Source: Candidatus Bathyarchaeia archaeon (lineage in GTDB: Archaea; Thermoproteota; Bathyarchaeia; Bathyarchaeales; DTEX01). From it: 64,000 nt of DNA. The stretch spans positions 1 through 64,000 of the forward strand of contig JAVZNR010000007.1 in NCBI GenBank assembly GCA_038882715.1. The letters run 5' to 3'. The notes beneath the pieces were generated by a model, which worked only from the letters and a program-made list of their open reading frames with translations, made no database searches and was not told the origin of the DNA. Positions 1 to 64,000 of this stretch are shown here, in pieces. The position numbers were made by a program, and so were the translations under genes. The first letter of the stretch is position 1, and every line of letters starts with the position of its first letter.

Positions 1-194
1 CGGGCACTTTAGCAGAGTTGCTACAGATAGAGCAAGCGCCATCAAGCTGGCAAGATCTGATTGAGCGAAGCTGGCGCTACATACTATCCAATAAGGAACT
101 ATTTGAAAAATACTATCCGAATATTAACCGTGGCGCAAAAAGACTTAGCTATGGAGATAAGAGTGAATGTAAATATAGATATGCAGTTGAGTGA
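1..194 (+). CDS. C-terminal end of an unrecognised protein, cut by the window edge
   Basis: An open frame (codons starting at base 3) runs from the window edge to a TGA at 192-194 and gives about 63 residues. The translation is rich in W, Y, K and E (it contains SWQDLIERSWRYILSNKEL) and looks more like real protein than the overlapping alternatives. I do not recognise the family. It lies on the side of the tRNA-Ala that an element integrated there would occupy, so it may belong to that element. It could also be a gene remnant. Confidence 0.35.
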   Translation, partial: GTLAELLQIEQAPSSWQDLIERSWRYILSNKELFEKYYPNINRGAKRLSYGDKSECKYRYAVE

Positions 195-376
195 TTTAAA
201 CCTTAACAACAATATGGCTCCGACTAAAGGAGGAATAAAGCCACTTGACGAAACTCATGCTTTTCGTACACCTTAATTTAGCGTCAAGTGCCGCGAAAAA
301 TCAACAAAAACTATAACCTTGAATAAACATTCTTATTTGCCGCTCTTAGTCAACAATACGATTTGTGCATTAAAAG

Positions 377-404
377 TCACCAGAACCATTAGGGGTTCTG
401 GTGA
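377..404. repeat. Perfect 11-bp inverted repeat (hairpin)
   Basis: The arm TCACCAGAACC (377-387) pairs perfectly with GGTTCTGGTGA (394-404) across a 6-nt loop. Outside it TGTGC (364-368) can pair with GCACA (413-417), giving an extended stem. There is no U-tract typical of a terminator directly after it. It could be an RNA structure or a protein-binding palindrome. Confidence 0.6.
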
Positions 405-555
405 TTCTTAGCGCACATTAACGTCTCTTTGCTTTATGTGTTGATTTTTCGAGGTTTTTAGTTTCTGTTGACTTTTCGGGGCTTAGAAATCGACCTGCTA
501 CGGATTAAGAAAGCGCTATTATGTTTTTTATAAGTGGTAGTAAAAGTTTGTTTCC

Positions 556-650
556 GTGAGGGGAGGCTTGCGTAAGTCTTGCTCCTTAGGCTAGATAATA
601 CGCATCTGCGTGTCTTAGGCGCTTAACCGGAACATCTGCACGCCAGCCTT
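556..650 (+). ncRNA. Candidate structured RNA, unassigned
   Basis: A TATA-like run (TTTTTTATAAG, about 523-533) is followed about 25 nt later by a stretch less AT-rich than its surroundings. The stretch contains a GGAG/CTCC hairpin around 560-585, with the inner pairing AGGCTT/AAGTCT, and a second hairpin ACGCA/TGCGT at 600-611. I do not recognise an RNA family. The call rests only on promoter position and local structure. Confidence 0.2.
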
Positions 651-662
651 TCATATAATCTA

Positions 663-670
663 CTTTTAAG
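663..670 (+). promoter_or_regulatory. BoxA (TATA) for the small ORF at 696
   Basis: CTTTTAAG lies about 27-33 nt upstream of the candidate starts at 696 and 702. That spacing suits an archaeal TATA box driving a nearly leaderless transcript. Confidence 0.4.
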
Positions 671-695
671 TTTAGAGCACTCCATATCTTTGGTG

Positions 696-872
696 ATGCA
701 TATGGGTGGCGGCAGACATATTCTTGTTAGGGAGGAGGATCTTATGGTTATTCTAGATGAAATTAGGCTTCTGAGGTCCCTTATTGGGGAGTGTGTTGAG
801 TATTTGAGAGAATGGCGTGGACCACCCTCTCAAGTCTATCGAGACGCTTCAAAGCTTCCTCAAGCGCCTTGA
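696..872 (+). CDS. Small hypothetical protein (about 58 aa), 3' part antisense to the integrase
   Basis: This short ORF starts at ATG 696 (ATG 702 is also possible). The first 35 or so residues look coding, with a charged amphipathic stretch containing REEDLMVILDEIRLLRSLIG. The last 92 bp overlap the 3' end of the recombinase gene on the opposite strand, and there the translation becomes proline- and serine-rich and less convincing. A BoxA at 663-670 is placed for a leaderless mRNA. I do not recognise a family. It could be a small regulator of the element that carries the recombinase, or a chance frame. Confidence 0.4.
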   Translation: MHMGGGRHILVREEDLMVILDEIRLLRSLIGECVEYLREWRGPPSQVYRDASKLPQAP

Positions 873-1992
873 TAATCTCCTCCTCTCTTTTCCGCTCCTT
901 CTCCTCAATCTTCATGGCCAAGGATCTATCCAGTACATAGCCACAACGCTCGCATCTGACATTACCTTGCGGGTTTTCAGCCTCACAACGCGGGCATTGA
1001 ATAATCTTGGGCATATCTACTGCCTTCGTTGCAGTTTTTAGTCCATGGATCTCTAGTACTGCGTCTTCTAGGTCGCGTGCCGAGAAGTGGACGTAGCGAG
1101 CTGGCATTTTTGAACCATGTACCCACCCGGCGAACATCTCAAGTTTAGGCTCCGTGAAGACCTTTGCAAGGGCTGTTAGTGTTGAGTGGCGGAATAGGTA
1201 TGGCCATACGTCCTTTTTTAGTCCAGCCTTTTTCACCAGACGCTTTATTATTAGGCGGAAGTGCCTGTAGCTGAGCCTCCTGCCTAGATAATTTCTTGCT
1301 AATGAGCACCATAATGGGGCGTTTAGGTTGTCTTTAAGCGGATGCTCCTTAAGCCAATTTAAGAGCGGCTTATATGAGACTACGAGTGGAATCCTCTTGA
1401 GCCCTGTCTTACCAACAACCGTTATAAGGCAATATTTATCTTTAAACTCCACGCTGCCAACACTCATACTTAGCAGTTCGCCCGGCCTTAACGCTCCCTC
1501 AAAGAGCGTATAAATCATAGCCCTATCCCTAGCATTATCAGTAGCCTTTACAATAGCCTCAAAGTCATCCACCGTAAGCAGAGCCTCCGGCTTTACTCTG
1601 GAATCATCCACCCTCCTTTTAGAAACCTTAATCCATGCAACCTCAGGCGGGACAGGAGCACCCCTCTCACAGCTCCCATACTTAGCGAATTGTATGAGCC
1701 TCCTCAAGACGAGCCTCTTGTGGCGCTTTGTCTCCTCCCTCCAAGACTTATTACCGTTAATCTTCGCCACCACGCGCTCAACATCTCCGCGCGTTGCCTC
1801 CCTAACATCAAAGTCTATTAAGTGTAGCACGGCGATTAAATGTGCTGCTTGATTGCTAAGTGCAGCCTCGCTAAGCCCAAGGCTAGCTAAGTGATCCAAC
1901 AACCTAAGCGCGATATCGCCATTCCTAAGCCCGGCGATAATCCGCCTATAACGCTCAACCCTCCTAGCGAAGTCGTAGATCTCCTCCCTCAA
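781..1992 (-). CDS. Tyrosine recombinase/integrase with C-terminal zinc ribbon
   Basis: This is a site-specific tyrosine recombinase (XerC/D-like, archaeal) that cuts and rejoins DNA through a 3'-phosphotyrosine. Numbered from a TTG start at 1992 (about 403 aa), the N-terminal half is a SAM-like core-binding domain. Catalytic residues that can be seen are R169 (in ALRPGELL), K195 (VVGKTG), R268 (YLFRHS, with Tyr where the HxxR His is usual), W290 (AGWVHG) and Y300 (ARYVHFS). A CPRC...CERC zinc ribbon (333-350) and a charged coiled coil follow. The open frame continues into the tRNA-Ala gene, but the BoxA-like run at about 2027-2035 supports the later TTG start. Its position directly 3' of tRNA-Ala is classic for an element integrated at a tRNA. 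Whether it is still active is unknown. Confidence 0.85.
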   Translation of the reverse strand: MREEIYDFARRVERYRRIIAGLRNGDIALRLLDHLASLGLSEAALSNQAAHLIAVLHLIDFDVREATRGDVERVVAKINGNKSWREETKRHKRLVLRRLIQFAKYGSCERGAPVPPEVAWIKVSKRRVDDSRVKPEALLTVDDFEAIVKATDNARDRAMIYTLFEGALRPGELLSMSVGSVEFKDKYCLITVVGKTGLKRIPLVVSYKPLLNWLKEHPLKDNLNAPLWCSLARNYLGRRLSYRHFRLIIKRLVKKAGLKKDVWPYLFRHSTLTALAKVFTEPKLEMFAGWVHGSKMPARYVHFSARDLEDAVLEIHGLKTATKAVDMPKIIQCPRCEAENPQGNVRCERCGYVLDRSLAMKIEEKERKREEEIIKALEEALKRLDRLERVVHAILSNTQHTPQ

Positions 1993-2056
1993 TACAAGCC
2001 CCGAAAAAGAAGAATCTGCAGAACTTAAAAAGCGAGGGAATGTGAACCCAAAAGAT

Positions 2057-2134
2057 TGGTGGACCGGGGGGGATTTGAACCCCCGACCTCCTGAGTGCAA
2101 GTCAGGCGTTCATACCAGACTGAACTACCGGCCC
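2057..2134 (-). tRNA. tRNA-Ala(UGC), CCA encoded, no intron
   Basis: The minus strand folds as a full cloverleaf. The 7-bp acceptor (GGGCCGG with CCGGTCC) has the G3:U70 alanine identity pair. The D stem is GTTC/GAAC. The anticodon stem CCTGA/TCAGG has loop CTTGCAC, giving anticodon TGC. The T stem is GGGGG/CCCCC. The discriminator A is at 2060 and the genomic CCA at 2057-2059. A TATA-like run (about 2160-2168) lies upstream. The 3' end faces the recombinase gene, so this gene is the probable attachment site. Confidence 0.95.
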
Positions 2135-2241
2135 CAAGAATATTTTGGTGAACAAAGCCAAATTTATGGTTTTCTATGAGGAAAATTTTTAGGTTCATTT
2201 TTCGCATATTCTCGTTTAAAATTTAAGAGCTTGCCTTTTAA

Positions 2242-3471
2242 GTGAGCTTTATGTTGCGTCTGGCGCGCAGGAGCGATTGGTGGCTGCTTTCCGTATGTAC
2301 TGTAACGCATATTTTCGTGCATGTGTTCACGATGATGTATACTGCGCTTATACCGGTATTTATGAGGGATTTTAACTTAACGATTCATGAGGCTGGGCTT
2401 CTTGTTTCAGTGCCGCAGTTAATCTCAATCATGCTGAGTTTACCTTACGGCTTCATCGCTGATAGAGTTGACCCCCGCAAATTGATGGCTGCAAGCCTGC
2501 TTGTAGCCGGATTCTCAGGTCTACTCGCAAGCCATTCCCAGGGCTTCATCATGCTTCTGGCTTCAGCAACCCTAGTATCCTTCTCGTCAACAGTCTATCA
2601 TCCGCCTGCACTGAAGGTTCTAAGTGAGAATTTTATGGGGGAGAGGCAGAGTAGGGTTCTAGGGATACATGGAGCTGGAGGGACAACCGGGGTAGCGATA
2701 GGGCCCATAACCCTTGGGTTAATGCTTGAAGGGTTTGGCTGGCGCTTCGCCTATATGGTTTGGGGGCTTCCTGTCCTTCTCTCAGCGCTGCTAACGTTTA
2801 GTCTACCGTATGGGGGAGCAGTTGAGAAACCCCAGAATGATATAAGTGTTGCGTCAGGCGATAGGCGAGCGAAGAGCGAAAACCACGGCGATGAAAACTC
2901 AGAGAAATATGATAGGGCACGTGGATATATGCTTCTCCTTTTAGCTACTGGAATAAATAGTGTTGGGCAGCAGGCGCTATCAACATACATGACCACATAC
3001 CTAGTTTCAGCGAGAAAGTTCTCTGAGGCAAACGCGAGCCTACTCTTCGGATTAAGCCCATTTATTGGAATAATAGGCTCATTGGCCGGGGGTTATTTCG
3101 GCGGCAAGATTGGAAACAAGCATTGGATCACTATCGCATATGTGGGCACAGCGTTCTCTCATTCAGCCATATGGTTTGGGTCACCATGGATAATAGCGCC
3201 CTCCTATCTCATGGGAGGGTTCTTTGGAGGCAGCACGCTCGCCCCCTCAACAACTCTTGTGGCAAGATATTCCTCAAGAGAGAGGCGCGGTCTAGCATAC
3301 ACGATCTTCATGCTATCTCCAAGCATCGTTGGATCAGTTTCCCCTTTAATCGCGGCGTGGCTGGTTGAGGAGCATGGTTTCACAGGGCTCTTTCCCTTCA
3401 CAATATCTTTAACCCTTCTCAGCACCTTCGTACTGCAAACTCTTCCTAAGGAAGAGCATGAACCCTCATAA
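2242..3471 (+). CDS. MFS transporter, fosmidomycin-resistance-like
   Basis: A 12-helix major facilitator superfamily secondary transporter of the cytoplasmic membrane, about 409 aa. The first half carries the MFS motif A (GFIADRVDPRK) and a YHPPA segment followed by GAGGTTGVAIGP. That arrangement is typical of the Fsr/fosmidomycin-resistance branch of drug exporters. A charged cytoplasmic loop of about 35 residues separates the two six-helix halves. The start is GTG 2242 or ATG 2251. The TATA-like run at 2214-2226 fits a leaderless start at 2251. The real substrate cannot be read from sequence; drug or metabolite export is inference. Confidence 0.85.
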   Translation: MSFMLRLARRSDWWLLSVCTVTHIFVHVFTMMYTALIPVFMRDFNLTIHEAGLLVSVPQLISIMLSLPYGFIADRVDPRKLMAASLLVAGFSGLLASHSQGFIMLLASATLVSFSSTVYHPPALKVLSENFMGERQSRVLGIHGAGGTTGVAIGPITLGLMLEGFGWRFAYMVWGLPVLLSALLTFSLPYGGAVEKPQNDISVASGDRRAKSENHGDENSEKYDRARGYMLLLLATGINSVGQQALSTYMTTYLVSARKFSEANASLLFGLSPFIGIIGSLAGGYFGGKIGNKHWITIAYVGTAFSHSAIWFGSPWIIAPSYLMGGFFGGSTLAPSTTLVARYSSRERRGLAYTIFMLSPSIVGSVSPLIAAWLVEEHGFTGLFPFTISLTLLSTFVLQTLPKEEHEPS

Positions 3472-3488
3472 AAATTCTTTATGAGACG

Positions 3489-4598
3489 TTAAGGGCGATA
3501 GTCGGCTACTATTTCACCCACTAAGCGAACCCTTTCTATGTCGCCGTCCGGTGGCAGCATGTCTGAGATCCCAACTATTATATTTGGCGCAAATAGATCG
3601 AGCAGCTCATAGATAAAAGCTTTTAACTCACTCTCCTCAACGATAGGTAGGAAGTAGATCGCTGGAACCCCATCAAGCAGAATCATGCCGTTAAGCTTAA
3701 CAGCGTCTCTAAGCTCCCTAAGCGTCACGTTGCCCTGCGGTTCAGGTGGAACACACTCTAAGCCGTCTAAACCTGTCTCCTTCGCCAACGGTAAAAGATG
3801 CTTAACTCTCCCATCCCAATGCGACGTACAGAATTTTCCAGCCTCATGCATCTCCCTTGCTCTACGCTGATAATATGGCAGCATATACCTTCTGAAAAGG
3901 TTTGGCGGACAAAGGTTTTCATCAATATTGTCGCCAAAATTAATTATCTTGAAGGGCGTCTTCCTAATAACTTTAAATCTTTCATCATCATTTTCATCGA
4001 AGACCTGGAGGAGCCACTCAACCTTCTCCCGGTGCCGCCAAAGCGCTATCAAACCTTTTTCGAAACCCATATAGAGGATGAAGAGCCTCTGTATTGAACC
4101 CCATGGAACCGTCACCGTCGGCTCGGAGCGGTCTCCGAGGACTTTCTCCCTCTCAAGGTAAAGCTCCCTATCGAACTCGAACCTCTGCTGCCTCAAAACG
4201 TAGGCTAGGATCTCAAAATCGTCGATGCTCTTGAGAAAATACTCGACCCTCATGCTGGATACCCCATGCTCAGTTTTCCTCTCAACCTGTGTGATCTTGC
4301 CCTTCGGGGTCTCATACTTCGTGTATATGTATTTTTCATCCTCAGCCCTGTACACTTTAACGTCGTCGCCCTCAACACACTTTATCGTGTCATTAAAATA
4401 GTGGTAGGCGCGCGGCGAAGCCCCTAAATCATCATATATCTCCAGAAGATCCAAGCCCTCATACTTCTTTGGAAGTGTTCCCCTAGCCTTATTCACATAG
4501 TACCAATGATGCAGCCTAGGCTGCCATATTAAGCGGTCGGGGACACCGCGATTAAAAATTATAATCGTTCTGTCGCGATTATTCAACCAGATCACCAC
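3489..4598 (-). CDS. Uroporphyrinogen decarboxylase-family (URO-D-like) protein
   Basis: A 369-aa TIM-barrel protein of the URO-D/MtaA superfamily, which includes haem-pathway decarboxylases and corrinoid methyltransferases. Visible signatures are TSHWDGR in the middle, where MtaA-type enzymes have a zinc site of the HxCG type, then LLDGVPA and a C-terminal GISDMLPPDGDIERV. The His-x-Asp variant and the absence of haem genes nearby argue against true HemE. Many archaea hold expanded sets of such paralogues of unknown methyl-transfer or demethylation role. The start is GTG 4598. It is convergent with the MFS gene (17-bp gap). Confidence 0.7.
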   Translation of the reverse strand: MVIWLNNRDRTIIIFNRGVPDRLIWQPRLHHWYYVNKARGTLPKKYEGLDLLEIYDDLGASPRAYHYFNDTIKCVEGDDVKVYRAEDEKYIYTKYETPKGKITQVERKTEHGVSSMRVEYFLKSIDDFEILAYVLRQQRFEFDRELYLEREKVLGDRSEPTVTVPWGSIQRLFILYMGFEKGLIALWRHREKVEWLLQVFDENDDERFKVIRKTPFKIINFGDNIDENLCPPNLFRRYMLPYYQRRAREMHEAGKFCTSHWDGRVKHLLPLAKETGLDGLECVPPEPQGNVTLRELRDAVKLNGMILLDGVPAIYFLPIVEESELKAFIYELLDLFAPNIIVGISDMLPPDGDIERVRLVGEIVADYRP

Positions 4599-4720
4599 TA
4601 AAATACAGTATAATTAAAAATAATAGTGATCTTAAAGAAGATGGTGGCTAAATCATCCGCCTAAATTAGATTCTTTAAGAAAAAATTAGATGTTGGGGGC
4701 GGATTTTACCGAGATTTTTT

Positions 4721-5950
4721 TCAGCGCTTCCTCTTCGCGGCTTCTTCCAGCGCCGTTACGCCCGGCAGCTTCCTACCCATGAGGAATTCTATTAGGGCGC
4801 CTCCAGCCGTGCTTATATAGCCCATCTTGTCGGCTAGCCCTAAGCTTTGAACAGCCGCTATACTGTGCCCTCCACCTATCAGAGAGAAGGCTCTCGATGA
4901 AGCAATAGCCTCAAATAAAGCCTTTGTCCCCTTCCGAAACTCTTCTTTCTCGAATACTCCCGGTGGACCGCTGAAGACTATTGACTTAGCCTTCATTATT
5001 AGGTCCAAGTATCTTTCGATGGTTTTTGTTCCAATATCGTATATTGGATAATCCGTCGGCAGCTCCCCTAGAGAAATCTCTTTCCTTCTGCCTTCAACCT
5101 CAACGGCTAAGTCGACAGGCGTCTCGATTCTAGCCGGATACTTTTCCATCAACTCCTTTATTCCGGGTACAAGATCTAGTAATTTATTCTTCTCGAGGAG
5201 ATCCATGTTTGGTTTGCCTAGGTTGTAGCCTTTAGCCACTAGGAACAAGTGTCCGGTTATTCCGGCTGTTAAAACATAATCTGCAATATTATTCTCTAAA
5301 ACATACTTAGATATTCTGAGGGAGTCGTCGGCCTTAGCCCCTCCAAGTATGTAGATGCAAGGTTTCTCCGGGCGCTCCATAACCCTGCTAAGCGCCCTCA
5401 GCTCCCTTTCCATGATTCTTCCAGCGGCGCTTGGAAGGACAACTGTGAAGCCGACTATTGAAGCGTGACTCCTATGCGCTGCTGCAAAAGCATCATTCAC
5501 GAAGAGATTTGCCAGCGGCGCGAGATTGATAACTAGGTCGGATTTAGCGTGCTCTTCCGGCGGGGCTTCCTTAGCCTCCTTTGGGAAATTCCTAACATTA
5601 TCTAAAACCAGTATTTCTCCATTCTTAAGCTCCCTTATAGCTTTCTTCGCCTTCTCGCCGTAAACGTCGTCTACGAATTTAACGGGTTTACCGAGAATTC
5701 TACTCAATATCTGGGAATGCTGCTCCAAAGGTATGAAGTCCGGGTCGCCCGGCCTACCCTGATGCGCTAAAACAACGACCCTGGCACCTCTATCGGACAG
5801 CTCCTTTATTGTAGTTTCGCCGTGCGCCCTAATCCTCGTGTCATCGATAATCTTTTTCGTCTGCGGGTCGACAGGCGAATTAAAGTCAACCCGAACGAGA
5901 ACCACTTTACCTTCAACGTCAAAATCGTCAAGGGTTAGAAACTCAGGCAT
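4721..5950 (-). CDS. pgk: Phosphoglycerate kinase, archaeal type
   Basis: Catalyses 1,3-bisphosphoglycerate + ADP to 3-phosphoglycerate + ATP in glycolysis, and the reverse in gluconeogenesis. At 409 aa it has the usual length. The substrate-binding N-terminal motif VRVDFNSPVDP, the basic-patch HQGRPGDPDF, the hinge-side NDAFAAAHR and the nucleotide-binding SGPPGVFE and GGGHS are all present. The sequence is of the archaeal subtype. It lies 79 bp downstream of gap on the same strand, with its own strong ribosome-binding site (GGGAGG before ATG), so the two are probably co-transcribed. Confidence 0.95.
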   Translation of the reverse strand: MPEFLTLDDFDVEGKVVLVRVDFNSPVDPQTKKIIDDTRIRAHGETTIKELSDRGARVVVLAHQGRPGDPDFIPLEQHSQILSRILGKPVKFVDDVYGEKAKKAIRELKNGEILVLDNVRNFPKEAKEAPPEEHAKSDLVINLAPLANLFVNDAFAAAHRSHASIVGFTVVLPSAAGRIMERELRALSRVMERPEKPCIYILGGAKADDSLRISKYVLENNIADYVLTAGITGHLFLVAKGYNLGKPNMDLLEKNKLLDLVPGIKELMEKYPARIETPVDLAVEVEGRRKEISLGELPTDYPIYDIGTKTIERYLDLIMKAKSIVFSGPPGVFEKEEFRKGTKALFEAIASSRAFSLIGGGHSIAAVQSLGLADKMGYISTAGGALIEFLMGRKLPGVTALEEAAKRKR

Positions 5951-6029
5951 ACTTGAACCCTCCCAAGATATCTTTAACCTTCACCTAAAATAAAAATAAT
6001 TAATAAGGTTTAAGATTTTAGGGAGATTT

Positions 6030-7052
<1,023 letters not shown>

Positions 7053-7125
7053 CTACACCTCTTTTTTAGTTCAATTAAAAATTTTTGCTTCATGCTTATT
7101 ATCTTTTTCTGAAAACGTGGACTCG

Positions 7126-7515
7126 CTAAATATGTACGACCTCTATACCTAAATTCTCTAGGTGCTTGGATATGAAGCGCCTATGACAGTGCTTAACGTT
7201 CTTCTCCATGCACATTAAGGCGGCAACTTCACCTCTAACAACGCTGAGAAGAGCCTCAATACCCTCCCTAAAACTTTGAGTCTCCATATATTTTTCATAT
7301 CCCCCCTTAACGAAGCCCCCTAGGCTTTCACCCAAAAAGACGTATTTTATCTCATTTTCTTCAAGAATCCTTTTAAGCGATTCTCCATTAAACGATGAGT
7401 TTTTACTCTTAGGAAAACGTCTAACATCAACTATCATGGTAACCCCATGCTTCTTTAGAGCATTGATAAAGTCTTCAATATTTCTTCCCCCATAGCCTAT
7501 GGTGTAAATTCTCAT
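7126..7515 (-). CDS. DUF488 family protein
   Basis: A small protein of about 129 aa of the DUF488 family. It begins MRIYTIGYGGRN, then has IVDVRRFPKS and a C-terminal CMEKN...CHR block that is characteristic of the family. The function is not established; the conserved Cys/His/Arg suggest a catalytic or binding site. An upstream in-frame ATG exists at 7551, but GGTGA lies just before the ATG at 7515 and the family consensus starts there. It is divergent from prs. Confidence 0.8.
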   Translation of the reverse strand: MRIYTIGYGGRNIEDFINALKKHGVTMIVDVRRFPKSKNSSFNGESLKRILEENEIKYVFLGESLGGFVKGGYEKYMETQSFREGIEALLSVVRGEVAALMCMEKNVKHCHRRFISKHLENLGIEVVHI

Positions 7516-7615
7516 AGGGATTTCACCAGAAACCAGATCTCTAAAAACCATCTATAAAGCATCCTCTGGAAAGATTTATTTTTCGTTCTGTAAATTCTTA
7601 CTCGGAGGAGAAAGA

Positions 7616-8509
7616 TTGAAGATCGTAGGTGGGCCAAGTTCGCTGGGTTTAGCTCGAAAGATAAGTGAGTCTTTAAACGTCCCGTTAGCTAACGTTAAAA
7701 CGAAGCGTTTTCCAGATGGAGAGTTCTACTTTAAGTTTGAGGAAAATATCTCTGGAGAAAACCTTTTAATTATTCAGAGCCTGTGTCCGCCTCAAGACAT
7801 GCATCTCATGGAACTCTTTTTAATTCTCCATACTGCAAGGGATTTAGGCGCAGAAACCATAAAGGTTTTCGCGCCATACCTCGCTTATAGCCGGCAAGAC
7901 GAGCGATTTCTAGAGGGCGAATGTTTAAGCGCATCTATGGTAGCTGAAATAATTGAGCGCCTAGGCGCAGATGCTCTCTACACCATCGACGTACACAACG
8001 AGAATGTTTTAAAAATGTATGGGATCCCAGTATATAATTTGACTGCCTCAGGGGAACTGGCAAAATACTTCGCAAAAAAAGACTTAAAAGATCCGATCGT
8101 AGTCGCGCCGGACGACGAGGACTTAGCAAAGAGAAGAGCCAAGTATGCTGCTAAACTACTCAACGCTGAATGGGACGCTTTAGAAAAGAGGAGAGACCGC
8201 CACACCGGGGAGATAGTTACGTTTTCGAAGGATCTGAGGGTTAGTGGGAGAGACGCGATAGTGATCGACGACATTATAAGCACTGGTAAAACGGCGGCGA
8301 ACGCCGTAAAGATACTTAAGGAGCAGGGCGCTAGGAGGGTATTCGTGGGCGCGTCGCATGTCCTACTTCTTAAGGATTCCATAAAAACTATAATGGAGCG
8401 CGGCGCTGAGGAAGTCGTGGGGACGGATAGCATAGAGAACGAATACGCGAAGGTTTCCGTGGCACCAACATTTATAAAAGCATTGAAGGGAGAAATAGAG
8501 CAGATCTAG
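7616..8509 (+). CDS. prs: Ribose-phosphate pyrophosphokinase (PRPP synthetase)
   Basis: Makes PRPP from ribose 5-phosphate and ATP for nucleotide, His and Trp synthesis. 297 aa, slightly shorter than bacterial enzymes, as is usual in archaea. The N-terminal KRFPDGEFYF, the YLAYSRQDERF ATP loop, the TIDVHN catalytic region, VVAPDDED and the PRPP loop DDIISTGKT are all present. The start is TTG 7616, supported by a GGAGGAG ribosome-binding site 7-13 nt upstream. It is convergent with the PolD large-subunit gene. Confidence 0.95.
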   Translation: MKIVGGPSSLGLARKISESLNVPLANVKTKRFPDGEFYFKFEENISGENLLIIQSLCPPQDMHLMELFLILHTARDLGAETIKVFAPYLAYSRQDERFLEGECLSASMVAEIIERLGADALYTIDVHNENVLKMYGIPVYNLTASGELAKYFAKKDLKDPIVVAPDDEDLAKRRAKYAAKLLNAEWDALEKRRDRHTGEIVTFSKDLRVSGRDAIVIDDIISTGKTAANAVKILKEQGARRVFVGASHVLLLKDSIKTIMERGAEEVVGTDSIENEYAKVSVAPTFIKALKGEIEQI

Positions 8510-8533
8510 CAATTCTTCCCATAAACAGCCTAC

Positions 8534-11500
8534 TTATGCCCCAGCAAGAAACTTTGATAGGTTAGACTGCCTGACGCTTCTGCCGCTCTCAAAAAGCGAA
8601 TTGATCTCCTCCTCAATCAGGGTTAAACGCTGAGCGTAATACTCAGACATGCCATACTTTTTGACTAGGCGCCAAGCATCCTCCAAATACTTTTCTATCG
8701 TACCCCTATGCACAGTTAACGTTAATTCACCGCCACATTCCAAGCATACGCCTTTAAGCGGAATCCTCCTAAAGCGTTTATTACATCTTTTGCAGCGGAA
8801 ACTTTGCGTTGCGAAGGCTCTTAGGTTTCCAGATATGTCGCGGATAAAATGGGTGTTTAAAACTATTTCCGCGACAATGTGGGCGTCGACAGCCTTAATT
8901 TTCTCCGCTAACCCCAGCTGCGCGTTCAGTTTATCGCTCATGCGTTTTAAGGTTTTATATACGCTCTCCCTGTTTCCAGATTCTATGTTTGATGTTGGCA
9001 CAGTGAACATAAAGCCTTGAAGACGCGATTCAGAGTTAAATCTATGCTTAACTATATCTATTATGGGCAGCAAATCCCTAGCTGGCCGGCATTTAATGGT
9101 CTCCTCATAAAACTCTAAAGGATATTTGTCCGCAACATCAAACTCGTGAGCCTGCCTCTGAACGTCTTCCGGCATAACTATGCGGATTATGAAGAGCGGG
9201 GAATCCATTATTCCACCTATCTGGTCTGGAAGATACTCCCTTGAGAAGTTCAATAAGGCATCTAAAGCAATCATTATGCTGTCTTCATCACCATCACAGT
9301 CTCTCCGCTTAGCCGAATGCCAGAATGGGTGAGCGAAACAGACATTAAGCTTCGTGAAACCTATCACCCTACCTAAAACTCCGGCACATGTGTGTGGCGC
9401 TAAACCTATTATCAGCTGGCCGACCAAATCCTGGGGCCTATCTATCCCGTAGAATGGTGGAAGCCCATAAACCTTCTCGAGGAGCTCATCGATAAATTTT
9501 GTTATGGCCACTAGGTATTCAGCGCTCTTCCAAGGAATCACAACATCTTGAACTTTAAGCTCACATATCTGATCCGGATCTTTCAGCGGATCGCCCAAAT
9601 AATCATGCGTGTAGCCTAACTCCCTCAGCTTTTCCACGGAAACCCCTATCTCCGAGGGCTTGAAATGGGTTAACGGCGCATTGGTTGCGTCAAACCTCAC
9701 CGTGCCATCCTTATAAACTGAGAGGCCGTATTTGGCTCGCAGTATCCCCTTCTCGATTGGCTCAGGTATCTTGGTTTTATTTGTTAAACCTCTTACACCT
9801 TTAACCTGCTCAGGCCTATAGCCAACCCGCCGGCAGGCTTCATCTATCAGATCTCTAATGGAGATTATTTGGTGGCAGAAGCTTCTCGCTTCAACCCCGC
9901 ATACCGGGCATTCTTCCTTTTCGATCTCTCTACCACATTTCGGGCAGATAAACCTGAGATTTGTCTCCGAACCGCAGTTCGAACATATCCTCTTAAAAGT
10001 TACGGTCTGACATCTGGGGCAAATCCGGCTGATTATCTCAACCCTAATCGCACCCTTCTCATAAGCCTTCATTAAGTCTCTCTGCGCCCCACCACTTAAA
10101 CCGACGGGAAACAGTACGTGCACCGGAGGCTTCATTTCTCGCTCCTTGGCTTTCTCCGGCCGCCCAACCCTAGCCCCTATAAACGAGCCGGCTTTATCCC
10201 TGAAAGTTAAGCCGCTGAGACGCGATAAATTCTCTAGGACCGATAAGTTTTCAGAGACTTCGGATTGGCTATTATCTAATCCAAGTGAGGTCGCGAAGGC
10301 ATGTGCGTCGCAGCCCTCAATAATAATGCTTTTACCAATAACTTTATGTGGGATGCATATGTCTTCAAGAGCCGCCTTAACCTTTGAGTCATAGCCGCCG
10401 CGTATCTCAACTATCAGTTCTCCTTCACGCCTAATGTTTGAGCTTAAAAGCCAAGCTCGAACCTTCCTAAGAGCCTCTACATTTATGCTAGACCAAAAGT
10501 AGGTGTAAGATGGGTGAAAAGGAACTCCCAGCATTCTGCTCAGCAAGATAGCTTCTTGGACGCTAGGCTTATTGTTGAATGGGTCGCCCAAGTAAGATTT
10601 TAGTGAAGAGGGTGAAATCCCAGCTTTTAAAGCAGCCTCCTCAACGCTGCCGTTAAATCCCTCAACGATAGATTTCCTAAGATCCTCCCGCCAGAATTCT
10701 TCGCAGTATCCGGAAGGTAGAAGAGCCTTATTATTATACAGGAAATCGCCGAAACTTATGAGGATGTCGCCCAAAAAGAGGATTTTTTCAGCATCACTCT
10801 TAACTAGATCTACGTTCTCATAGGAGACTTTAACCACAGACCCGCCCCTCAACTTAACAATCGGAGGCTCAATGTAGTCTACGGGCATTACAATACCAGA
10901 TTTGCCAGGGGTTTCAACCTTTAGCTGTGTTCCACCAGCTAAGAAATTCTGTAGGATCGTCATGGTCAGCGGATGAACCCCGACCGCTGAAAGCCCAGTG
11001 TTTCTCGACCTACCATACCGAAGCCTAAAACCCCCTCTCCTCGACGGGAAACATAATATTGGTCTCCCGGCCGGAACCTCCTCCATGAAGCCGGCTGAAG
11101 ATTTACCCTTCTCCTTATTAACAATCTCCTTAATTTCTCTAAGCCACTCCCAGCCTTTGATTCCAAGATCCTCAACGACAGCTAAGACTTTTGAAGCCCT
11201 CCCAATAATGCCATCATTCACAACTCTAAGCGCCCCGCCGCGGACTCGATTAGTCTCTACGCGCGGCAGATTGCGATGCGACGATACCTCAACAGGGTCA
11301 GAGGGCGTTCCAGTAATCTCAACCGGAACTCGCTCAAGCGCAAACCTTAACTGTTCATCTGAAACGCTGTATTGGAAGCGCCCAACCTCCCGCTCATAGA
11401 GCCTCAGCTCCTCGATGAAGCGCTCTATCTCCTCTCTAGTTGGCTTGTAGCGATCCAAGCTTAGCAGCTGACGAACAAAGTCCGCGATGACCGGTGTCAG

Positions 11501-11983
11501 AGCCGCCTCGGTTCCGCCAGCTGAGCGTATCGGCCCAGCGAAGTATATGGCTAAGTATCTTGATCCATCAGTATTCGTCTTTATCGCCACTTTAGCTATG
11601 CCTTCGGAGTAGACGGCTGCCGTGACCCCTTCGGTCAATATGGCCAGAGCCGTTCTTATGGCTAAATCCGCGGCCTTCTCGTCGCTTAAATGCCCAAATT
11701 TTCCGCAGACAATCTCCTCAGATATCTTGAACGCCGCCCTTTCTCTGGACATGATTTTTAGGAGCTCTCTTATCCTTTCAGCGATTCCATGAAGCCCGAT
11801 AAACCCTTCCACTAGGCTTGCTAGATCGCTCGCCATCTCTATCTCAGGGTAAGATTTTGGATCAATCCCTTTAGCTCTGGCTTTCCTCGCGATTTCATAG
11901 ATCTCTTCCAGCGATTTAGACAGGTTTAGGAAGTATTCCCTATACTCTTCACTTATCTTACATTCGGCTTCCATAGCTACCAA
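8534..11983 (-). CDS. polC: DNA polymerase D large (catalytic) subunit DP2
   Basis: The catalytic subunit of the archaeal D-family replicative DNA polymerase, 1,149 aa and without an intein. The N-terminal part includes YFAGPIRSAGGTEAA. Zinc-ribbon cysteines cluster at about 650-700 (CPRC, CSNCGS, CPKCG, CPVCG). The catalytic acidic motif DCDGDED lies near residue 895. A second zinc ribbon (CKRCNKR...CLECGG) is near the C-terminus. The tail QSNLSKFL (1139-1146) matches a PCNA-interacting peptide. The start is TTG 11983 or ATG 11974. It follows a small Cys-rich gene by 2 bp, suggesting one transcript with GGGP synthase and Elf1. The small subunit lies at 17,448. PolD is absent from classical Crenarchaeota. 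Confidence 0.95.
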   Translation of the reverse strand: MVAMEAECKISEEYREYFLNLSKSLEEIYEIARKARAKGIDPKSYPEIEMASDLASLVEGFIGLHGIAERIRELLKIMSRERAAFKISEEIVCGKFGHLSDEKAADLAIRTALAILTEGVTAAVYSEGIAKVAIKTNTDGSRYLAIYFAGPIRSAGGTEAALTPVIADFVRQLLSLDRYKPTREEIERFIEELRLYEREVGRFQYSVSDEQLRFALERVPVEITGTPSDPVEVSSHRNLPRVETNRVRGGALRVVNDGIIGRASKVLAVVEDLGIKGWEWLREIKEIVNKEKGKSSAGFMEEVPAGRPILCFPSRRGGFRLRYGRSRNTGLSAVGVHPLTMTILQNFLAGGTQLKVETPGKSGIVMPVDYIEPPIVKLRGGSVVKVSYENVDLVKSDAEKILFLGDILISFGDFLYNNKALLPSGYCEEFWREDLRKSIVEGFNGSVEEAALKAGISPSSLKSYLGDPFNNKPSVQEAILLSRMLGVPFHPSYTYFWSSINVEALRKVRAWLLSSNIRREGELIVEIRGGYDSKVKAALEDICIPHKVIGKSIIIEGCDAHAFATSLGLDNSQSEVSENLSVLENLSRLSGLTFRDKAGSFIGARVGRPEKAKEREMKPPVHVLFPVGLSGGAQRDLMKAYEKGAIRVEIISRICPRCQTVTFKRICSNCGSETNLRFICPKCGREIEKEECPVCGVEARSFCHQIISIRDLIDEACRRVGYRPEQVKGVRGLTNKTKIPEPIEKGILRAKYGLSVYKDGTVRFDATNAPLTHFKPSEIGVSVEKLRELGYTHDYLGDPLKDPDQICELKVQDVVIPWKSAEYLVAITKFIDELLEKVYGLPPFYGIDRPQDLVGQLIIGLAPHTCAGVLGRVIGFTKLNVCFAHPFWHSAKRRDCDGDEDSIMIALDALLNFSREYLPDQIGGIMDSPLFIIRIVMPEDVQRQAHEFDVADKYPLEFYEETIKCRPARDLLPIIDIVKHRFNSESRLQGFMFTVPTSNIESGNRESVYKTLKRMSDKLNAQLGLAEKIKAVDAHIVAEIVLNTHFIRDISGNLRAFATQSFRCKRCNKRFRRIPLKGVCLECGGELTLTVHRGTIEKYLEDAWRLVKKYGMSEYYAQRLTLIEEEINSLFESGRSVRQSNLSKFLAGA

Positions 11984-11985
11984 CG

Positions 11986-12297
11986 CTATTCGACGTGGAT
12001 TCTACAGAGAATTATAGCATTCCACTTCTCAATAGGCCGCCCCATAACCCTCTCATAAGTTTTTTCAGCAATACCCTTTCTTCTATCAACGCAAGCCTTA
12101 CATTTACTATGTCTCATATCGGATGGCCCATCACATTGACCGCAATTAAGAAGCAATGATTCACCTAATCCTCTTAGGGTCGCCCAAGCATATTCTCGCT
12201 CATCATACTCCGGTTCAAAGTCAGGCCAGATCTCATAAATATCGTTCCGCCCTAAAGCCTTCTTAAGAGCTTCAAAATAATGTTCGAAAGCCGTCAA
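11986..12297 (-). CDS. Cys-rich hypothetical protein between GGGP synthase and PolD
   Basis: A 103-aa protein that I do not recognise. The middle carries a compact cysteine cluster, CGQCDG followed by CKACVDRRKG, which looks like a zinc- or iron-binding knuckle. The rest is mixed helix. It sits 2 bp from both neighbours (GGGP synthase upstream, DP2 downstream), so it is in the same transcription unit. That hints at conservation as a unit but does not reveal a role. Confidence 0.6.
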   Translation of the reverse strand: MTAFEHYFEALKKALGRNDIYEIWPDFEPEYDEREYAWATLRGLGESLLLNCGQCDGPSDMRHSKCKACVDRRKGIAEKTYERVMGRPIEKWNAIILCRIHVE

Positions 12298-12299
12298 CT

Positions 12300-13079
12300 C
12301 TAAACCCCCTTAAACCTGCTTTTAGCCCCCCTTCTCACACCCTCAATTATTTCAGTAATCTTGGACTTAATTTCTTCTATTCCGCTACTTTCGAGCACTG
12401 TGCCAGTAACCACCATATCGGCGCCCGCCCTAACTGCGCGCTCAGCTTGGGCGCCCGTTTTTATTCCCCCACCTACAATTATCTTTATATCAACAGCTTC
12501 CCTAGTCATCCTAATCATTTCGGGGGGGACGGGACGACTGGCCCCTGACCCGGCTTCCAGGTAAACAAACCGCATCCCGAGAAACTGAGCGGCCAAAGCA
12601 TGAGCTACAGCGAGCTCAGGCTTATTATATGGGATGGGGCAGGCTTTACCGATGACGCCTGCGGATCCTCCCTCACCAATAATTATGTATCCGAGCGGTA
12701 TGGCTTCTAGGCCTATCTTTTTGATTAATGGTGCAGCGAGCGTTTGTGCGCCAAGTATAAAGTAGGGGTCGGCTGAATTTAATAGAGACATGAACCATAC
12801 TGCGTCGGCATACTCGCTGATTCCAGTCACATTATTTGGGAATAATATAACTGGAATCTTCACAGATTTTTTAACCGCTTTTGTGATATTATTAAGCAAG
12901 TCTATTGACGCGAGGGTTGTGCCCCCAATCATTATTGCTGAGGAACCGGATGCCTCACTTTCCCGCGAGAGCAAAGCGGCGAACTCAGGGGTTACTTTCT
13001 CCGGGTCTATAAGCGTCATGTGAATTGCCTTTTCATTTTCAATTCGTTTCACTATGTACTCTTCAACCTTACCAACCAT
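12300..13079 (-). CDS. Geranylgeranylglyceryl phosphate synthase
   Basis: A TIM-barrel prenyltransferase that joins geranylgeranyl diphosphate to sn-glycerol-1-phosphate, the first committed step of archaeal ether lipids. Signature elements are HMTLIDPEK at strand 1, IMIGGTT, FPNNVTGIS, YLEAGSGA and IIVGGGI, with VTGTVLE at the last phosphate loop. The family consensus begins near KVEEYIVKRIE, so I place the start at ATG 13079, which has GGAGTGA just before it. An upstream ATG at 13112 would overlap the Elf1 gene by 20 bp. The gene is translationally linked to its neighbours. Confidence 0.9.
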   Translation of the reverse strand: MVGKVEEYIVKRIENEKAIHMTLIDPEKVTPEFAALLSRESEASGSSAIMIGGTTLASIDLLNNITKAVKKSVKIPVILFPNNVTGISEYADAVWFMSLLNSADPYFILGAQTLAAPLIKKIGLEAIPLGYIIIGEGGSAGVIGKACPIPYNKPELAVAHALAAQFLGMRFVYLEAGSGASRPVPPEMIRMTREAVDIKIIVGGGIKTGAQAERAVRAGADMVVTGTVLESSGIEEIKSKITEIIEGVRRGAKSRFKGV

Positions 13080-13092
13080 CTTCACTCCAACC

Positions 13093-13335
13093 TTAGGATC
13101 CATAAAACTCATCTATAAACTGACAATAAACATCGACTTCTTTAAAGAAAGGTTTCACCTGAAGTTCCTTCGTGAACCCGCAGCTTACATTGCCGCACTT
13201 AACTATCGCTCTTCTTCCCTCTTCGCTCTCCGTTATCTCAATTCTTATGGATTCTTGGCTACATTTGGGGCACAGGAAAACCTTCGGCAGTTTTTTCTTC
13301 GGTATTCGAATCACTTTTCTCCGTCTTCTTCCCAT
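13093..13335 (-). CDS. Archaeal Elf1-like transcription elongation factor
   Basis: An 80-aa protein with the basic N-terminus [15 protein letters not shown] and a four-cysteine zinc ribbon (CPKC...CGNVSC), followed by a short acidic-aromatic tail. Length, basic start and zinc ribbon match the eukaryotic-like Elf1 elongation factor family found in many TACK and Asgard archaea. It heads the likely Elf1-GGGP synthase-Cys-rich-DP2 transcription unit. Confidence 0.75.
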
Positions 13336-13509
13336 ATTGGACCCAACGCAATTAAAACATAAAATTATTAGGATGTTTCCGCTCTTAAAGATTTAGGAGC
13401 TATCTCGTGATCCTAGACGCTAAGCAGCTCATCACAGATAGCCCCGTCAAATGGAGACCCAAAAATTTAACTTGTAGACAAAAATGTATTCAATTGGAGG
13501 AAAAAACTC

Positions 13510-14004
13510 TTGATAGATCCAAAAGTAAAAGAGGAGATCCAAAGATGGCTTACAGGCCTAAATAATGACCCGATTTTTAAAATACTACTCAAAAACAGCA
13601 ATTTAACCAAAGCGCAGGCAGAAACATTTCTAATAGACATTTTGGCTGAAAAAATAGTCGATAAAAAAATAGTTTACGAGGATAAAGCGAAGCTAAGGCT
13701 CATAAAATCCGGCGTAAGTCGCGGGGCCTTCAATAGAACCTTAGCGCAGGCAAGAAAAAATATAATCAGATCCATTTATACAGTGATTCTTTTAGGCTAT
13801 CTGGGAGTCTTCGAGGACGCACGCCTTGAACCTTATATTGAAATCTCAAGCAAAATACGCGCCTACAGCGAGAAATATAAGGAGCTATGGGAAATGAGAC
13901 GGGTAAGCGAGGAGCAGATCAGAATACTGCAAACCCTTCAAAATGAGATAGAGAAAGGTTTATCTACGCTCTCAAAAGCAAGGGCGCTCTCGGGAAGAAC
14001 GTGA
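13510..14004 (+). CDS. Conserved-looking hypothetical protein next to the origin region
   Basis: 164 aa, starting at TTG 13510, which has a good GGAGGA ribbon-binding signal (ribosome-binding site) about 8 nt upstream. The N-terminal two thirds are helical and basic, with a possible helix-turn-helix around SRGAFNRTLAQARKNI. The C-terminal 45 residues are a coiled coil. I do not recognise the family. The stop codon lies inside the first GTGATGTCAC site of a cluster of palindromes. Its place beside origin-side genes makes DNA binding plausible but unproven. Confidence 0.55.
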   Translation: MIDPKVKEEIQRWLTGLNNDPIFKILLKNSNLTKAQAETFLIDILAEKIVDKKIVYEDKAKLRLIKSGVSRGAFNRTLAQARKNIIRSIYTVILLGYLGVFEDARLEPYIEISSKIRAYSEKYKELWEMRRVSEEQIRILQTLQNEIEKGLSTLSKARALSGRT

Positions 14005-14275
14005 TGTCACAAAATCACATCACGTAACATCACACTCTTGAAGAAGATACCTTGTTAGTAGAGGCAAAAATCTGAGGGCTAAGCGATCTCTCCACCAGGT
14101 GAGAGAACCTTTCCTAGGTCAATTTCACATCTTTTAGCCTAGTGGGTCACCACGAACTAGATATGTTTCCATATGAAAAATGTATGTTAAAGAAACGAAA
14201 GTATTTTAAGAGACATGTGATCATAATGTGATCAGGTTGTGATTAGTTTGCATCACGTGATTTGTGATGTCACGA
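14001..14275. promoter_or_regulatory. Cluster of GTGAT/ATCAC palindromic half-sites
   Basis: GTGATGTCAC occurs at 14001-14010 and again within 14264-14273, and the perfect palindrome ATCACGTGAT is at 14252-14261. Further GTGAT or ATCAC half-sites lie at about 14015-14035 and 14216-14243. The sites bracket the 283-bp gap between two small genes and overlap the start region of the membrane wHTH gene. They look like operators for a dimeric regulator, possibly one encoded next door. Between them (about 14040-14200) I see nothing else clear. Confidence 0.5.
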
Positions 14276-14287
14276 AGGGGTGACGTC

Positions 14288-14986
14288 ATGGAGATCACGA
14301 TACTAATAATCTACACGATCATATTTTGTATTTCCTCCGTATCCCTACTGATCTATTTTAAGAAGCTAAGAAGCGAGCTTTTGAAACATAAGGACATGAA
14401 AAAATTGTTTGAAGACATAATCTTCAGCTTCAACAAGGATCTCCAAAAGATTGAGAGAAGGCTTCAGGAGGTTGCTGAGAACTATGGGAAAATTTCCGTT
14501 GATAGAGAGAAGCAATTAGAATCATTGATTTTAGGCCTTAGGGAAAGAGTCGAGAGCCTATCTGAACGCTGTGAGAAGATGGCCGCGGAATATGGGGGCC
14601 TAAAAGAGAAGATTGAGGATTTAGCGGCCAAATATAATAGTTTGTTGGAGAGAGTGGATAAAATTGAGAGAGATAGTGGGTTAGAAAAAGCTGGGAAAGA
14701 GCCTGATGCAACTAACCTATCCGCATTGCTTCCAATAGAAGATAAAGACAAGGTCTTAACCTCATTGACTGAGACGGAGCTGAAGGTCTTAGAAATTTTG
14801 GCGGAGGAGGGGGAAAAAACCGTCTCTGAGATAAAAGATCGGATCAAGCTGACTAGGGAGCATACTGCGCGCTTAATGAAGAGCCTATATGCGCGTGGTT
14901 ATGTGGAGAGGAGAGAAGATAGAATACCATACGTATATAAATTGAAGAGGGAGATGGAGAACATTTTAAAGAAAGGGAAAACTTAG
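14288..14986 (+). CDS. Membrane-anchored coiled-coil protein with C-terminal winged helix
   Basis: About 232 aa from ATG 14288, which has AGGGGTGA directly upstream (earlier in-frame GTG 14264 and ATG 14267 lie inside operator-like repeats). The order is one N-terminal transmembrane helix (about residues 2-24), a long charged coiled coil (about 30-135), a short linker, then a winged-helix domain (LTETELKVLEILAEEG...SEIKDRIKLTREHTARLMKSLYARGYVERR). It may tether DNA to the membrane or be a membrane-bound MarR-like regulator. It faces a second wHTH gene with a 4-bp overlap. Confidence 0.65.
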   Translation: MEITILIIYTIIFCISSVSLLIYFKKLRSELLKHKDMKKLFEDIIFSFNKDLQKIERRLQEVAENYGKISVDREKQLESLILGLRERVESLSERCEKMAAEYGGLKEKIEDLAAKYNSLLERVDKIERDSGLEKAGKEPDATNLSALLPIEDKDKVLTSLTETELKVLEILAEEGEKTVSEIKDRIKLTREHTARLMKSLYARGYVERREDRIPYVYKLKREMENILKKGKT

Positions 14987-15396
14987 CCCTTAAAAGGCTT
15001 TATAATCTCTCTTAATTCCTGTGATACGAGCTTGAAGAAGATTCTATTCTCGTCTTTCTTTTTTATAAGTACCCCTCTTTCCGCAAGCCTTGAAAGATAG
15101 GTTGAGATAGCGCTTAAACTAATTGATTCGCTGGTTTCCTTTTCATACACATCTTGAGCGTCCCTAGCCGAGAACCACGATATCGGGAAATTCTTTTTCA
15201 CTACAAAGAGCACTTTCTCGATTTTCGAGAGATCCTGTGAAAAAGTGGATGGTTCAGCTACGGGTATGCCTCCAAGCAGCTCAATTATGTCGAAAATTTT
15301 TTGAGCCTTTTCTTTCGTAACTCTACCCTCAAAACTAATCGTGTAACGGTTCCCAGATTCATCGTAAACTTCGACTTTCATCTTTCTTACGGGCAA
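14983..15396 (-). CDS. Winged-helix-like hypothetical protein, origin-proximal
   Basis: 137 aa. The N-terminus is a short beta-rich segment (KVEVYDESGNRYTISFEG). The C-terminal half reads as a winged helix (DAQDVYEKETSESISLSA then ISTYLSRLAERGVLIKKK). The start is TTG 15396, supported by GGTGGA 7-12 nt upstream; ATG 15381 is the alternative. It is transcribed away from the AT-rich origin region and converges on the membrane wHTH gene with a 4-bp overlap. It may regulate or bind the adjacent origin; that is inference from position only. Confidence 0.6.
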   Translation of the reverse strand: MPVRKMKVEVYDESGNRYTISFEGRVTKEKAQKIFDIIELLGGIPVAEPSTFSQDLSKIEKVLFVVKKNFPISWFSARDAQDVYEKETSESISLSAISTYLSRLAERGVLIKKKDENRIFFKLVSQELREIIKPFKG

Positions 15397-15597
15397 TTAT
15401 TCTTCCACCAATGCTCCCGCCATCATTAACAATTATCACTTCACAAGTTATAAATTATTTGGTTAACATCTAGAAAAGAAAAGAGAAAAATTATTCTTAA
15501 TTTTTGAAAAAGAGAAAAATTTGCAATTTTTCTGGTTAACAAGGTTAACATTGAGAATTTTTCTTCAAAAGCGAGAAAAACAAAAATTTTTGTTATT

Positions 15598-15619
15598 TTC
15601 CACTGGAAAGGGAGGGGTG
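15598..15619 (+). promoter_or_regulatory. ORB-like site 1
   Basis: TTCCACTGGAAA followed by GGGAGGGGTG. The dyad part (15597-15609) is a perfect TTTCCA/TGGAAA palindrome and matches the archaeal mini-ORB core bound by Orc1/Cdc6. The G-string follows on the plus strand. Confidence 0.7.
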
Positions 15620-15773
15620 ACTCATTTAACAAAAAATGGTGTGTTAAATCGCTGAAATTGTTTAGAAGATTTAAAATTATGGTTATAGTAGCGGAGATTT
15701 AACGGGCAGTTCACATCTTTGTTAAAGATATTTAATAGAATTTTTCTTTCTATCCATAAGAAGTATCGCCCAG

Positions 15774-15794
15774 ACCCCTATTTTTCCATTGGAA
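15774..15794 (-). promoter_or_regulatory. ORB-like site 2 (inverted)
   Basis: Read on the minus strand: TTCCAATGGAAA, then AATAGGGGT. It has the same spacing between dyad and G-string as sites 1 and 3, and the opposite orientation. Confidence 0.65.
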
Positions 15795-16037
15795 AATCGT
15801 TAATGGAAATTAAAGTAACTTGTTTTCTTGACAATTTTGAGCACTAATCTATTCTTCGTCATGTCTCCGATATAGATAGGTGGTTATCATATTATGTAGA
15901 GATATCTTAAAATGTTTTGTTGACATTATACAGAATATTGTATAGATTTCATTAAATATCAATTCTCCCCATTAAAAATGGGAGACTGTTTTTCTTAAAG
16001 AAAAAAAAGAAAAAATAAAAAGAATCTATGAGACTGT

Positions 16038-16059
16038 TTCCAGTAGAAATATAGGGGTG
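16038..16059 (+). promoter_or_regulatory. ORB-like site 3
   Basis: TTCCAGTAGAAA, then TATAGGGGTG. The dyad has one mismatch. The G-string sits at the same distance as in sites 1 and 2. It lies 124 bp upstream of the orc1/cdc6 start and could also serve in autoregulation. Confidence 0.65.
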
Positions 16060-16182
16060 GGCCCCGTTTTCCTTTAATGCTTTTCATATTCCTATCTAGT
16101 TTTTTGTACAGAGACCTTTAATCGCTCACCCTTAAACATTTTAAGTAAAAACGAGACATTTCTCTTAGCTGAGGTTCAGCGG

Positions 16183-17430
16183 ATGGATCGAGAAAATATT
16201 TTAGATGAGGTATTTGCGCATTTCCTTAAGGGTTCAAAGATTTTCAAGAATAGAGAGGTCTTAAGGCACGATTACGTTCCAGATAACCTTCCACATAGAA
16301 GAGAGGAGATCCTCCATTTAGGCGAGATAACTGCTCCAGCTTTAAGGGGTTCACCCTGCTCTAATGTCTTTATTTACGGTAAAACTGGCACTGGAAAGAC
16401 GGCAGTTGTCAAGTTTGTGCTAAATAAACTTACTCAAAAAGCTGAGGAAGTCGGTTCACCGGTTAAAGTCTGCTTCGTGAATTGCCGGCTCGCAGGGACA
16501 GAGTATAGGGTTTTAGCAGCCCTATGCTCAAGCATTAATGTCAGGGTTCCCTTTACAGGCCTTGCTGTCGGCGAAATATTTGATAGATTTAAAAAGAATC
16601 TGGAGTCTCAAGGCATAATTTTCATAGTTGCTCTAGATGAAATCGATGCTCTTGTAAAGATTCGCGGCGACGCACTGCTATATGAGCTTACAAGAATAAA
16701 TGAAAGTTTAAGGCAGAGCAAAGTCTCAATAGTGGGCATATCTAATGACTTAAAATTTAAAGATTTTCTTGACCCAAGAGTTTTAAGCACGTTAAGCGAG
16801 GAAGAGATGGTTTTCAAGCCCTATACTGCTGAGGAGCTTCAAGATATACTTATGGAAAGAGCTAAAATGGCATTTTATGATGGGGTTTTATCTGAAGGAG
16901 CCCTTAAGCTCTGCGCTGCCTTAGCGGCTTCTGAGCATGGCGATGCTAGAAGGGCTCTCGACCTCTTGCGGGTTGCTGGCGAAATAGCTGAGAGGAGAGG
17001 CGACAGGAAGATTGCTGAGGAGCACGTGCGGGAGGCTCAAGAGAGGATAGAGCATGATCAGGTTTACGAGAGCATAAAGAGCTTGCCGACGCACTCAAAA
17101 ATTGTTCTTTTAAGCGTGTATTTTCTTAACAAGGTTGATCCCAACCGCTCAGTTACAGGGGACATATATAATCTTTACCTAGAACTTTGTGAACAGATAG
17201 GGATAACCCCATTAACGCAAAGAAGGGTTAGTGGGCTAATAAATGAGCTAGATGTTATGGGGCTCCTAAACTCGAGAGTCGTCAGCCTTGGGCGGTATGG
17301 GCGAACAAAGAAAATAAGTTTAGGTATTCCACGTAAAATCATATTTGATGTTTTTTCTGAAGATGATAGGTTCAGAAGCTTAATGAGCTATAAGTCAAAA
17401 TATTTGTCCCAACAGCTGGACAACGCTTAA
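16183..17430 (+). CDS. cdc6: Orc1/Cdc6 replication initiator
   Basis: An AAA+ initiator that binds origin recognition boxes and loads the MCM helicase. 415 aa, the usual length. Walker A GKTGTGKT is at about residues 66-73 and Walker B VALDEIDAL at about 150. Sensor 1 follows (GISNDLKF), and sensor 2 lies in the lid region (HGDARRALDLLR). The C-terminal third (about 300-400) is a winged-helix DNA-binding domain (LTQRRVSGLINELDVMG). The candidate origin lies immediately upstream. It converges on the PolD small-subunit gene. Confidence 0.95.
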   Translation: MDRENILDEVFAHFLKGSKIFKNREVLRHDYVPDNLPHRREEILHLGEITAPALRGSPCSNVFIYGKTGTGKTAVVKFVLNKLTQKAEEVGSPVKVCFVNCRLAGTEYRVLAALCSSINVRVPFTGLAVGEIFDRFKKNLESQGIIFIVALDEIDALVKIRGDALLYELTRINESLRQSKVSIVGISNDLKFKDFLDPRVLSTLSEEEMVFKPYTAEELQDILMERAKMAFYDGVLSEGALKLCAALAASEHGDARRALDLLRVAGEIAERRGDRKIAEEHVREAQERIEHDQVYESIKSLPTHSKIVLLSVYFLNKVDPNRSVTGDIYNLYLELCEQIGITPLTQRRVSGLINELDVMGLLNSRVVSLGRYGRTKKISLGIPRKIIFDVFSEDDRFRSLMSYKSKYLSQQLDNA

Positions 17431-17447
17431 ACGTTTTTCTCCCACCC

Positions 17448-18977
17448 TTATGTTACTGAAGTGAAATCCATTGAGAAAATATTAAAGTCTTGCAGGTTCA
17501 CCACGGGAACTATGCCTGGATTAGGCACATGACCCATCTCCCTCTGATATTCTGTTTGTCTTTGCCATGCTCCGGAGTTCACTACTAGTATGCCGCGGTA
17601 AGTGGTGTATTTCATCATGTGTACATGTCCTGCATGGAATATATCGGGCACATGCTCTATGACTAAATGATCAATTTTTTCAGAAGATATCAATGTTCTC
17701 ATCCCATAAATTGGGGCTAAATGCCTACATTGTAGGAGAACTTTCATAGCTTCTTCGGGTGACTGAAAGCTCATGTTTGGGGAGGAGGATATTATGTCGT
17801 CTAGGCTCCTTCCATGAGTTATAAGGATTGTGACACCATGTAGGCTTATTACTGAGGGGTCGCCTAAAAAGTGAATTCTCCCAAGCTTATAAAGGGGTTC
17901 AGCGTAGTCTCGCGGGATAGCTGGTTGAGGTAGAGCTCTCCTAGTCGCGTCATGGTTGCCTGGTATAACGATTATTTCAATATAGTCAGGGATTTCTTCG
18001 AGTTCCCTCGCCGCCCTCTCATACTGCTTATAGAGATCCTTTATCTCCAGCTCATCGTATTGCTGCGGGTATATTCCAACACCATCAACTATGTCGCCAG
18101 CTATCACCAGATATTTGACGTAACCTGCTAGATCTCTAAGACGTTCTTTATCGACTTCTCCCCTCAGCCACTTTACGAAGTGCTTAAATTCCTTTTCCAT
18201 AAACATTTTGCTTCCGACATGTAGATCTGAAAGTAAAACCGCGCAGACTGGCACCGAGGATCTGGCTGATTTTCTTAATGGGACGTCTGGTAGAATTATG
18301 TCTTCTACCACAAATAAATCTCCTTTACCATGCAAAGCGCTCACACAGATAACCTGATCTAGAAGGATCCTCTGAGCCTTAGAATATACCTCATGTTTTT
18401 CCGCTGGAGCGAAGATTGTCGCGTAGCTCTCTAGATCCTCCACCCTGAAAAATATTCCACGCTTTGTTTCACGTTTATCGGTCACCATACATATGAACTT
18501 TACCCTTGAATTTTCTGGAGCCTTTAAGGCGTCGGAGATATTTCCAGCGTCTCTAGCGTCTCCCCTGCTCTTTATTATTTTACTAAGTTTTCTAAACCTG
18601 CTCCTAAAATATTCTATGCAATCTTCTAGAGAACCTGTGGCGCTTATTTTCTCTGTAGGATCACTTATCACTTTAAAATCGCTCTCAACACCCTTGGCAT
18701 ATGGCTGAAAGCTGGTCTTTCCACTGACAAAACCTGCGCTTCTATCCTCCCCAAGCAGAATAGACTTGTCCACCTTCTCTTCCAAAAGTTTACGCGTTAT
18801 GAACAAAGGTTTTTCCGGGAGAGCGTTAATCTCCTCGATGACGGCCTTAACCAGAGAAGTTAAATCGGTTTTATGCGAGACCTTTTTTAGAAACTCGAAG
18901 GCTTCTCTGTCGATCTGATACCCTGCCTCAATTACAAGAGATACCGCGGCCTTAACGCTTTCTAAGTCGCCTGACAT
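17448..18977 (-). CDS. polB: DNA polymerase D small subunit DP1 (3'-5' exonuclease)
   Basis: The proofreading subunit of archaeal PolD, 509 aa. The N-terminal third is variable and is followed by an OB-fold. The calcineurin-like phosphodiesterase domain carries the metal-binding motifs LLSDLHVGS, AGDIVDG, IPGNHD, THGRS and HAGHVHMM. The C-terminal block NSGAWQRQTEYQ is typical of DP1. The start is ATG 18977. Its partner DP2 is 5.5 kb away on the same strand, with the candidate origin and initiator between them. Confidence 0.95.
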   Translation of the reverse strand: MSGDLESVKAAVSLVIEAGYQIDREAFEFLKKVSHKTDLTSLVKAVIEEINALPEKPLFITRKLLEEKVDKSILLGEDRSAGFVSGKTSFQPYAKGVESDFKVISDPTEKISATGSLEDCIEYFRSRFRKLSKIIKSRGDARDAGNISDALKAPENSRVKFICMVTDKRETKRGIFFRVEDLESYATIFAPAEKHEVYSKAQRILLDQVICVSALHGKGDLFVVEDIILPDVPLRKSARSSVPVCAVLLSDLHVGSKMFMEKEFKHFVKWLRGEVDKERLRDLAGYVKYLVIAGDIVDGVGIYPQQYDELEIKDLYKQYERAARELEEIPDYIEIIVIPGNHDATRRALPQPAIPRDYAEPLYKLGRIHFLGDPSVISLHGVTILITHGRSLDDIISSSPNMSFQSPEEAMKVLLQCRHLAPIYGMRTLISSEKIDHLVIEHVPDIFHAGHVHMMKYTTYRGILVVNSGAWQRQTEYQREMGHVPNPGIVPVVNLQDFNIFSMDFTSVT

Positions 18978-19137
18978 TTTCCTTTCTCAATAAAGCCTTA
19001 TTTCCTATAAGAGTTATAGGGGTTCTTACAGTAAATATATGCATATGTATCTCAGCGCAACATCCTTAACTCTTTATATTTCTGAAGATAAAGATATACT
19101 TAATGAGATAGAAATTATATTTTGTGAAGGGAAGAGA

Positions 19138-20118
19138 ATGGAGATCCGAAAAATACAGATGACTAGGGGCGGAACATTTTTTGTAACTTTGCCTAAGGAA
19201 TGGGCTATGCGTCACGGCATAACACGTGGAACAATAGTTGCGAGCACGGTGACCCCTGACGGCAAGCTCATAATTGACCCGAAGTATAATGTTGAACCTG
19301 CCCCAAGAACCACTATTATTAGGCCTGGACCGCACTTAAGCCGCGAGATCATCAGCAAGTATCTTTTAGGCTACGACATTATAACTATTGAAGCAAAAGA
19401 TCGAATAACGCCTGATCAAAGAGACGCGATTAAAAAATCGTCATCCCGCCTCATAGGCCTAGAGATAATTGAAGAAAACTATAGCAAAATTGTCATGCAA
19501 TGCTTACTGGAGCCATCAGCGTTGTCGCCTGAAAAAATTCTGCGTCGAGAGCACTTAATTGCTTCAGGCATGTGTAAAGATTCTGTTACAGCGCTTTTGG
19601 AGGGAGACACGCAATTAGCTAAAAACGTTATTGCTAGAGATAATGAGGTGGATAGGCTCTACTTCCTACTTGTCAGGATTCTGAGAACAATTATCCAGAA
19701 TCCCAGTCTAGGTGAGAGACTGAACATGTACCCTATAGACTGCTTAGACTATAGGCTGACGGCAAGTTTAGTTGAAGCCGTAGCCGACCAATCTTCACAG
19801 ATAGCGGAGTACGCGGTTAAGTTCAGGGATTTAAAGCTAGGAGGCAACGTGGCAAACGCTCTATACGAATTATATAAGGCTATTCATGAAGTCTATAACG
19901 ATGCGGTCGCAGCTTTTCTCTCACGCAACATTCTTATCGCGGAGTCCGTGAGGGAAAATGAGTCGAAGATAAGCGAATTGAGCAGAAAAGTTGAATTGTC
20001 GGCAAGCTCTCTACCCTTAGAGAGGGCTCAAGACTTAGCTACGGTTATCTCATTGTTGAACCGCATATACGACCACAGCGTCGATATATCGGATCTGACG
20101 GTTCCAAGAGAATCCTGA
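19138..20118 (+). CDS. PhoU-like phosphate uptake regulator with N-terminal AbrB/SpoVT domain
   Basis: About 326 aa from ATG 19138, which is preceded by GAAGGGAAGAG. The N-terminus (RKIQMTRGGTFFVTLPKEWA) is a SpoVT/AbrB swapped-hairpin DNA-binding domain. The rest is two PhoU three-helix repeats. Archaeal proteins of this architecture are thought to control phosphate uptake genes. No pst transporter genes are in the window. An upstream ATG (19039) extends the frame but the extension is not family-like. Confidence 0.8.
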   Translation: MEIRKIQMTRGGTFFVTLPKEWAMRHGITRGTIVASTVTPDGKLIIDPKYNVEPAPRTTIIRPGPHLSREIISKYLLGYDIITIEAKDRITPDQRDAIKKSSSRLIGLEIIEENYSKIVMQCLLEPSALSPEKILRREHLIASGMCKDSVTALLEGDTQLAKNVIARDNEVDRLYFLLVRILRTIIQNPSLGERLNMYPIDCLDYRLTASLVEAVADQSSQIAEYAVKFRDLKLGGNVANALYELYKAIHEVYNDAVAAFLSRNILIAESVRENESKISELSRKVELSASSLPLERAQDLATVISLLNRIYDHSVDISDLTVPRES

Positions 20119-20137
20119 GTCTCCAGATCCAATGATG

Positions 20138-20962
20138 TTAAATGAGCCCCTCTAGTATTTTCTTAGCCCTCAATATATCTTCTATCTGCTGTGGTCCTTG
20201 TATTTCACGCTCTATGGTTATGGCGCCATTATAGCCCAGCGCCTTGAGCTTCGATATCAAAGATGGAAAGTTCACTCTGCCTTCCCCTAAGGGCTTCTCT
20301 TTACCCAGCTCCCGCCCATTAGTAGGATATTCACCGTCCTTTGCATGAACTCCGCGAACATATTTCCCAAGGATGTCTAAGGCATCTACCGGGTTAGCTT
20401 TCCCATACATCAGGAGATTCGCTGGATCAAAGTTTACTCCGAGGTTGTCTGCCCCAACATCCTCTATTGTCCTAAGGAGCGTTATAGGCGTTTCCTGCCC
20501 CGTCTCAAAAAGGAAGAACTGCCCATTGTCCGCGCAGTACTCAGCAACGTCTTTAAGCGTATCTATAAGCGAAATATAAATGGGGTCTCTAGGGTTCTCC
20601 GGTATGAAGCCAACATGCGTAGCTATGTTCTCAACGCCCAAATCCCTAGTAAAATCGGAAGCCTTTTTCAATGCTTTTACGCGCACCTCTCTCGTTTCTA
20701 TGGGCACTAGACCTATTGTGCTGGGGCCATCTATAAAGTTCCAGACGTATTTGCCGGGCAGGCCGGCCCACACAGCTGTAACCTCAACGTCATATTTGCT
20801 GGACAGTTTCTTGAGATAATGGGCAACATCACGTTCGTATAGGTTCATGTCCCAGCATGCGACCTGGCATGTTGGAAAACCGTATTTGTGAACCTTTTCA
20901 ATCTCCTCCTCCAAATTCCCCCTTCTTAGAGAAACTATTACGCCGAGCTTAATCTTAGCCAT
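20138..20962 (-). CDS. Sugar phosphate isomerase/epimerase-family TIM barrel
   Basis: A 274-aa protein of the xylose isomerase-like/AP endonuclease 2 superfamily. Conserved metal-ligand regions are visible: ATHVGF, FLFETG, LGVNFDPANLLMYG, VRGVHAKDGE and a C-terminal GAITIEREIQG. Such enzymes isomerise or epimerise sugars or inositols; the substrate cannot be assigned. The start is ATG 20962. It is convergent with the PhoU-like gene. Confidence 0.8.
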   Translation of the reverse strand: MAKIKLGVIVSLRRGNLEEEIEKVHKYGFPTCQVACWDMNLYERDVAHYLKKLSSKYDVEVTAVWAGLPGKYVWNFIDGPSTIGLVPIETREVRVKALKKASDFTRDLGVENIATHVGFIPENPRDPIYISLIDTLKDVAEYCADNGQFFLFETGQETPITLLRTIEDVGADNLGVNFDPANLLMYGKANPVDALDILGKYVRGVHAKDGEYPTNGRELGKEKPLGEGRVNFPSLISKLKALGYNGAITIEREIQGPQQIEDILRAKKILEGLI

Positions 20963-21121
20963 TTAGCAAACCTCCGAGATTCTGAAAGCGTTAATTCAGT
21001 TAATTTATGATCTAAAGCCAGAACAATTATATTTCAACCCAATGCAATTTAAACCTTCTTCAAATAAACCTTTAATAACTGTTTTAAGCAACTTAGAATC
21101 TTTGTCCGGAGGCTCCGTTAA

Positions 21122-21973
21122 TTGAAAAGACGAAGCTGGGCGCTTATGGCCGCGGTGGTTTCAATATGGGGTTTCAACTGGACTGTTATGAAAGTGGGGT
21201 TGAATTTTGTTAGTCCACTAAACCTTATCTCGCAGAGGCTTTTATTGGCTTCAATAGCGCTATCACCAGTCTTAATACTTGAGAGAAAAAAGATTCCGAG
21301 GGACGCTAATACGTGGCTTAAGCTTGTATTCAACAGTATAGTGAACGCAACTGGAATGGCGTCAACCCATATAGGCCTACTATATGAAACTTCAGGCCTA
21401 AGCTCGATTTTAACCTACACGCAGCCCTTATTCGTATTCTGCTTGGCAGCATTATTTCTGAACGAAAAAATCACCATGGTCAGGGTACTGGGCGCAGCTC
21501 TCGGCTTCCTTGGCGTAGTGATAATATATGTGGAGCGTGTCAGCCAAATAACTCTATCGAGCGCGACACTATTTCTTATTGCAGGCGCCTTCCTCTGGGC
21601 GGTTACAACGATTTACTACAAAAAATTTTTAACGCATGTTAACCCGGAAATCGTAAACGTTGTTCAATTTCCTATAGGAACAGTTTTCCTCATAACCGTT
21701 ACGTCAATGCTAGATAAATTAACCTTCAGCGTGGACATAACATATATTCTCTCAATACTGTACATAGCTATTCTCGGATCAGCGGTGGCATCCACAATAT
21801 GGCTAGCCCTTATAAGAATCGAAGAGGCGACAATAGTCTCCACATCAAGTCTAGCAGTGCCAGCAGCGGCGCTCTTCTTCGGCTGGATTTTTCTGAAAGA
21901 ACCCGTTAGGCCTTCTTTACTCTTAGGTTTCGCGCTTATATTAACTGGCATTTATCTTGTAAACAAACATTAA
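21122..21973 (+). CDS. DMT-superfamily (EamA) permease
   Basis: A 283-aa membrane protein of ten helices, made of two EamA repeats (WGFNWTVMKVG at the start of the first, AGAFLWAVTTIYYKKF at the start of the second). The family exports or imports metabolites such as amino acids and nucleotide sugars. The start is TTG 21122, supported by a GGAGG site 8-12 nt upstream. No partner gene identifies the substrate. Confidence 0.85.
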   Translation: MKRRSWALMAAVVSIWGFNWTVMKVGLNFVSPLNLISQRLLLASIALSPVLILERKKIPRDANTWLKLVFNSIVNATGMASTHIGLLYETSGLSSILTYTQPLFVFCLAALFLNEKITMVRVLGAALGFLGVVIIYVERVSQITLSSATLFLIAGAFLWAVTTIYYKKFLTHVNPEIVNVVQFPIGTVFLITVTSMLDKLTFSVDITYILSILYIAILGSAVASTIWLALIRIEEATIVSTSSLAVPAAALFFGWIFLKEPVRPSLLLGFALILTGIYLVNKH

Positions 21974-22035
21974 AAAATAAAATAGGTTTAATGACGCAGT
22001 TCTTCGCTAGCCTCGCTGGAAGCCCAGATTCAGCC

Positions 22036-22323
22036 TTAAAAAATCTCTCTTTCGCCGATTTTTCTGAAAATTTTCCCTCTAACTTTTATCGAAGGCACAG
22101 CCTCCTCTTCCGGCCCCTTCTCAATGGTTTTTCTCTTTAGTGTCTCTCCGCATATGCCTCCTGGAAGTAGGCGTCTAATCATGCACATCGCGTAGTTGCA
22201 GTTCACCGGATTACATGGCTCCTCAGTCCATCGGCACCAGGGCATTTTTCCGCGGAACACCAAAAAATTCTTTCCGCATTTGAACTTATTGCATGTTGAG
22301 AAACATTTTCTGGTCTCGGACAA
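22036..22323 (-). CDS. Small Cys-rich hypothetical protein
   Basis: 95 aa. The N-terminal 60 residues hold eight cysteines (KCFSTCNKFKCGKN, PWCRWTEEPCNPVNCNYAMC, GICGE) and the last 35 are basic and cysteine-free. The pattern suggests a metal or iron-sulfur site or a zinc-knuckle. I do not recognise the family. It stands alone on the minus strand between two plus-strand genes. Confidence 0.5.
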   Translation of the reverse strand: MSETRKCFSTCNKFKCGKNFLVFRGKMPWCRWTEEPCNPVNCNYAMCMIRRLLPGGICGETLKRKTIEKGPEEEAVPSIKVRGKIFRKIGEREIF

Positions 22324-22507
22324 GGCCTACACGACCCGATCTAAGGGAAAATTTTGAGGTATCATGCCTTTTCTCTTACTTTTGGATATGAAGAGCCAAG
22401 TTATAAATTTTTCTAGAAATCGCCCTCCAGCACCGAGGCCCATAGAGATCAAAAGTGAAAAGGCGGCTGCGAGTATAGGGACGCTAAATATTAAATTAAA
22501 TATTATT

Positions 22508-22533
22508 AAATATTGATTGTAAATATTGATTGT
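22508..22533. repeat. Tandem 13-bp direct repeat upstream of the GH-like gene
   Basis: AAATATTGATTGT occurs twice in perfect tandem (22508-22520, 22521-22533), inside a very AT-rich stretch ending 38 bp before the GTG at 22572. It could be a regulator binding site for that gene. Confidence 0.45.
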
Positions 22534-22571
22534 TAAAACATAGTTCGTTTAGTGAATGTTAAACAGGAGGA

Positions 22572-24302
22572 GTGGCTCTGCAAAAGGGTTATGTAAATTT
22601 TGATGTGGCGATCTACTGTCAAATCTACGATGTGTTAAGAATGGCGGATCAATTTTGGCTAGAAAAATCTTTTGACGAGATATCTAGATTTGTCAAGTTT
22701 AATAAGGTGTATCTCGAAACCTTTCGTGATATGGTCTTGGCCGATGAGGAAACTATACTGAAAATTAAAGGGTTCTTTGAGGACAGGGGCATTAGAGTTT
22801 CCGGCGGTATTTGTCCGGTTATGAATGAGCGAGAATGGATGCGAACCTTCTGCTATTCTAACCCCGAACATGTAAATAAGCTCAAGGAGATATTTTCCTA
22901 TACTGCCAAATTTTTTGATGAAATAATCATCGACGACTTCTTCTTTACGAACTGTAAATGTGAAGTTTGCATTAAACAGAAGGGTGATGAGAGCTGGGCA
23001 AGTTACCGGCTTAAAATGCTGGTTAAGGCTGCTAAAAACATAATTGAGGCGGCGAAAACAGTTAATCCAAAAGTAAAATTAATAATTAAATATCCTAACT
23101 GGTATGAACATTATCAGTTTCTAGGCTATGACTTGAATGGAGAATCGAAAATTTTTGATGGCATCTATACTGGAACCGAAACCAGGGACTCAGAGTATAC
23201 TTATCAGCATCTACAGCCATACCAAAGCTACTTAATTATGCGGTACCTCGAAAACGTTAGCCCCGGAAAGAACCTCGGAGGATGGGTGGATCCATTTGCT
23301 AGAAGAGTTATGGATATATATGCTCAGCAAATTAGGTTTACCCTTTTCGCTAAAGCGAGAGAGATCACCTTATTCTGCTATGGTGCGTTGGTTAAATCGA
23401 TCGGTGAGGGAGCAGGAGTTTCCCGAAGAGCGCTTAGCTCGGTTGCGCATGTGGCCGGAAACGCTCTTGAGGATGCCGATATAGCGCTGAGCCATCTGGG
23501 TCAACCGATCGGCGTCCCATGCTATAAACCCTACAACTCCTCGTCAAACGAAGATTTTCTGCCCAACTACATCGGCATGATAGGCATACCATTAGATCTT
23601 ACACCATACTTTCCAAACAACAAAGAAACAATACTGTTGACGGAGAACGCGAAATTTGATCAAGAAATTCTCGAAAAGATTAGGGAGCATTTGCTTCAGG
23701 GCGGAAAAATCATCATCACTTCCGGGCTGCTTAAAGCCCTTCAAGACAAAGGCTTATCAAGCATTGTTGAGGTTGAGTGTACGGATAAGAGAGTTTTGGT
23801 TAGCAGGTTCTCTAAATTCATGTTTTCTGAAATATATCACTCTGATGCCGAAATCTTAATACCTCAAATAAAGTATCCAACCAACGATGTTTGGGAGATT
23901 GTAACCTGCCTAAGCAAAGGCAACGGGTACCCACTACTCTTATACTCTCAGTACGCTAAAGGGGCGCTTTACATCCTAACTGTACCGGATAATTTCGGCG
24001 ATTTATACCATCTGCCTAAAGAGGTTCTCGTAGAGATAAGGCGGATTTTGGCTGGGGACATGAAAGCCTATATTGAGGGGCCGAGCAAAATTTGCTTGTT
24101 TGCTTACGACAACGATACCATTGTGGTTGAATCCTTTTTGCCCCATCACTCAAAATACAGCTTAGTGATTAGAGGGAAAAGCGCTAAGCTGTACGACTTA
24201 ACCTTAAATAGAGAGATTAAGGGGTATGAGAGAGAGGATGAAACGGTCTTTCCACTATGGATAGAGCCGCACAGCTATAGGCTTTATAAACTGTATGCTT
24301 AA
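22572..24302 (+). CDS. Putative glycoside hydrolase-like TIM-barrel protein
   Basis: A 576-aa protein I can place only broadly. The N-terminal 300 residues have TIM-barrel rhythm with an acidic strand end (EIIIDDFFFTNCKCEVC) that could hold a catalytic pair, and a later EITLFCYGALVK. The 350-450 region (ILLTENAKFDQEILEKIREH, GGKIIITSGLLK) resembles the Rossmann-like trimerisation domain of family-42 type beta-galactosidases. The tail is a small beta-sandwich. There is no signal peptide, so it is likely cytosolic. The start is GTG 22572; the purine run AGGAGG is unusually close to it. Confidence 0.5.
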   Translation: MALQKGYVNFDVAIYCQIYDVLRMADQFWLEKSFDEISRFVKFNKVYLETFRDMVLADEETILKIKGFFEDRGIRVSGGICPVMNEREWMRTFCYSNPEHVNKLKEIFSYTAKFFDEIIIDDFFFTNCKCEVCIKQKGDESWASYRLKMLVKAAKNIIEAAKTVNPKVKLIIKYPNWYEHYQFLGYDLNGESKIFDGIYTGTETRDSEYTYQHLQPYQSYLIMRYLENVSPGKNLGGWVDPFARRVMDIYAQQIRFTLFAKAREITLFCYGALVKSIGEGAGVSRRALSSVAHVAGNALEDADIALSHLGQPIGVPCYKPYNSSSNEDFLPNYIGMIGIPLDLTPYFPNNKETILLTENAKFDQEILEKIREHLLQGGKIIITSGLLKALQDKGLSSIVEVECTDKRVLVSRFSKFMFSEIYHSDAEILIPQIKYPTNDVWEIVTCLSKGNGYPLLLYSQYAKGALYILTVPDNFGDLYHLPKEVLVEIRRILAGDMKAYIEGPSKICLFAYDNDTIVVESFLPHHSKYSLVIRGKSAKLYDLTLNREIKGYEREDETVFPLWIEPHSYRLYKLYA

Positions 24303-24440
24303 CCCTCCCCTTTAATTTAATCTGTATGAATTCATAGGTTCAAAGAACCCTAGAGGAGAAAACCACTGACAAAATTTAAATACATCCAAAATATATTTCG
24401 ATAGTGGATAATATATAACAATGAGGATGGAATAACATCT

Positions 24441-25055
24441 ATGAGCGGGCAGACTGAATCTGGAATAGGTGAGGTTGGAAGCATAAAGTTTCCGATAAGC
24501 GATGCATTCAAGTATTGTCTTGAAAGCATCAGGAAGCGTTTTACAAGAACCATGATAACCTCGCTCTCAGTCTTATTAAGCATCGCTTTTCTTGTGTCGC
24601 TATTAACTATGGGAGAAATACTCTCTAGGCCCGAGATCGGCGGGGCCCCTCAACAGTACCAGATATGGGTAGCTATTATAGCCCTACTTGTCTGCGGAGT
24701 TGGAATAGTGAACTCTATGCTGATGTCGGTGACCGAACGCTACAAGGAAATAGGCACCATAAAATGTTTGGGTGCAACTGATAGCGCTGTTCTAGAAATA
24801 TTCCTTATAGAGGCTTTACTGCTAGGTATAATAGGCGGCGCCATCGGCGCAGTGGTCGGCTGGGTTTCTGCAGTAGTCATCTATTATATTCAATATGGGC
24901 CTCTAGTATTCTTTGAAGGAGCCATAGTTAGATATGCAACCATTATTGGAATGGCTATTGGAGTAGCTGCCTTAATAAGCGTTGTCGCCGCAGCCTACCC
25001 ATCCATATATGCAGCTAGGTTAAAGCCAGCTGAAGCCCTCAGATATGAAGTTTAG
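24441..25055 (+). CDS. Short FtsX/MacB-type ABC permease domain protein
   Basis: 204 aa. One membrane helix (about 40-60) is followed by three (about 72-95, 122-147, 165-190), with the FtsX signature ERYKEIGTIKCLGATDSAVL and the C-terminal YAARLKPAEALRYE. The large extracellular MacB domain normally placed after helix 1 is reduced to about a dozen residues. No ATPase gene is adjacent. It could be a minimal permease that pairs with an ATPase elsewhere, or a deletion derivative. The frame is intact with no sign of decay. Confidence 0.75.
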   Translation: MSGQTESGIGEVGSIKFPISDAFKYCLESIRKRFTRTMITSLSVLLSIAFLVSLLTMGEILSRPEIGGAPQQYQIWVAIIALLVCGVGIVNSMLMSVTERYKEIGTIKCLGATDSAVLEIFLIEALLLGIIGGAIGAVVGWVSAVVIYYIQYGPLVFFEGAIVRYATIIGMAIGVAALISVVAAAYPSIYAARLKPAEALRYEV

Positions 25056-25067
25056 GCGTTAAATGCT

Positions 25068-25988
25068 TTAGAATGCTTTAAGAACCGTTTTCGCAAGGCT
25101 AATTTTATCCTCTAATGTCCTCATTATTGTATTGGTCAAAATAACTTTTATTCCAAGCCCCTCTATCCTATCTTTCTCTCTTACGTCTAATTGATCTAGC
25201 ACAAATACGTCTAGAAAGTCTCTGTATAAATATGCCGCCGAGAAAGCCGATACCTCTAAGCCAAGCCCGCTCATCAACTTATCGGCCGGACCTTTTATCG
25301 GCGCTCCGGAAACTATAGGGCTTATAGCAATTTTACGCGCCCGGCTTTTTCTTAACGCTTCTCTCACGCCCTTAACTGACAATATTGTGCCTATGCTTAC
25401 AATCGGGTTGCTTGGACAAACAATCACTAATTCGCTTTTCAATATAGACTCGATAACCCCTTCCGCTGGACTCGCGTTTTCCGCACCAACATATTTTACG
25501 CCTAAAACCCTGTCCTTAGCCCCCCTCTTAACCAAATATTCCTGAAAATGCATTAACCCGGCTTCAGTCTCGATCCAGGTCTCAAACCTATCATCGGTCA
25601 TTGGGAGAATATTAACCTTTAAACCTAAACTTTCACATATCTTCCTAGTTGCCTGAGAGAGCTTTAGACCGCTTTTTAAGAGAATCGTTCTATGAATATG
25701 TGTCGCTAGGTCTCTGTCGCCTAGATTGAACCATGTCTCGTATCCGTATCTCCGCAGCATCTCTAAACAGTGAAACGTGTCACCTCTTATTCCCCAACCC
25801 TTCTCCTCATCCACTATGCCAGCTAAAGTATAGGCGACTATGTCTAGATCCGGCGAAATATGTAGTCCAAAAAGCTCTATGTCGTCCCCTGTATTAACGA
25901 TAACCGTTAGATCTTCCTCAGGAATAATTTTAACAAGACCAGAAAGAAATTTCGCGGCGCCAACCCCGCCAGCTAAAGCCGTTATCAT
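25068..25988 (-). CDS. cofD: 2-phospho-L-lactate transferase (CofD), F420 biosynthesis
   Basis: Transfers a phospholactyl-type group to the deazaflavin Fo to give F420-0 (or dehydro-F420-0 if the donor comes from PEP). 306 aa. Signatures are TALAGGVGAAKFL at the N-terminus, VNTGDD, WFNLGDRDLATHI, CPSNPIVSIGTIL and SPIVSGAPIKGPA. The stop region precedes a convergent gene. Its start overlaps the stop of the upstream nitroreductase gene by 4 bp, so the two are translationally coupled, which supports a shared role in F420 synthesis. Confidence 0.95.
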   Translation of the reverse strand: MITALAGGVGAAKFLSGLVKIIPEEDLTVIVNTGDDIELFGLHISPDLDIVAYTLAGIVDEEKGWGIRGDTFHCLEMLRRYGYETWFNLGDRDLATHIHRTILLKSGLKLSQATRKICESLGLKVNILPMTDDRFETWIETEAGLMHFQEYLVKRGAKDRVLGVKYVGAENASPAEGVIESILKSELVIVCPSNPIVSIGTILSVKGVREALRKSRARKIAISPIVSGAPIKGPADKLMSGLGLEVSAFSAAYLYRDFLDVFVLDQLDVREKDRIEGLGIKVILTNTIMRTLEDKISLAKTVLKAF

Positions 25989-26614
25989 AGGCTAACACCC
26001 CAATAATTCTTAAAGGCTATCTCTTTAAGTGGCTTTCTAGGCGGGGGCTCAGGGCTTTCAGCCGGATAGCCGATCGTTATTAGGGCCTGGGGCTCAACCT
26101 CACGCGGCATCCCTAAAACCCTCCTAACGGTCTCTTGGCAGAATAAGGGTGCACAGAACCAGCATGCGCCTAAACCCTCAGCATGAGCGGCCAAAAGGAT
26201 GTTCTGTATCGCGGCGGCTAAGCTCTGCGCCGCCATCAAATGCTCAAGTCTCTGCCTCCGCCTATCAGGATACTTATGCATATCCCTCATAGTTAAAGCA
26301 GCAACCACTAAAACTGGCGCCTCCGAAAAACGTTTAATCGACTCGCTGGTCAACCTTTCAACTTCTTCTTTGGAGACACCATTCCCCTCAAGATCCCTCA
26401 TCCAATCAGAAGCCATAGCTTCAGCTAAGCGCTTCTTCACATCAGGGGCAGTCACTATGATGAATCGCCAGGGCTGAGCATTATGGGCTGAAGGAGCCCA
26501 TCTAACAGCCTCAATGACTTTAAGGATGGTCTCCTCTGGAATAGTCTCTGGCGAATAGATTCTGATGCTTCTCCTACCTACAATTATGCTCCAAAAGTTC
26601 TGCACTCCACTCAC
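25985..26614 (-). CDS. Nitroreductase-family flavoprotein, likely dehydro-F420-0 reductase type
   Basis: A 209-aa FMN-dependent nitroreductase-fold enzyme (RRSIRIYSPETIP at the N-terminus, WAPSAHNAQPWRF, GLGACWFCAPLFC). The central and C-terminal segments resemble the nitroreductase domain of mycobacterial FbiB: an AMASDWMRDL-like helix followed by EAPVLVV, and ITIGYPAE near the end. That domain reduces dehydro-F420-0. Coupling to cofD by a 4-bp overlap supports this over generic nitroreduction. The similarity is judged by eye. Confidence 0.8.
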   Translation of the reverse strand: MSGVQNFWSIIVGRRSIRIYSPETIPEETILKVIEAVRWAPSAHNAQPWRFIIVTAPDVKKRLAEAMASDWMRDLEGNGVSKEEVERLTSESIKRFSEAPVLVVAALTMRDMHKYPDRRRQRLEHLMAAQSLAAAIQNILLAAHAEGLGACWFCAPLFCQETVRRVLGMPREVEPQALITIGYPAESPEPPPRKPLKEIAFKNYWGVSL

Positions 26615-26660
26615 ACCCCTAAAGCTATAAATATTGTAGGTTTATTTTTAGGCTTAAATG

Positions 26661-26678
26661 TTACTTATTTTTGAGTAA
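26661..26678. promoter_or_regulatory. Inverted repeat before the ECF transporter gene
   Basis: TTACT (26661-26665) and AGTAA (26674-26678) form a short dyad just upstream of a TATA-like CTTTTAAAT (26682-26690). The position suits an operator. I cannot name the regulator. Confidence 0.3.
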
Positions 26679-26724
26679 TAACTTTTAAATAAGTAGAATG
26701 AGAGAAGCATTAGGAGGTGAAGCG

Positions 26725-27363
26725 ATGCTCCGCAGAAAAAGCGTAGTCCTCGCCTATATCGCCATGTTCTCCAGCTTATCCATAATCTTAACTATAGCAA
26801 GGGCTGAGATTCCTTTTCCTCTACTCCCCTACTTGAAGTTTGATTTCGCCGAAATCCCCGTCATGATGGTTTTCATGCTCGGTGGACCGGTTCCAGCGCT
26901 AATCGCCGAAATTATTCATTGGATTGGGTTAACCCTCAGAAGTGGATGGCTCGGACCATTGATGAAGTTCTTAGCGGTGGTGCCAATGATTATCGGCTTC
27001 TGGATCGGGATTAAGATTGGGCTGAGACTTCTTCGAGGATATGGTGGAGTAAGTTTACCAAAAATCTTCCTTTTCGGAACAATTTTTGGAATAATTTTAA
27101 GGGTTATTGTTTGCACCTTTAATAATATACTGCTTTTCCTCATTATAGCCCCTAACTACCTCCTTTTTGCAGAGACCACGCTTAGAGCTGTAGGCATGAG
27201 CATCACCTCATCGTTTGACGTTTGGATATGGGCTCTCACATTTACCGGAATTTTCAACGCAATCCACGTGCCCCTATCGTCAATTACTTCGCTGCTCATA
27301 TTAAAGGCGGCTTTGAGGAAGATACCGGCTATGGCAGGAAGCATATGGTTCCTGCAACTATAG
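26725..27363 (+). CDS. ECF transporter S component, RibU-like
   Basis: The substrate-binding membrane subunit of an energy-coupling factor vitamin importer, about 212 aa with six helices. The segment PYLKFDFAEIPVMM after helix 1 and SGWLGPLMKFLAV resemble riboflavin-type (RibU) and related S components. The start is ATG 26725, which has GGAGGTGA just upstream; an ATG at 26698 lies ahead of that site. The energising module (EcfA/EcfT) is not in the window, so it is probably shared. Riboflavin as substrate is inference. Confidence 0.8.
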   Translation: MLRRKSVVLAYIAMFSSLSIILTIARAEIPFPLLPYLKFDFAEIPVMMVFMLGGPVPALIAEIIHWIGLTLRSGWLGPLMKFLAVVPMIIGFWIGIKIGLRLLRGYGGVSLPKIFLFGTIFGIILRVIVCTFNNILLFLIIAPNYLLFAETTLRAVGMSITSSFDVWIWALTFTGIFNAIHVPLSSITSLLILKAALRKIPAMAGSIWFLQL

Positions 27364-27798
27364 CCCTGTTGCATTAAAATCAAATAATTCATTAACTGGC
27401 TTTCGCATAATCTCTAAGGCTTTTCGTCTAGCATCCTCCTCAGTACGCATATCCTTCAAATACTCAAGAACTTCCTCCTTAAGTCTCATCTCAAGAACCC
27501 TATCATCTCTAGTAAACTTTATCGATATAAGATTTCCATCCCTAACTTCAATGTTTCTCTTACCCATGGTGCAACCTGTAGCAACTTGAATCCCGTCAAT
27601 AAGACAGGAGTACGGCGGGCTCAGCTTAGTTTCAACAAAAACTCTAGTCCTAAAGCAGTCTTTTCCAAGAACCCCATTAGCATATAATCCCGCCTTTAAC
27701 CCTAACACAAGGAATGGGCCCAGATGACCATGAAACTTTATGGCTTCATTTAAGAGTTCGCTCGTAATTTCATGTTTTTCCTCAGACAATTCTTTCAC
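27358..27798 (-). CDS. FmdE-family protein
   Basis: 146 aa. It matches the FmdE (formylmethanofuran dehydrogenase subunit E-like) domain: FHGHLGPFLVLGLKAG at the N-terminus, SPPYSCLIDGIQVATGCTMGKRN in two adjoining blocks in the middle, and a C-terminal helix. The Cys/His residues probably bind a metal. Stand-alone members occur in many anaerobes without methanogenesis, and no fmd or fwd genes are nearby. It converges on the ECF gene with a 6-bp overlap. Confidence 0.85.
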   Translation of the reverse strand: MKELSEEKHEITSELLNEAIKFHGHLGPFLVLGLKAGLYANGVLGKDCFRTRVFVETKLSPPYSCLIDGIQVATGCTMGKRNIEVRDGNLISIKFTRDDRVLEMRLKEEVLEYLKDMRTEEDARRKALEIMRKPVNELFDFNATGL

Positions 27799-27997
27799 TT
27801 CTCCGTCGACATTAGATCTAGCATGATATTACGATCCTATAGAAAAGTGTTACTTTACTATTTAAATCTTTAAATGCGCATAAGAAGCAGCTTGCTTTTA
27901 CATCAAGCTATAATTAATGTTAATGTTTTCTCCGAACTACCTTTTAACATTATTCCTGAAAATCAACTTGTCCGGCGATTAAAAACCCAAAAAAAGT

Positions 27998-28078
27998 TTA
28001 AACAGAATTTTTTATCGGAGGTCCTCGATCAGTTATCTTATTTTCAATCATCTTTAATACTGCTTTTACTCCAATCAT
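27998..28078 (-). CDS. Tiny ORF (26 aa) with strong ribosome-binding site
   Basis: The minus strand reads ATG at 28078, preceded 8 nt upstream by AAAGGAGG, and encodes 26 residues (MIGVKAVLKMIENKITDRGP and six more) ending in TAA at 27998-28000. A T-rich tract follows (about 27983-27996 read on the minus strand). A BoxA-like TTTATAAG (about 28131-28138) is placed for a transcript starting near 28110. It is divergent from the HTH gene at 28230. It may be a small peptide gene or a leader peptide. I do not recognise it. Confidence 0.4.
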   Translation of the reverse strand: MIGVKAVLKMIENKITDRGPPIKNSV

Positions 28079-28091
28079 AGGCATCGCCTCC

Positions 28092-28174
28092 TTTTTCTCA
28101 TTTTTCAATTTTTATAATTTGAGAAGAAACTTATAAACTTTTCGCATTTTTAAATTTTTCTATAATGAGAAAAA
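28092..28174. promoter_or_regulatory. Divergent promoter region framed by an 11-bp inverted repeat
   Basis: TTTTTCTCATT (28092-28102) and AATGAGAAAAA (28164-28174) are exact reverse complements. They flank TATA-like boxes pointing both ways (about 28131-28138 minus, and AATTTATAAG about 28174-28182 plus). A further TGAGAAGAAA half-site lies between them. The symmetry suggests one regulator, possibly the adjacent HTH protein, controlling both directions. Confidence 0.5.
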
Positions 28175-28229
28175 TTTATAAGCCGCCCTCCTCTAATAAA
28201 ATGAAAACATATTTGCGGGTGAATGGGAG

Positions 28230-28613
28230 ATGGCTAAAGAAAAGTACTCGGTGGTAGTTAAGCCGGAGAGTCGGTTAGTGGAGATCAGGTTTTCTTCACC
28301 TATGAGCTTCGATTTAATGGAGGAAACTTTAAGTCAGATCAAACAATACATTGCTGAGGATTATAGGGTTAGGATAATCGGCTACATGAGCAGAGACTGC
28401 AACTATGTTAGAGCCTTTATGCTAGCTCTCTCGCTATTCGGTAATGAGGACCGAGTTATATTTGAAAACAAAGCGAGATACAGTAAAGCCGAGAGGAGAA
28501 GAAGTAAAGCGCTAGTGAAAGATCTTAAGAGCAAAGGTTACAGTGCAAAAAAGATAGCAGAGGATCTTAACATACCGTTGAAGACGATTTATAGGTGGCT
28601 CGCTGAGCAATAA
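28230..28613 (+). CDS. Small protein with C-terminal resolvase-type helix-turn-helix
   Basis: 127 aa. The N-terminal 85 residues form a mixed alpha/beta domain I do not recognise. The C-terminal 40 (RRRSKALVKDLKSKGYSAKK, then IAEDLNIPLKTIYRWLAE) are a clear HTH of the Hin-recombinase/transposase type. GGGTGA precedes the ATG at 28230. The palindromic region upstream suggests autoregulation. Confidence 0.65.
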   Translation: MAKEKYSVVVKPESRLVEIRFSSPMSFDLMEETLSQIKQYIAEDYRVRIIGYMSRDCNYVRAFMLALSLFGNEDRVIFENKARYSKAERRRSKALVKDLKSKGYSAKKIAEDLNIPLKTIYRWLAEQ

Positions 28614-28683
28614 AGTCAGAGCAAGTATACGCTTTTTGTCTAGCTCTCATGCCATTCCGTAAACATGTATTGTTAGGCTCAAA

Positions 28684-29454
28684 TCAGGTTAGGATTGGGC
28701 CCTGAGCTTCCTTGGGCCTTGACAAATATTTTCGGACTCTTCTAGCGTAATATGAGAGTAGGGCTGCTGCGGATGAAGCCCCCACAATTACTAGGAATGG
28801 TCTTAACGTGGCTTGTAGAGGCAGCCCTATGCTTGTGTCTCTAAGCCACCTTTCTATTAGGAGTGTTTGATATAAGCCCGCCTCTCTCCTAATGTTAAGC
28901 CGGATAAATAGGCCTAGAGTTCTCTCATAAAGAGCCGTATATTCCTCATTTGCGCTCCTATACTCCAGAATCCAGCATTCAACAAGTCTTCCGTTAACAA
29001 TAGTCCATGATAGCCCCTTAACCTGAAGGTTTAGGTTCCATACTGGGACTAGACTGCCAATAAAGATGTTTGTTGGTATCCACCAGCTAGTGTAGGTTCC
29101 ATCTTGATACATGCGGCTTTTGGGGTCTACGAAGAATAGCTGTATGTTTGATCCATTAAGCACGAAGGATTCAGACCCGTTTGCGGAAAAATATATTTGC
29201 CTAAAAGTGCGGTTTAGCTCTACAATTAAAATGCCGTCTCTTTCACCTACAACTGAGTAGTTTAGCTCCTCATCGGCTTCATACCATGTTTTACCGTTAG
29301 AGGTCAGTTTCTCCCTGTAATAATAGCTCCATCTAGCGCCCGTGGATATGGGGGGTGGGTCGTAGGTTGGGAGAAAATATAGGGTTAAGGATATCGCTGA
29401 GATGAGAAGTAAAGCGACTCGGGTGGCCTTCGATTTCGACAACAATGTTATCAA
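28684..29454 (-). CDS. Hypothetical extracytoplasmic protein with two terminal membrane helices
   Basis: 256 aa. An N-terminal hydrophobic helix (about residues 12-30, VALLLISAISLTLYFLP) is followed by a beta-rich domain with several N-x-S/T sequons, then a C-terminal helix (about 220-240) and a short basic tail. The topology suggests an extracellular domain held by two anchors. I do not recognise the family. It is divergent from the ADP-ribosylglycohydrolase gene. Confidence 0.6.
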   Translation of the reverse strand: MITLLSKSKATRVALLLISAISLTLYFLPTYDPPPISTGARWSYYYREKLTSNGKTWYEADEELNYSVVGERDGILIVELNRTFRQIYFSANGSESFVLNGSNIQLFFVDPKSRMYQDGTYTSWWIPTNIFIGSLVPVWNLNLQVKGLSWTIVNGRLVECWILEYRSANEEYTALYERTLGLFIRLNIRREAGLYQTLLIERWLRDTSIGLPLQATLRPFLVIVGASSAAALLSYYARRVRKYLSRPKEAQGPILT

Positions 29455-29558
29455 TAAGTAAAATGATTCTTCAAGTATTTATGCTGTGCCGTTTCCCCGC
29501 TCCACATTAAGTTAAACAATATATTGGTTTTGATAACATTATTTTCTAGGGGGTCTAC

Positions 29559-31469
29559 ATGAGGTTACGGATTAGTAGGAAAACCTACTGGGATAAAGTT
29601 TACGGCTGCTGGCTGGGTAAGAACGCTGGCGGAACAGTTGGGGGGCCTCTAGAAGCCCTTTATGGGCGGGAGGAGATGTTCGATGTTTGGTGGTATCCTA
29701 AGCTTGTTGAGGGCGGAGTACCTAATGATGACTTGGAGATTCAGCTTGTCTGGCTTCAGGCGCTCAGAGACCGCGGGGTTAACTTGACTGCGCGAGAGTT
29801 GGCTGAATATTGGCTTGACTGCATAATCTACAATTATGATGAGTACGGCTTACATAAGATGAACTTGAAGCTTGGTTTGCAGCCTCCTGTTTCAGGCTGG
29901 TATAATAATTGGTTTAAGAATTGCATGGGCAGCCCGATAAGGTCGGAGATATGGGCTTGCATAGCGCCGGGAGCGCCTAACATAGCCGCTAGATATGCGT
30001 ATCAAGATGCTATATGTGATCATGCTGGAGGTGAATCAGTTTACGGCGAAGTATTTAACGCTGTTGTTGAATCGGCGGCCTTTATTATAAGCGACCGGGT
30101 TAAGCTGGTGAATATGGGTTTAGCGGCCATTCCTGAAGACTCCCTGACTCATAAAGCCGTAAGAACGGCGCTAGAAGCCTACTTAAACGGATTAGACTGG
30201 AAGGAGGCGCGCGAGAAAGTTAAAGGAGCAGTTTACAGCCCCATAGCCCAATACTCTCCCATAAACTTAGGCTTCCAAACAATCGGCTTGCTTTATGGGG
30301 AGGATTTCGGGGACGCTATTTGTAAGGCTGTGAATTGCGGGTGGGATACTGACTGCACCGGGGCAACTGTGGGCGCAATATGGGGAATAATTTGCGGCGG
30401 AAGCGATCTTCCTGAAAAATGGGTTAAACCTTTGGGCGATAGAGTTGTGGTTAGCGAGGGGATAAAAAATATACATGTTCCAAGAACACTCGGAGAGCTA
30501 ACGGACGAAGTATGCGGCATAGGCGAAAAGATCTTATCCAGCTTTAACGCTCCAATTGAAGTTTCCGAAACTGATGACTTTGCAAACGCGGAGAGGGTTC
30601 TCAACCCCTTAATCGATGAGATTAAAAACCTTTGGGATCTGCCGCCTAACACTATTGACTATGATTTGGTGAGCGTAAAGGCTTCAGTAACATACGTAGA
30701 TAGACCAGCCGTTCTTCCCTATGAAAAAAGCTGTTTCCTAGTGACCGTTAAAAACATGATGTTAACGCCGGTATCTGGCAGCATGGAGGTTTATACACCG
30801 AGAGGATGGATTTTGGAGCCGAATACTCCACAGCAAATAACGCTGAAGGCAAAAGAGCAAGCGTCCTTCAAGTTTTCGGTTACTGCCCCAGCAGCCCACA
30901 TAAACCCCTCAAATGAATGCATAGTTAAAATAGTGTTAGAGAATAGGCCGAGGCTTATGTGCATCCCGGTGGTCTTTACCGGAGGCTTCCGTTGGCTTGT
31001 CTCCGAGGTCTTTCGCGAACCCCTATCCCTAGAGGCGTGTTTCCCGCCTGAAAAGGATTTAAACCTCTACGAGGTCGGCGAAGGATGGAAGGCGGTTTCA
31101 TGGCCTGAAAACTCGCTTGAGGTTGAGGGCTTCTTCATGGGGAAGCCTGGAATAATATATCTGAGACATTTTATTTATTCGCCAAACGATAGAAGGGTAG
31201 TGATCGGTGTGCCGAACAATAGCCGAATGAGACTTTGGCTTAACGGCAAGATGATTCATGAGACAGTTAAACCAGTTCCCTTAAGGCCGAATTATGGCGG
31301 CGATGGCTCAAACTACACGGCGGCAGACCTTAAAAGCGGCTGGAATCACATTATGATTAAGCTTCTGCGCGGCGAACAGCCTTTAAAGGCCCATTTCACC
31401 ATAGCTGACAGCAAGTGGCATAGTGGATTAGCTGATTTGGTTCGCTGCAAGCTTCCATGGGAATCCTAA
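29559..31469 (+). CDS. ADP-ribosylglycohydrolase-family protein with C-terminal beta-sandwich extension
   Basis: 636 aa. Residues 1-320 are an ADP-ribosylglycohydrolase (ARH/DraG, crystallin-J1) fold: YGCWLGKNAGGTVGGPLEAL at the N-terminus, the metal-site motif PNDDLEIQLVWLQAL, and WDTDCTGATVGAI. The other 300 residues are beta-rich, with an Ig-like stretch (about 365-470) and a jelly-roll-like end (RRVVIGVPNNSRMRLWLNG) as in sugar-active enzymes. The pairing suggests action on a glycoside or nucleoside sugar rather than protein de-ADP-ribosylation; this is inference. The start is ATG 29559. Confidence 0.75.
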   Translation: MRLRISRKTYWDKVYGCWLGKNAGGTVGGPLEALYGREEMFDVWWYPKLVEGGVPNDDLEIQLVWLQALRDRGVNLTARELAEYWLDCIIYNYDEYGLHKMNLKLGLQPPVSGWYNNWFKNCMGSPIRSEIWACIAPGAPNIAARYAYQDAICDHAGGESVYGEVFNAVVESAAFIISDRVKLVNMGLAAIPEDSLTHKAVRTALEAYLNGLDWKEAREKVKGAVYSPIAQYSPINLGFQTIGLLYGEDFGDAICKAVNCGWDTDCTGATVGAIWGIICGGSDLPEKWVKPLGDRVVVSEGIKNIHVPRTLGELTDEVCGIGEKILSSFNAPIEVSETDDFANAERVLNPLIDEIKNLWDLPPNTIDYDLVSVKASVTYVDRPAVLPYEKSCFLVTVKNMMLTPVSGSMEVYTPRGWILEPNTPQQITLKAKEQASFKFSVTAPAAHINPSNECIVKIVLENRPRLMCIPVVFTGGFRWLVSEVFREPLSLEACFPPEKDLNLYEVGEGWKAVSWPENSLEVEGFFMGKPGIIYLRHFIYSPNDRRVVIGVPNNSRMRLWLNGKMIHETVKPVPLRPNYGGDGSNYTAADLKSGWNHIMIKLLRGEQPLKAHFTIADSKWHSGLADLVRCKLPWES

Positions 31470-31527
31470 TTATCTTGGTCTCAAGCGGTAGAATGATAAA
31501 ACTATTTTTCCGGTAAATTTATTTCGG

Positions 31528-31875
31528 ATGATCGCTAGTTTTCAATTTATGGCGCAAACAACAATCTTGGAAAAGCTTAAGGAAGAGCTCCGAAAGATTG
31601 AGGGTATGCTGACGGCTTTAGAGTCGGAGAAAAGGAAGATTGATGAAGAATATTCTGCGGCTCTAAGCGAGGAAAACAGAATATTCGAGGAGATGCGGCG
31701 TTGCAGAGACCAGTACAGATACCATCAGCTTGAAATGAGGCTTAACGCTGTCTCTAGACGTAGAAAAGAGATTGAATCAAAAAGAGACGAGATAGAGAGG
31801 AAGATAAAAGGGTATAGCGAAGAGAAAGCGAAATTGCAGATGAGAATAGAGTACTTAAAACCTAAAACCCAATAA
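31528..31875 (+). CDS. Small coiled-coil protein
   Basis: 115 aa (or 108 from ATG 31549), almost entirely charged coiled coil in two arms (about 10-60 and 70-108) with an RYHQLEMRLNAVSRRRKEI turn. No enzymatic motif. The family is not recognised. It may be a structural or scaffold protein. Confidence 0.55.
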   Translation: MIASFQFMAQTTILEKLKEELRKIEGMLTALESEKRKIDEEYSAALSEENRIFEEMRRCRDQYRYHQLEMRLNAVSRRRKEIESKRDEIERKIKGYSEEKAKLQMRIEYLKPKTQ

Positions 31876-31962
31876 TTTTCCCTAGGAAAAATGATGCAAG
31901 GCAGCATCGTAGAATCATTAAATTCTATAAACAAGCTAAGTTTGCTTCGCTAGATTATACTA

Positions 31963-32637
31963 TCATTGGATTACTGTTCCGACGCTCACACCGCTGATAG
32001 CCAACAATATGTTTTCCGGCTTAAAACCATTAACAACAATAGTTTTTATGCGTTTCTCCCTCAATATGCGGACGGCTTCCGGATCAATTATCTGATGTAT
32101 GCCAGCTTGATGCTTAGATTCGGTCAATATTTTCTCCAGCTCATCAAAGCTCACCTCGTCCAGTTTCTTGGCATCCGCGTATTTTCGCGGGTCTCGCGTA
32201 TATACGCCTTCTTGGTCGGTCGCTTTAACAATGAGGTTTGCCCCAACCTCTGAAGCTAGCAGAGCGGCCACGGTGTCCGTCGTCATGCCCGGCTTGATGC
32301 CGCCCATAACAGTTATCCCCCTCTCACCCAAAACTTTCGCAGCTTCCTCAACTGTTTCAGGCACTCTCCTCCACGAGTACCCACCAATCTTCATAGCTAA
32401 TGCCTGAGCAAAGAGCCTTGAAACCGATATCGCCAGCTCATCCTGCTCTTGCTCAGACAAACCTAACTCGCGCCCCAAGCTTATGAACTCCCGAGCCAAT
32501 TTGCCCCCACCAATAACGGCGGCAACCTCGTGCCCTTTTCTCCTTAGCTCCACTATTAGCTCAGCATACCTGCGGATTAGCTCTGGGTTTGGCGGCGAAG
32601 CCGCAACCGAACCACCAATCCTTATAATTATCCTCAT
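31963..32637 (-). CDS. pyrH: Uridylate kinase (UMP kinase), archaeal type
   Basis: Phosphorylates UMP to UDP in pyrimidine synthesis. A 224-aa amino-acid-kinase fold of the short archaeal type. The phosphate-binding IRIGGSV at the N-terminus, AAVIGGGKLAREF, GGIKPGMTTDTVAALLA and the ATP-side KATDQEGVYTRDPRK are visible. The start is ATG 32637. Single gene. Confidence 0.93.
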   Translation of the reverse strand: MRIIIRIGGSVAASPPNPELIRRYAELIVELRRKGHEVAAVIGGGKLAREFISLGRELGLSEQEQDELAISVSRLFAQALAMKIGGYSWRRVPETVEEAAKVLGERGITVMGGIKPGMTTDTVAALLASEVGANLIVKATDQEGVYTRDPRKYADAKKLDEVSFDELEKILTESKHQAGIHQIIDPEAVRILREKRIKTIVVNGFKPENILLAISGVSVGTVIQ

Positions 32638-32809
32638 TACCCAGCCACCGCCACTAGAGACTTAAGGAGATCCCACATTATTTAAAATAGCATTATTAGA
32701 TAAACATTGGCCTTTGTTTATGGATTTAAACATCCTGCGATAGTAAAGCTAACACTATATGTGAGTAATACATAATTATTTTCTCGCATAAACGCTTGAG
32801 GTTACAGCG

Positions 32810-33649
32810 ATGTTAGAGCTTGTTTTTCTTGGGAGTGGAGGCGGACGTTTTGCGACAATAACTCAGAAGAGGAGAACTGGAGGAATAAGGGTTATTTCAG
32901 AGCAGGGCAACGTCAATATACATATTGATCCAGGCCCTGGTGCACTCGTCTACTCGCTGGAAATGGGTTTAGATCCGCAGAAAATTAGAGCTATATTTGT
33001 CTCGCACTCGCATCTCGATCATGCGAATGATGCTGAGCCGCTTATAGAGGCCATGAGTGAGGGGACCATTAAGAAGCGCGGTGTTCTAGTGGCCGCCCGC
33101 AGCGTCTTAAAGGGTAATGAGGTCTGCGAGAACTCCATATCGAGGTATCATCAAGCTATGCCTGAAAGGGTTATAGAGGCCGTGGTTGGCGAATCATTTG
33201 AGGTCAGCGGGATAAATGTTACTGTATGTAAAGCTGTCCACTCTGATCCTGACACGGTCGGTTTTCGCTTTGAAGTTAAGGGGTTCGGCGGCTTCGCTTA
33301 TATGCCCGACTCAGAATACTTTAGCGACGTATCAAAGTTTTACAGCGGGTTGAGGCTGCTTATACTTTCCGTCTTAAGGCCGACCGGTCAACCTTGGGAG
33401 GGGCATATGACAACCGATGACGCCATAAAAATAGTTGAGGAGACCCGTCCGGAAATGGCTTTAATAACTCATTTCGGGATGCAAATGATACTTAAGGGGC
33501 CTGAAAAAGAAGCTGAGCTAATGGAGAAGAGGACTGGTGTGCCGACTAGGGCAGCCTTCGACGGGATGAGAGTAGTCTTGGGAAAAGAGATAATTTTAAG
33601 CGGGAAATCTAGAAAAGGAAGAGATTTAAGCAGCTTTCTGCAGCCCTAA
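32810..33649 (+). CDS. Metallo-beta-lactamase-fold hydrolase (RNase Z/PhnP-like)
   Basis: 279 aa. The MBL metal motif is SHSHLDHAND near residue 65, with later ligands in KAVHSDPDTVGF and MPDSEYF, and a terminal THFGMQM. Overall it resembles the RNase Z/PhnP side of the superfamily rather than lactamases. The substrate may be RNA or a cyclic phosphate; it cannot be assigned. It converges on valS with a 4-bp overlap. Confidence 0.75.
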   Translation: MLELVFLGSGGGRFATITQKRRTGGIRVISEQGNVNIHIDPGPGALVYSLEMGLDPQKIRAIFVSHSHLDHANDAEPLIEAMSEGTIKKRGVLVAARSVLKGNEVCENSISRYHQAMPERVIEAVVGESFEVSGINVTVCKAVHSDPDTVGFRFEVKGFGGFAYMPDSEYFSDVSKFYSGLRLLILSVLRPTGQPWEGHMTTDDAIKIVEETRPEMALITHFGMQMILKGPEKEAELMEKRTGVPTRAAFDGMRVVLGKEIILSGKSRKGRDLSSFLQP

Positions 33650-36105
33650 GCTTTCACTATAAAGACTTCCTCAGAGATTTTTTCAGCCGCCTCGGTTTCC
33701 GGCTTACCGAATATTAAGGCTCCAATTTTATGCATGGCTTTCAAGTCTTCTTCAAATGGCTTTAGGTCGGCTGGCGCGTAGACTATACCGTTAATCTCTT
33801 GGTTTAAAGCAATATTATTTTTCTTCTTGTATTGCCATATTGCGTTATTGAAGTCCATGAATTTAGGCAGCAGGGCGAGGATGCTGTCCTTCCATTCATC
33901 TCTTTCTTCTGGGAAACATTGGACATGTATGCTCCTATTTGAGTATAGTTCGAGCCAGATAGCCTCCGTTATAAATGGACATATTGGCGCCAGAAGCTTA
34001 AGAATCGTCTCCAAGCATTTGTGGAGCGTGTACCATGCGCCGCGCTGAAGCCTTGGGTTAAAAAGGCGGTCTCGATTATAAGCCCTAGACTTAACAGCCT
34101 CAATGTAGTGATCCGCAAAAATATTCCATGTGAATGTCCTTATCGCGGTGCCAGCTTGGAAGGCGTTCATATCCTCGTATCCCTTTCGGCACTCAGATAT
34201 AAGTTCATTTAGCCTAGCCAAAATCATTCTGTCAAGCGGCGCAAGATCGTAGTCTTCGCTTACCTGTGGGAAGGACGATATGAATCTGGCAATATTCCAT
34301 AGCTTCGTAAGAAACTTTGAGGTTCCGCGTATTCGCTCAAAGGAGCATCTTATGTCACCCTTAGTTATGTTTCCCTCAAGCGCAGTCCATATTCTAAAGG
34401 CTTCGCTGCCAAACATCCTTATAACATCTTGCGGGTCAATAACGTTTCCAGCGCTCTTACTCATCTTTCTACCCTGCTCATCAACCACATGCATATGTAT
34501 CCAAACGTTTCTGAAGGGCTCTTTCCCAAAGAGTAGAAAAGACTTTAAGACAGCGAAGTAGAGCCAATTTCTAACAATCTCCTTCCCCTGCGGTCTAAGC
34601 GAGCATGGAAAGTTTCTATTAAAGAACTCTTTATTCCACAGGTAGCCGAGTATGTAGACTTCTGAGGTTGCTGAGTCAAACCACGTGTCAAATGTCCGTT
34701 CTTCGCCGTGGAACTCTCTCCCACCGCACTTTGGACATTTATCTATTGGCGGCGGCTCTCTCCAAGGCTGATAGTATCTTCCGGGTTCAGGCACATAGGT
34801 GTAGCCGCAGCTCTTACAGTACCATAAAGGTATCTCGGTCCCATAATATCTCCGCCTAGATATGACCCAGTCTATATCGATGGAGTTGACCCAGTCGATA
34901 AGTATCTGCTTACTTTCCGGCGCGAAGAAACGCATTTGATGGGCGAGCTTAAATATCTCATCCTTAAACTCAACCTGCTTTAAATAGAGCTCCCTCATTT
35001 GGACGAACTCGATGGGGTTCTTTGACCTCCAGCAGACAGGTCTACGCTGAATAATCTTCTCCTGCTTGACGAGTAAGCCCTCAGCCTTAAGATCCTCTAC
35101 TATACGCTTTCTTGCCTCCTCAACCTTTAAGCCAGCATACTTACCAGCGTTCTCGTTCATCTCACCCTTTTCGTTTATGGCGAATATAGGTTTAAGGTCT
35201 AGTTCTCTAAGTATTCTAACGTCGCTGTAGTCGCCGAAACTGCATATCATGACTAGGCCTGAGCCGAACTCCGGCTTAGCGTATGGATGCGGAATAATCT
35301 CGACAACATGTCCATATATTGGGACAATAGCATGTTTCCCCTTAAGATGCTGGTAGCGTTCATCAGAAGGATTGAAGAGGATTATGCGGCATGAACATAG
35401 CAGTTCTGGTCTAGTCGTAGCTATCAGTATTTCTTCGTTGGTCTCCTGAACCCTAAATTTTATGTAGTTTAATAGGGCTTCCTCCTCCTCGTATTCTACT
35501 TCAGCGTCAGATATCGTTGTGCGGCAAACCGGGCAGTAGTTTGTGGCCTTCTCATCCTCATAGATTAAACCTCTCTTCCAGAACTCTATGAACGTTTCCT
35601 GCGTTAAGCGCCTATATTCTGGATCGTCAGTTTCATATCTGCCCCCAACCCTATACTCAAGATCCCATGAGTTGCAGCTTAAACCTAGGCGCTTAAATGT
35701 TTCTAGCGAAGTCTCGCCGCTCTCTTGGAGTAGCTGCTTACATTTCGCGATGAATTCTTCTCTAGGGGTTTCGTGCATAACTATGCCGAAGGTTTTCTCG
35801 GCTTGAACCTCTATTGGCAGACCGTTTTTATCTAAGCCTATTGGAAAGAGCACATTGTATCCCGTCATACGCTTGTACCGCGCAAATATATCCATCCAGA
35901 CGTACGTGTATGCTTGCCCTATGTGAACCGGAGTATTCACATATGGGGGTGGGGTGTCAATGCTAAAAACCTCTTTATGAGAGGTCTCATCAAACCTGTA
36001 TATCCCGTCCTCCTGCCACTTCCTAAACAAAATAGCCTCTTTAGCCGGATCCCAAGTCTTATCCTTTATTCTAGGTTTAAACTCTATATTCTCCTCTCCA
36101 CTCAT
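33646..36105 (-). CDS. valS: Valyl-tRNA synthetase
   Basis: A class I synthetase charging tRNA-Val, 819 aa. TPPPYVNTPVHIGQAYTY carries the HIGH-type motif (HIGQ), followed by FPIGLDKNGLPIEV, which matches the ValRS subgroup with KNGLP in place of the common HGLP. The editing domain is in the middle, and the KMSKSAGNVIDP signature lies near residue 547. Zinc-ribbon cysteines are present (CPVC; CKSCGYTY...CPKCGG). The anticodon-binding C-terminus is compact. The alternative IleRS or LeuRS calls fit less well. The start is ATG 36105. Confidence 0.88.
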   Translation of the reverse strand: MSGEENIEFKPRIKDKTWDPAKEAILFRKWQEDGIYRFDETSHKEVFSIDTPPPYVNTPVHIGQAYTYVWMDIFARYKRMTGYNVLFPIGLDKNGLPIEVQAEKTFGIVMHETPREEFIAKCKQLLQESGETSLETFKRLGLSCNSWDLEYRVGGRYETDDPEYRRLTQETFIEFWKRGLIYEDEKATNYCPVCRTTISDAEVEYEEEEALLNYIKFRVQETNEEILIATTRPELLCSCRIILFNPSDERYQHLKGKHAIVPIYGHVVEIIPHPYAKPEFGSGLVMICSFGDYSDVRILRELDLKPIFAINEKGEMNENAGKYAGLKVEEARKRIVEDLKAEGLLVKQEKIIQRRPVCWRSKNPIEFVQMRELYLKQVEFKDEIFKLAHQMRFFAPESKQILIDWVNSIDIDWVISRRRYYGTEIPLWYCKSCGYTYVPEPGRYYQPWREPPPIDKCPKCGGREFHGEERTFDTWFDSATSEVYILGYLWNKEFFNRNFPCSLRPQGKEIVRNWLYFAVLKSFLLFGKEPFRNVWIHMHVVDEQGRKMSKSAGNVIDPQDVIRMFGSEAFRIWTALEGNITKGDIRCSFERIRGTSKFLTKLWNIARFISSFPQVSEDYDLAPLDRMILARLNELISECRKGYEDMNAFQAGTAIRTFTWNIFADHYIEAVKSRAYNRDRLFNPRLQRGAWYTLHKCLETILKLLAPICPFITEAIWLELYSNRSIHVQCFPEERDEWKDSILALLPKFMDFNNAIWQYKKKNNIALNQEINGIVYAPADLKPFEEDLKAMHKIGALIFGKPETEAAEKISEEVFIVKA

Positions 36106-36184
36106 AAAAACATCACCGCATTAAACTCCTTCATGATAAAACCATCTTTAAAATATGTTTTCAGATCATTGGCGTTTGTTTTGG

Positions 36185-36250
36185 CACCGCTTAACGTACT
36201 TGGCGTTGGCGGTGGCTCAACGGCACCTTCCTCCCGACAACGATACCGAA
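36185..36250 (-). ncRNA. Candidate structured RNA upstream of valS
   Basis: A GC-rich island in AT-rich surroundings. CACCGC (36185-36190) pairs with GCGGTG (36209-36214), and inside it AACG (36193-36196) pairs with CGTT (36204-36207). A BoxA-like CTTTATATTT on the minus strand (36269-36278) would start a transcript near 36246. An ACA follows the hairpin on the minus strand, as in H/ACA-type RNAs. It could also simply be the valS leader. Confidence 0.25.
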
Positions 36251-36326
36251 ATACTATTTCTTTAAGGGAAATATAAAGGTAATTGTTTAAAGGGCAGGTT
36301 TAAGAGTAACATTTTGTGATTACTAT

Positions 36327-37730
36327 TTGTGCGCTCGTTTTGTGACTCAATCTTATAACCAAATTTGCTCTCAATATGGCTCATGGTGGAAAATGTTGGG
36401 CGACATTAAAGTTCCGCGGGGAGAAACGGTTTTCTTGGATGTTGTTGAGGGGAGTTTATATGTGGCTGAAGATGCAACGGTTAAAGCTAAAGAAGGTCTT
36501 CAAAAGATCGCTGTCTTAGGGATGATTCAATGTTATGGTAACTGTGCATTCGACTGCAGCGTATCCTCAGCCATGTTGAGGGGCAAAGATTGTGAGATAA
36601 CTGTTAGGGGAGATTTATTTGTCGAAGGGGCTGTAAAAGTCAAGGACGGCTCGCTCTTCGTGGAAGGTAATGTAAAGGCAAAAGATATTGAAGTCGACAG
36701 AGAGCTGAGGGTTAGAGGAAACTTGAATGCCGGGGATATTGAAGTTGGCGGAAAACTTGATGTAGGCGGAGACATTAACGCTGATAGAATTGATGTTGGT
36801 GGAACATTTGAATCCTATGGGAATGTGAACGCAAAAACCATAAATGTTGGCGGCACGGTTAAAATAGCCGGCTCAACCATCAGCAATCTACTGGATATAG
36901 GCGGATTTTTCTATGGGAAAGGCACCGTTAAAGTGGATAAAATTAGGGTTGGTGGAAAGTTCCACGCTGAATCGGAGGTTTTCTCAGAGCGCTTAGATGT
37001 TGGCGGAGCAGCTGAAATCGCTGGTGGAGAAATAAGAGACAAGATTGATGTTGGTGGGGCGTTCTACTCGAACAGACCATTAGCCTTTAAGTCTATCGAT
37101 GTTGGTGGAAGCGTGAAGTTAACCGGAGCATCTAGGGGAGAGAAAATCGATGTCGGCGGAACGCTGACCGTAGATGGAGACTTAATTTTCAATGAGATAG
37201 ATGTAGGCGGATCAGTCCTAATATCCGGTAGCGCAGAAGGCGTTAAGATAAGCGTTGGCGGAAAATTAAAGGTTGAAGGAAGCTTTAAGTTATCAGGCGA
37301 ACTGGATGTTGGCGGAATTGTGGAGGTAAACGAAGTCTTAGAGGCAGAAGCCATAGATGTTGGCGGAAGCCTAAAGGCTCAGCTTGTAAAAGCTGTCGGC
37401 CCCGTGGATGTTGGTGGAGAGATCGCCACTAAAGAGGGTTTAAGGGCTGAGAGTGTTCGGATAGGTAAGAGGGGCAGAATACGCGGGCCAGTTGTAGCTA
37501 GGGAAGTACGAATTGGTGAGAGGGCTGAAGTAGAGGACATTTATACGGATACTTTAATCATGGAGGAGAGGGCAGTTGCGAGAAACATATATGTTAGGAA
37601 AGCATATTTGGAGAGGGGCTGCAGAATCGTGGGCGAGCTCCAGTACACTGAGGAATTGAAAAGTGAGGAAAACGTCTATTTCGCTAGGGAACCCAAGAAG
37701 GTAGACTCCCTACCAGCCCCACCAATCTAG
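36327..37730 (+). CDS. Beta-helix protein with strict 17-residue DVGG repeats (bactofilin-like)
   Basis: 467 aa (TTG start at 36327; ATG 36393 is possible). After an N-terminal segment containing three cysteines, residues 140-370 consist of repeats with a [DNRS][VI]GG motif (15 copies). Most are spaced exactly 17 residues apart, e.g. IDVGGSVKLTGASRGEK. A 17-residue rung is what a right-handed beta-solenoid of the bactofilin/polymer-forming cytoskeletal family uses. The C-terminal part continues with less regular rungs and ends in a proline-rich tail. There is no signal peptide, so a cytoplasmic polymer or scaffold is likely. Much longer than typical bactofilins (100-200 aa). Confidence 0.7.
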   Translation: MCARFVTQSYNQICSQYGSWWKMLGDIKVPRGETVFLDVVEGSLYVAEDATVKAKEGLQKIAVLGMIQCYGNCAFDCSVSSAMLRGKDCEITVRGDLFVEGAVKVKDGSLFVEGNVKAKDIEVDRELRVRGNLNAGDIEVGGKLDVGGDINADRIDVGGTFESYGNVNAKTINVGGTVKIAGSTISNLLDIGGFFYGKGTVKVDKIRVGGKFHAESEVFSERLDVGGAAEIAGGEIRDKIDVGGAFYSNRPLAFKSIDVGGSVKLTGASRGEKIDVGGTLTVDGDLIFNEIDVGGSVLISGSAEGVKISVGGKLKVEGSFKLSGELDVGGIVEVNEVLEAEAIDVGGSLKAQLVKAVGPVDVGGEIATKEGLRAESVRIGKRGRIRGPVVAREVRIGERAEVEDIYTDTLIMEERAVARNIYVRKAYLERGCRIVGELQYTEELKSEENVYFAREPKKVDSLPAPPI

Positions 37731-37855
37731 ACCATATAATTGTTAGCGAGATATAACGGCGTGATAGATCATTTATCTCGGAAGATTATTCTATCGTAGG
37801 AAACAAGATTTATCTGAAACCTAGAAGCAAAAATTAGGGATGAAAGTGTTCACAG

Positions 37856-38110
37856 TTGAAAAAGAGAACGAGATATGAAATTTATTTTGATGTGTTAGAC
37901 GCTGTTAGGAGAAAGGGCGCTATAACGATAACGAGGCTATCTTATAGCGTGCAGTTACCAGTCGATAGGACAAAGCGCGTAGTTAACTTTCTAGTTTCAA
38001 GGGGTTTATTAAGGGAAGAGAACGTTGGCGATAGGAAAGTTTACAGGTTGACTGAGAGGGGCGGGGCTTTTCTAGAAGCCTTAAAAACTGTTAGAAAGTT
38101 TATTGGTTAG
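37856..38110 (+). CDS. Small winged-helix protein
   Basis: 84 aa with a single winged-helix domain: RRKGAITITRLSYSVQLPVD (helices 2-3), then RGLLREENVGDRKVYRLTERG as the wing. Archaea encode many such one-domain regulators. The start is TTG 37856, with only a weak ribosome-binding site. It converges on the PDCD5-like gene with an 11-bp overlap. Confidence 0.65.
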   Translation: MKKRTRYEIYFDVLDAVRRKGAITITRLSYSVQLPVDRTKRVVNFLVSRGLLREENVGDRKVYRLTERGGAFLEALKTVRKFIG

Positions 38111-38486
38111 AGGTTTCCTCCCTTATCTTCTCTTCTAGGCTTTTTATTTTACCGTGCTCTACAATGTTGATGCGTGTTGGCAGCCTAACCTTATATCCGA
38201 GGCGCAGAAACAATCCATATAATTCTTCACCCGTTATCTTATCCCTAATCTTTCCCTCTAAAATGAGTTTAACAAGGACTTTCTCAATATATTGCGCGAC
38301 TTCAGGATACTGGGCTTTTGCAGCGTTGAAGACCTCCCAAGCCCTATCGACAAAAAATTTATCTAAAACCTCGTATGGATTAACCTCCCTCGGTTTTTCA
38401 GCTTCAGGCTCGGTCTTCTCCATAAGGCGCTTTCTCAGCTCCATAAGCTTCTTGTATCTTATCATTTCGAGCTCCAGATCCGACAT
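38100..38486 (-). CDS. PDCD5-like (double-stranded DNA-binding family) protein
   Basis: 128 aa. The N-terminus (MSDLELEMIRYKKLMELRKR) and the core helices (YPEVAQYIEKVLVKLILEGK, then IRDKITGEELYGLFLRL) resemble the archaeal PDCD5 family. A beta-like extension of about 25 residues follows. The role of archaeal PDCD5 is unclear; links to DNA, chaperonin and translation have been proposed. It lies 60 bp downstream of the aRF1 gene on the same strand, so a shared transcript is likely. The match is by eye. Confidence 0.5.
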   Translation of the reverse strand: MSDLELEMIRYKKLMELRKRLMEKTEPEAEKPREVNPYEVLDKFFVDRAWEVFNAAKAQYPEVAQYIEKVLVKLILEGKIRDKITGEELYGLFLRLGYKVRLPTRINIVEHGKIKSLEEKIREETSNQ

Positions 38487-38546
38487 TTCCCTGAACCCCG
38501 CCTAACCTTATTCCACTTAGAGAAACATAATGTTTCGGGTTTATTA

Positions 38547-39809
38547 TTAATGTTGCTCCATCTTATACCTTAAGATGGCCGCTATACCGCCGAAGGACTT
38601 TAGCAGCATCTGTCCCTCCTCTGTTTCCGGCGATATTATCTCGACTTTTGAGCCAGCAGCCTCGGCTATTTCAGCCAATTCTTCAATTAAATCCTTCTCT
38701 TCAACAACCTCAAGCGTCGGGTTTCCGCACTTAGGGCACTGCTTACCCAGAAGCGACTGTGTAAATCCCATTACCTCATGGCTCCTCATAGATTCGTGAT
38801 AAGTGTATCCGCATGACGTGCAGCTGACCGTTACACGCGTTACATCGATAGCTTCTGACAGCAGTAACGTGTCAACTATACCCGCCTCAAGAACCCTCCT
38901 AACATCTCTTTCGCCGTAAGTCGCTAATCCGGTATCATGTCCAACCTCATAAAGGAATTTTTGAACAATCCTCCTCTCCTCAATGTACCTCACATTCCTC
39001 ATTATTTCCGGAGCTTTCTCAAGGATCTCCTTAACGCCCTGCTCGCCAGTATAAGCCGTGTCAACGACACCTATGATCTTCTCCCTAAGCCTATAATCCA
39101 AGTATTCCCCCTTCTCAAAATCATACTTTGTCGGCCCGGGCCCGCCGATAATTATCCCCTTCAAGTCCTCTATGGGCAGAAAGACCTCATTTGCATGTGA
39201 AGCAACCCTCTTAAAGAACTCTTGAACCTGAGCTTCACGTATACGTTCGAATCGCCTAGCTGACTGTCCGCCAGCCCTATGTTTACCCGGTATACCGGAA
39301 GTTATCTCATCAACTATTTCCAAGCGTCGCCCCTTTATAGTCGCAAACGTTGCTTCGCTTGAATCCACCAGTACAACACCATACGTCTCCTTCTCCTTAA
39401 TTAAATCCTTTAAATGCTCTATGTGGAATCTTGAATCACATCTGTACAGGTAAATGTTTATCGGCTCCGGCGGAACAATAACGTAAGTCTCCATCTTCTC
39501 GCTTCCAGGTCCACCTTGAGGTATGGCGCCGCAGAATATGGCAAGCCCGTTCTCCGGGACCTCCTTGAAGAGCTTGAGTCTCTGGATCACCCGGACTATG
39601 GCGTCCTGCACGTTCTTACGCGTTGTGGTTGATTTAATGTTTGATGCTGTGCCCCACTCGTCTTTAAGCATAGCAATTATCTCGCTTATCTGTCTTCCAG
39701 GCGGAATGTAAAGCGATATGAGCTCTGTTCCTCTCCCCTCTTTTGAGGCCAGAGTCTCCAGTACTTTCTTTAAACGGAATATTTCGAGGGATGTCCTCTT
39801 AGAGCTCAT
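38547..39809 (-). CDS. prf1: Peptide chain release factor aRF1
   Basis: Recognises all three stop codons and triggers peptidyl-tRNA hydrolysis. 420 aa, as usual. The stop-codon reading motif NIKS lies at residues 57-60, the catalytic GGQ in HRAGGQSARRF near 180, and a C-terminal zinc ribbon (CTSCGYTY...CPKCGN) near 340-370. The start is ATG 39809. It is followed by the PDCD5-like gene. Confidence 0.95.
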   Translation of the reverse strand: MSSKRTSLEIFRLKKVLETLASKEGRGTELISLYIPPGRQISEIIAMLKDEWGTASNIKSTTTRKNVQDAIVRVIQRLKLFKEVPENGLAIFCGAIPQGGPGSEKMETYVIVPPEPINIYLYRCDSRFHIEHLKDLIKEKETYGVVLVDSSEATFATIKGRRLEIVDEITSGIPGKHRAGGQSARRFERIREAQVQEFFKRVASHANEVFLPIEDLKGIIIGGPGPTKYDFEKGEYLDYRLREKIIGVVDTAYTGEQGVKEILEKAPEIMRNVRYIEERRIVQKFLYEVGHDTGLATYGERDVRRVLEAGIVDTLLLSEAIDVTRVTVSCTSCGYTYHESMRSHEVMGFTQSLLGKQCPKCGNPTLEVVEEKDLIEELAEIAEAAGSKVEIISPETEEGQMLLKSFGGIAAILRYKMEQH

Positions 39810-39878
39810 TTCTCATACCCGTCAATCATCTTCGTTAGTGAATTATGCTTTCCCTAAAACAATTTAAGAAGCCCTTAA

Positions 39879-40157
39879 TTAGCGTTTAGCCTTACGGCTC
39901 TTCTCCTCTCTCTTCAGTTCTCTCTCAATGCTTCTCAATAGGTGCGGATTATTCAGCAAGATGACTGCCAGGGAATGGGAGCACTTCTTCCTTGAAGCGA
40001 AGCCCGGGCAATTACATGTTACTGAACCATCTAAACTTCTCACAACAGTGTAAGTTCCATGTTCACCAACAACGTTATATATTCCTTCCTCAATCTGCTC
40101 AACTCTTCTTCCATATATAAGGTAATACGCCTTCTCAATAATTTTATCTAGAGTCAA
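39879..40157 (-). CDS. SWIM zinc-finger protein
   Basis: 92 aa. The SWIM pattern CxCx(n)CxH is visible in VTCNCPGFASRKKCSHSLAV (residues about 50-70), preceded by a short beta segment and followed by a basic tail. Archaeal SWIM proteins are associated with DNA recombination or act as small DNA/protein-binding modules. It probably leads the aRF1 gene (about 70-bp gap). Confidence 0.75.
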   Translation of the reverse strand: MTLDKIIEKAYYLIYGRRVEQIEEGIYNVVGEHGTYTVVRSLDGSVTCNCPGFASRKKCSHSLAVILLNNPHLLRSIERELKREEKSRKAKR

Positions 40158-40274
40158 GACCGTTTTTCCTCAAACTAATATAACCATAGGCTCAAATAAA
40201 TTATTTGAAAAGCATTAAATTTTCGACCCCAACTTAATTAAGGTTAGCTTAAAAATGAGCGGGCGGCGTCTTAT

Positions 40275-41261
40275 ATGTGGCAGGGAGCATATCCACCACA
40301 AGCGATCTTCTCTAGAAGAAAATTTAGAAAGGTTCTTTTAAATCCGCCGAAGTTTGAGCCGGGCCACTGGTGTGGTGCAGGTAAACTGTGGTTTGATCCA
40401 TGGGATGAGGAGTTCTGGCTTACGAGTAGACCTAGGGCTGGCGCTGAATTGAGAGGATATGCTCTTGAAATATATCGTTCTCAGGATGGAGAAAACTACA
40501 GTTTAGCTTGGTGTATAAGTAAGGAGGAAATAAGCTCCATTTGCGGTCAAACGGTTAAAAGTATAGAGGGGACTCAGATTTTAAGAGATCCGCTAACTGG
40601 ACGCTACATGCTGTACATCTCAGTCGATGTCTCCGAGAGGAGATGGGAAACATACCTTATGTCCGCGGATGACCCCTCCGGTCCATGGGTTGGCGAAGGC
40701 TTTGTTCTGAGACGCGATGCGGAGTACGATAGCGCTGAAGCTAGGGATCCCACAATCGACATAGTGGATGGAAGATACATATGCCTTTACAAGGCGAGGG
40801 CGGCGGGCGCAAACGTTGTGCATACAGCCTTAGCCTTAAGTAGAGATGGGAGAAACTGGGTTAAGCTGGGTGTGCCGACGGTTAATGGCGTGAAACAGCA
40901 AAATTATCTACTGCTTTATGGCTCCATATTAGCTGGTTGTATGGGACCCGTTTTCATCGGCACCGTGACTAGGGAGGTTATTAATGATGCTGCGCTTACA
41001 GATACCTTTGCAGCCTACACTATAGACCATAGGGGAATGAATCTTGAAACGATATTTGAGGCTAAATGGAAGCCTGGCTCAATATATGAGCATCCAGTCT
41101 ACCCCATACATACTTACGCAGGGGTTGCATATGACTATGCTAAAAATAGATGGCTTATGTGGATAGAGGCCGTGGATCCAACCGCCAGTAAAGAGCTTGG
41201 ACTAAACCTTGAAGTAGATAGACTTTTACTTTATGTAAGCCCGGCTAGAGCCTTCAAGTAA
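40275..41261 (+). CDS. Glycosidase-like five-bladed beta-propeller protein
   Basis: 328 aa. The blade pattern recalls GH43/GH32/GH130-like propellers: LWFDPWDEEFWLTSRP, EIYRSQDGENYSLAW, RDPLTGRYMLYISVD, ARDPTIDIVDGRYICLYKA and YDYAKNRWLMWIEA. Acidic residues at the blade ends could be catalytic, but the family cannot be fixed by eye. There is no signal peptide. It converges on a rhamnonate-dehydratase-like gene, suggesting a sugar-degradation locus. Confidence 0.6.
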   Translation: MWQGAYPPQAIFSRRKFRKVLLNPPKFEPGHWCGAGKLWFDPWDEEFWLTSRPRAGAELRGYALEIYRSQDGENYSLAWCISKEEISSICGQTVKSIEGTQILRDPLTGRYMLYISVDVSERRWETYLMSADDPSGPWVGEGFVLRRDAEYDSAEARDPTIDIVDGRYICLYKARAAGANVVHTALALSRDGRNWVKLGVPTVNGVKQQNYLLLYGSILAGCMGPVFIGTVTREVINDAALTDTFAAYTIDHRGMNLETIFEAKWKPGSIYEHPVYPIHTYAGVAYDYAKNRWLMWIEAVDPTASKELGLNLEVDRLLLYVSPARAFK

Positions 41262-41403
41262 AAGTTGAATCTCTATGGACTAAAACGCGACTTGAGCAAG
41301 AAAAATATTTGCTGTGAGGAAGCAGAGAGCATCATCACTTATTTTAAGCATCGGTATCGCCGAAGAGGTTGATGAAGCCCCGGCTTTAACGCGTAGACTA
41401 ACA

Positions 41404-42606
41404 TTATAGTTCAACTGGATGAAGCCACTCTTCCCTTATTGGGACACCGAAACCAGCGCCGCGGTCAAGCTCAATATATCCGTCTCTCGGAACAGGGTTA
41501 TCTGGATAGGCTTCCTCAAGCGGCACGCCCGGCGGAGAAGATATAAAGAACTCGGCCCAAGGGGTGTTTGGCATAGAATAGGTTAAGTGGAGGCCATATC
41601 GGTCGTTTGCTCCGCCGTGAAGGCAGACCGTGAGTCCAGCTAGGTCGGCTTCATGGCAAATCTTAATGCACGCCGTTAATCCTCCCACCCAATGTATGTC
41701 CGGCTGCAAAATGTCGAGAGCCCTTCTCTCTATGGCTTCTCTGAACCTCCATGGGGAAAACCAATGTTCTACGCCGGCTAAAGAAACCCAGTTTACCCTT
41801 CTCTTAACCGCAACGTAACCGTTTAAATCTTCAGGGATCAGTGGCTCCTCAATCCATCGAAGGTTGTACGGCTTTAGGCGCCTAGCCAACCTTAAAGTGT
41901 ACTCCACGTCAAAGGCCATGTAGCAGTCCAACATTATCTCCACATCCGGTCCGGCAGTATTTCTGGCTTCGGCGACGAGCTTCTCGTTCTCTTTAATTCC
42001 CCAGAAGCCATCCGCAGGACCATACGGGCATGCCAGCTTTATCGCTTTAAAGCCCAGCTCCAAGTACCAGTCAAAATCGTTTCCGGTGGCGTAACAGAAT
42101 ATTTTGTTTCTCGCAGGGCCGCCGATCAGCTCGTGAACTGGAGCCCCATATAGCTTTCCAACCAAATCCCATAGGGCCAAATCGATGCTGCTGATGGCGC
42201 ACATGGCTAGCCCCTCAGAGCCGTAGGGTTTAGTCAGCCTAAACATCATGTCCCATATTTTCTCAATAGCGTAGCAGTCTTCGCCCTGAATCTTCGGCCC
42301 TAAATGATCGCTAATTATAACCGCGGCTGGTTTACCGTAAGAGATCGGGGCGGCCCCCCAGGATCCGTCTTCGGCGATTATCTTCACCCACAGGGTTTCC
42401 CATCCGGGCAGCCAGCTGCTTCTATGCCTTTTATATCTGGGGTACTTAGACATCGGGTTTGCCACCTCAGCGTCAACTATCCAGGGCTGTCTTCTCGGCT
42501 CAGATTTAAATCCGCCTTTCTCCGGCTTTTCGAGCTTTACAACTCTCACCTCTCTTATCTTCAATCCTAAGTCACCATTCGCAGTATTTTTCGGCTTCAC
42601 CGCCAT
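41404..42606 (-). CDS. Enolase-superfamily dehydratase, L-rhamnonate dehydratase-like
   Basis: A 400-aa mandelate racemase/muconate lactonising enzyme family protein. The early MSKYPRY segment, ALWDLVGKLYGAPVHELIGG, the metal ligands in MLDCYMAFD and RWIEEPL and GVEH, then IQPDIHWVGG and CLHGG, follow the layout of RhmD-type sugar-acid dehydratases. These convert L-rhamnonate and related acids to 2-keto-3-deoxy acids. No aldolase is adjacent. Specificity within the family is inference. The start is ATG 42606. Confidence 0.75.
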   Translation of the reverse strand: MAVKPKNTANGDLGLKIREVRVVKLEKPEKGGFKSEPRRQPWIVDAEVANPMSKYPRYKRHRSSWLPGWETLWVKIIAEDGSWGAAPISYGKPAAVIISDHLGPKIQGEDCYAIEKIWDMMFRLTKPYGSEGLAMCAISSIDLALWDLVGKLYGAPVHELIGGPARNKIFCYATGNDFDWYLELGFKAIKLACPYGPADGFWGIKENEKLVAEARNTAGPDVEIMLDCYMAFDVEYTLRLARRLKPYNLRWIEEPLIPEDLNGYVAVKRRVNWVSLAGVEHWFSPWRFREAIERRALDILQPDIHWVGGLTACIKICHEADLAGLTVCLHGGANDRYGLHLTYSMPNTPWAEFFISSPPGVPLEEAYPDNPVPRDGYIELDRGAGFGVPIREEWLHPVEL

Positions 42607-42685
42607 CTTTATTATGGTATTATGGGTTGCAGGGGAATAAAGCTTTAAGTTTCCTTAAATGTGAAATTTTTATGGGGTTCGCGCA

Positions 42686-43348
42686 TTGTGCTCAGATAAA
42701 TCGGAAAAAGAAGAGTTGAAGAATAGGGTTACCGAAATAATCAACCTTTTAGAGAAGGTTCATCCAGACGCGAAGCTGATCTTAAAATGGAGTAATCCAC
42801 TAGAGCTTCTTATCGCAGCGATCCTTGCAGCGCAGTACCGCGACGACCTTGTCAACAAGGTTACTGAGAACCTGTTCAAGAAATATAAGACTGTTAAAGA
42901 CTACGCGAACGCTAGCTTAGAGGAGCTTGAGAACGATATAAGGTCTGTGAGGTTCTGTAGAGTTAAGGCCAGAAACATAAAGAAGGCTTGCCAAATAATA
43001 GTTGAGAAGTATAATGGCGAGATACCTAGAAGAATGGAGGATTTGCTGAGCCTTCCAGGGGTCGCCAGAAAAACAGCTAATATTGTTCTTTCATATGCTT
43101 TCGGCGTCATAGAGGGGATAATAGTTGACACCCATGTCATTAGGGTTTCTAGGAGGCTTGGGTTGACAAACGAGAATGGTCCGGAGAGAATCGAGAAGGA
43201 TTTAATGGAAATAGTTCCCAGAGATAAGTGGCTTAGGTTCGCTGATCTACTAATATTTCATGGCAGAAGAATATGCGTGGCAAGGCGCCCTAAATGCGGC
43301 GAATGCATACTTAACGGAATCTGCCCCTCAGCCTCTACGGGACAATAG
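42686..43348 (+). CDS. nth: Endonuclease III (DNA glycosylase/AP lyase)
   Basis: A base-excision repair enzyme for oxidised pyrimidines, 220 aa. The helix-hairpin-helix LLSLPGVARKTANIVLSYAF holds the region before the catalytic Asp (VDTHVIRVSRRLGL). The C-terminal four-cysteine pattern C-x6-C-x2-C-x5-C in CVARRPKCGECILNGICP binds a [4Fe-4S] cluster. The catalytic Lys is expected within the HhH/TAN region. The start is TTG 42686. It converges on the CDF transporter gene. Confidence 0.92.
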   Translation: MCSDKSEKEELKNRVTEIINLLEKVHPDAKLILKWSNPLELLIAAILAAQYRDDLVNKVTENLFKKYKTVKDYANASLEELENDIRSVRFCRVKARNIKKACQIIVEKYNGEIPRRMEDLLSLPGVARKTANIVLSYAFGVIEGIIVDTHVIRVSRRLGLTNENGPERIEKDLMEIVPRDKWLRFADLLIFHGRRICVARRPKCGECILNGICPSASTGQ

Positions 43349-43362
43349 TTCAATGTAAGCTA

Positions 43363-44772
43363 TTAGGAACGCGCCCCCTCATCTCCCGGCTCCATATGTA
43401 CTGAAACAATTGTTTCAGAAGCCCTATTCTTGATGGCTTCCTCTATCTCAGTGGCCATTTCATGCGCTTCCTCAACCGAAGTCTCCTCGCCAAGAGAGCA
43501 TTCAATATTGATGTAGCGTTTACCATCCGCGGTGTAAGATATCACGCGCTTAACCCTTATTTTACCCCCATGTTTCTCGGCAGCCGCCTGTGTAAGCGCC
43601 TCCACCTCCTTCTCATCCAACACGTAGCCCTTATTTAGCTCGATGTTTGACGGCTCTATGTGGACAAATATGTTTTCAATGTTACTCATGTTTCTGCGAA
43701 TAGTTTCCTCGATTCTATCTGCCAGCTTGTGGGCTTCACTTATAGGCGTTGATGGGTCTACCTGCACGTGCAATATAACGTAGATTTTCCCATCATGATG
43801 GGATATGTTTACATCGTGAATTCCTTTCACGTCTCTAAATTTGCCCACAAGCTTCTCGATGAACTCCTTCGTGGACATTCCCCTCATGCCCACCGGCTCT
43901 ATGTGGAAATATATGTCCACGTCTTTGAACTCCCTTCTGATGCCGTCTTCTACCCTGCTTGCGAAGCCATGTGCTTCCTCAAAACCTATATAGTCTGGGA
44001 TTTTAAGAGTAGCTCTAACATATAGCTTTCCGCCGATCTCCCTAACTTTCAGGTTTTCGTAGCTGAATAAGCCTCCGCTGACCTTTGAGATTTCTTCCCT
44101 GATCTTTGCAACAGTTTCTTTAGGCGCTATGTCGCTGAGCTCCATGGCGTTGCTCCAGATGAGCCTAGCGCTTAACGAAATTAGGAGAGCGCTTAATATC
44201 AGTGAGGCTAGGGGGTCTCCATAAAATATCCCATGTGTTGAGAGCCAGTAGCCTAAAAGCGCGATAATAGTTGAACCTAGGTCTGAAAGCGCGTGGTAAA
44301 AGCCAGCCGATATGGTTGGGCTTCTTTCAGAGACAGATCTGAAAATCAATATTCTCAATAAATCTATTAGAAACGTGTATGTTAAAGTGATGTATCCAGC
44401 TAAGTTAAGGTCGAGCTTAATGTAAGACTCGACCCTAAAGATCCTGAGAATCGACTCGGCAGCGATATAGGCTGCTAACACCATTAGCGTGAAGCCGCCG
44501 ATTAATCCGCCCAGCAACTCAAACTTTTCATGACCATACATATGGTTTTCATCAGGGGGCTTAAGTGCCGCGCGCACCGAAACCAGAAGCATAAACGATG
44601 ATAACGTGTCGAATAAAGCGTGTAGAGCGTCGCTCAATATTGCGAGGCTGTTAACGATTAAGCCTGAAAACAATTCTGCAAGGAAGACGCTCATGATCGC
44701 TAGAGTAGAGTATTTTAGCGCCTCAGCCTTCCTAATATTTCCGCTCCCTAAAGCCTGCACATGCATCCTCAC
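43363..44772 (-). CDS. Cation diffusion facilitator with three tandem C-terminal dimerisation domains
   Basis: A 469-aa metal-ion/proton antiporter of the CDF family. Six membrane helices occupy residues 20-205, with metal-site segments such as LSDALHALFDTLSS and YHALSDLGST. The cytoplasmic part contains three successive ZT-dimer-like domains of about 75-85 residues: one ending FHIEPVG, one ending VHIEPSN, and one ending VHMEPGDE. Each has the EEAH or SEAH helix. Most CDF proteins have one. The metal (Zn, Fe, Mn or Co) is not assigned. Confidence 0.88.
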   Translation of the reverse strand: MRMHVQALGSGNIRKAEALKYSTLAIMSVFLAELFSGLIVNSLAILSDALHALFDTLSSFMLLVSVRAALKPPDENHMYGHEKFELLGGLIGGFTLMVLAAYIAAESILRIFRVESYIKLDLNLAGYITLTYTFLIDLLRILIFRSVSERSPTISAGFYHALSDLGSTIIALLGYWLSTHGIFYGDPLASLILSALLISLSARLIWSNAMELSDIAPKETVAKIREEISKVSGGLFSYENLKVREIGGKLYVRATLKIPDYIGFEEAHGFASRVEDGIRREFKDVDIYFHIEPVGMRGMSTKEFIEKLVGKFRDVKGIHDVNISHHDGKIYVILHVQVDPSTPISEAHKLADRIEETIRRNMSNIENIFVHIEPSNIELNKGYVLDEKEVEALTQAAAEKHGGKIRVKRVISYTADGKRYINIECSLGEETSVEEAHEMATEIEEAIKNRASETIVSVHMEPGDEGARS

Positions 44773-44985
44773 TATTATTGTGGATCAGAGATTTAAGGTT
44801 ATACTTGCACGCACGCTGAAACCTAGATTGCAAAAATTTTTCAGCATTGAGATCTATGCCAGAAAAATAAATGAGTGCAGTCATTTACATACATTCAAGT
44901 TTTGATAAATACTGCCCGTATCCTGAGATACTATCACCATAAATAAGATAAAACGTGAATCGGAAAAGCGGCAGGATTGGATTTT

Positions 44986-45092
44986 TGGCGGGCCCGCCGG
45001 GATTTGAACCCGGGATCTCCGGCTCCGGAGGCATGCACGCCTTTGCTTCTTCTCTGGCTCGGTGCCTTGGATCCTGGCTAGGCCACGGGCCC
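44986..45092 (-). tRNA. tRNA-Arg(CCG) with a non-canonical intron at position 29/30, CCA encoded
   Basis: On the minus strand the acceptor GGGCCCG/CGGGCCC, D arm GCCT/AGGC, T arm CCGGG/CCCGG, discriminator G and CCA are clear. The anticodon stem pairs only after a 27-nt intron (45033-45059) between positions 29 and 30 is removed. It then reads CCGGC/GCCGG with loop CTCCGGA, giving anticodon CCG. The splice sites fit a bulge-helix-bulge: GCAC pairs with GTGC as the 4-bp centre, with 3-nt bulges CGA and ATG each cut after their second base. The intron-side outer helix is short (GCC/GGC). Confidence 0.9.
45033..45059 (-). other. 27-nt tRNA intron (position 29/30)
   Basis: The intervening sequence is bounded by relaxed bulge-helix-bulge splice sites. 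Removing it restores a perfect 5-bp anticodon stem. Introns away from 37/38 are common in Thermoproteales and related TACK archaea and need a broad-specificity splicing endonuclease. Confidence 0.85.
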
Positions 45093-45167
45093 CGTGTTCT
45101 CGTTATTTATGTTTGCCTTTAAGCGAATATTTTTCTGGAGGATAATTTATGTCTTCGCTTGCGGCTG

Positions 45168-47399
45168 TTACTCGTAGATTACTTCATATACGCATACCAG
45201 CGGCACGATTGATGTTCCCGGGGCAGGGCTTGGCGAACCCTCTTTCTGTGAGAAATAGGCTTTTTTGAAGTGTTGGAGATTGACTGTTACCTCTCTACCG
45301 TATAATGTTATTTCTTTACCGTAATTCATCAGCTTATATAATACGGTGCTCTGTCCTCTCTCGTTCGCTATTACTTCGCCGCTGTCAACCTGATAATTCC
45401 TATTGTTGTCTACCCAGTCCCATCCAAGCGTATAGTTCCCAAAGAGGGTGTCGTTCAATCCGCCTATTAGCGCCATCCACCTCCATTTACCGTTATCGCC
45501 GCCATATCCGGGTGCATCTCTCCCCTGGGTGTCAAAAGTTACATATACGACTACATGAGTAACATTGTATCTTCTAAGTATTTCAACGGCCTCGGTTTCA
45601 TTCGACATAAACATTCTTCCAATCTGAGCTATCTGCGTGCCATTTATTGTGCCGTTATCTGCAAGAGTGGTTTTATTAGCGAAAACAGTTATCCAGTAGC
45701 CGTAGTCCCACCAGCTTGCAACAACAGTTCCTTTTTCACCGGGCTTGGAAGGTGAGGGCGGCAGGCTCTCGCGGATCCACGTCAAGGTTTCTATCCAATC
45801 TGGAACTAAAGAAGACGGTCTGACTGAGAGGCTAGCCCCCGAAAGAGTTGCCGGGGTATCAGCGTATGAGAGAACCCTTGGACCCGGGGATTGTGGGCCT
45901 AAAATGAATGTTGTTCCGAAAGCATATGTTAATGTAAACACCGCGAATACCAGTATTAGAAGTCCGGCGACTAGCTCCTTCTCAATGGGCTTAATCTTCG
46001 CTTTTCGTCCGAGGGATGGAATCCTCTCTCTTAAAGCTAGAATAAGCGGCGAGAAGACGCGTTTCAACGCTAATGCCCAGAGCAAGCATATGGCTGGGGA
46101 TGCGAGGATAATTAATCTGACCATTGAGCTGGCGAAGTAAATGGATGTTATACAGTACAGAATGATGAGTACGCTTAAGTTGGTCGCCATTAAAGCGGCG
46201 AAGAATATGCCTACCGGCACAAATATTGTTCCGAAACCGAAGTCGTAGTAGAAGGTTGCCCATGAAGAAGGCTTATGCTCAGCGACAGACTCGAAGAGCG
46301 GGCTGATTGAGCGGAGCGATGGGATTAATGTGAAAAGGAACTTCATACCGGGAAGATTAATGAAGCCAGCTATAAATAGGGCGCTGAAGATCCCGGCTAT
46401 TAAAGCAATGATTACTAGAGAATATATTACTTTTCTTCTTAGTGCTGGTGTAAGCCTATTTAACTCGGCTAAACAGAGCAGGAAGAGCACGCCATAAACC
46501 GGGAGATTGGTTGCCTCGAAGAGGAAGCCTACTCCCGTTCGCGGGGTCGCCGCAGCTATAGAGAGGGCTATAGCAAAAGTAATCGTGTGAGATAAAAGTA
46601 GGCGCGGCGAATACCTCTTTATAACTAGAAGCGTGAAGGAGAAAAGCGCGATCACAGCGACCATGTATCTAGCCGCGCCCCAAGACATGCAGAGGTATCC
46701 TAGAGAGACTCCTGCCAAAACAGCGTACGCGACGCTGCTCTTTAGGGTTCTTCCGCTATCCACCGCCCTACCAAAGAATAATATTAGAAGGATGGCGCTA
46801 AGTATCCCGATGGTTTCATCGTCAAACCATCCTAGCGATGTTCGGCCGATATGGGAGAGATCTAAAGCCAGCAATAGCGCCGATAATAATCCAACGGCCT
46901 CCCCTCCAAGATCTCTTCCAAGAAGATATATGGCGAGGCAGGTGAACGCTGCCGCTATGATTGGGAAGATTACGCATAGGTTGTATAAGGGGTCTGAGGC
47001 TAATGGATCCAGAGGATTTGAAGCGGAAGTAAGAAAAGGTGAAACCCCGAGTATGCTTAGAATTTTATGTAATGTGATGGCGGTCACCGTTAAACCAAGA
47101 TTAGAGAAGTAGCGCGTATCGCGACCATAAGGATACCAACCGGTATAATCGTGCCATGAGAAGAAGTACGCGAAACCGTTGTTTGATATGTGTTTGGCTA
47201 CATAATAGTGGAAGTAGGGGTCAAACTCGTTAAGGTAGAAGCCCCAGCGTAAAGGTAGCAGTCTGATAATCGAAGATATTATCAGAATTAAGAGGAGGGT
47301 GGTTCCCCTGATAAGAGACGAGTGCGTTATTTTTGGTCGAAGGCGTAACGTCTCATGCAGTAGATCCATGAGTTTTCCAGGTATTTCTTTGGGCTTCAT
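45168..47399 (-). CDS. aglB: STT3/AglB oligosaccharyltransferase catalytic subunit
   Basis: Transfers a lipid-linked glycan to Asn in N-x-S/T on extracytoplasmic proteins. 743 aa, with about 13 membrane helices in the first 480 residues. The first external loop holds the catalytic Asp region NEFDPYFHY. The C-terminal domain carries the hallmark WWDYGYW (about residue 561), followed by DNGTINGTQIAQIG. The start is ATG 47399. A small OST3/OST6-like membrane protein lies 450 bp away, divergently. Confidence 0.93.
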   Translation of the reverse strand: MKPKEIPGKLMDLLHETLRLRPKITHSSLIRGTTLLLILIISSIIRLLPLRWGFYLNEFDPYFHYYVAKHISNNGFAYFFSWHDYTGWYPYGRDTRYFSNLGLTVTAITLHKILSILGVSPFLTSASNPLDPLASDPLYNLCVIFPIIAAAFTCLAIYLLGRDLGGEAVGLLSALLLALDLSHIGRTSLGWFDDETIGILSAILLILFFGRAVDSGRTLKSSVAYAVLAGVSLGYLCMSWGAARYMVAVIALFSFTLLVIKRYSPRLLLSHTITFAIALSIAAATPRTGVGFLFEATNLPVYGVLFLLCLAELNRLTPALRRKVIYSLVIIALIAGIFSALFIAGFINLPGMKFLFTLIPSLRSISPLFESVAEHKPSSWATFYYDFGFGTIFVPVGIFFAALMATNLSVLIILYCITSIYFASSMVRLIILASPAICLLWALALKRVFSPLILALRERIPSLGRKAKIKPIEKELVAGLLILVFAVFTLTYAFGTTFILGPQSPGPRVLSYADTPATLSGASLSVRPSSLVPDWIETLTWIRESLPPSPSKPGEKGTVVASWWDYGYWITVFANKTTLADNGTINGTQIAQIGRMFMSNETEAVEILRRYNVTHVVVYVTFDTQGRDAPGYGGDNGKWRWMALIGGLNDTLFGNYTLGWDWVDNNRNYQVDSGEVIANERGQSTVLYKLMNYGKEITLYGREVTVNLQHFKKAYFSQKEGSPSPAPGTSIVPLVCVYEVIYE

Positions 47400-47463
47400 T
47401 AAAGCACCCTTAAGCTAATGATGCAAGATCTTATTTTTAAATTCCTATAAAAATATTTTTGCA

Positions 47464-47670
47464 TTACCTGCTGGGGGAAAGCGACCTCTGGTTTCTTCCC
47501 GACCTTTCTCTCACTGGCAGAATATCGATCTTTTGAGGCATAAGCGATAATTTTCTTCCGCATTTAGGGCATCTGCCGCCATGCATCTCGTATATTTCTT
47601 CGGGAGACTTTATGTCGTAGCCCTGATATAAAATCTCCCCGCATCCGTCACACAGCACCTGCTGAGGCAT
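47464..47670 (-). CDS. Small zinc-ribbon protein
   Basis: About 68 aa from ATG 47670 (GGTGG just upstream; an earlier ATG at 47688 lacks a site). Two CxxC knuckles (CDGCGEIL and CPKCGRKL) form one zinc ribbon, followed by a basic, serine-rich tail. The gene lies upstream of aglB on the same strand, 64 bp away. I do not recognise a specific family. Confidence 0.6.
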   Translation of the reverse strand: MPQQVLCDGCGEILYQGYDIKSPEEIYEMHGGRCPKCGRKLSLMPQKIDILPVRERSGRNQRSLSPSR

Positions 47671-47847
47671 AAGATACCACCATGCCATCTATCTTGAACT
47701 GCGAAAAGACTTAAAAAGTTTCCTAATATGTCTAATCTCTAAAATCTTCGAGACCGCGATATTGATTGTGGAAAGATAACATTTAAATCTATTTTTGTTG
47801 ATTAGTTTAAGGAGAAATCGATCCGCTCGCAGGACGGTTGCCCGAGG

Positions 47848-48261
47848 ATGGCTAAAATTTCCCAAACGCTGGAGCGTTTCTGGAGAAGGGTTGGCAGAAT
47901 GTTAAATTATAGGCCTCCGCAAAATGTTGTGGCGATAATTCTAATGCTCTTCACGATTTTCCTGTTTGGCGGAGGAATATACATGATCTCGATGCCTATT
48001 AGAAGCGTAATTCCATACTCAAGAGGCTTCATATTTCTCTATCCAGGCCTACATGATCAGATGCTCGGCGAAAGCATAGCTGTAATGATAACCTATGCTT
48101 TAGGCGCTGCAGGACTAATACTTATATATCAAAGCGTGAAGTACCTGCGTAATCCAAGCCAAGCTTCAACGCTGATACGAGCCGGCATAATATTGTTTAT
48201 TATCGTGGTTATAATCCTTGAAATAGCTCTTTACAGCTGGAAAATTGGGCTTGGCTTCTGA
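47848..48261 (+). CDS. Four-helix membrane protein resembling the OST3/OST6 membrane domain
   Basis: 137 aa. A basic N-terminus (about 1-25) precedes four membrane helices (about 27-48, 50-70, 77-100, 112-133). The loop-and-helix segment SRGFIFLYPGLHDQMLGES resembles the corresponding segment of the OST3/OST6 (Magt1/Tusc3) membrane domain of eukaryotic oligosaccharyltransferase. The thioredoxin domain that precedes it in eukaryotes is absent. Its nearness to aglB supports a role as an OST accessory subunit. This is by-eye homology. Confidence 0.5.
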   Translation: MAKISQTLERFWRRVGRMLNYRPPQNVVAIILMLFTIFLFGGGIYMISMPIRSVIPYSRGFIFLYPGLHDQMLGESIAVMITYALGAAGLILIYQSVKYLRNPSQASTLIRAGIILFIIVVIILEIALYSWKIGLGF

Positions 48262-48323
48262 AAATTTTTAGATAGAGTTAAAAGGCTAAAAGTCTTTTAA
48301 TCCATATTTTGGTTGGCTTAGGC

Positions 48324-49349
48324 ATGAGGACAATTGAGTGGAAAAATGGTGTAGTTGCCACAATCGACCAAACATTGCTTCCTGACGAGGAAGCATGGCT
48401 TGAGATAAGAAGCTGCGTCGAAGTGGCTGACGCGATTAGGAAAATGAAGATTAGGGGCGCTCCGTTAATAGGCGTCGCAGCGGCCTACGGCTTAGCGTTA
48501 ACGGCATATTACTCAGAAGCGAAAACCAGAGAAGCCTTCATCGAGGAGATTGAGCGCGCAGCCGATATACTCAGGGGGACAAGGCCTACGGCAGTTAACC
48601 TTTTTTGGGCTATTGAAAGGGTCTTAAAGAAGGTTAAAGGCTCCGCTGGCGACGTTGAGGTTTTAAGGCGCTTAGTTATTGATGAAGCCCAGCGGATAGC
48701 TGATGAAGATGTTGAAGTAAACCGTAGGATCGGCGAACACGGTTCTAAGTTGATAGAGGACGGTGACACTATTTTAACGCATTGTAATGCTGGAAGATTA
48801 GCCACCGTAGATTATGGAACAGCGCTCGCAGTTATACGTGCCGCTAAGGAAGAAGGTAAACGTGTAAAGGTGATAGCTACTGAAACTAGACCTAAACTCC
48901 AAGGCTCTAGGTTAACGACCTATGAGCTTATGCGTGACGGGTTTTCGGTAACTCTGATAACCGATAACATGGTTGGATACCTGATGTTTAAGGGAGCTGT
49001 CGATAAAGTTATTGTCGGCGCGGATAGAGTGGTCCGCGACGCTGTGATAAATAAGATAGGCACGTACACCATTGCTGTCTTAGCTAAGGAGCATAACATA
49101 CCTTTCTACGTTGCGGCGCCACTATCAACATTCGACTTAAATGCTTTTGCGAGGGACGTGGTTATAGAGGAGAGGGATCCTAGCGAGGTGACGCATATAG
49201 GATCCGTTAGAGTAGCTCCCTTAGGGGTGAACGTGCTTAATCCAGCCTTCGACATAACGCCAATAAAATATGTTGATGCTGTAATATGCGAAGCGGGGAT
49301 TCTAGGCAAAGAGTACTTTGAAAGGCTTTATGAAAGGAAAAATATTTGA
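48324..49349 (+). CDS. mtnA: MtnA-type aldose-1-phosphate isomerase (eIF2B-alpha family)
   Basis: Isomerises 5-methylthioribose-1-phosphate to the ribulose form in methionine salvage, about 341 aa. Motifs: KIRGAPLIGVAAAYGLAL, LTHCNAGRLATVDYGTAL with the catalytic Cys, ATETRPKLQGSRLT, DNMVGYLM and GADRVVRDAVINKIGTY with the catalytic Asp. The paralogous ribose-1,5-bisphosphate isomerase of archaeal AMP degradation is similar, but the GTRPTAVN stretch and full length favour MtnA. The start is ATG 48324; a TTG at 48309 is possible. Confidence 0.88.
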   Translation: MRTIEWKNGVVATIDQTLLPDEEAWLEIRSCVEVADAIRKMKIRGAPLIGVAAAYGLALTAYYSEAKTREAFIEEIERAADILRGTRPTAVNLFWAIERVLKKVKGSAGDVEVLRRLVIDEAQRIADEDVEVNRRIGEHGSKLIEDGDTILTHCNAGRLATVDYGTALAVIRAAKEEGKRVKVIATETRPKLQGSRLTTYELMRDGFSVTLITDNMVGYLMFKGAVDKVIVGADRVVRDAVINKIGTYTIAVLAKEHNIPFYVAAPLSTFDLNAFARDVVIEERDPSEVTHIGSVRVAPLGVNVLNPAFDITPIKYVDAVICEAGILGKEYFERLYERKNI

Positions 49350-49378
49350 GGGCAGAAAATCTTTAGTTGGGGCAAAAT

Positions 49379-49939
49379 ATGGTTGGACAGAACGGTGGCG
49401 GGGAGCAAGAAGCGAAAAAGAAGATTATTGAGGCTTGGCTTAGGGATAATGGGGTTATTGTTGAATCTAGGGAGAACTCTGAAAAATTATCGCTGAGAGG
49501 TTACGGAGTACAAAAAGATGAGGGGCTTCTGCTAACTTTCTATGAAGCCCTGTACTTATGCAGCAGAGGCTTACTTAAGGTCATAGATGAGAAGACTGGA
49601 ACCCCCGTCGGCTTTCAAGACATCCTGAAAAAATACGAGTCTATTGAGAAAAATGCTTGGGTTAAATACCTTATCTACCGCGATTTAAGAAGCAGGGGGT
49701 ACGTTGTTCGGGAAGGTTTCGGATTAGGTGTGGACTTCCGCCTCTATGGTAGAGGGGAATACAGTAAAGATTCAGCGGACTACTTGGTTTACGGCATATA
49801 TGAGGGTATGGCTCTATCCATAGAGGATCTTACACAAATATTGCTGCGCGCACAAAACCTGAAAAAAGAACTTATATTAGCCGTTATTAATAGAAGGGGC
49901 GAAATCGTATACTATTCCCTTTCACGCCTCAACTTCTAA
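49379..49939 (+). CDS. endA: tRNA-splicing endonuclease subunit (EndA family), His of the catalytic triad replaced
   Basis: About 186 aa from ATG 49379 (TTG 49367 possible). The C-terminal nuclease domain is clear: LRSRGYVVREGFGLGVDFRLY, then ADYLV, then LKKELILAVINRRGEIVYY. Of the catalytic triad, Tyr123 (DFRLYG) and Lys163 (LKKEL) are present. The position of the usual His (H-[SA]-x-Y-L-V) is Ser132 here. That loss is typical of the structural subunit in heterotetrameric EndA, whose catalytic partner must then lie elsewhere. The heterotetramer handles non-canonical introns, such as the two unusual tRNA-Arg genes nearby. Confidence 0.85.
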   Translation: MVGQNGGGEQEAKKKIIEAWLRDNGVIVESRENSEKLSLRGYGVQKDEGLLLTFYEALYLCSRGLLKVIDEKTGTPVGFQDILKKYESIEKNAWVKYLIYRDLRSRGYVVREGFGLGVDFRLYGRGEYSKDSADYLVYGIYEGMALSIEDLTQILLRAQNLKKELILAVINRRGEIVYYSLSRLNF

Positions 49940-50040
49940 ACATAATTTAACTCGACAGCATCCAATCCTGCATCCTCTTTTAGGCTTCAGCCTCTAAAGT
50001 TAGACTCGCTTTTTAAGCGACTATAATGGCGCTTACGCAA

Positions 50041-50289
50041 TTATTGTTCTTTCTTCTGCGGCGGGTTTAGCGTTATGTAGAGGATGTTGTTTCCCCTCAC
50101 TAAAACTTTACCGTAATTTGCGATTAAGTGATCGCCGTTATATTCTTCCGCGCTATTCAATATAATGTTCATGTAGCTGTCGCAGTGAATCATGGTGCCC
50201 CTGTACTCCACATTATTTTTAAGGGTAACACCGATATAGGAGTTCAATTGTTTCATGAGCACATTTAATGGTTTTTTACTGGGCTCCAT
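50041..50289 (-). CDS. Sm-like archaeal protein (LSm)
   Basis: About 82 aa from ATG 50289, the usual LSm start (an upstream TTG at 50319 is less likely). Sm1 is visible as IGVTLKNNVEYRGTMIHCDSYMNIIL and Sm2 as KVLVRGNNILYI (the first in two adjoining pieces). It forms a heptameric RNA-binding ring. It is convergent with endA. A hairpin pair (GGCT/AGCC and TCGCTT/AAGCGA, about 49990-50023) lies between them. Confidence 0.9.
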   Translation of the reverse strand: MEPSKKPLNVLMKQLNSYIGVTLKNNVEYRGTMIHCDSYMNIILNSAEEYNGDHLIANYGKVLVRGNNILYITLNPPQKKEQ

Positions 50290-50481
50290 AGTTACCGCCA
50301 AATTTCTGGCTAATACCAAAGAATTCTTACTTTCTCTATAAAAGCATTATTGTGATCCCTTAAAAACCTTTACGCCATCTTTACGCTTTCCCGCCGCGCA
50401 CCACGTATTTAAGGGAAGAGACATATTTAATAGTCGGCAAGCATTCATCAATAAATGTAGAACGTGAAAGATGGATGAATA

Positions 50482-51924
50482 ATGGAGATTTTAAGCGAGG
50501 TCAGAGAATTTTCATTTAACGTGCAAACAGAGGTTTCGCCCGCCTACTACCACGATTTACTCATGTTTATATATAGGAAATATATAGTGCCACACTACCA
50601 GAATTTCGCAAACGTTAGGCGCTGGATCATTAACGGAAAAGAAACTTTAGCTTTCTCACTCTTGGGTTCAGGCTCATGGTATGTTGATGTTGAGATCACC
50701 ACCGGAGATCCCTTTGAGATCAAGATGAGACCCTACGGCGATCACTTTTCACAAAGGGTTCTAAATAGGATAAAAGAGGATCTAATGATAATGTTTCAAA
50801 TGTTCGAAGACGATGTCAGAAGAACAACACTGTATTTTGCCTGGGTTCCAGGCAAACATTTGACGAGTGAAAAAATGTTGACGAGGAGAAAAAGGGTTCT
50901 TAGCCAAATTTTTACTGGAAACATGCTTCTATTATTCCTTATATTCATATTATTTAGCTATATGGTTTTTGCTTTTTTCGGCCCCACATACGCTCCTTTA
51001 ATCCTAGTGTTATCACAGTTTATTCTGATTTTATTCTCGGACAAAATCATTATGCAGATGGGCGACTGGCCTATTACGAAAGAGTCGCCTACAGTGCACA
51101 TACTACAATATCATATTCCCCCAGAAGACCTCGACTTTATCAGGCAGAATTATCCTAGGGAGCGCCTTCTCCAAATCAAGAGGGAAATTTATGAGAAAAC
51201 TTTGGCGCTTGGAAAACCAATAGACGCCCAGACTGTTCAAGAAGTATTTAGAAATTATGGTATAAGCATTAGGCCTGAAAACCTGTTGATAAAAAGCATC
51301 GATGTTTACCGAATAGTCAACGATGTCGCCAATAAATTCAACATGTCTGTCCCCAAAGTCAGAATAGCAAACATTATAATTCCTAACGCAGCCGCCACAG
51401 GCCCGTCCCCGCGCTTCAGCCTCATTCTAGTGACAACCGGGCTTCTAATCCAATTAGATGAGGAGGAGATAACTGCGGTTATAGGTCACGAAATAAGCCA
51501 CGTTAAGGGTAGGGATCCCCTCTCGCTCTTCATGTTGACGTCGGCCGAATACCTCTTCAGGGTTTACGTTCTTTTGCAGCTAACACCGTTCATCATGATG
51601 TTCGGCTTCCTGTATTTCTTGTTCGCTTTAAGCCTCATATACTTTGTAGCGAAGTTTTTTGAGGCTAGAGCGGATCTTGAATCGGCGCTTACGCTTGGGA
51701 AATCGGATGCCCTAGCTAATGCCCTAAGGAAGATAGGTTATAGGCGCCTATGGTTTGAGAGGGTTTCAGGTAGGGTTGGCAGCTGGATCGGATTGGACCC
51801 CCATCCACCACTGTCATTTAGAATAGAGAGGCTTGAAAACTTGGAGCCTTCAAGAATCAAGCATCCATTCCTTCAGTCGATGAAGGACTGCATAAACGGT
51901 TTTCTCAGGGAAATAGGTCTTTAA
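50482..51924 (+). CDS. M48-family membrane metalloprotease (HtpX-like) with a long N-terminal region
   Basis: 480 aa. The N-terminal 140 residues form a soluble domain without a known match. Two membrane helices follow (about 153-190). The peptidase domain has the zinc site VIGHEISHVKGRDP (HExxH) and the third ligand in FFEARADLESA, with two more helices between them (about 365-390). HtpX-like enzymes degrade damaged membrane proteins. The N-terminal part makes it longer than HtpX (about 290 aa). The start is ATG 50482. Confidence 0.85.
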   Translation: MEILSEVREFSFNVQTEVSPAYYHDLLMFIYRKYIVPHYQNFANVRRWIINGKETLAFSLLGSGSWYVDVEITTGDPFEIKMRPYGDHFSQRVLNRIKEDLMIMFQMFEDDVRRTTLYFAWVPGKHLTSEKMLTRRKRVLSQIFTGNMLLLFLIFILFSYMVFAFFGPTYAPLILVLSQFILILFSDKIIMQMGDWPITKESPTVHILQYHIPPEDLDFIRQNYPRERLLQIKREIYEKTLALGKPIDAQTVQEVFRNYGISIRPENLLIKSIDVYRIVNDVANKFNMSVPKVRIANIIIPNAAATGPSPRFSLILVTTGLLIQLDEEEITAVIGHEISHVKGRDPLSLFMLTSAEYLFRVYVLLQLTPFIMMFGFLYFLFALSLIYFVAKFFEARADLESALTLGKSDALANALRKIGYRRLWFERVSGRVGSWIGLDPHPPLSFRIERLENLEPSRIKHPFLQSMKDCINGFLREIGL

Positions 51925-51939
51925 CAGATAAGTAATGGT

Positions 51940-52206
51940 TTAAGTCGGCTTAAAAGAGGGCTCTCTCGCCTTCGCCTTCAGTTCTTTAGGAACATTAACC
52001 ACACGCACAATGTTCTGCGAGTTTATCACATAGATTGGTGTCCCATCAGGGTTCCATTTTCTAAGCCTCTTCACCCCTGTTAAAACAAGTTTAACTTTCA
52101 GTATTGTGCCGTCACTCAACCTATAAACGTTCCAATCCTCTTTCTCCTCGACAAAATCTACTTCCTCTGCCTCAGCTAACTCCTCCGGAGATATCGGGAT
52201 CCCCAA
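51940..52206 (-). CDS. Small hypothetical protein
   Basis: 88 aa. After an acidic N-terminus the segment VYRLSDGTILKVKLVLTGVK and a following TPIYVINSQNIVRVVNVP suggest a small beta-barrel. The start is TTG 52206, with GAGGGGG about 9 nt upstream. I do not recognise the family. Confidence 0.6.
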   Translation of the reverse strand: MGIPISPEELAEAEEVDFVEEKEDWNVYRLSDGTILKVKLVLTGVKRLRKWNPDGTPIYVINSQNIVRVVNVPKELKAKAREPSFKPT

Positions 52207-52311
52207 ATATAAACCCCCTCAAACTCTATAAAAAGAAGGATTCAAGAAAATATAAAGGTTGGGTTCCCAAGTGTTTGACGCCCTTAAACGCGTTAAATTC
52301 ACAACAAAATG

Positions 52312-52317
52312 TTTATA
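52312..52317 (+). promoter_or_regulatory. BoxA of the permuted tRNA gene
   Basis: TTTATA, 33-38 nt upstream of the first base of the outer splice helix (52350). No TATA-like box precedes the 5' half at 52423. A single transcript covering both halves is therefore likely. Confidence 0.6.
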
Positions 52318-52349
52318 GCATTAACATCACAAAATATGTTTGATGCTGG

Positions 52350-52472
52350 GGCTCCAGCGCAGAAAGCCGGAGGTCGGGGGTTCAAATCCCCCCGGGTCCG
52401 CCAAACAGAAGCAACTAGCATTGGACCCGTGGTCTAGTCAGGATTAGGACGTCGGCCTGCGGAGCTGGGGCC
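52350..52472 (+). tRNA. Circularly permuted tRNA-Arg(GCG)
   Basis: The 3' half comes first: A38 at 52365, stem GCCGG 52366-52370, T arm 52376-52392, acceptor CGGGTCC 52393-52399, G73, CCA 52401-52403. A 19-nt spacer follows (52404-52422). Then comes the 5' half: acceptor GGACCCG 52423-52429, D arm 52432-52450, stem TCGGC 52452-52456, loop CTGCGG with anticodon GCG 52459-52461. The acceptor halves pair at all 7 bp. The outer ends form a canonical bulge-helix-bulge: GGCTCCAGC (52350-52358) with GCTGGGGCC (52464-52472), centre GCAG with CTGC, and 3-nt bulges AAA and GGA. Splicing joins G37 to A38. Permuted tRNAs are known in Thermofilum and some algae. Confidence 0.93.
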
Positions 52473-52682
52473 AAATAATTGATTCGGCAGGTATTTCCAG
52501 CATGATTTAGGGTTTTTAGAAAAGCAAAGTTTATTAATTTCATTTGTTGTTTTAGATTTTACTTGCTCTTACCTGAAGGTTATGCTGGCAGTAAATAAAA
52601 TTAATAGGAAGGTTTAATAATGTGTCTTGAATCTATTCAGCGCTATGCTGCAACATGTTTGAGCTCGGGGAGGTTTTAAGGT

Positions 52683-55600
52683 TTGATTAGCCCGGACGAC
52701 GCTTTTCTAGTTTTTAAGTCATTCTTCGAAGAGAAGGGGTTGGTTAGGCAACATCTTGATTCTTACAACGAGTTCATTGAGCACGGCCTCCAGGAAATCG
52801 TGGATGAGGTTGGCGAGGTTGAGATTGAGGTTCCGGAAGGCCCATTTAAAATAAAGCTTGGTAAAGTTTTTATTGCGCGGGAGACTGAAAACGGCGTTAT
52901 TTATGGCCCCTATATTACTGAGGTTGATGGGACGCGCCGCGAAATATATCCTATGGAGGCGCGTTTAAGGAACCTAACATACGCTATGCCGATTTCCGTT
53001 GAGATGACGCCGGTTGTTGGCGATAGAGAGCTCGATAAGGAGCTTGTATATATAGGCGATATTCCAACAATGCTTAAATCTAGATACTGCCACCTGTACG
53101 GTTTATCCGAGGAAGAGCTTATTAGGCAAGGCGAGGATCCTCTAGATCCGGGAGGATACTTTATAATTAATGGCTCTGAGAGGGTTATAGTTGCCCTAGA
53201 AGATTTAGCCCCAAACCGTATTCTCACGGATGTTGAGATTAAGGGCGCAACACCGATTTATAGGGCTAAAATCTTTTCGACCACAGTGGGCTTTAGGGCT
53301 AGGATCGAGGTTAGAATGAAGCCTAACGGCGCGCTTTATGTTTCTATTCCAGGCATCCCCTCGGAAATACCGTTCGTTGTTTTAATGAGGGCTCTTGGAC
53401 TTGAATCGGATAAGGAGATAGCTGAAGCGGTTTCACTGGACAAAAGCATACAGAGTGAGCTGGAGCCGTCGTTTGAGGATGCCGCTGGAGTGAACACTGT
53501 TGAGGAAGCCCTCTTATTTATTGGTAACCGGGTAGCGCACGGCCAAGTGAAGAGTTATAGGATTCAAAGAGCCGAGCTCCTCATAGACAGGAACTTTATG
53601 CCTCATATTGGGAGGTCTCATAAGAAAAGGATTGATAAGGCGATTCTACTTGGCGAGATGGCTGCTAGAGTCATTGAATTAAAGCTAGGTAGGCGCAAAC
53701 CGGATGACAAGGATCATGTTAAGAACAAAAGGTTGAAGCTCGCTGGCTCCCTATTAGCCGATTTATTCCGTATTGCCTTCAGAAATCTTTGCCGCGACAT
53801 AAAGTATCAGCTTGAAAGAATGGGTTCAAAGAGGCGCATGCTAAGCGTCTCAATAGCCGTCAGACCCGGCATAATAACTGAGAAGCTCCAGCATGCGTTG
53901 GCGACCGGCAACTGGGGCCGGGGTAAAGTTGGCATAACGCAGCTCCTCGACAGAACCAACCTAATATCCACTTACAGCCACCTACGGAGGGTTCAGTCGC
54001 CGCTGAGCAGAAGCCAGCCTAACTTTGAGGCTAGAGATTTGCATGCTACGCATTGGGGTAGGCTCTGTCCAAACGAGACGCCTGAAGGCGCCAACTGTGG
54101 GCTGGTTAAGAATCTGGCTTTATCAGCCTCGATATCTATCGGTGTGGATCCGGATAAAATCAAACGTGAACTCTATAGGCGGGGAGTTGTCCCGCTACTT
54201 GAGGCTGATGAGAAGCTCAGGGCTACGGGTACAAAGGTTTTTGTGAATGGTGTTCCAGTAGGCTACTGTGATAACCCAGAAGCCCTAGTCAATGATATAA
54301 GAAGAGCGAGAAGAATGGGTGAGATACTCCCTGAGGTCAACATCGCGTATTTCTCTGAGGTTTACGGTGTTAAACGTGAGATTTACGTGAACTGTGATGA
54401 GGGAAGAATACGTAGACCTCTAATCATAGTGGAGAACGGTGTGCCTAAGCTGAGGAAAGAGCATGTTGAAAAGATTATCTCCAGAGAATGGACTTGGAGC
54501 GATCTGATAAAGAACGGCATAATCGAATATTTGGATGCGGAGGAGGAAGAAAACGCCTATATAGCGCTTTATCCAGAGGACTTAACGCCTGAACACACCC
54601 ATCTTGAGTTGACGCCTTACGGCATTCTTGGGATCTGCGCTTCTCTAATACCGTACCCAGAGCATAATCAATCTCCACGCAACTCCTACGAGTCCGCGAT
54701 GGCGAAACAGGCTTTAGGAGTTTACGCCTCCAACTTCTCATTTAGAGTTGACTCGCGAGCCCATACGCTCCATTATCCGCAGAAGCCTCTGGTCAGAACA
54801 AAACCCATGGAGATTATAGGGTACGACCTCAGACCCTCAGGGCAAAACTGCATTGTAGCGGTTTTATCCTTCGAAGGATACAACATGGAGGACGCTATAG
54901 TCGTTAACAAGGCTTCTGTAGAGCGCGGTTTATTCCGCTCCACCTTCTATAGGCTGTATGAGGCTGAATGCCGCCAGTACCTAGGCGGCTTAAAGGATCA
55001 GTTAACTGTGCCTGAGCCCGGAACCAGAGGTTTTCGTGGAGAGCAATACTACAGCCACTTAGAGCCAGATGGAATAGTGGGATTGGAGACGGAAGTCTCT
55101 GGCGGAGACGTTTTAATAGGTAGAGTAAGCCCGCCGAGATTTCTCGAAGAGTATAAGGAGTTCGAGGTTAGGGGCCCAACAATGAGGGATTCGTCCATAG
55201 AGATGAGGCCCTCCGAGAAAGGCGTGGTTGACGCGGTGTTTATAACGGAGACTAGTGAGGGAAACAGGCTTGTGAAGGTTAGGGTTAGAGATGAGCGCAT
55301 ACCCGAGCTAGGCGACAAGTTTGCCTCAAGACACGGTCAAAAGGGGGTCATAGGGATGATTGTGCCGCAGGAAGATATGCCCTTCAGCGTGGATGGAATT
55401 GTCCCAGACGTGATAATTAACCCGCACGCTATCCCGTCAAGAATGACTATCGGACAGTTCCTAGAATCGATGGCTGGCAAAATATCAGCTTTGAAGGGCG
55501 AATTTATGGATGGAACCCCCTTCGTAGGCGAGAGGAGAGGCGAGATCCTCAAGCGCATGCTTACAAGCTTAGGGTTCAGTTACACTGGCCGCGAGGTTTT

Positions 55601-56051
55601 ATATAATGGTGTAACTGGCGAAAAATACATGGCGGACATATTCATCGGCGTGGTGTACTATCAGAAGCTACATCACATGGTGGCTGACAAGATTCATGCT
55701 AGGGCCAGAGGACAGGTTCAAATGTTGACTAGGCAGCCGACCGAGGGAAGAGCGAGAGGCGGCGGGCTGCGCTTCGGAGAGATGGAGAGAGACTGCCTAA
55801 TTGGGCATGGAGCAGCTCTTCTCCTCCAAGACAGGCTTCTCGAAGAGTCAGATAAACACGTGATATATGTTTGTGAAAACTGCGGCTTCATAGCTTACTA
55901 CGATATGAGGCAGCGTAAATATGTGTGCCACTTATGTGAAGATAAAGCAAGAGTTTCACCGGTCACGGTTTCATATGCGTTTAAGCTCCTCCTACAGGAG
56001 CTAATGAGCCTATGTATTGCGCCCAGATTAAAGTTAAGGGAGAGGGCGTAA
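52683..56051 (+). CDS. rpoB: RNA polymerase subunit B (unsplit)
   Basis: The second-largest subunit of archaeal RNA polymerase, 1,122 aa in one chain (some euryarchaea split it into B' and B''). Conserved blocks include LDPGGYFIINGSERVI, LCPNETPEGANCGL, GYNMEDAIVVNK, GDKFASRHGQKGV and the C-terminal zinc ribbon CENCGFIAYYD...CHLC. The start is TTG 52683, with GGGGAGG upstream. It leads rpoA directly (1-bp gap). The rpoH gene that usually precedes rpoB in archaea is not upstream; only the permuted tRNA and about 200 bp of AT-rich sequence are there. Confidence 0.95.
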   Translation: MISPDDAFLVFKSFFEEKGLVRQHLDSYNEFIEHGLQEIVDEVGEVEIEVPEGPFKIKLGKVFIARETENGVIYGPYITEVDGTRREIYPMEARLRNLTYAMPISVEMTPVVGDRELDKELVYIGDIPTMLKSRYCHLYGLSEEELIRQGEDPLDPGGYFIINGSERVIVALEDLAPNRILTDVEIKGATPIYRAKIFSTTVGFRARIEVRMKPNGALYVSIPGIPSEIPFVVLMRALGLESDKEIAEAVSLDKSIQSELEPSFEDAAGVNTVEEALLFIGNRVAHGQVKSYRIQRAELLIDRNFMPHIGRSHKKRIDKAILLGEMAARVIELKLGRRKPDDKDHVKNKRLKLAGSLLADLFRIAFRNLCRDIKYQLERMGSKRRMLSVSIAVRPGIITEKLQHALATGNWGRGKVGITQLLDRTNLISTYSHLRRVQSPLSRSQPNFEARDLHATHWGRLCPNETPEGANCGLVKNLALSASISIGVDPDKIKRELYRRGVVPLLEADEKLRATGTKVFVNGVPVGYCDNPEALVNDIRRARRMGEILPEVNIAYFSEVYGVKREIYVNCDEGRIRRPLIIVENGVPKLRKEHVEKIISREWTWSDLIKNGIIEYLDAEEEENAYIALYPEDLTPEHTHLELTPYGILGICASLIPYPEHNQSPRNSYESAMAKQALGVYASNFSFRVDSRAHTLHYPQKPLVRTKPMEIIGYDLRPSGQNCIVAVLSFEGYNMEDAIVVNKASVERGLFRSTFYRLYEAECRQYLGGLKDQLTVPEPGTRGFRGEQYYSHLEPDGIVGLETEVSGGDVLIGRVSPPRFLEEYKEFEVRGPTMRDSSIEMRPSEKGVVDAVFITETSEGNRLVKVRVRDERIPELGDKFASRHGQKGVIGMIVPQEDMPFSVDGIVPDVIINPHAIPSRMTIGQFLESMAGKISALKGEFMDGTPFVGERRGEILKRMLTSLGFSYTGREVLYNGVTGEKYMADIFIGVVYYQKLHHMVADKIHARARGQVQMLTRQPTEGRARGGGLRFGEMERDCLIGHGAALLLQDRLLEESDKHVIYVCENCGFIAYYDMRQRKYVCHLCEDKARVSPVTVSYAFKLLLQELMSLCIAPRLKLRERA

Positions 56052-56052
56052 A

Positions 56053-59000
56053 ATGGCGGCGATTGAGGAAGCATACCAAAAAGTGATAGATTCAATAAGA
56101 TTCGGCGTTATGTCACCCCAAGAGATAAGAAAAATGTCTGTTGTTGAGATTCAAACCGCCGATACTTACGATGAGGACGGAGCGGTTATACCATCAGGCC
56201 TAATGGACAGCCGCCTAGGTGTACTGGAGCCTGGGCAGAGGTGCAGGACATGCGGTAACACATCTGCGGGGTGTCCAGGTCACTTTGGGCATATAGAGCT
56301 CGCTGTGCCAATAATACATGTTGAGTTTGCCGAAATAATCTATAATCTTCTTCAAGCGATATGTAGGAATTGTGGGCGCCTCCTGTTGCCTGAAAAAACC
56401 ATTAGCTCGCTTAGGGCCAGAATGGAAAGATTAAAGAAGATGCTTGGCACTGTTCCCACATCATTCTATAATAGGGTTCTTGAGGAGGCTAGAAAGAACC
56501 GTGAATGCCCGTATTGCGGCGCAAAACAGTATAAGATAGAGTTTACTAAGCCAACGGTATTTCATGAGTATACTGAGGAGGGCGGCTCCCAGCGTTTAAC
56601 GGCCAGCATGATACGTGAGAGATTTGAGAGGATCCCTGATGAAGACCTTGAACTTCTAGGTTTTGATCCTAAATACGCCCGCCCAGAATGGATGATCCTT
56701 CAAGTGCTGCCGGTTCCACCGGTTTACGTTAGACCATCTATAACGCTCGAGTCGGGAATAAGATCTGAGGATGACTTAACCCATAAGCTCGTAGACATAA
56801 TTAGAATAAATCAGAGACTTAAGGAAAATATTGAGGCCGGTGCGCCAACGCTTATAATCCAAGATCTATCGGAGCTTCTTGAGTATCATGTCACCACCTA
56901 CTTCAATAATGAGGCCTCCGGTATACCGCCCTCCAGACATCGCTCCGGAAGGGCGCTTAAAACCTTATCCCAGCGCTTAAAGGGTAAGGAAGGGAGATTT
57001 AGAAGCAACCTGTCGGGTAAGAGGGTTGATTTCTCAGCGCGCACAGTAATTAGCCCAGATTCAAACTTGGATATAAATGAGGTTGGCGTCCCATTATTCG
57101 TAGCTATGAGGCTTACTCTGCCTGAAAAAGTTACGCCGTGGAACATTGACAGACTACGTGAGCTGGTGAAAAACGGGCCGGATAAATATCCAGGAGCGCT
57201 CTACATAATTAGGCCTGATGGAAAACGAATTAGGCTTGAGTTCGTCGCTGATAAAGAGAAGCTCGCTGAGGCTCTTGAACCAGGTTTTGTTGTTGAGCGG
57301 CATCTACAGGACGGCGACATAGTGATATTTAATAGGCAACCGTCCCTGCACAGGATGTCTATAATGGCTCACTACGTTAAGGTTCTTCCATATAAGACCT
57401 TTAGGCTACATTTATGTGTCTGCCCGCCATATAACGCGGACTTCGATGGGGATGAAATGAACCTTCATGTACCGCAAAGTGAGGAAGCCCAAACCGAAGC
57501 CCGCTTACTTATGCAGGTTCAAGACCATATACTTTCACCCAGATTTGGAGGGCCGATAATAGGCGCCATCAGAGACTTTATAACCGCTGCTTTCCTCTTA
57601 ACACGCAAATCAACGCTCCTAAACAAAAAAGAGGTATGCGAACTTTTAGCGGCTGCGGGTTACGAGGGGCCTTTACCGGAGCCAGCGATTAAGGAGCCTG
57701 AGCCTTTATGGACTGGAAAACAGATATTCAGCCTTTTCTTCCCCAGAGGCTTCAACTATGCGTTGAAGGCTAGCGTATGTAGGAACTGTGATGTCTGCCT
57801 CAAAGAGGAATGCCCATACGACGCGTATGTTGTGATAAAAGACGGCGTCTTGATTAAGGGCGTAATAGACAAGAACTCTATAGGCGCCGAGAAATCTGAA
57901 AGCGTTCTGCATAGGATAATTAAGGATTATGGAACCGAGGCTGGCAGAAAATTCCTTAATCAAATTAGCCGCTTACTTAATCGCTTCATAACTATACGCG
58001 GCTTCACCTACTCCTTTGACGAACTCGATCTTTCATCTGAAGCTAGACGAAAAATACGCCAAATCATAAGGAACGCTGAGAAAAAGATCTACTCTTTGAC
58101 GAAAGAATTGCAGGAAGGCACTCTAGAGAGGCTTCCTGGGCAGACGCTTTTAGATTCATTTGAGCTTTACGTGATGAATGAGTTAGCTGAAGCCCGAGAG
58201 AAGGCGGGAAAAGTCGCTGAAGAGGATCTTAGCCTTGAAAACTCCGGCATAGTGATGACGAAGACTGGCGCTAGAGGCTCAACACTTAATATAGGGCAGA
58301 TGGCAGCGATCCTAGGTCAGCAATCTATTCGTGGTAAGCGTGTTATACGCGGTTATCTGGAAAGGGCTTTGCCACATTTCAATATAGGCGATCCGTCTCC
58401 GAAGGCGAGAGGCTTCGTTTACTCATCTTACAGGGACGGTCTTGATCCAATAGAGTTCTTCTTCCACGCCATGGGCGGACGCGAGGGCCTAGTGGACACG
58501 GCCGTGAGGACTCAACAGAGTGGGTACATGCAAAGAAGGCTAATTAACGCCCTTGAGCACCTACGCGTTGAGTATGATGGAACTGTAAGAAACTCGTTAG
58601 GTGAAATCGTACAGTTCAGGTATGGTGAGGACGGCGTGGATCCAGCTAAGAGCGATCACGGTAAGGCGGTTAACGTCAGCAGGCTTATTGACCAAGTTAG
58701 GCTTATGGTTGAGGCCGGTGAGCCCGCGTCAGAAGAATATGTTGAGAGCCAAGTGAATAGCGTTAAAGATGAGCTTACGCCGCTACTGGTGCGCGAGCTT
58801 ATAGAGGGGCTTAAAGCCTCAAATCTTAGTAGAGAGGGCGTGGATCTGGCTGTTAAACTAGCTCTTGAACGCTACAAGAAGGCTCTAGTGGAGCCCGGCG
58901 AAGCCGTCGGCGTTGTTGCGGCGCAATCTATCGGTGAACCGGGTACGCAGATGACTCTGAGAACGTTCCACTATGCTGGTGTTAGGGAGCAGAACGTAAC

Positions 59001-59898
59001 GCTTGGACTACCACGTTTAATTGAAATAGTTGATGCGAGGAGGGAGCCTTCAACCCCTGTTATGACAGTGTATTTAGATGAAGAGCATAGGAAGAGCCGG
59101 GAGAAGGCGATGGAGGTTGCGCAGAGAATTCTATATACGACCGTAGAGGACATCGCTGAGGAAACATATATTGATCCGGAAACCGGCGGGATTATTGTTA
59201 AACTGAGCGAACGCAGGATGAGCGAGCGCGGAATAACCGTAGAAGACCTCAGCAGAACAGTCAATATACCAAATTGCTCATTGAGGTTCGAGAACAACTT
59301 AATGTTTATTGAGCCTAAAAGGAAAATGGATACTAAAAAGCTCTTAAATAAAGTTTCATCGTATTATGTGAAGGGCGTGCCCGGCATAAAGAGGGTTTAT
59401 GTGACTGAAGAGAACGGCGAATGGATTATAAGGACCGACGGGTCTAATCTACCTAGGGTTCTTGAAGTTGTTGGGATTGATCCAACGAGAACAACGACAA
59501 ACAGTATTCATGAGGTGGAGAGAACCTTAGGCATAGAGGCTGCCAGAAACGCGATAATTGAGGAGGCTATGAGTGTTCTTGAGGAGCAGGGGCTGGACGT
59601 TGATGTTAGACACGTGATGCTTGTGGCAGATATAATGACTGTGACCGGCAGCGTTAAGCAGATAGGTCGACATGGGGTTAGCGGTGAAAAGCCGAGCGTT
59701 CTCGCTAGGGCTGCATTTGAGATAACTGTGCCAAATATCGTTGAAGCGGCTATTAAAGGTGAGGTTGATCCGCTGAAAGGCGTGACCGAAAACGTTATAG
59801 TTGGGCAAACTATACCCGTAGGGACAGGTCTAGTTGACATCTATATGACGGCTCCATCTTCAAGTACAAACCTAGAGGAAGGTGAAGTATTTGAGTAG
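56053..59898 (+). CDS. rpoA: RNA polymerase subunit A, fused A'+A''
   Basis: The largest RNA polymerase subunit as one chain of 1,281 aa. Zinc sites near the N-terminus (CRTCGNTSAGCPGHFGH) and CRNCGRLL are followed by the catalytic Mg loop YNADFDGDEMNLHVP at about residue 460. The bridge-helix/trigger-loop region is GEAVGVVAAQSIGEPGTQMT at about 950, then TFHYAGV, in the part that is normally a separate A'' protein. Most Crenarchaeota and Euryarchaeota split the gene before that block; here there is no break. It overlaps the rpl30e gene by 8-17 bp. Confidence 0.95.
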   Translation: MAAIEEAYQKVIDSIRFGVMSPQEIRKMSVVEIQTADTYDEDGAVIPSGLMDSRLGVLEPGQRCRTCGNTSAGCPGHFGHIELAVPIIHVEFAEIIYNLLQAICRNCGRLLLPEKTISSLRARMERLKKMLGTVPTSFYNRVLEEARKNRECPYCGAKQYKIEFTKPTVFHEYTEEGGSQRLTASMIRERFERIPDEDLELLGFDPKYARPEWMILQVLPVPPVYVRPSITLESGIRSEDDLTHKLVDIIRINQRLKENIEAGAPTLIIQDLSELLEYHVTTYFNNEASGIPPSRHRSGRALKTLSQRLKGKEGRFRSNLSGKRVDFSARTVISPDSNLDINEVGVPLFVAMRLTLPEKVTPWNIDRLRELVKNGPDKYPGALYIIRPDGKRIRLEFVADKEKLAEALEPGFVVERHLQDGDIVIFNRQPSLHRMSIMAHYVKVLPYKTFRLHLCVCPPYNADFDGDEMNLHVPQSEEAQTEARLLMQVQDHILSPRFGGPIIGAIRDFITAAFLLTRKSTLLNKKEVCELLAAAGYEGPLPEPAIKEPEPLWTGKQIFSLFFPRGFNYALKASVCRNCDVCLKEECPYDAYVVIKDGVLIKGVIDKNSIGAEKSESVLHRIIKDYGTEAGRKFLNQISRLLNRFITIRGFTYSFDELDLSSEARRKIRQIIRNAEKKIYSLTKELQEGTLERLPGQTLLDSFELYVMNELAEAREKAGKVAEEDLSLENSGIVMTKTGARGSTLNIGQMAAILGQQSIRGKRVIRGYLERALPHFNIGDPSPKARGFVYSSYRDGLDPIEFFFHAMGGREGLVDTAVRTQQSGYMQRRLINALEHLRVEYDGTVRNSLGEIVQFRYGEDGVDPAKSDHGKAVNVSRLIDQVRLMVEAGEPASEEYVESQVNSVKDELTPLLVRELIEGLKASNLSREGVDLAVKLALERYKKALVEPGEAVGVVAAQSIGEPGTQMTLRTFHYAGVREQNVTLGLPRLIEIVDARREPSTPVMTVYLDEEHRKSREKAMEVAQRILYTTVEDIAEETYIDPETGGIIVKLSERRMSERGITVEDLSRTVNIPNCSLRFENNLMFIEPKRKMDTKKLLNKVSSYYVKGVPGIKRVYVTEENGEWIIRTDGSNLPRVLEVVGIDPTRTTTNSIHEVERTLGIEAARNAIIEEAMSVLEEQGLDVDVRHVMLVADIMTVTGSVKQIGRHGVSGEKPSVLARAAFEITVPNIVEAAIKGEVDPLKGVTENVIVGQTIPVGTGLVDIYMTAPSSSTNLEEGEVFE

Positions 59899-60217
59899 TT
59901 TCAGTAGAAGTGAGATTGATAGGTCAATATCCATAGCCGTTAAAACAGGAAAAATTTTATTTGGCTCCAACTCCACCATGAAGAGCGTTATGACTGGGAG
60001 AGCTAAATTAGTCGTCCTATCATCCAATTGTCCACAAGATAAACGTGAGAAAATCGAACACTACTGTAAACTATCCGGTGTTCCGTTAATAATATATCCT
60101 GGCACAAGCTTAGATTTAGGTTCAGTTTGCGGTAAACCTTTCCCAGTATCCTCCCTCACAATAAGAGACCCAGGCGACTCCGATATCCTCAAGTTTGCGG
60201 GTGGTGAAAATGTCTAG
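59891..60217 (+). CDS. rpl30e: Ribosomal protein eL30 (L30e)
   Basis: A large-subunit ribosomal protein of the L7Ae/L30e fold, about 108 aa. Motifs are VKTGKILFGSNSTMKSV, KLVVLSSNCP and the C-terminal GSVCGKPFPVSSLTI. The start is TTG 59891 (GTG 59882 possible), with AAGGTGA just ahead, inside the end of rpoA. The order rpoA-rpl30e-nusA-rpsL is the standard archaeal cluster. It overlaps nusA by 8 bp. Confidence 0.93.
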   Translation: MSSFSRSEIDRSISIAVKTGKILFGSNSTMKSVMTGRAKLVVLSSNCPQDKREKIEHYCKLSGVPLIIYPGTSLDLGSVCGKPFPVSSLTIRDPGDSDILKFAGGENV

Positions 60218-60647
60218 GGGTATTCGTTTAACTAATGATGAATTAGAATATATGCGTCTATTCGAGAGCTTAACAGGAGCCATGGTTAGAGACTGCATAA
60301 TTGACCAGAAATTCGACAGAGTCATCTTTGTGATAAAGGAGGGCGAAGTCGGACTAGCCATAGGTAAAGGAGGCAAAAACATAGCGCTTCTCGAGAAGAT
60401 CACTGGCAAGAAATATGAGGTTGTAGAGTTCTCTGAGGATCCCGTTCAGCTTATAAAAAACGCTTTGAAACCCGCGGTTGTCAAAGAGGTGCGGATAATC
60501 AAGAAGCCTGACGGAAGCGTTATAGCTGTCGCCTCAGTTGAAAGCAAAGATAAAGGCATAGCCATCGGTAAAAACGGCAGAAACGCTGAAAAGGTTAGAT
60601 TTCTAGCTAAGCGCTACTTCAACATAAGTAACGTCATCATAGTATAA
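60210..60647 (+). CDS. nusA: NusA-like KH-domain transcription factor
   Basis: The archaeal short NusA consists of two KH domains only, 145 aa from ATG 60210 (GGTGGTGA upstream). KH1 contains GLAIGKGGKNIALLEKITG and KH2 GIAIGKNGRNAEKVRFLAKR, both with the GxxG loop. It lacks the bacterial RNAP-binding and S1 domains. It is thought to act in transcription elongation/termination coupled to the RNA polymerase and ribosome operon in which it lies. Confidence 0.93.
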   Translation: MSRGIRLTNDELEYMRLFESLTGAMVRDCIIDQKFDRVIFVIKEGEVGLAIGKGGKNIALLEKITGKKYEVVEFSEDPVQLIKNALKPAVVKEVRIIKKPDGSVIAVASVESKDKGIAIGKNGRNAEKVRFLAKRYFNISNVIIV

Positions 60648-60721
60648 CTTGGCATAGAACTTGAACAAACGAAACGTTTATAACCATTTGGCAAAATGTT
60701 GAATAATTGGAGCTGAAAAAC

Positions 60722-61159
60722 ATGGCTAAAAAGCCTAGAGGAGAGTTCGCCGCAAGAAAGCTCCGCGATAGAAGGCAAAAGTTCCGTTGGAAGGATAGAT
60801 ACTATAAGAGACGCATGCTTATGTTAGATATTAAAGCGGATCCTCTCGAAGGAGCCCCCATGGCTCGCGGAATAGTTCTAGAGAAAGTGGGGCGGGAAAG
60901 CAAGCAGCCGAACAGCGCGATACGGAAATGCGTGAGAGTTCAGCTCATAAAGAACGGTAAAGTTGTAACGGCTTTCCTGCCAGGCGACGGAGCGCTCAAC
61001 GTTGTTGATGAGCATGATGAGGTGCTCATTGAAGGCATAGGCGGCTCAAGAGGGCGGTCGATGGGCGATATTCCCGGAGTTAGATGGAAAGTTATAACGG
61101 TTAATGGAATAGCGCTTAAGGATTTGGTTTTGGGTAGAAAGGAGAAGCCTAGGCGCTAG
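60722..61159 (+). CDS. rpsL: Ribosomal protein uS12
   Basis: A small-subunit decoding-centre protein, about 145 aa from ATG 60722 (GGAGCTGA upstream). Signature [14 protein letters not shown], then [17 protein letters not shown] and [18 protein letters not shown]. rpsG and the EF-1A gene that often follow in archaea are not next; an opposite-strand gene follows instead. Confidence 0.95.
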
Positions 61160-61174
61160 GCTCATGGTTGAGAC

Positions 61175-61645
61175 TTATAGGTAAACATCTGAATATTCGT
61201 CGAGTAAAGCTTTCACGATTTTCTCCTTATCATCTTCTGTAGTATACTCCATTGGAAAATGTTTTCTCAAAGGTATAATCAGGAAATGCAGCAATCCGTT
61301 CTCCGAGTCATCCCATATCTCAATTATGCCCCTCTTTATCTCTAGACGCGACCGCTCCCTTATAATCTCATAAATCCTGTCAAAGTTCACATTAGTCTTA
61401 GACATGAATATTTTATCTCCGACTTTTAAAACGTATATGTCCAGTTTCTCTCTAGAAATATAGTTTTTTAAGAGAGTGTAAATGCGGTCAACATCAGTTC
61501 TTATGTCGGTTATCGCACCATAATCGCTGCCAGCCCTCAAAAAACTTTCAACAAGCATTTCAACAAGCTTGCTGGCTCCTATACCTTCCTCTGTAAACTC
61601 CTCCTCGACCTTTTTCCTTAGGGGCTGTTTTCTTTGCGACTGCAT
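61175..61645 (-). CDS. Hypothetical protein
   Basis: 156 aa. A basic, polar N-terminus is followed by a helix-rich region (ASKLVEMLVESFLRAGSDYG) and a beta segment (EIKRGIIEIWDDSENGLLHF) with a charged C-terminus. No motif that I recognise. It converges on rpsL. Confidence 0.55.
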   Translation of the reverse strand: MQSQRKQPLRKKVEEEFTEEGIGASKLVEMLVESFLRAGSDYGAITDIRTDVDRIYTLLKNYISREKLDIYVLKVGDKIFMSKTNVNFDRIYEIIRERSRLEIKRGIIEIWDDSENGLLHFLIIPLRKHFPMEYTTEDDKEKIVKALLDEYSDVYL

Positions 61646-61762
61646 TTATTTTCACTTGACTTAAAAAATGGTTTTCAGCATAAAAATCCGCGATTAAGAA
61701 TAAAAAGCTTGAGAGGAAATATTAGCTGTACATTTATGTATATGATAAGAGGTGGGCGCGTC

Positions 61763-62812
61763 TCATAAATGTTTGTAAAATTCTCTTGGTCTAAGCTCTT
61801 CAAAATCGTTTGTTTGGCTTACGATATGCTTCCTTATGTCGAGACAGAGATGGCATTTTGATATGTATCCATTTTCTCTCTCCTTGTACCCGTAATTCTC
61901 AGAAGCATATATGAAGAGCTTTTTAATACCCTCAAATGATGTAAGTCTACCAATTATTGGGTGCTCGTCTAAATCTATTCCATCCTGACACAGCGTCTCC
62001 AGTTCTCTAGCGTCCCCTAAAGATATGCCTGCACAGTAACCAGTTATATAATTATAGTAGTTATCCACATGCACATGCCAGTTTCGAGTCAATTCTTCCA
62101 AACAAGATTCACCGAAAAATTCTCTCGCTGGCCTCTTCCTATATAAGTGGCCCAGCCTATAGGGTAGCCTACCCATCAAAAGCATTGATGGGTAACTTAA
62201 CCCGTAATAAAGTCCCAAGGGATCCCTTTTACTCATCATCAATAAATATTCCTCAAAAGAAATGGTTCCCTTCAAGCCAATAGACATCATCTGATTGAAG
62301 AAGCTTTCCTGATATATTATCGCGTTTCTTCCAAATATGCGTCTGCTTATTTTAGCGGCCCGCTCTATACGCTCGAAGGGTGTCTGCTCAACGACAAAAG
62401 GATTGGCGCTGATAAGTATGCCGTCTAAACCAGATTTCTTCAACTCTGTAAGCTTCTCTTCAGTCACATTATCGTTAATGCACCAGAAGCAGTTCGTCTC
62501 GACGAAAATGGACGGTATACTATGGCTGCTGGCGGCTTCAACCAGCTTTAATAGAAGGTCGAAATTTAGGAAAGGTTCGCCGCCAGTAAAATGTAATCCA
62601 ATATTAACTCCAACCTGATTAAAATCCTCAGGGTAGTATTCTCTAAACGATTTGGAGAACGTCTCCAGAATCTTCTCAGCGCTCTTTAAATCTATCCAAT
62701 AGCTTCCCCATTTTGGGGAACACGCGTACATGCAATGCCGACACTCGTTCGTACACTTGTAGGTCAATAGGACTCCGGCTGAAAACGGCTTGGGAACATA
62801 TAGCCTACTCAT
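61763..62812 (-). CDS. Radical SAM protein
   Basis: A 349-aa AdoMet radical enzyme. The cluster-binding CxxxCxxC is C20-TNE-C24-RH-C27, followed by the SAM-binding GGEPF near residue 80. A C-terminal CHLC pair (about 327) could bind an auxiliary cluster, as in SPASM/twitch proteins. The reaction cannot be assigned; no precursor peptide or biosynthetic partner is next to it. The start is ATG 62812. Confidence 0.85.
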   Translation of the reverse strand: MSRLYVPKPFSAGVLLTYKCTNECRHCMYACSPKWGSYWIDLKSAEKILETFSKSFREYYPEDFNQVGVNIGLHFTGGEPFLNFDLLLKLVEAASSHSIPSIFVETNCFWCINDNVTEEKLTELKKSGLDGILISANPFVVEQTPFERIERAAKISRRIFGRNAIIYQESFFNQMMSIGLKGTISFEEYLLMMSKRDPLGLYYGLSYPSMLLMGRLPYRLGHLYRKRPAREFFGESCLEELTRNWHVHVDNYYNYITGYCAGISLGDARELETLCQDGIDLDEHPIIGRLTSFEGIKKLFIYASENYGYKERENGYISKCHLCLDIRKHIVSQTNDFEELRPREFYKHL

Positions 62813-62842
62813 ACTGAATCCTTAATCTGTAATGTTCAAAAA

Positions 62843-62852
62843 TAGATTTAAA
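62843..62852 (+). promoter_or_regulatory. BoxA upstream of the candidate C/D sRNA
   Basis: A TTTAAAT-containing run at about 62846-62852, 25-30 nt before the candidate sRNA start near 62876. Its near-palindromic core could also serve the radical SAM gene on the other strand. Confidence 0.35.
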
Positions 62853-62875
62853 TTTCGCGTGGCAATATATGTGAC

Positions 62876-62945
62876 TTGGGGATGATGTAGGAAGAGTCGA
62901 GAGACATAATAAACCTATGATCGGGAGTTACTCAGCTGACCCGAT
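62876..62945 (+). ncRNA. Candidate C/D-box sRNA
   Basis: A C-box-like ATGATGT (62882-62888) follows GGG. A degenerate C' (ATGATC, about 62917-62922) lies in the middle. A D box CTGA (62936-62939) is followed by CCC that can pair with the GGG to form a terminal stem. The size (about 65-70 nt) suits archaeal methylation guides. The D' box is not clear. A BoxA lies upstream and a strong hairpin directly downstream. Confidence 0.4.
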
Positions 62946-62968
62946 GGTTTTATAAAAAGAAAACCATC
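62943..62968 (+). terminator. Perfect 9-bp hairpin
   Basis: GATGGTTTT (62943-62951) pairs with AAAACCATC (62960-62968) around an 8-nt AT loop, followed by ATTTTA. It lies just after the candidate sRNA and before the convergent end of ftsY. It is plausible as a terminator or processing structure. Confidence 0.45.
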
Positions 62969-63031
62969 ATTTTACATAAATCCGCGCAAAGCCGGGTATG
63001 AGGCATCGTATTACCTCTAAAGCTAAGGCTG

Positions 63032-63943
63032 CTAGGAGTATCCCAATATTCGATCCACTATTGTTTCAGGTCTAAAGGGCTCTATGTCATCGTATTTCTG
63101 CCCAACCCCCAGAAATAATATCGGCTTCTTCGTCATGTACGCTATGGAGATCGCAGCTCCACCTTTCGCGTCAGCATCCATCTTCGTTAATATTGATCCG
63201 CTTATATCAACGTATTTACTGAATTCTTCTGCCTGCGAAACAGCGTCGTTCCCGGTTAAAGCGTCTCCAACAAATATTGTTAAGTCTGGTTTAACCACGC
63301 GAATTATTTTCTCCATTTCCATCATAAGATTCCTGTTAGTCTGCATCCTTCCAGACGTGTCTATTAAAACAACATTTATCCCTTTAGCCCTAGCATATTG
63401 CACAGCGTCGTAAGCCACCGCGGCAGCATCTGAACCATATTTATGCTTAATCATGGGGACCCCAAGCCTTTTCGCATGCTGCTCAAGCTGCTCTATTGAG
63501 CCAGCCCTGAATGTGTCGCTGCACGCTAAGACCACCGAGTAACCCTTCTTAAGCAGCAGGTTCGCTATTTTAGCGATGGTTGTTGTTTTTCCAGTCCCAT
63601 TTATTCCGACGAAAACTATGACGTACGGTTCCTTTAAAGCTCGCTTTCTCTCAACCAAATCAAATAGGTCTATTTTCTCCTGGACTTTAAGAATGTCCAG
63701 CAGAATGCTCCTTAAAACTTCCCTTATAGCCTTACGTTTATCTTCAAATCTGCCTACTTTCAGCCCAACTATTCTCTTCTCCACTTCACCGCATATGTGT
63801 TCTGCGACAGCTAAGGCAACGTCGTTCTCTAAAAGCGTAAGCTTAAACTCCCAAAGAATCTCCTGCAGGTTCTCTGGCTTAAGTTCTACAGTTGAAACTC
63901 TATCCAATAATCCACTTAACGCGTCACGGAGCTTCTCGAACAT
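63032..63943 (-). CDS. ftsY: Signal recognition particle receptor FtsY
   Basis: An SRP-GTPase receptor for co-translational membrane targeting, 303 aa: an N domain of about 90 residues, then the G domain. G1 is GINGTGKTTTIAK (about 115-127), followed by ACSDTFRAGSIEQL, G3 DTSGRM, G4 TKMDAD and the closing GGAAIS and FLGVGQKYDDIEPF. The last block and the absence of an M domain distinguish it from SRP54. The acidic A domain is nearly absent, as is common in archaea. The upstream partial gene ends 10 bp before its ATG. Confidence 0.95.
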   Translation of the reverse strand: MFEKLRDALSGLLDRVSTVELKPENLQEILWEFKLTLLENDVALAVAEHICGEVEKRIVGLKVGRFEDKRKAIREVLRSILLDILKVQEKIDLFDLVERKRALKEPYVIVFVGINGTGKTTTIAKIANLLLKKGYSVVLACSDTFRAGSIEQLEQHAKRLGVPMIKHKYGSDAAAVAYDAVQYARAKGINVVLIDTSGRMQTNRNLMMEMEKIIRVVKPDLTIFVGDALTGNDAVSQAEEFSKYVDISGSILTKMDADAKGGAAISIAYMTKKPILFLGVGQKYDDIEPFRPETIVDRILGYS

Positions 63944-63953
63944 TTCCTCTCTC

Positions 63954-64000
63954 TCAACCCTGTCTCCTGAGCCTAGAGGTTAATTCTTGGAGCCTCGTCT
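63954..64000 (-). CDS. C-terminal end of an upstream gene, probably prefoldin alpha
   Basis: The minus strand reads an open frame from the window edge to a TGA at 63954-63956, giving TRLQELTSRLRRQG, a helical charged tail. In many archaea the prefoldin alpha-subunit gene directly precedes ftsY. The assignment rests on that conserved order and the tail's character, not on homology. Confidence 0.4.
   Translation of the reverse strand, partial: TRLQELTSRLRRQG

What the first reader, a model, noticed from the sequence alone, without database searches (positions are those of the whole stretch)
52350..52472. Circularly permuted tRNA-Arg(GCG) with a canonical bulge-helix-bulge
The 3' half of a complete tRNA, with CCA, lies 19 nt upstream of its 5' half. 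Acceptor, D, anticodon and T stems all pair fully when the halves are joined. The outer ends form a textbook splice motif: a 9-bp outer helix, 3-nt bulge, 4-bp centre (GCAG/CTGC), 3-nt bulge, then the anticodon stem. Cleavage after the second base of each bulge joins positions 37 and 38. Permuted archaeal tRNAs were described in Thermofilum pendens for other isotypes; an arginine case in this lineage seems new. The one BoxA lies before the 3' half.
Basis: partly seen in the sequence, partly recalled or inferred. Interest (0 to 1): 0.95.

Follow-up and report, generated by a model that had tools for sequence, protein, structure and literature searches.

The report
Back-to-front tRNA-Arg gene in Bathyarchaeia
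In a group of uncultured archaea the only gene for one arginine tRNA is written with its second half before its first, so the RNA must apparently be cut, joined into a circle and reopened to work; the same odd gene is kept in 13 related species, and one sister species carries a normal version at the same chromosomal spot.

Summary
Window 52350-52472 (+) holds a type II (37/38-junction) circularly permuted tRNA-Arg(GCG): 3' half with CCA at 52365-52403, 19-nt linker, 5' half at 52423-52462. Both lie inside a strict bulge-helix-bulge (9-bp outer helix, 3-nt bulge, 4-bp centre, 3-nt bulge) that free-energy folding recovers without constraints. No match to such a descriptor arose in 371 Mb of simulated sequence. 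The host is a Bathyarchaeia MAG, not a Thermofilum relative. No linear tRNA-Arg(GCG) was found in the 95%-complete genome; the other four Arg anticodons are present as ordinary or intron-containing genes. The arrangement recurs in 13 species of one family (10 of 11 in the window's genus, 3 of 6 in another). The precursor-only outer helix covaries, and linkers vary from 9 to 34 nt, so it is neither an assembly artefact nor decay. Two endonuclease subunits (one in this window) and RtcB are encoded. A congener, G007, has an intronless linear gene at the same chromosomal place. In held literature archaeal permuted tRNAs are only Thermofilum pendens iMet and Tyr, both 59/60; 37/38 is known only from algae. 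New variant of a known kind. Processing is inferred; no RNA data were available.

The parts
52312..52317 (+). BoxA/TATA-like promoter element (TTTATA) of the permuted gene
   Evidence: direct reading; TTTATA/TTTATG/TTTAAT lies 44-59 nt upstream of the 3' half's GCCGG in all 13 orthologues; promoter function inferred
52350..52358 (+). outer BHB helix, 5' strand (GGCTCCAGC), leader removed in maturation
   Evidence: covarying helix in 13 genomes
52359..52362 (+). central 4-bp helix, 5' strand (GCAG)
52363..52365 (+). 3-nt bulge AAA; predicted cut between 52364 and 52365
   Evidence: cut position inferred from BHB rules
52365..52403 (+). tRNA-Arg 3' half, positions 38-76, with encoded CCA
52404..52422 (+). 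19-nt intervening linker, removed from the predicted circular intermediate
   Evidence: 9-34 nt, not conserved, in relatives
52423..52462 (+). tRNA-Arg 5' half, positions 1-37, anticodon GCG at 52459-52461
52457..52460 (+). central 4-bp helix, 3' strand (CTGC = positions 32-35)
52461..52463 (+). 3-nt bulge GGA; predicted cut between 52462 and 52463
   Evidence: cut position inferred from BHB rules
52464..52472 (+). outer BHB helix, 3' strand (GCTGGGGCC), trailer removed in maturation
49367..49939 (+). tRNA-splicing endonuclease subunit, probably the non-catalytic beta (His replaced by Ser)
   Evidence: Pfam PF01974 + PF02778; alignment to M. jannaschii 1a79
52683..56051 (+). rpoB, conserved downstream neighbour in most of the genus

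Best explanation
This is a functional, single-copy, circularly permuted (type II, 37/38-junction) gene for tRNA-Arg(GCG) in a Bathyarchaeia species. It is transcribed from an upstream BoxA as leader / 3' half / linker / 5' half / trailer. Leader and trailer pair to form a strict BHB. The splicing endonuclease, probably (alpha-beta)2, cuts after the second base of each bulge, and RtcB joins G37 to A38 into a circle. RNase P and a 3' endonuclease then release the 19-nt linker between CCA and G1, giving an ordinary tRNA for CGC/CGU codons. Shown from sequence: arrangement, structure, conservation, covariation, absence of a detectable linear copy, enzyme genes. Inferred: promoter use, cleavage, circle, linker removal, charging.
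For: Exact anatomy and unconstrained fold. No chance hits in 371 Mb; all 51 descriptor hits in 2.8 Mb of fetched loci belong to this gene. The same arrangement in 13 species; covariance model 135-151 bits against at most 63 for anything else in Thermoproteota, those inspected being ordinary or tandem linear tRNAs. The outer helix exists only in the precursor, is 94.9% paired and has two-sided changes at 4 of 9 pairs; shifted controls of the whole structure pair at 33-50%. No linear GCG gene in the host, while Arg CCT, CCG, TCT and TCG genes exist (introns read by hand). 75 CGC/CGT codons in seven window genes. Two endonuclease subunits and RtcB.
Against: No RNA evidence. The genome is a 22-contig, 95%-complete MAG, so an unseen linear GCG gene cannot be fully excluded in this genome alone. 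One congener (G007) manages with a linear gene, so permutation is not required for function. In G018 one centre pair is C-A. Whether archaea use the circular intermediate is untested in the literature read (PMC3978253).
Confidence: 0.93

Rival explanations
1. The halves are joined in trans: the locus acts as two adjacent tRNA half-genes (split tRNA) with separate transcripts, not as one permuted precursor passing through a circle.
For: Split tRNAs with adjacent halves exist in archaea (PMC3218864), and the same BHB would support trans-splicing.
Against: The linker is only 9-34 nt, too short for a second promoter and 5' leader in the short cases. One TATA-like element lies before the 3' half. 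The acceptor strands flank the linker and would fold in cis.
Confidence: 0.04
2. A decaying relic or chance juxtaposition of tRNA fragments without function, with a linear tRNA-Arg(GCG) hidden in an unassembled part of the genome.
For: tRNA fragments without partners do occur in this genome (C1:6408, C4:131342), and the MAG is about 5% incomplete.
Against: Thirteen species keep every exon pair and tRNA-invariant base, while linkers drift and the precursor-only helix covaries. Each of the 13 has a single GCG 5' half, in this arrangement only.
Confidence: 0.02
3. An assembly or binning rearrangement.
For: All carriers are draft genomes; those with record titles are MAGs.
Against: Thirteen separate assemblies from separate species share the arrangement with different linkers and flanks, at conserved gene neighbourhoods.
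Confidence: 0.01

Closest known systems
[quoted passage not shown] 2011, PMC3218864)
   Same: archaeal, 3' half upstream of 5' half, single promoter, BHB at the joined ends, encoded CCA, single-copy essential genes in an intron-rich tRNA set
   Different: junction at 59/60 in the T loop (type IV), each also with a 37/38 intron, linkers of 7 and 1 nt, one species, flanks resembling other lineages; here the junction is 37/38 with no further intron, linkers 9-34 nt, isotype Arg, Bathyarchaeia, kept in 13 species
Type II permuted tRNA genes of red and green algae (Soma 2014, PMC3978253, Table 1; includes O. tauri Arg(TCT) at 37/38)
   Same: identical architecture: 37/38 junction, BHB from leader and trailer, short variable linker
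   Different: eukaryotic, no encoded CCA; processing through a circle shown there, not here
Archaeal split tRNAs (Nanoarchaeum, Desulfurococcales; PMC3218864)
   Same: halves joined by BHB splicing
   Different: separate transcripts joined in trans; here one short transcript unit
Canonical 37/38 introns in tRNA-Arg(GCG) of other Bathyarchaeia (G074, G122, G127)
   Same: same isotype and same splice position with the ...AA^AGCCGG 3' site
   Different: halves in ordinary order

Membership tests
Circularly permuted tRNA gene | 3' half encoded upstream of 5' half on the same strand, separated by a short linker | tested here: met
Circularly permuted tRNA gene | joined halves give a complete tRNA with invariant bases | tested here: met
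   sequence reading: T8, A14, G15-C48, G18G19, T33, T54T55C56, A58, CCA; all stems pair; reconstructed mature sequence
Circularly permuted tRNA gene | BHB motif formed by leader and trailer at the junction | tested here: met
   unconstrained fold, covariation
Circularly permuted tRNA gene | single promoter upstream, none in the linker | tested here: inconclusive
   TATA-like element at a similar distance before the 3' half in 13 genomes; no transcription data
Circularly permuted tRNA gene | circular RNA intermediate and mature tRNA produced | not testable with these tools
   needs RNA; no transcript data available
Type II (37/38) permuted tRNA | junction between positions 37 and 38 | tested here: met
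   both bulge cuts give ..GCGG + A-GCCGG
Type IV (59/60) permuted tRNA of T. pendens | junction in the T loop at 59/60 | tested here: not met
   T arm is intact in the 3' half
Substrate of (alpha-beta)2 archaeal splicing endonuclease | host encodes catalytic and structural subunits | tested here: met
   two PF01974 genes; one with the catalytic His (C10), one without it (window) by alignment
Split (trans-spliced) tRNA | halves transcribed from separate loci | tested here: not met
   halves 19 nt apart, 9-34 nt in relatives

The most novel reading that the evidence does not exclude
Permutation here is a stable but reversible gene form. A permuted tRNA-Arg(GCG) arose once, has persisted through diversification of a Bathyarchaeia family, and in one species (G007) has been replaced at the same site by a linear gene. 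Its splice motif may have been born from tandem duplication of the tRNA gene, since the trailer (AGCYGGRG) still resembles the 3' exon start (AGCCGGAG).
Probability: 0.4. Interest if true: 0.82.

Novelty: new variant of a known kind. Interest (0 to 1): 0.75.

Why it matters
In the held literature, archaeal permuted tRNA genes were two T-loop cases in one species, so their age, stability and origin could not be studied by comparison. Here one permuted gene is followed through 13 related species, with covariation, and with a linear counterpart at the same locus in a sister species. This makes the old question of whether permuted tRNA genes are ancient relics or recent rearrangements, and whether they arise by tandem duplication, open to test within one family. 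It also adds the algal 37/38 architecture to archaea and implies that maturation of a permuted tRNA is essential in these organisms. Standard tRNA finders miss the gene, so tRNA-Arg(GCG) would be scored as missing in such genomes.

Tried and rejected
Assembly artefact: rejected by 13 independent genomes. Thermofilum host: rejected; rpoB places it in Bathyarchaeia. Further permuted genes in the host genome: of 41 T-arm/CCA sites only this one is permuted; two tRNA 3' fragments (C1:6408, C4:131342) have no partner, two non-tRNA sites pair by chance, and L034/L163 is a linear multi-intron tRNA. Isotypes not detected in my hand reading (His, Lys CTT, Val TAC/CAC, Thr TGT, Pro TGG, Ser GGA) were not pursued; they may be missing, heavily interrupted or otherwise disrupted. 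Other permuted genes in Bathyarchaeia and Thermoproteota: next-best covariance hits (44-63 bits) that were inspected are ordinary or tandem linear tRNAs, but only 8-20 candidates per genome were scored, so other permuted isotypes are not excluded. G014, G017, G020 and G013 show no tRNA-Arg(GCG) 5' half in any form; probably assembly gaps. G076:C20:3220 is a lone 5'-half fragment, not followed by a BHB. A test of one origin on the mature tRNA tree is only permissive (p-AU 0.34). The resemblance of the trailer to the 3' exon is 6-7 of 8 bases; chance about 0.4% for any 8-mer but 8% for A-first, G+C-rich 8-mers, and the G122 intron start also scores 6 of 8, so it is only suggestive.

Full report
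WHAT IS THERE. Window 52350-52472 (+) reads GGCTCCAGC-GCAG-AA^A-GCCGG-AGGTC-GGGGG-TTCAAAT-CCCCC-CGGGTCC-G-CCA, a 19-nt linker, then GGACCCG-TG-GTCT-(D loop)-GGAC-G-TCGGC-CTGC-GG^A-GCTGGGGCC. Joined at the carets this is a complete tRNA-Arg with anticodon GCG. Leader and trailer form a strict hBHBh' motif with a 9-bp outer helix, 3-nt bulges and a 4-bp centre. The unconstrained minimum-energy fold of the transcript gives exactly that motif, with the acceptor and T stems. The energy itself is not exceptional (z -1.9). A descriptor requiring every tRNA stem plus the motif has one hit in the window and none in 371 Mb of Markov-1 simulated sequence; without the motif there are 4. ARAGORN and Rfam's tRNA model do not find the gene.

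WHOSE IT IS. The rpoB 210 bp downstream has its best matches in Candidatus Bathyarchaeota MAGs, so the host is a Bathyarchaeia species (G000, 1.64 Mb, 22 contigs, 95% complete). Thermofilum is not a close relative.

IS IT THE ONLY COPY. Of 38 covariance-model hits and 41 T-arm/CCA sites in the genome none is a linear tRNA-Arg(GCG), and a 5'-half pattern finds one place only. Hand reading of loci assigns the other Arg genes as CCT (L007), CCG (L036, in this window), TCT (L031) and TCG (L030), the last three with introns. Seven window genes use 20 CGT and 55 CGC codons, so a GCG-anticodon tRNA is needed.

RELATIVES. The same arrangement is in 10 of 11 species of the genus (G000-G006, G008-G010) and in 3 of 6 species of a second genus of the family (G016, G018, G019). 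The linker is 9-34 nt and not conserved, the flanks differ, and a TATA-like element lies 44-59 nt before the 3' half's GCCGG. On the 13-row alignment the outer helix, which exists only in the precursor, is 94.9% paired; 4 of its 9 pairs change on both sides. The whole structure is 97.7% paired against 33-50% for shifted partners. Selection on the precursor fold is the natural reading. A covariance model scores these 13 at 135-151 bits; the best other hit in the order and class is 47 bits (163 and 257 genomes) and in a 398-genome sample of the phylum 63 bits. Those inspected are ordinary or tandem linear tRNAs. Elsewhere in the order the hits listed for tRNA-Arg(GCG) are linear, in three cases with a 37/38 intron.

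LINEAR COUNTERPART. In G007, of the same genus, the only GCG gene is linear and intronless. It lies in the same orientation at the same place (LSM protein, M48 protease, 88-aa ORF, tRNA) where relatives have the permuted gene. A five-protein tree nests G007 with G005 (93/93) inside the permuted clade; holding the permuted members of the genus together without G007 is rejected (p-AU 0.006). The linear gene of G007 differs from permuted ones in the acceptor (GGGCCCG against GGACCCG) and T stem (CTGGG against GTGGG) and resembles other linear genes. Replacement by a linear allele at the same site is therefore the simplest reading; spread of the permuted allele by exchange is not excluded.

ORIGIN. 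The two permuted genera are not sisters: the second groups with linear genera (96/96), and its permuted genes lie elsewhere in the genome. Mature permuted tRNAs fit one clade (p-AU 0.34) and share acceptor, T stem and outer-helix sequence, so one origin followed by loss or transfer is more likely than two, but this is not settled. The trailer AGCYGGRG resembles the 3' exon start AGCCGGAG in 6-7 of 8 bases. That would fit tandem duplication of the tRNA gene with loss of the outer halves, a model in PMC3978253; the statistics are only suggestive.

HOW IT LIKELY WORKS. The host encodes two splicing-endonuclease subunits. One (C10) keeps the catalytic His and is closest to the crenarchaeal alpha subunit. 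The other, in this window at 49367-49939, has Ser where M. jannaschii has the catalytic His, so an (alpha-beta)2 enzyme is likely. One RtcB is present. Expected order: cut both bulges, ligate 37 to 38 into a circle, remove the linker with RNase P and a 3' endonuclease. This pathway is shown in algae and was described as unclear for archaea (PMC3978253). Here it is inferred.

COMPARISON. Chan et al. 2011 (PMC3218864) report permuted iMet and Tyr in T. pendens, both at 59/60. Table 1 of Soma 2014 (PMC3978253) lists 37/38 (type II) only in algae. Full-text searches found no permuted tRNA in Bathyarchaeota and no further archaeal case; the library lacks most subscription journals and preprints. 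Verdict: a real, conserved, new variant of a known kind.

Noticed in passing
window 44986-45092 (-): tRNA-Arg(CCG) interrupted by a non-canonical intron in the anticodon stem (about 29/30), missed by ARAGORN; the host's tRNA set is rich in canonical and non-canonical introns.
   Followed up: partly
window 49367-49939 (+): The presumed non-catalytic splicing-endonuclease subunit gene lies about 2.4 kb upstream of the permuted tRNA that needs the enzyme; G007 keeps the same neighbourhood beside its linear tRNA.
   Followed up: partly
G000:C1:6408 (L149) and G000:C4:131342 (L165): Isolated tRNA-Gly and tRNA-Pro 3' ends with CCA but no 5' part, perhaps attachment-site remnants of integrated elements.
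   Followed up: no
L260 (G076:C20) 3200-3290: A tRNA-Arg(GCG) 5'-half fragment followed by GCGCGCGCGC, 2.8 kb from a complete linear copy on the same contig.
   Followed up: no
G000:C4, L163 (match at C4:25938-25961): A linear tRNA with acceptor GGGGCTG interrupted by several introns over about 260 nt; isotype not settled.
   Followed up: no
G000 whole genome: tRNAs for His, Lys(CTT), Val(TAC/CAC), Thr(TGT), Pro(TGG) and Ser(GGA) were not recognised in my hand reading; they may be missing from the draft or be disrupted in unusual ways.
   Followed up: no
L309, L312, L314-L317: Tandem linear tRNA genes with pairing acceptor strands score 47-63 bits with the permuted-tRNA model; such pairs are what a duplication route to permutation would start from.
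   Followed up: partly
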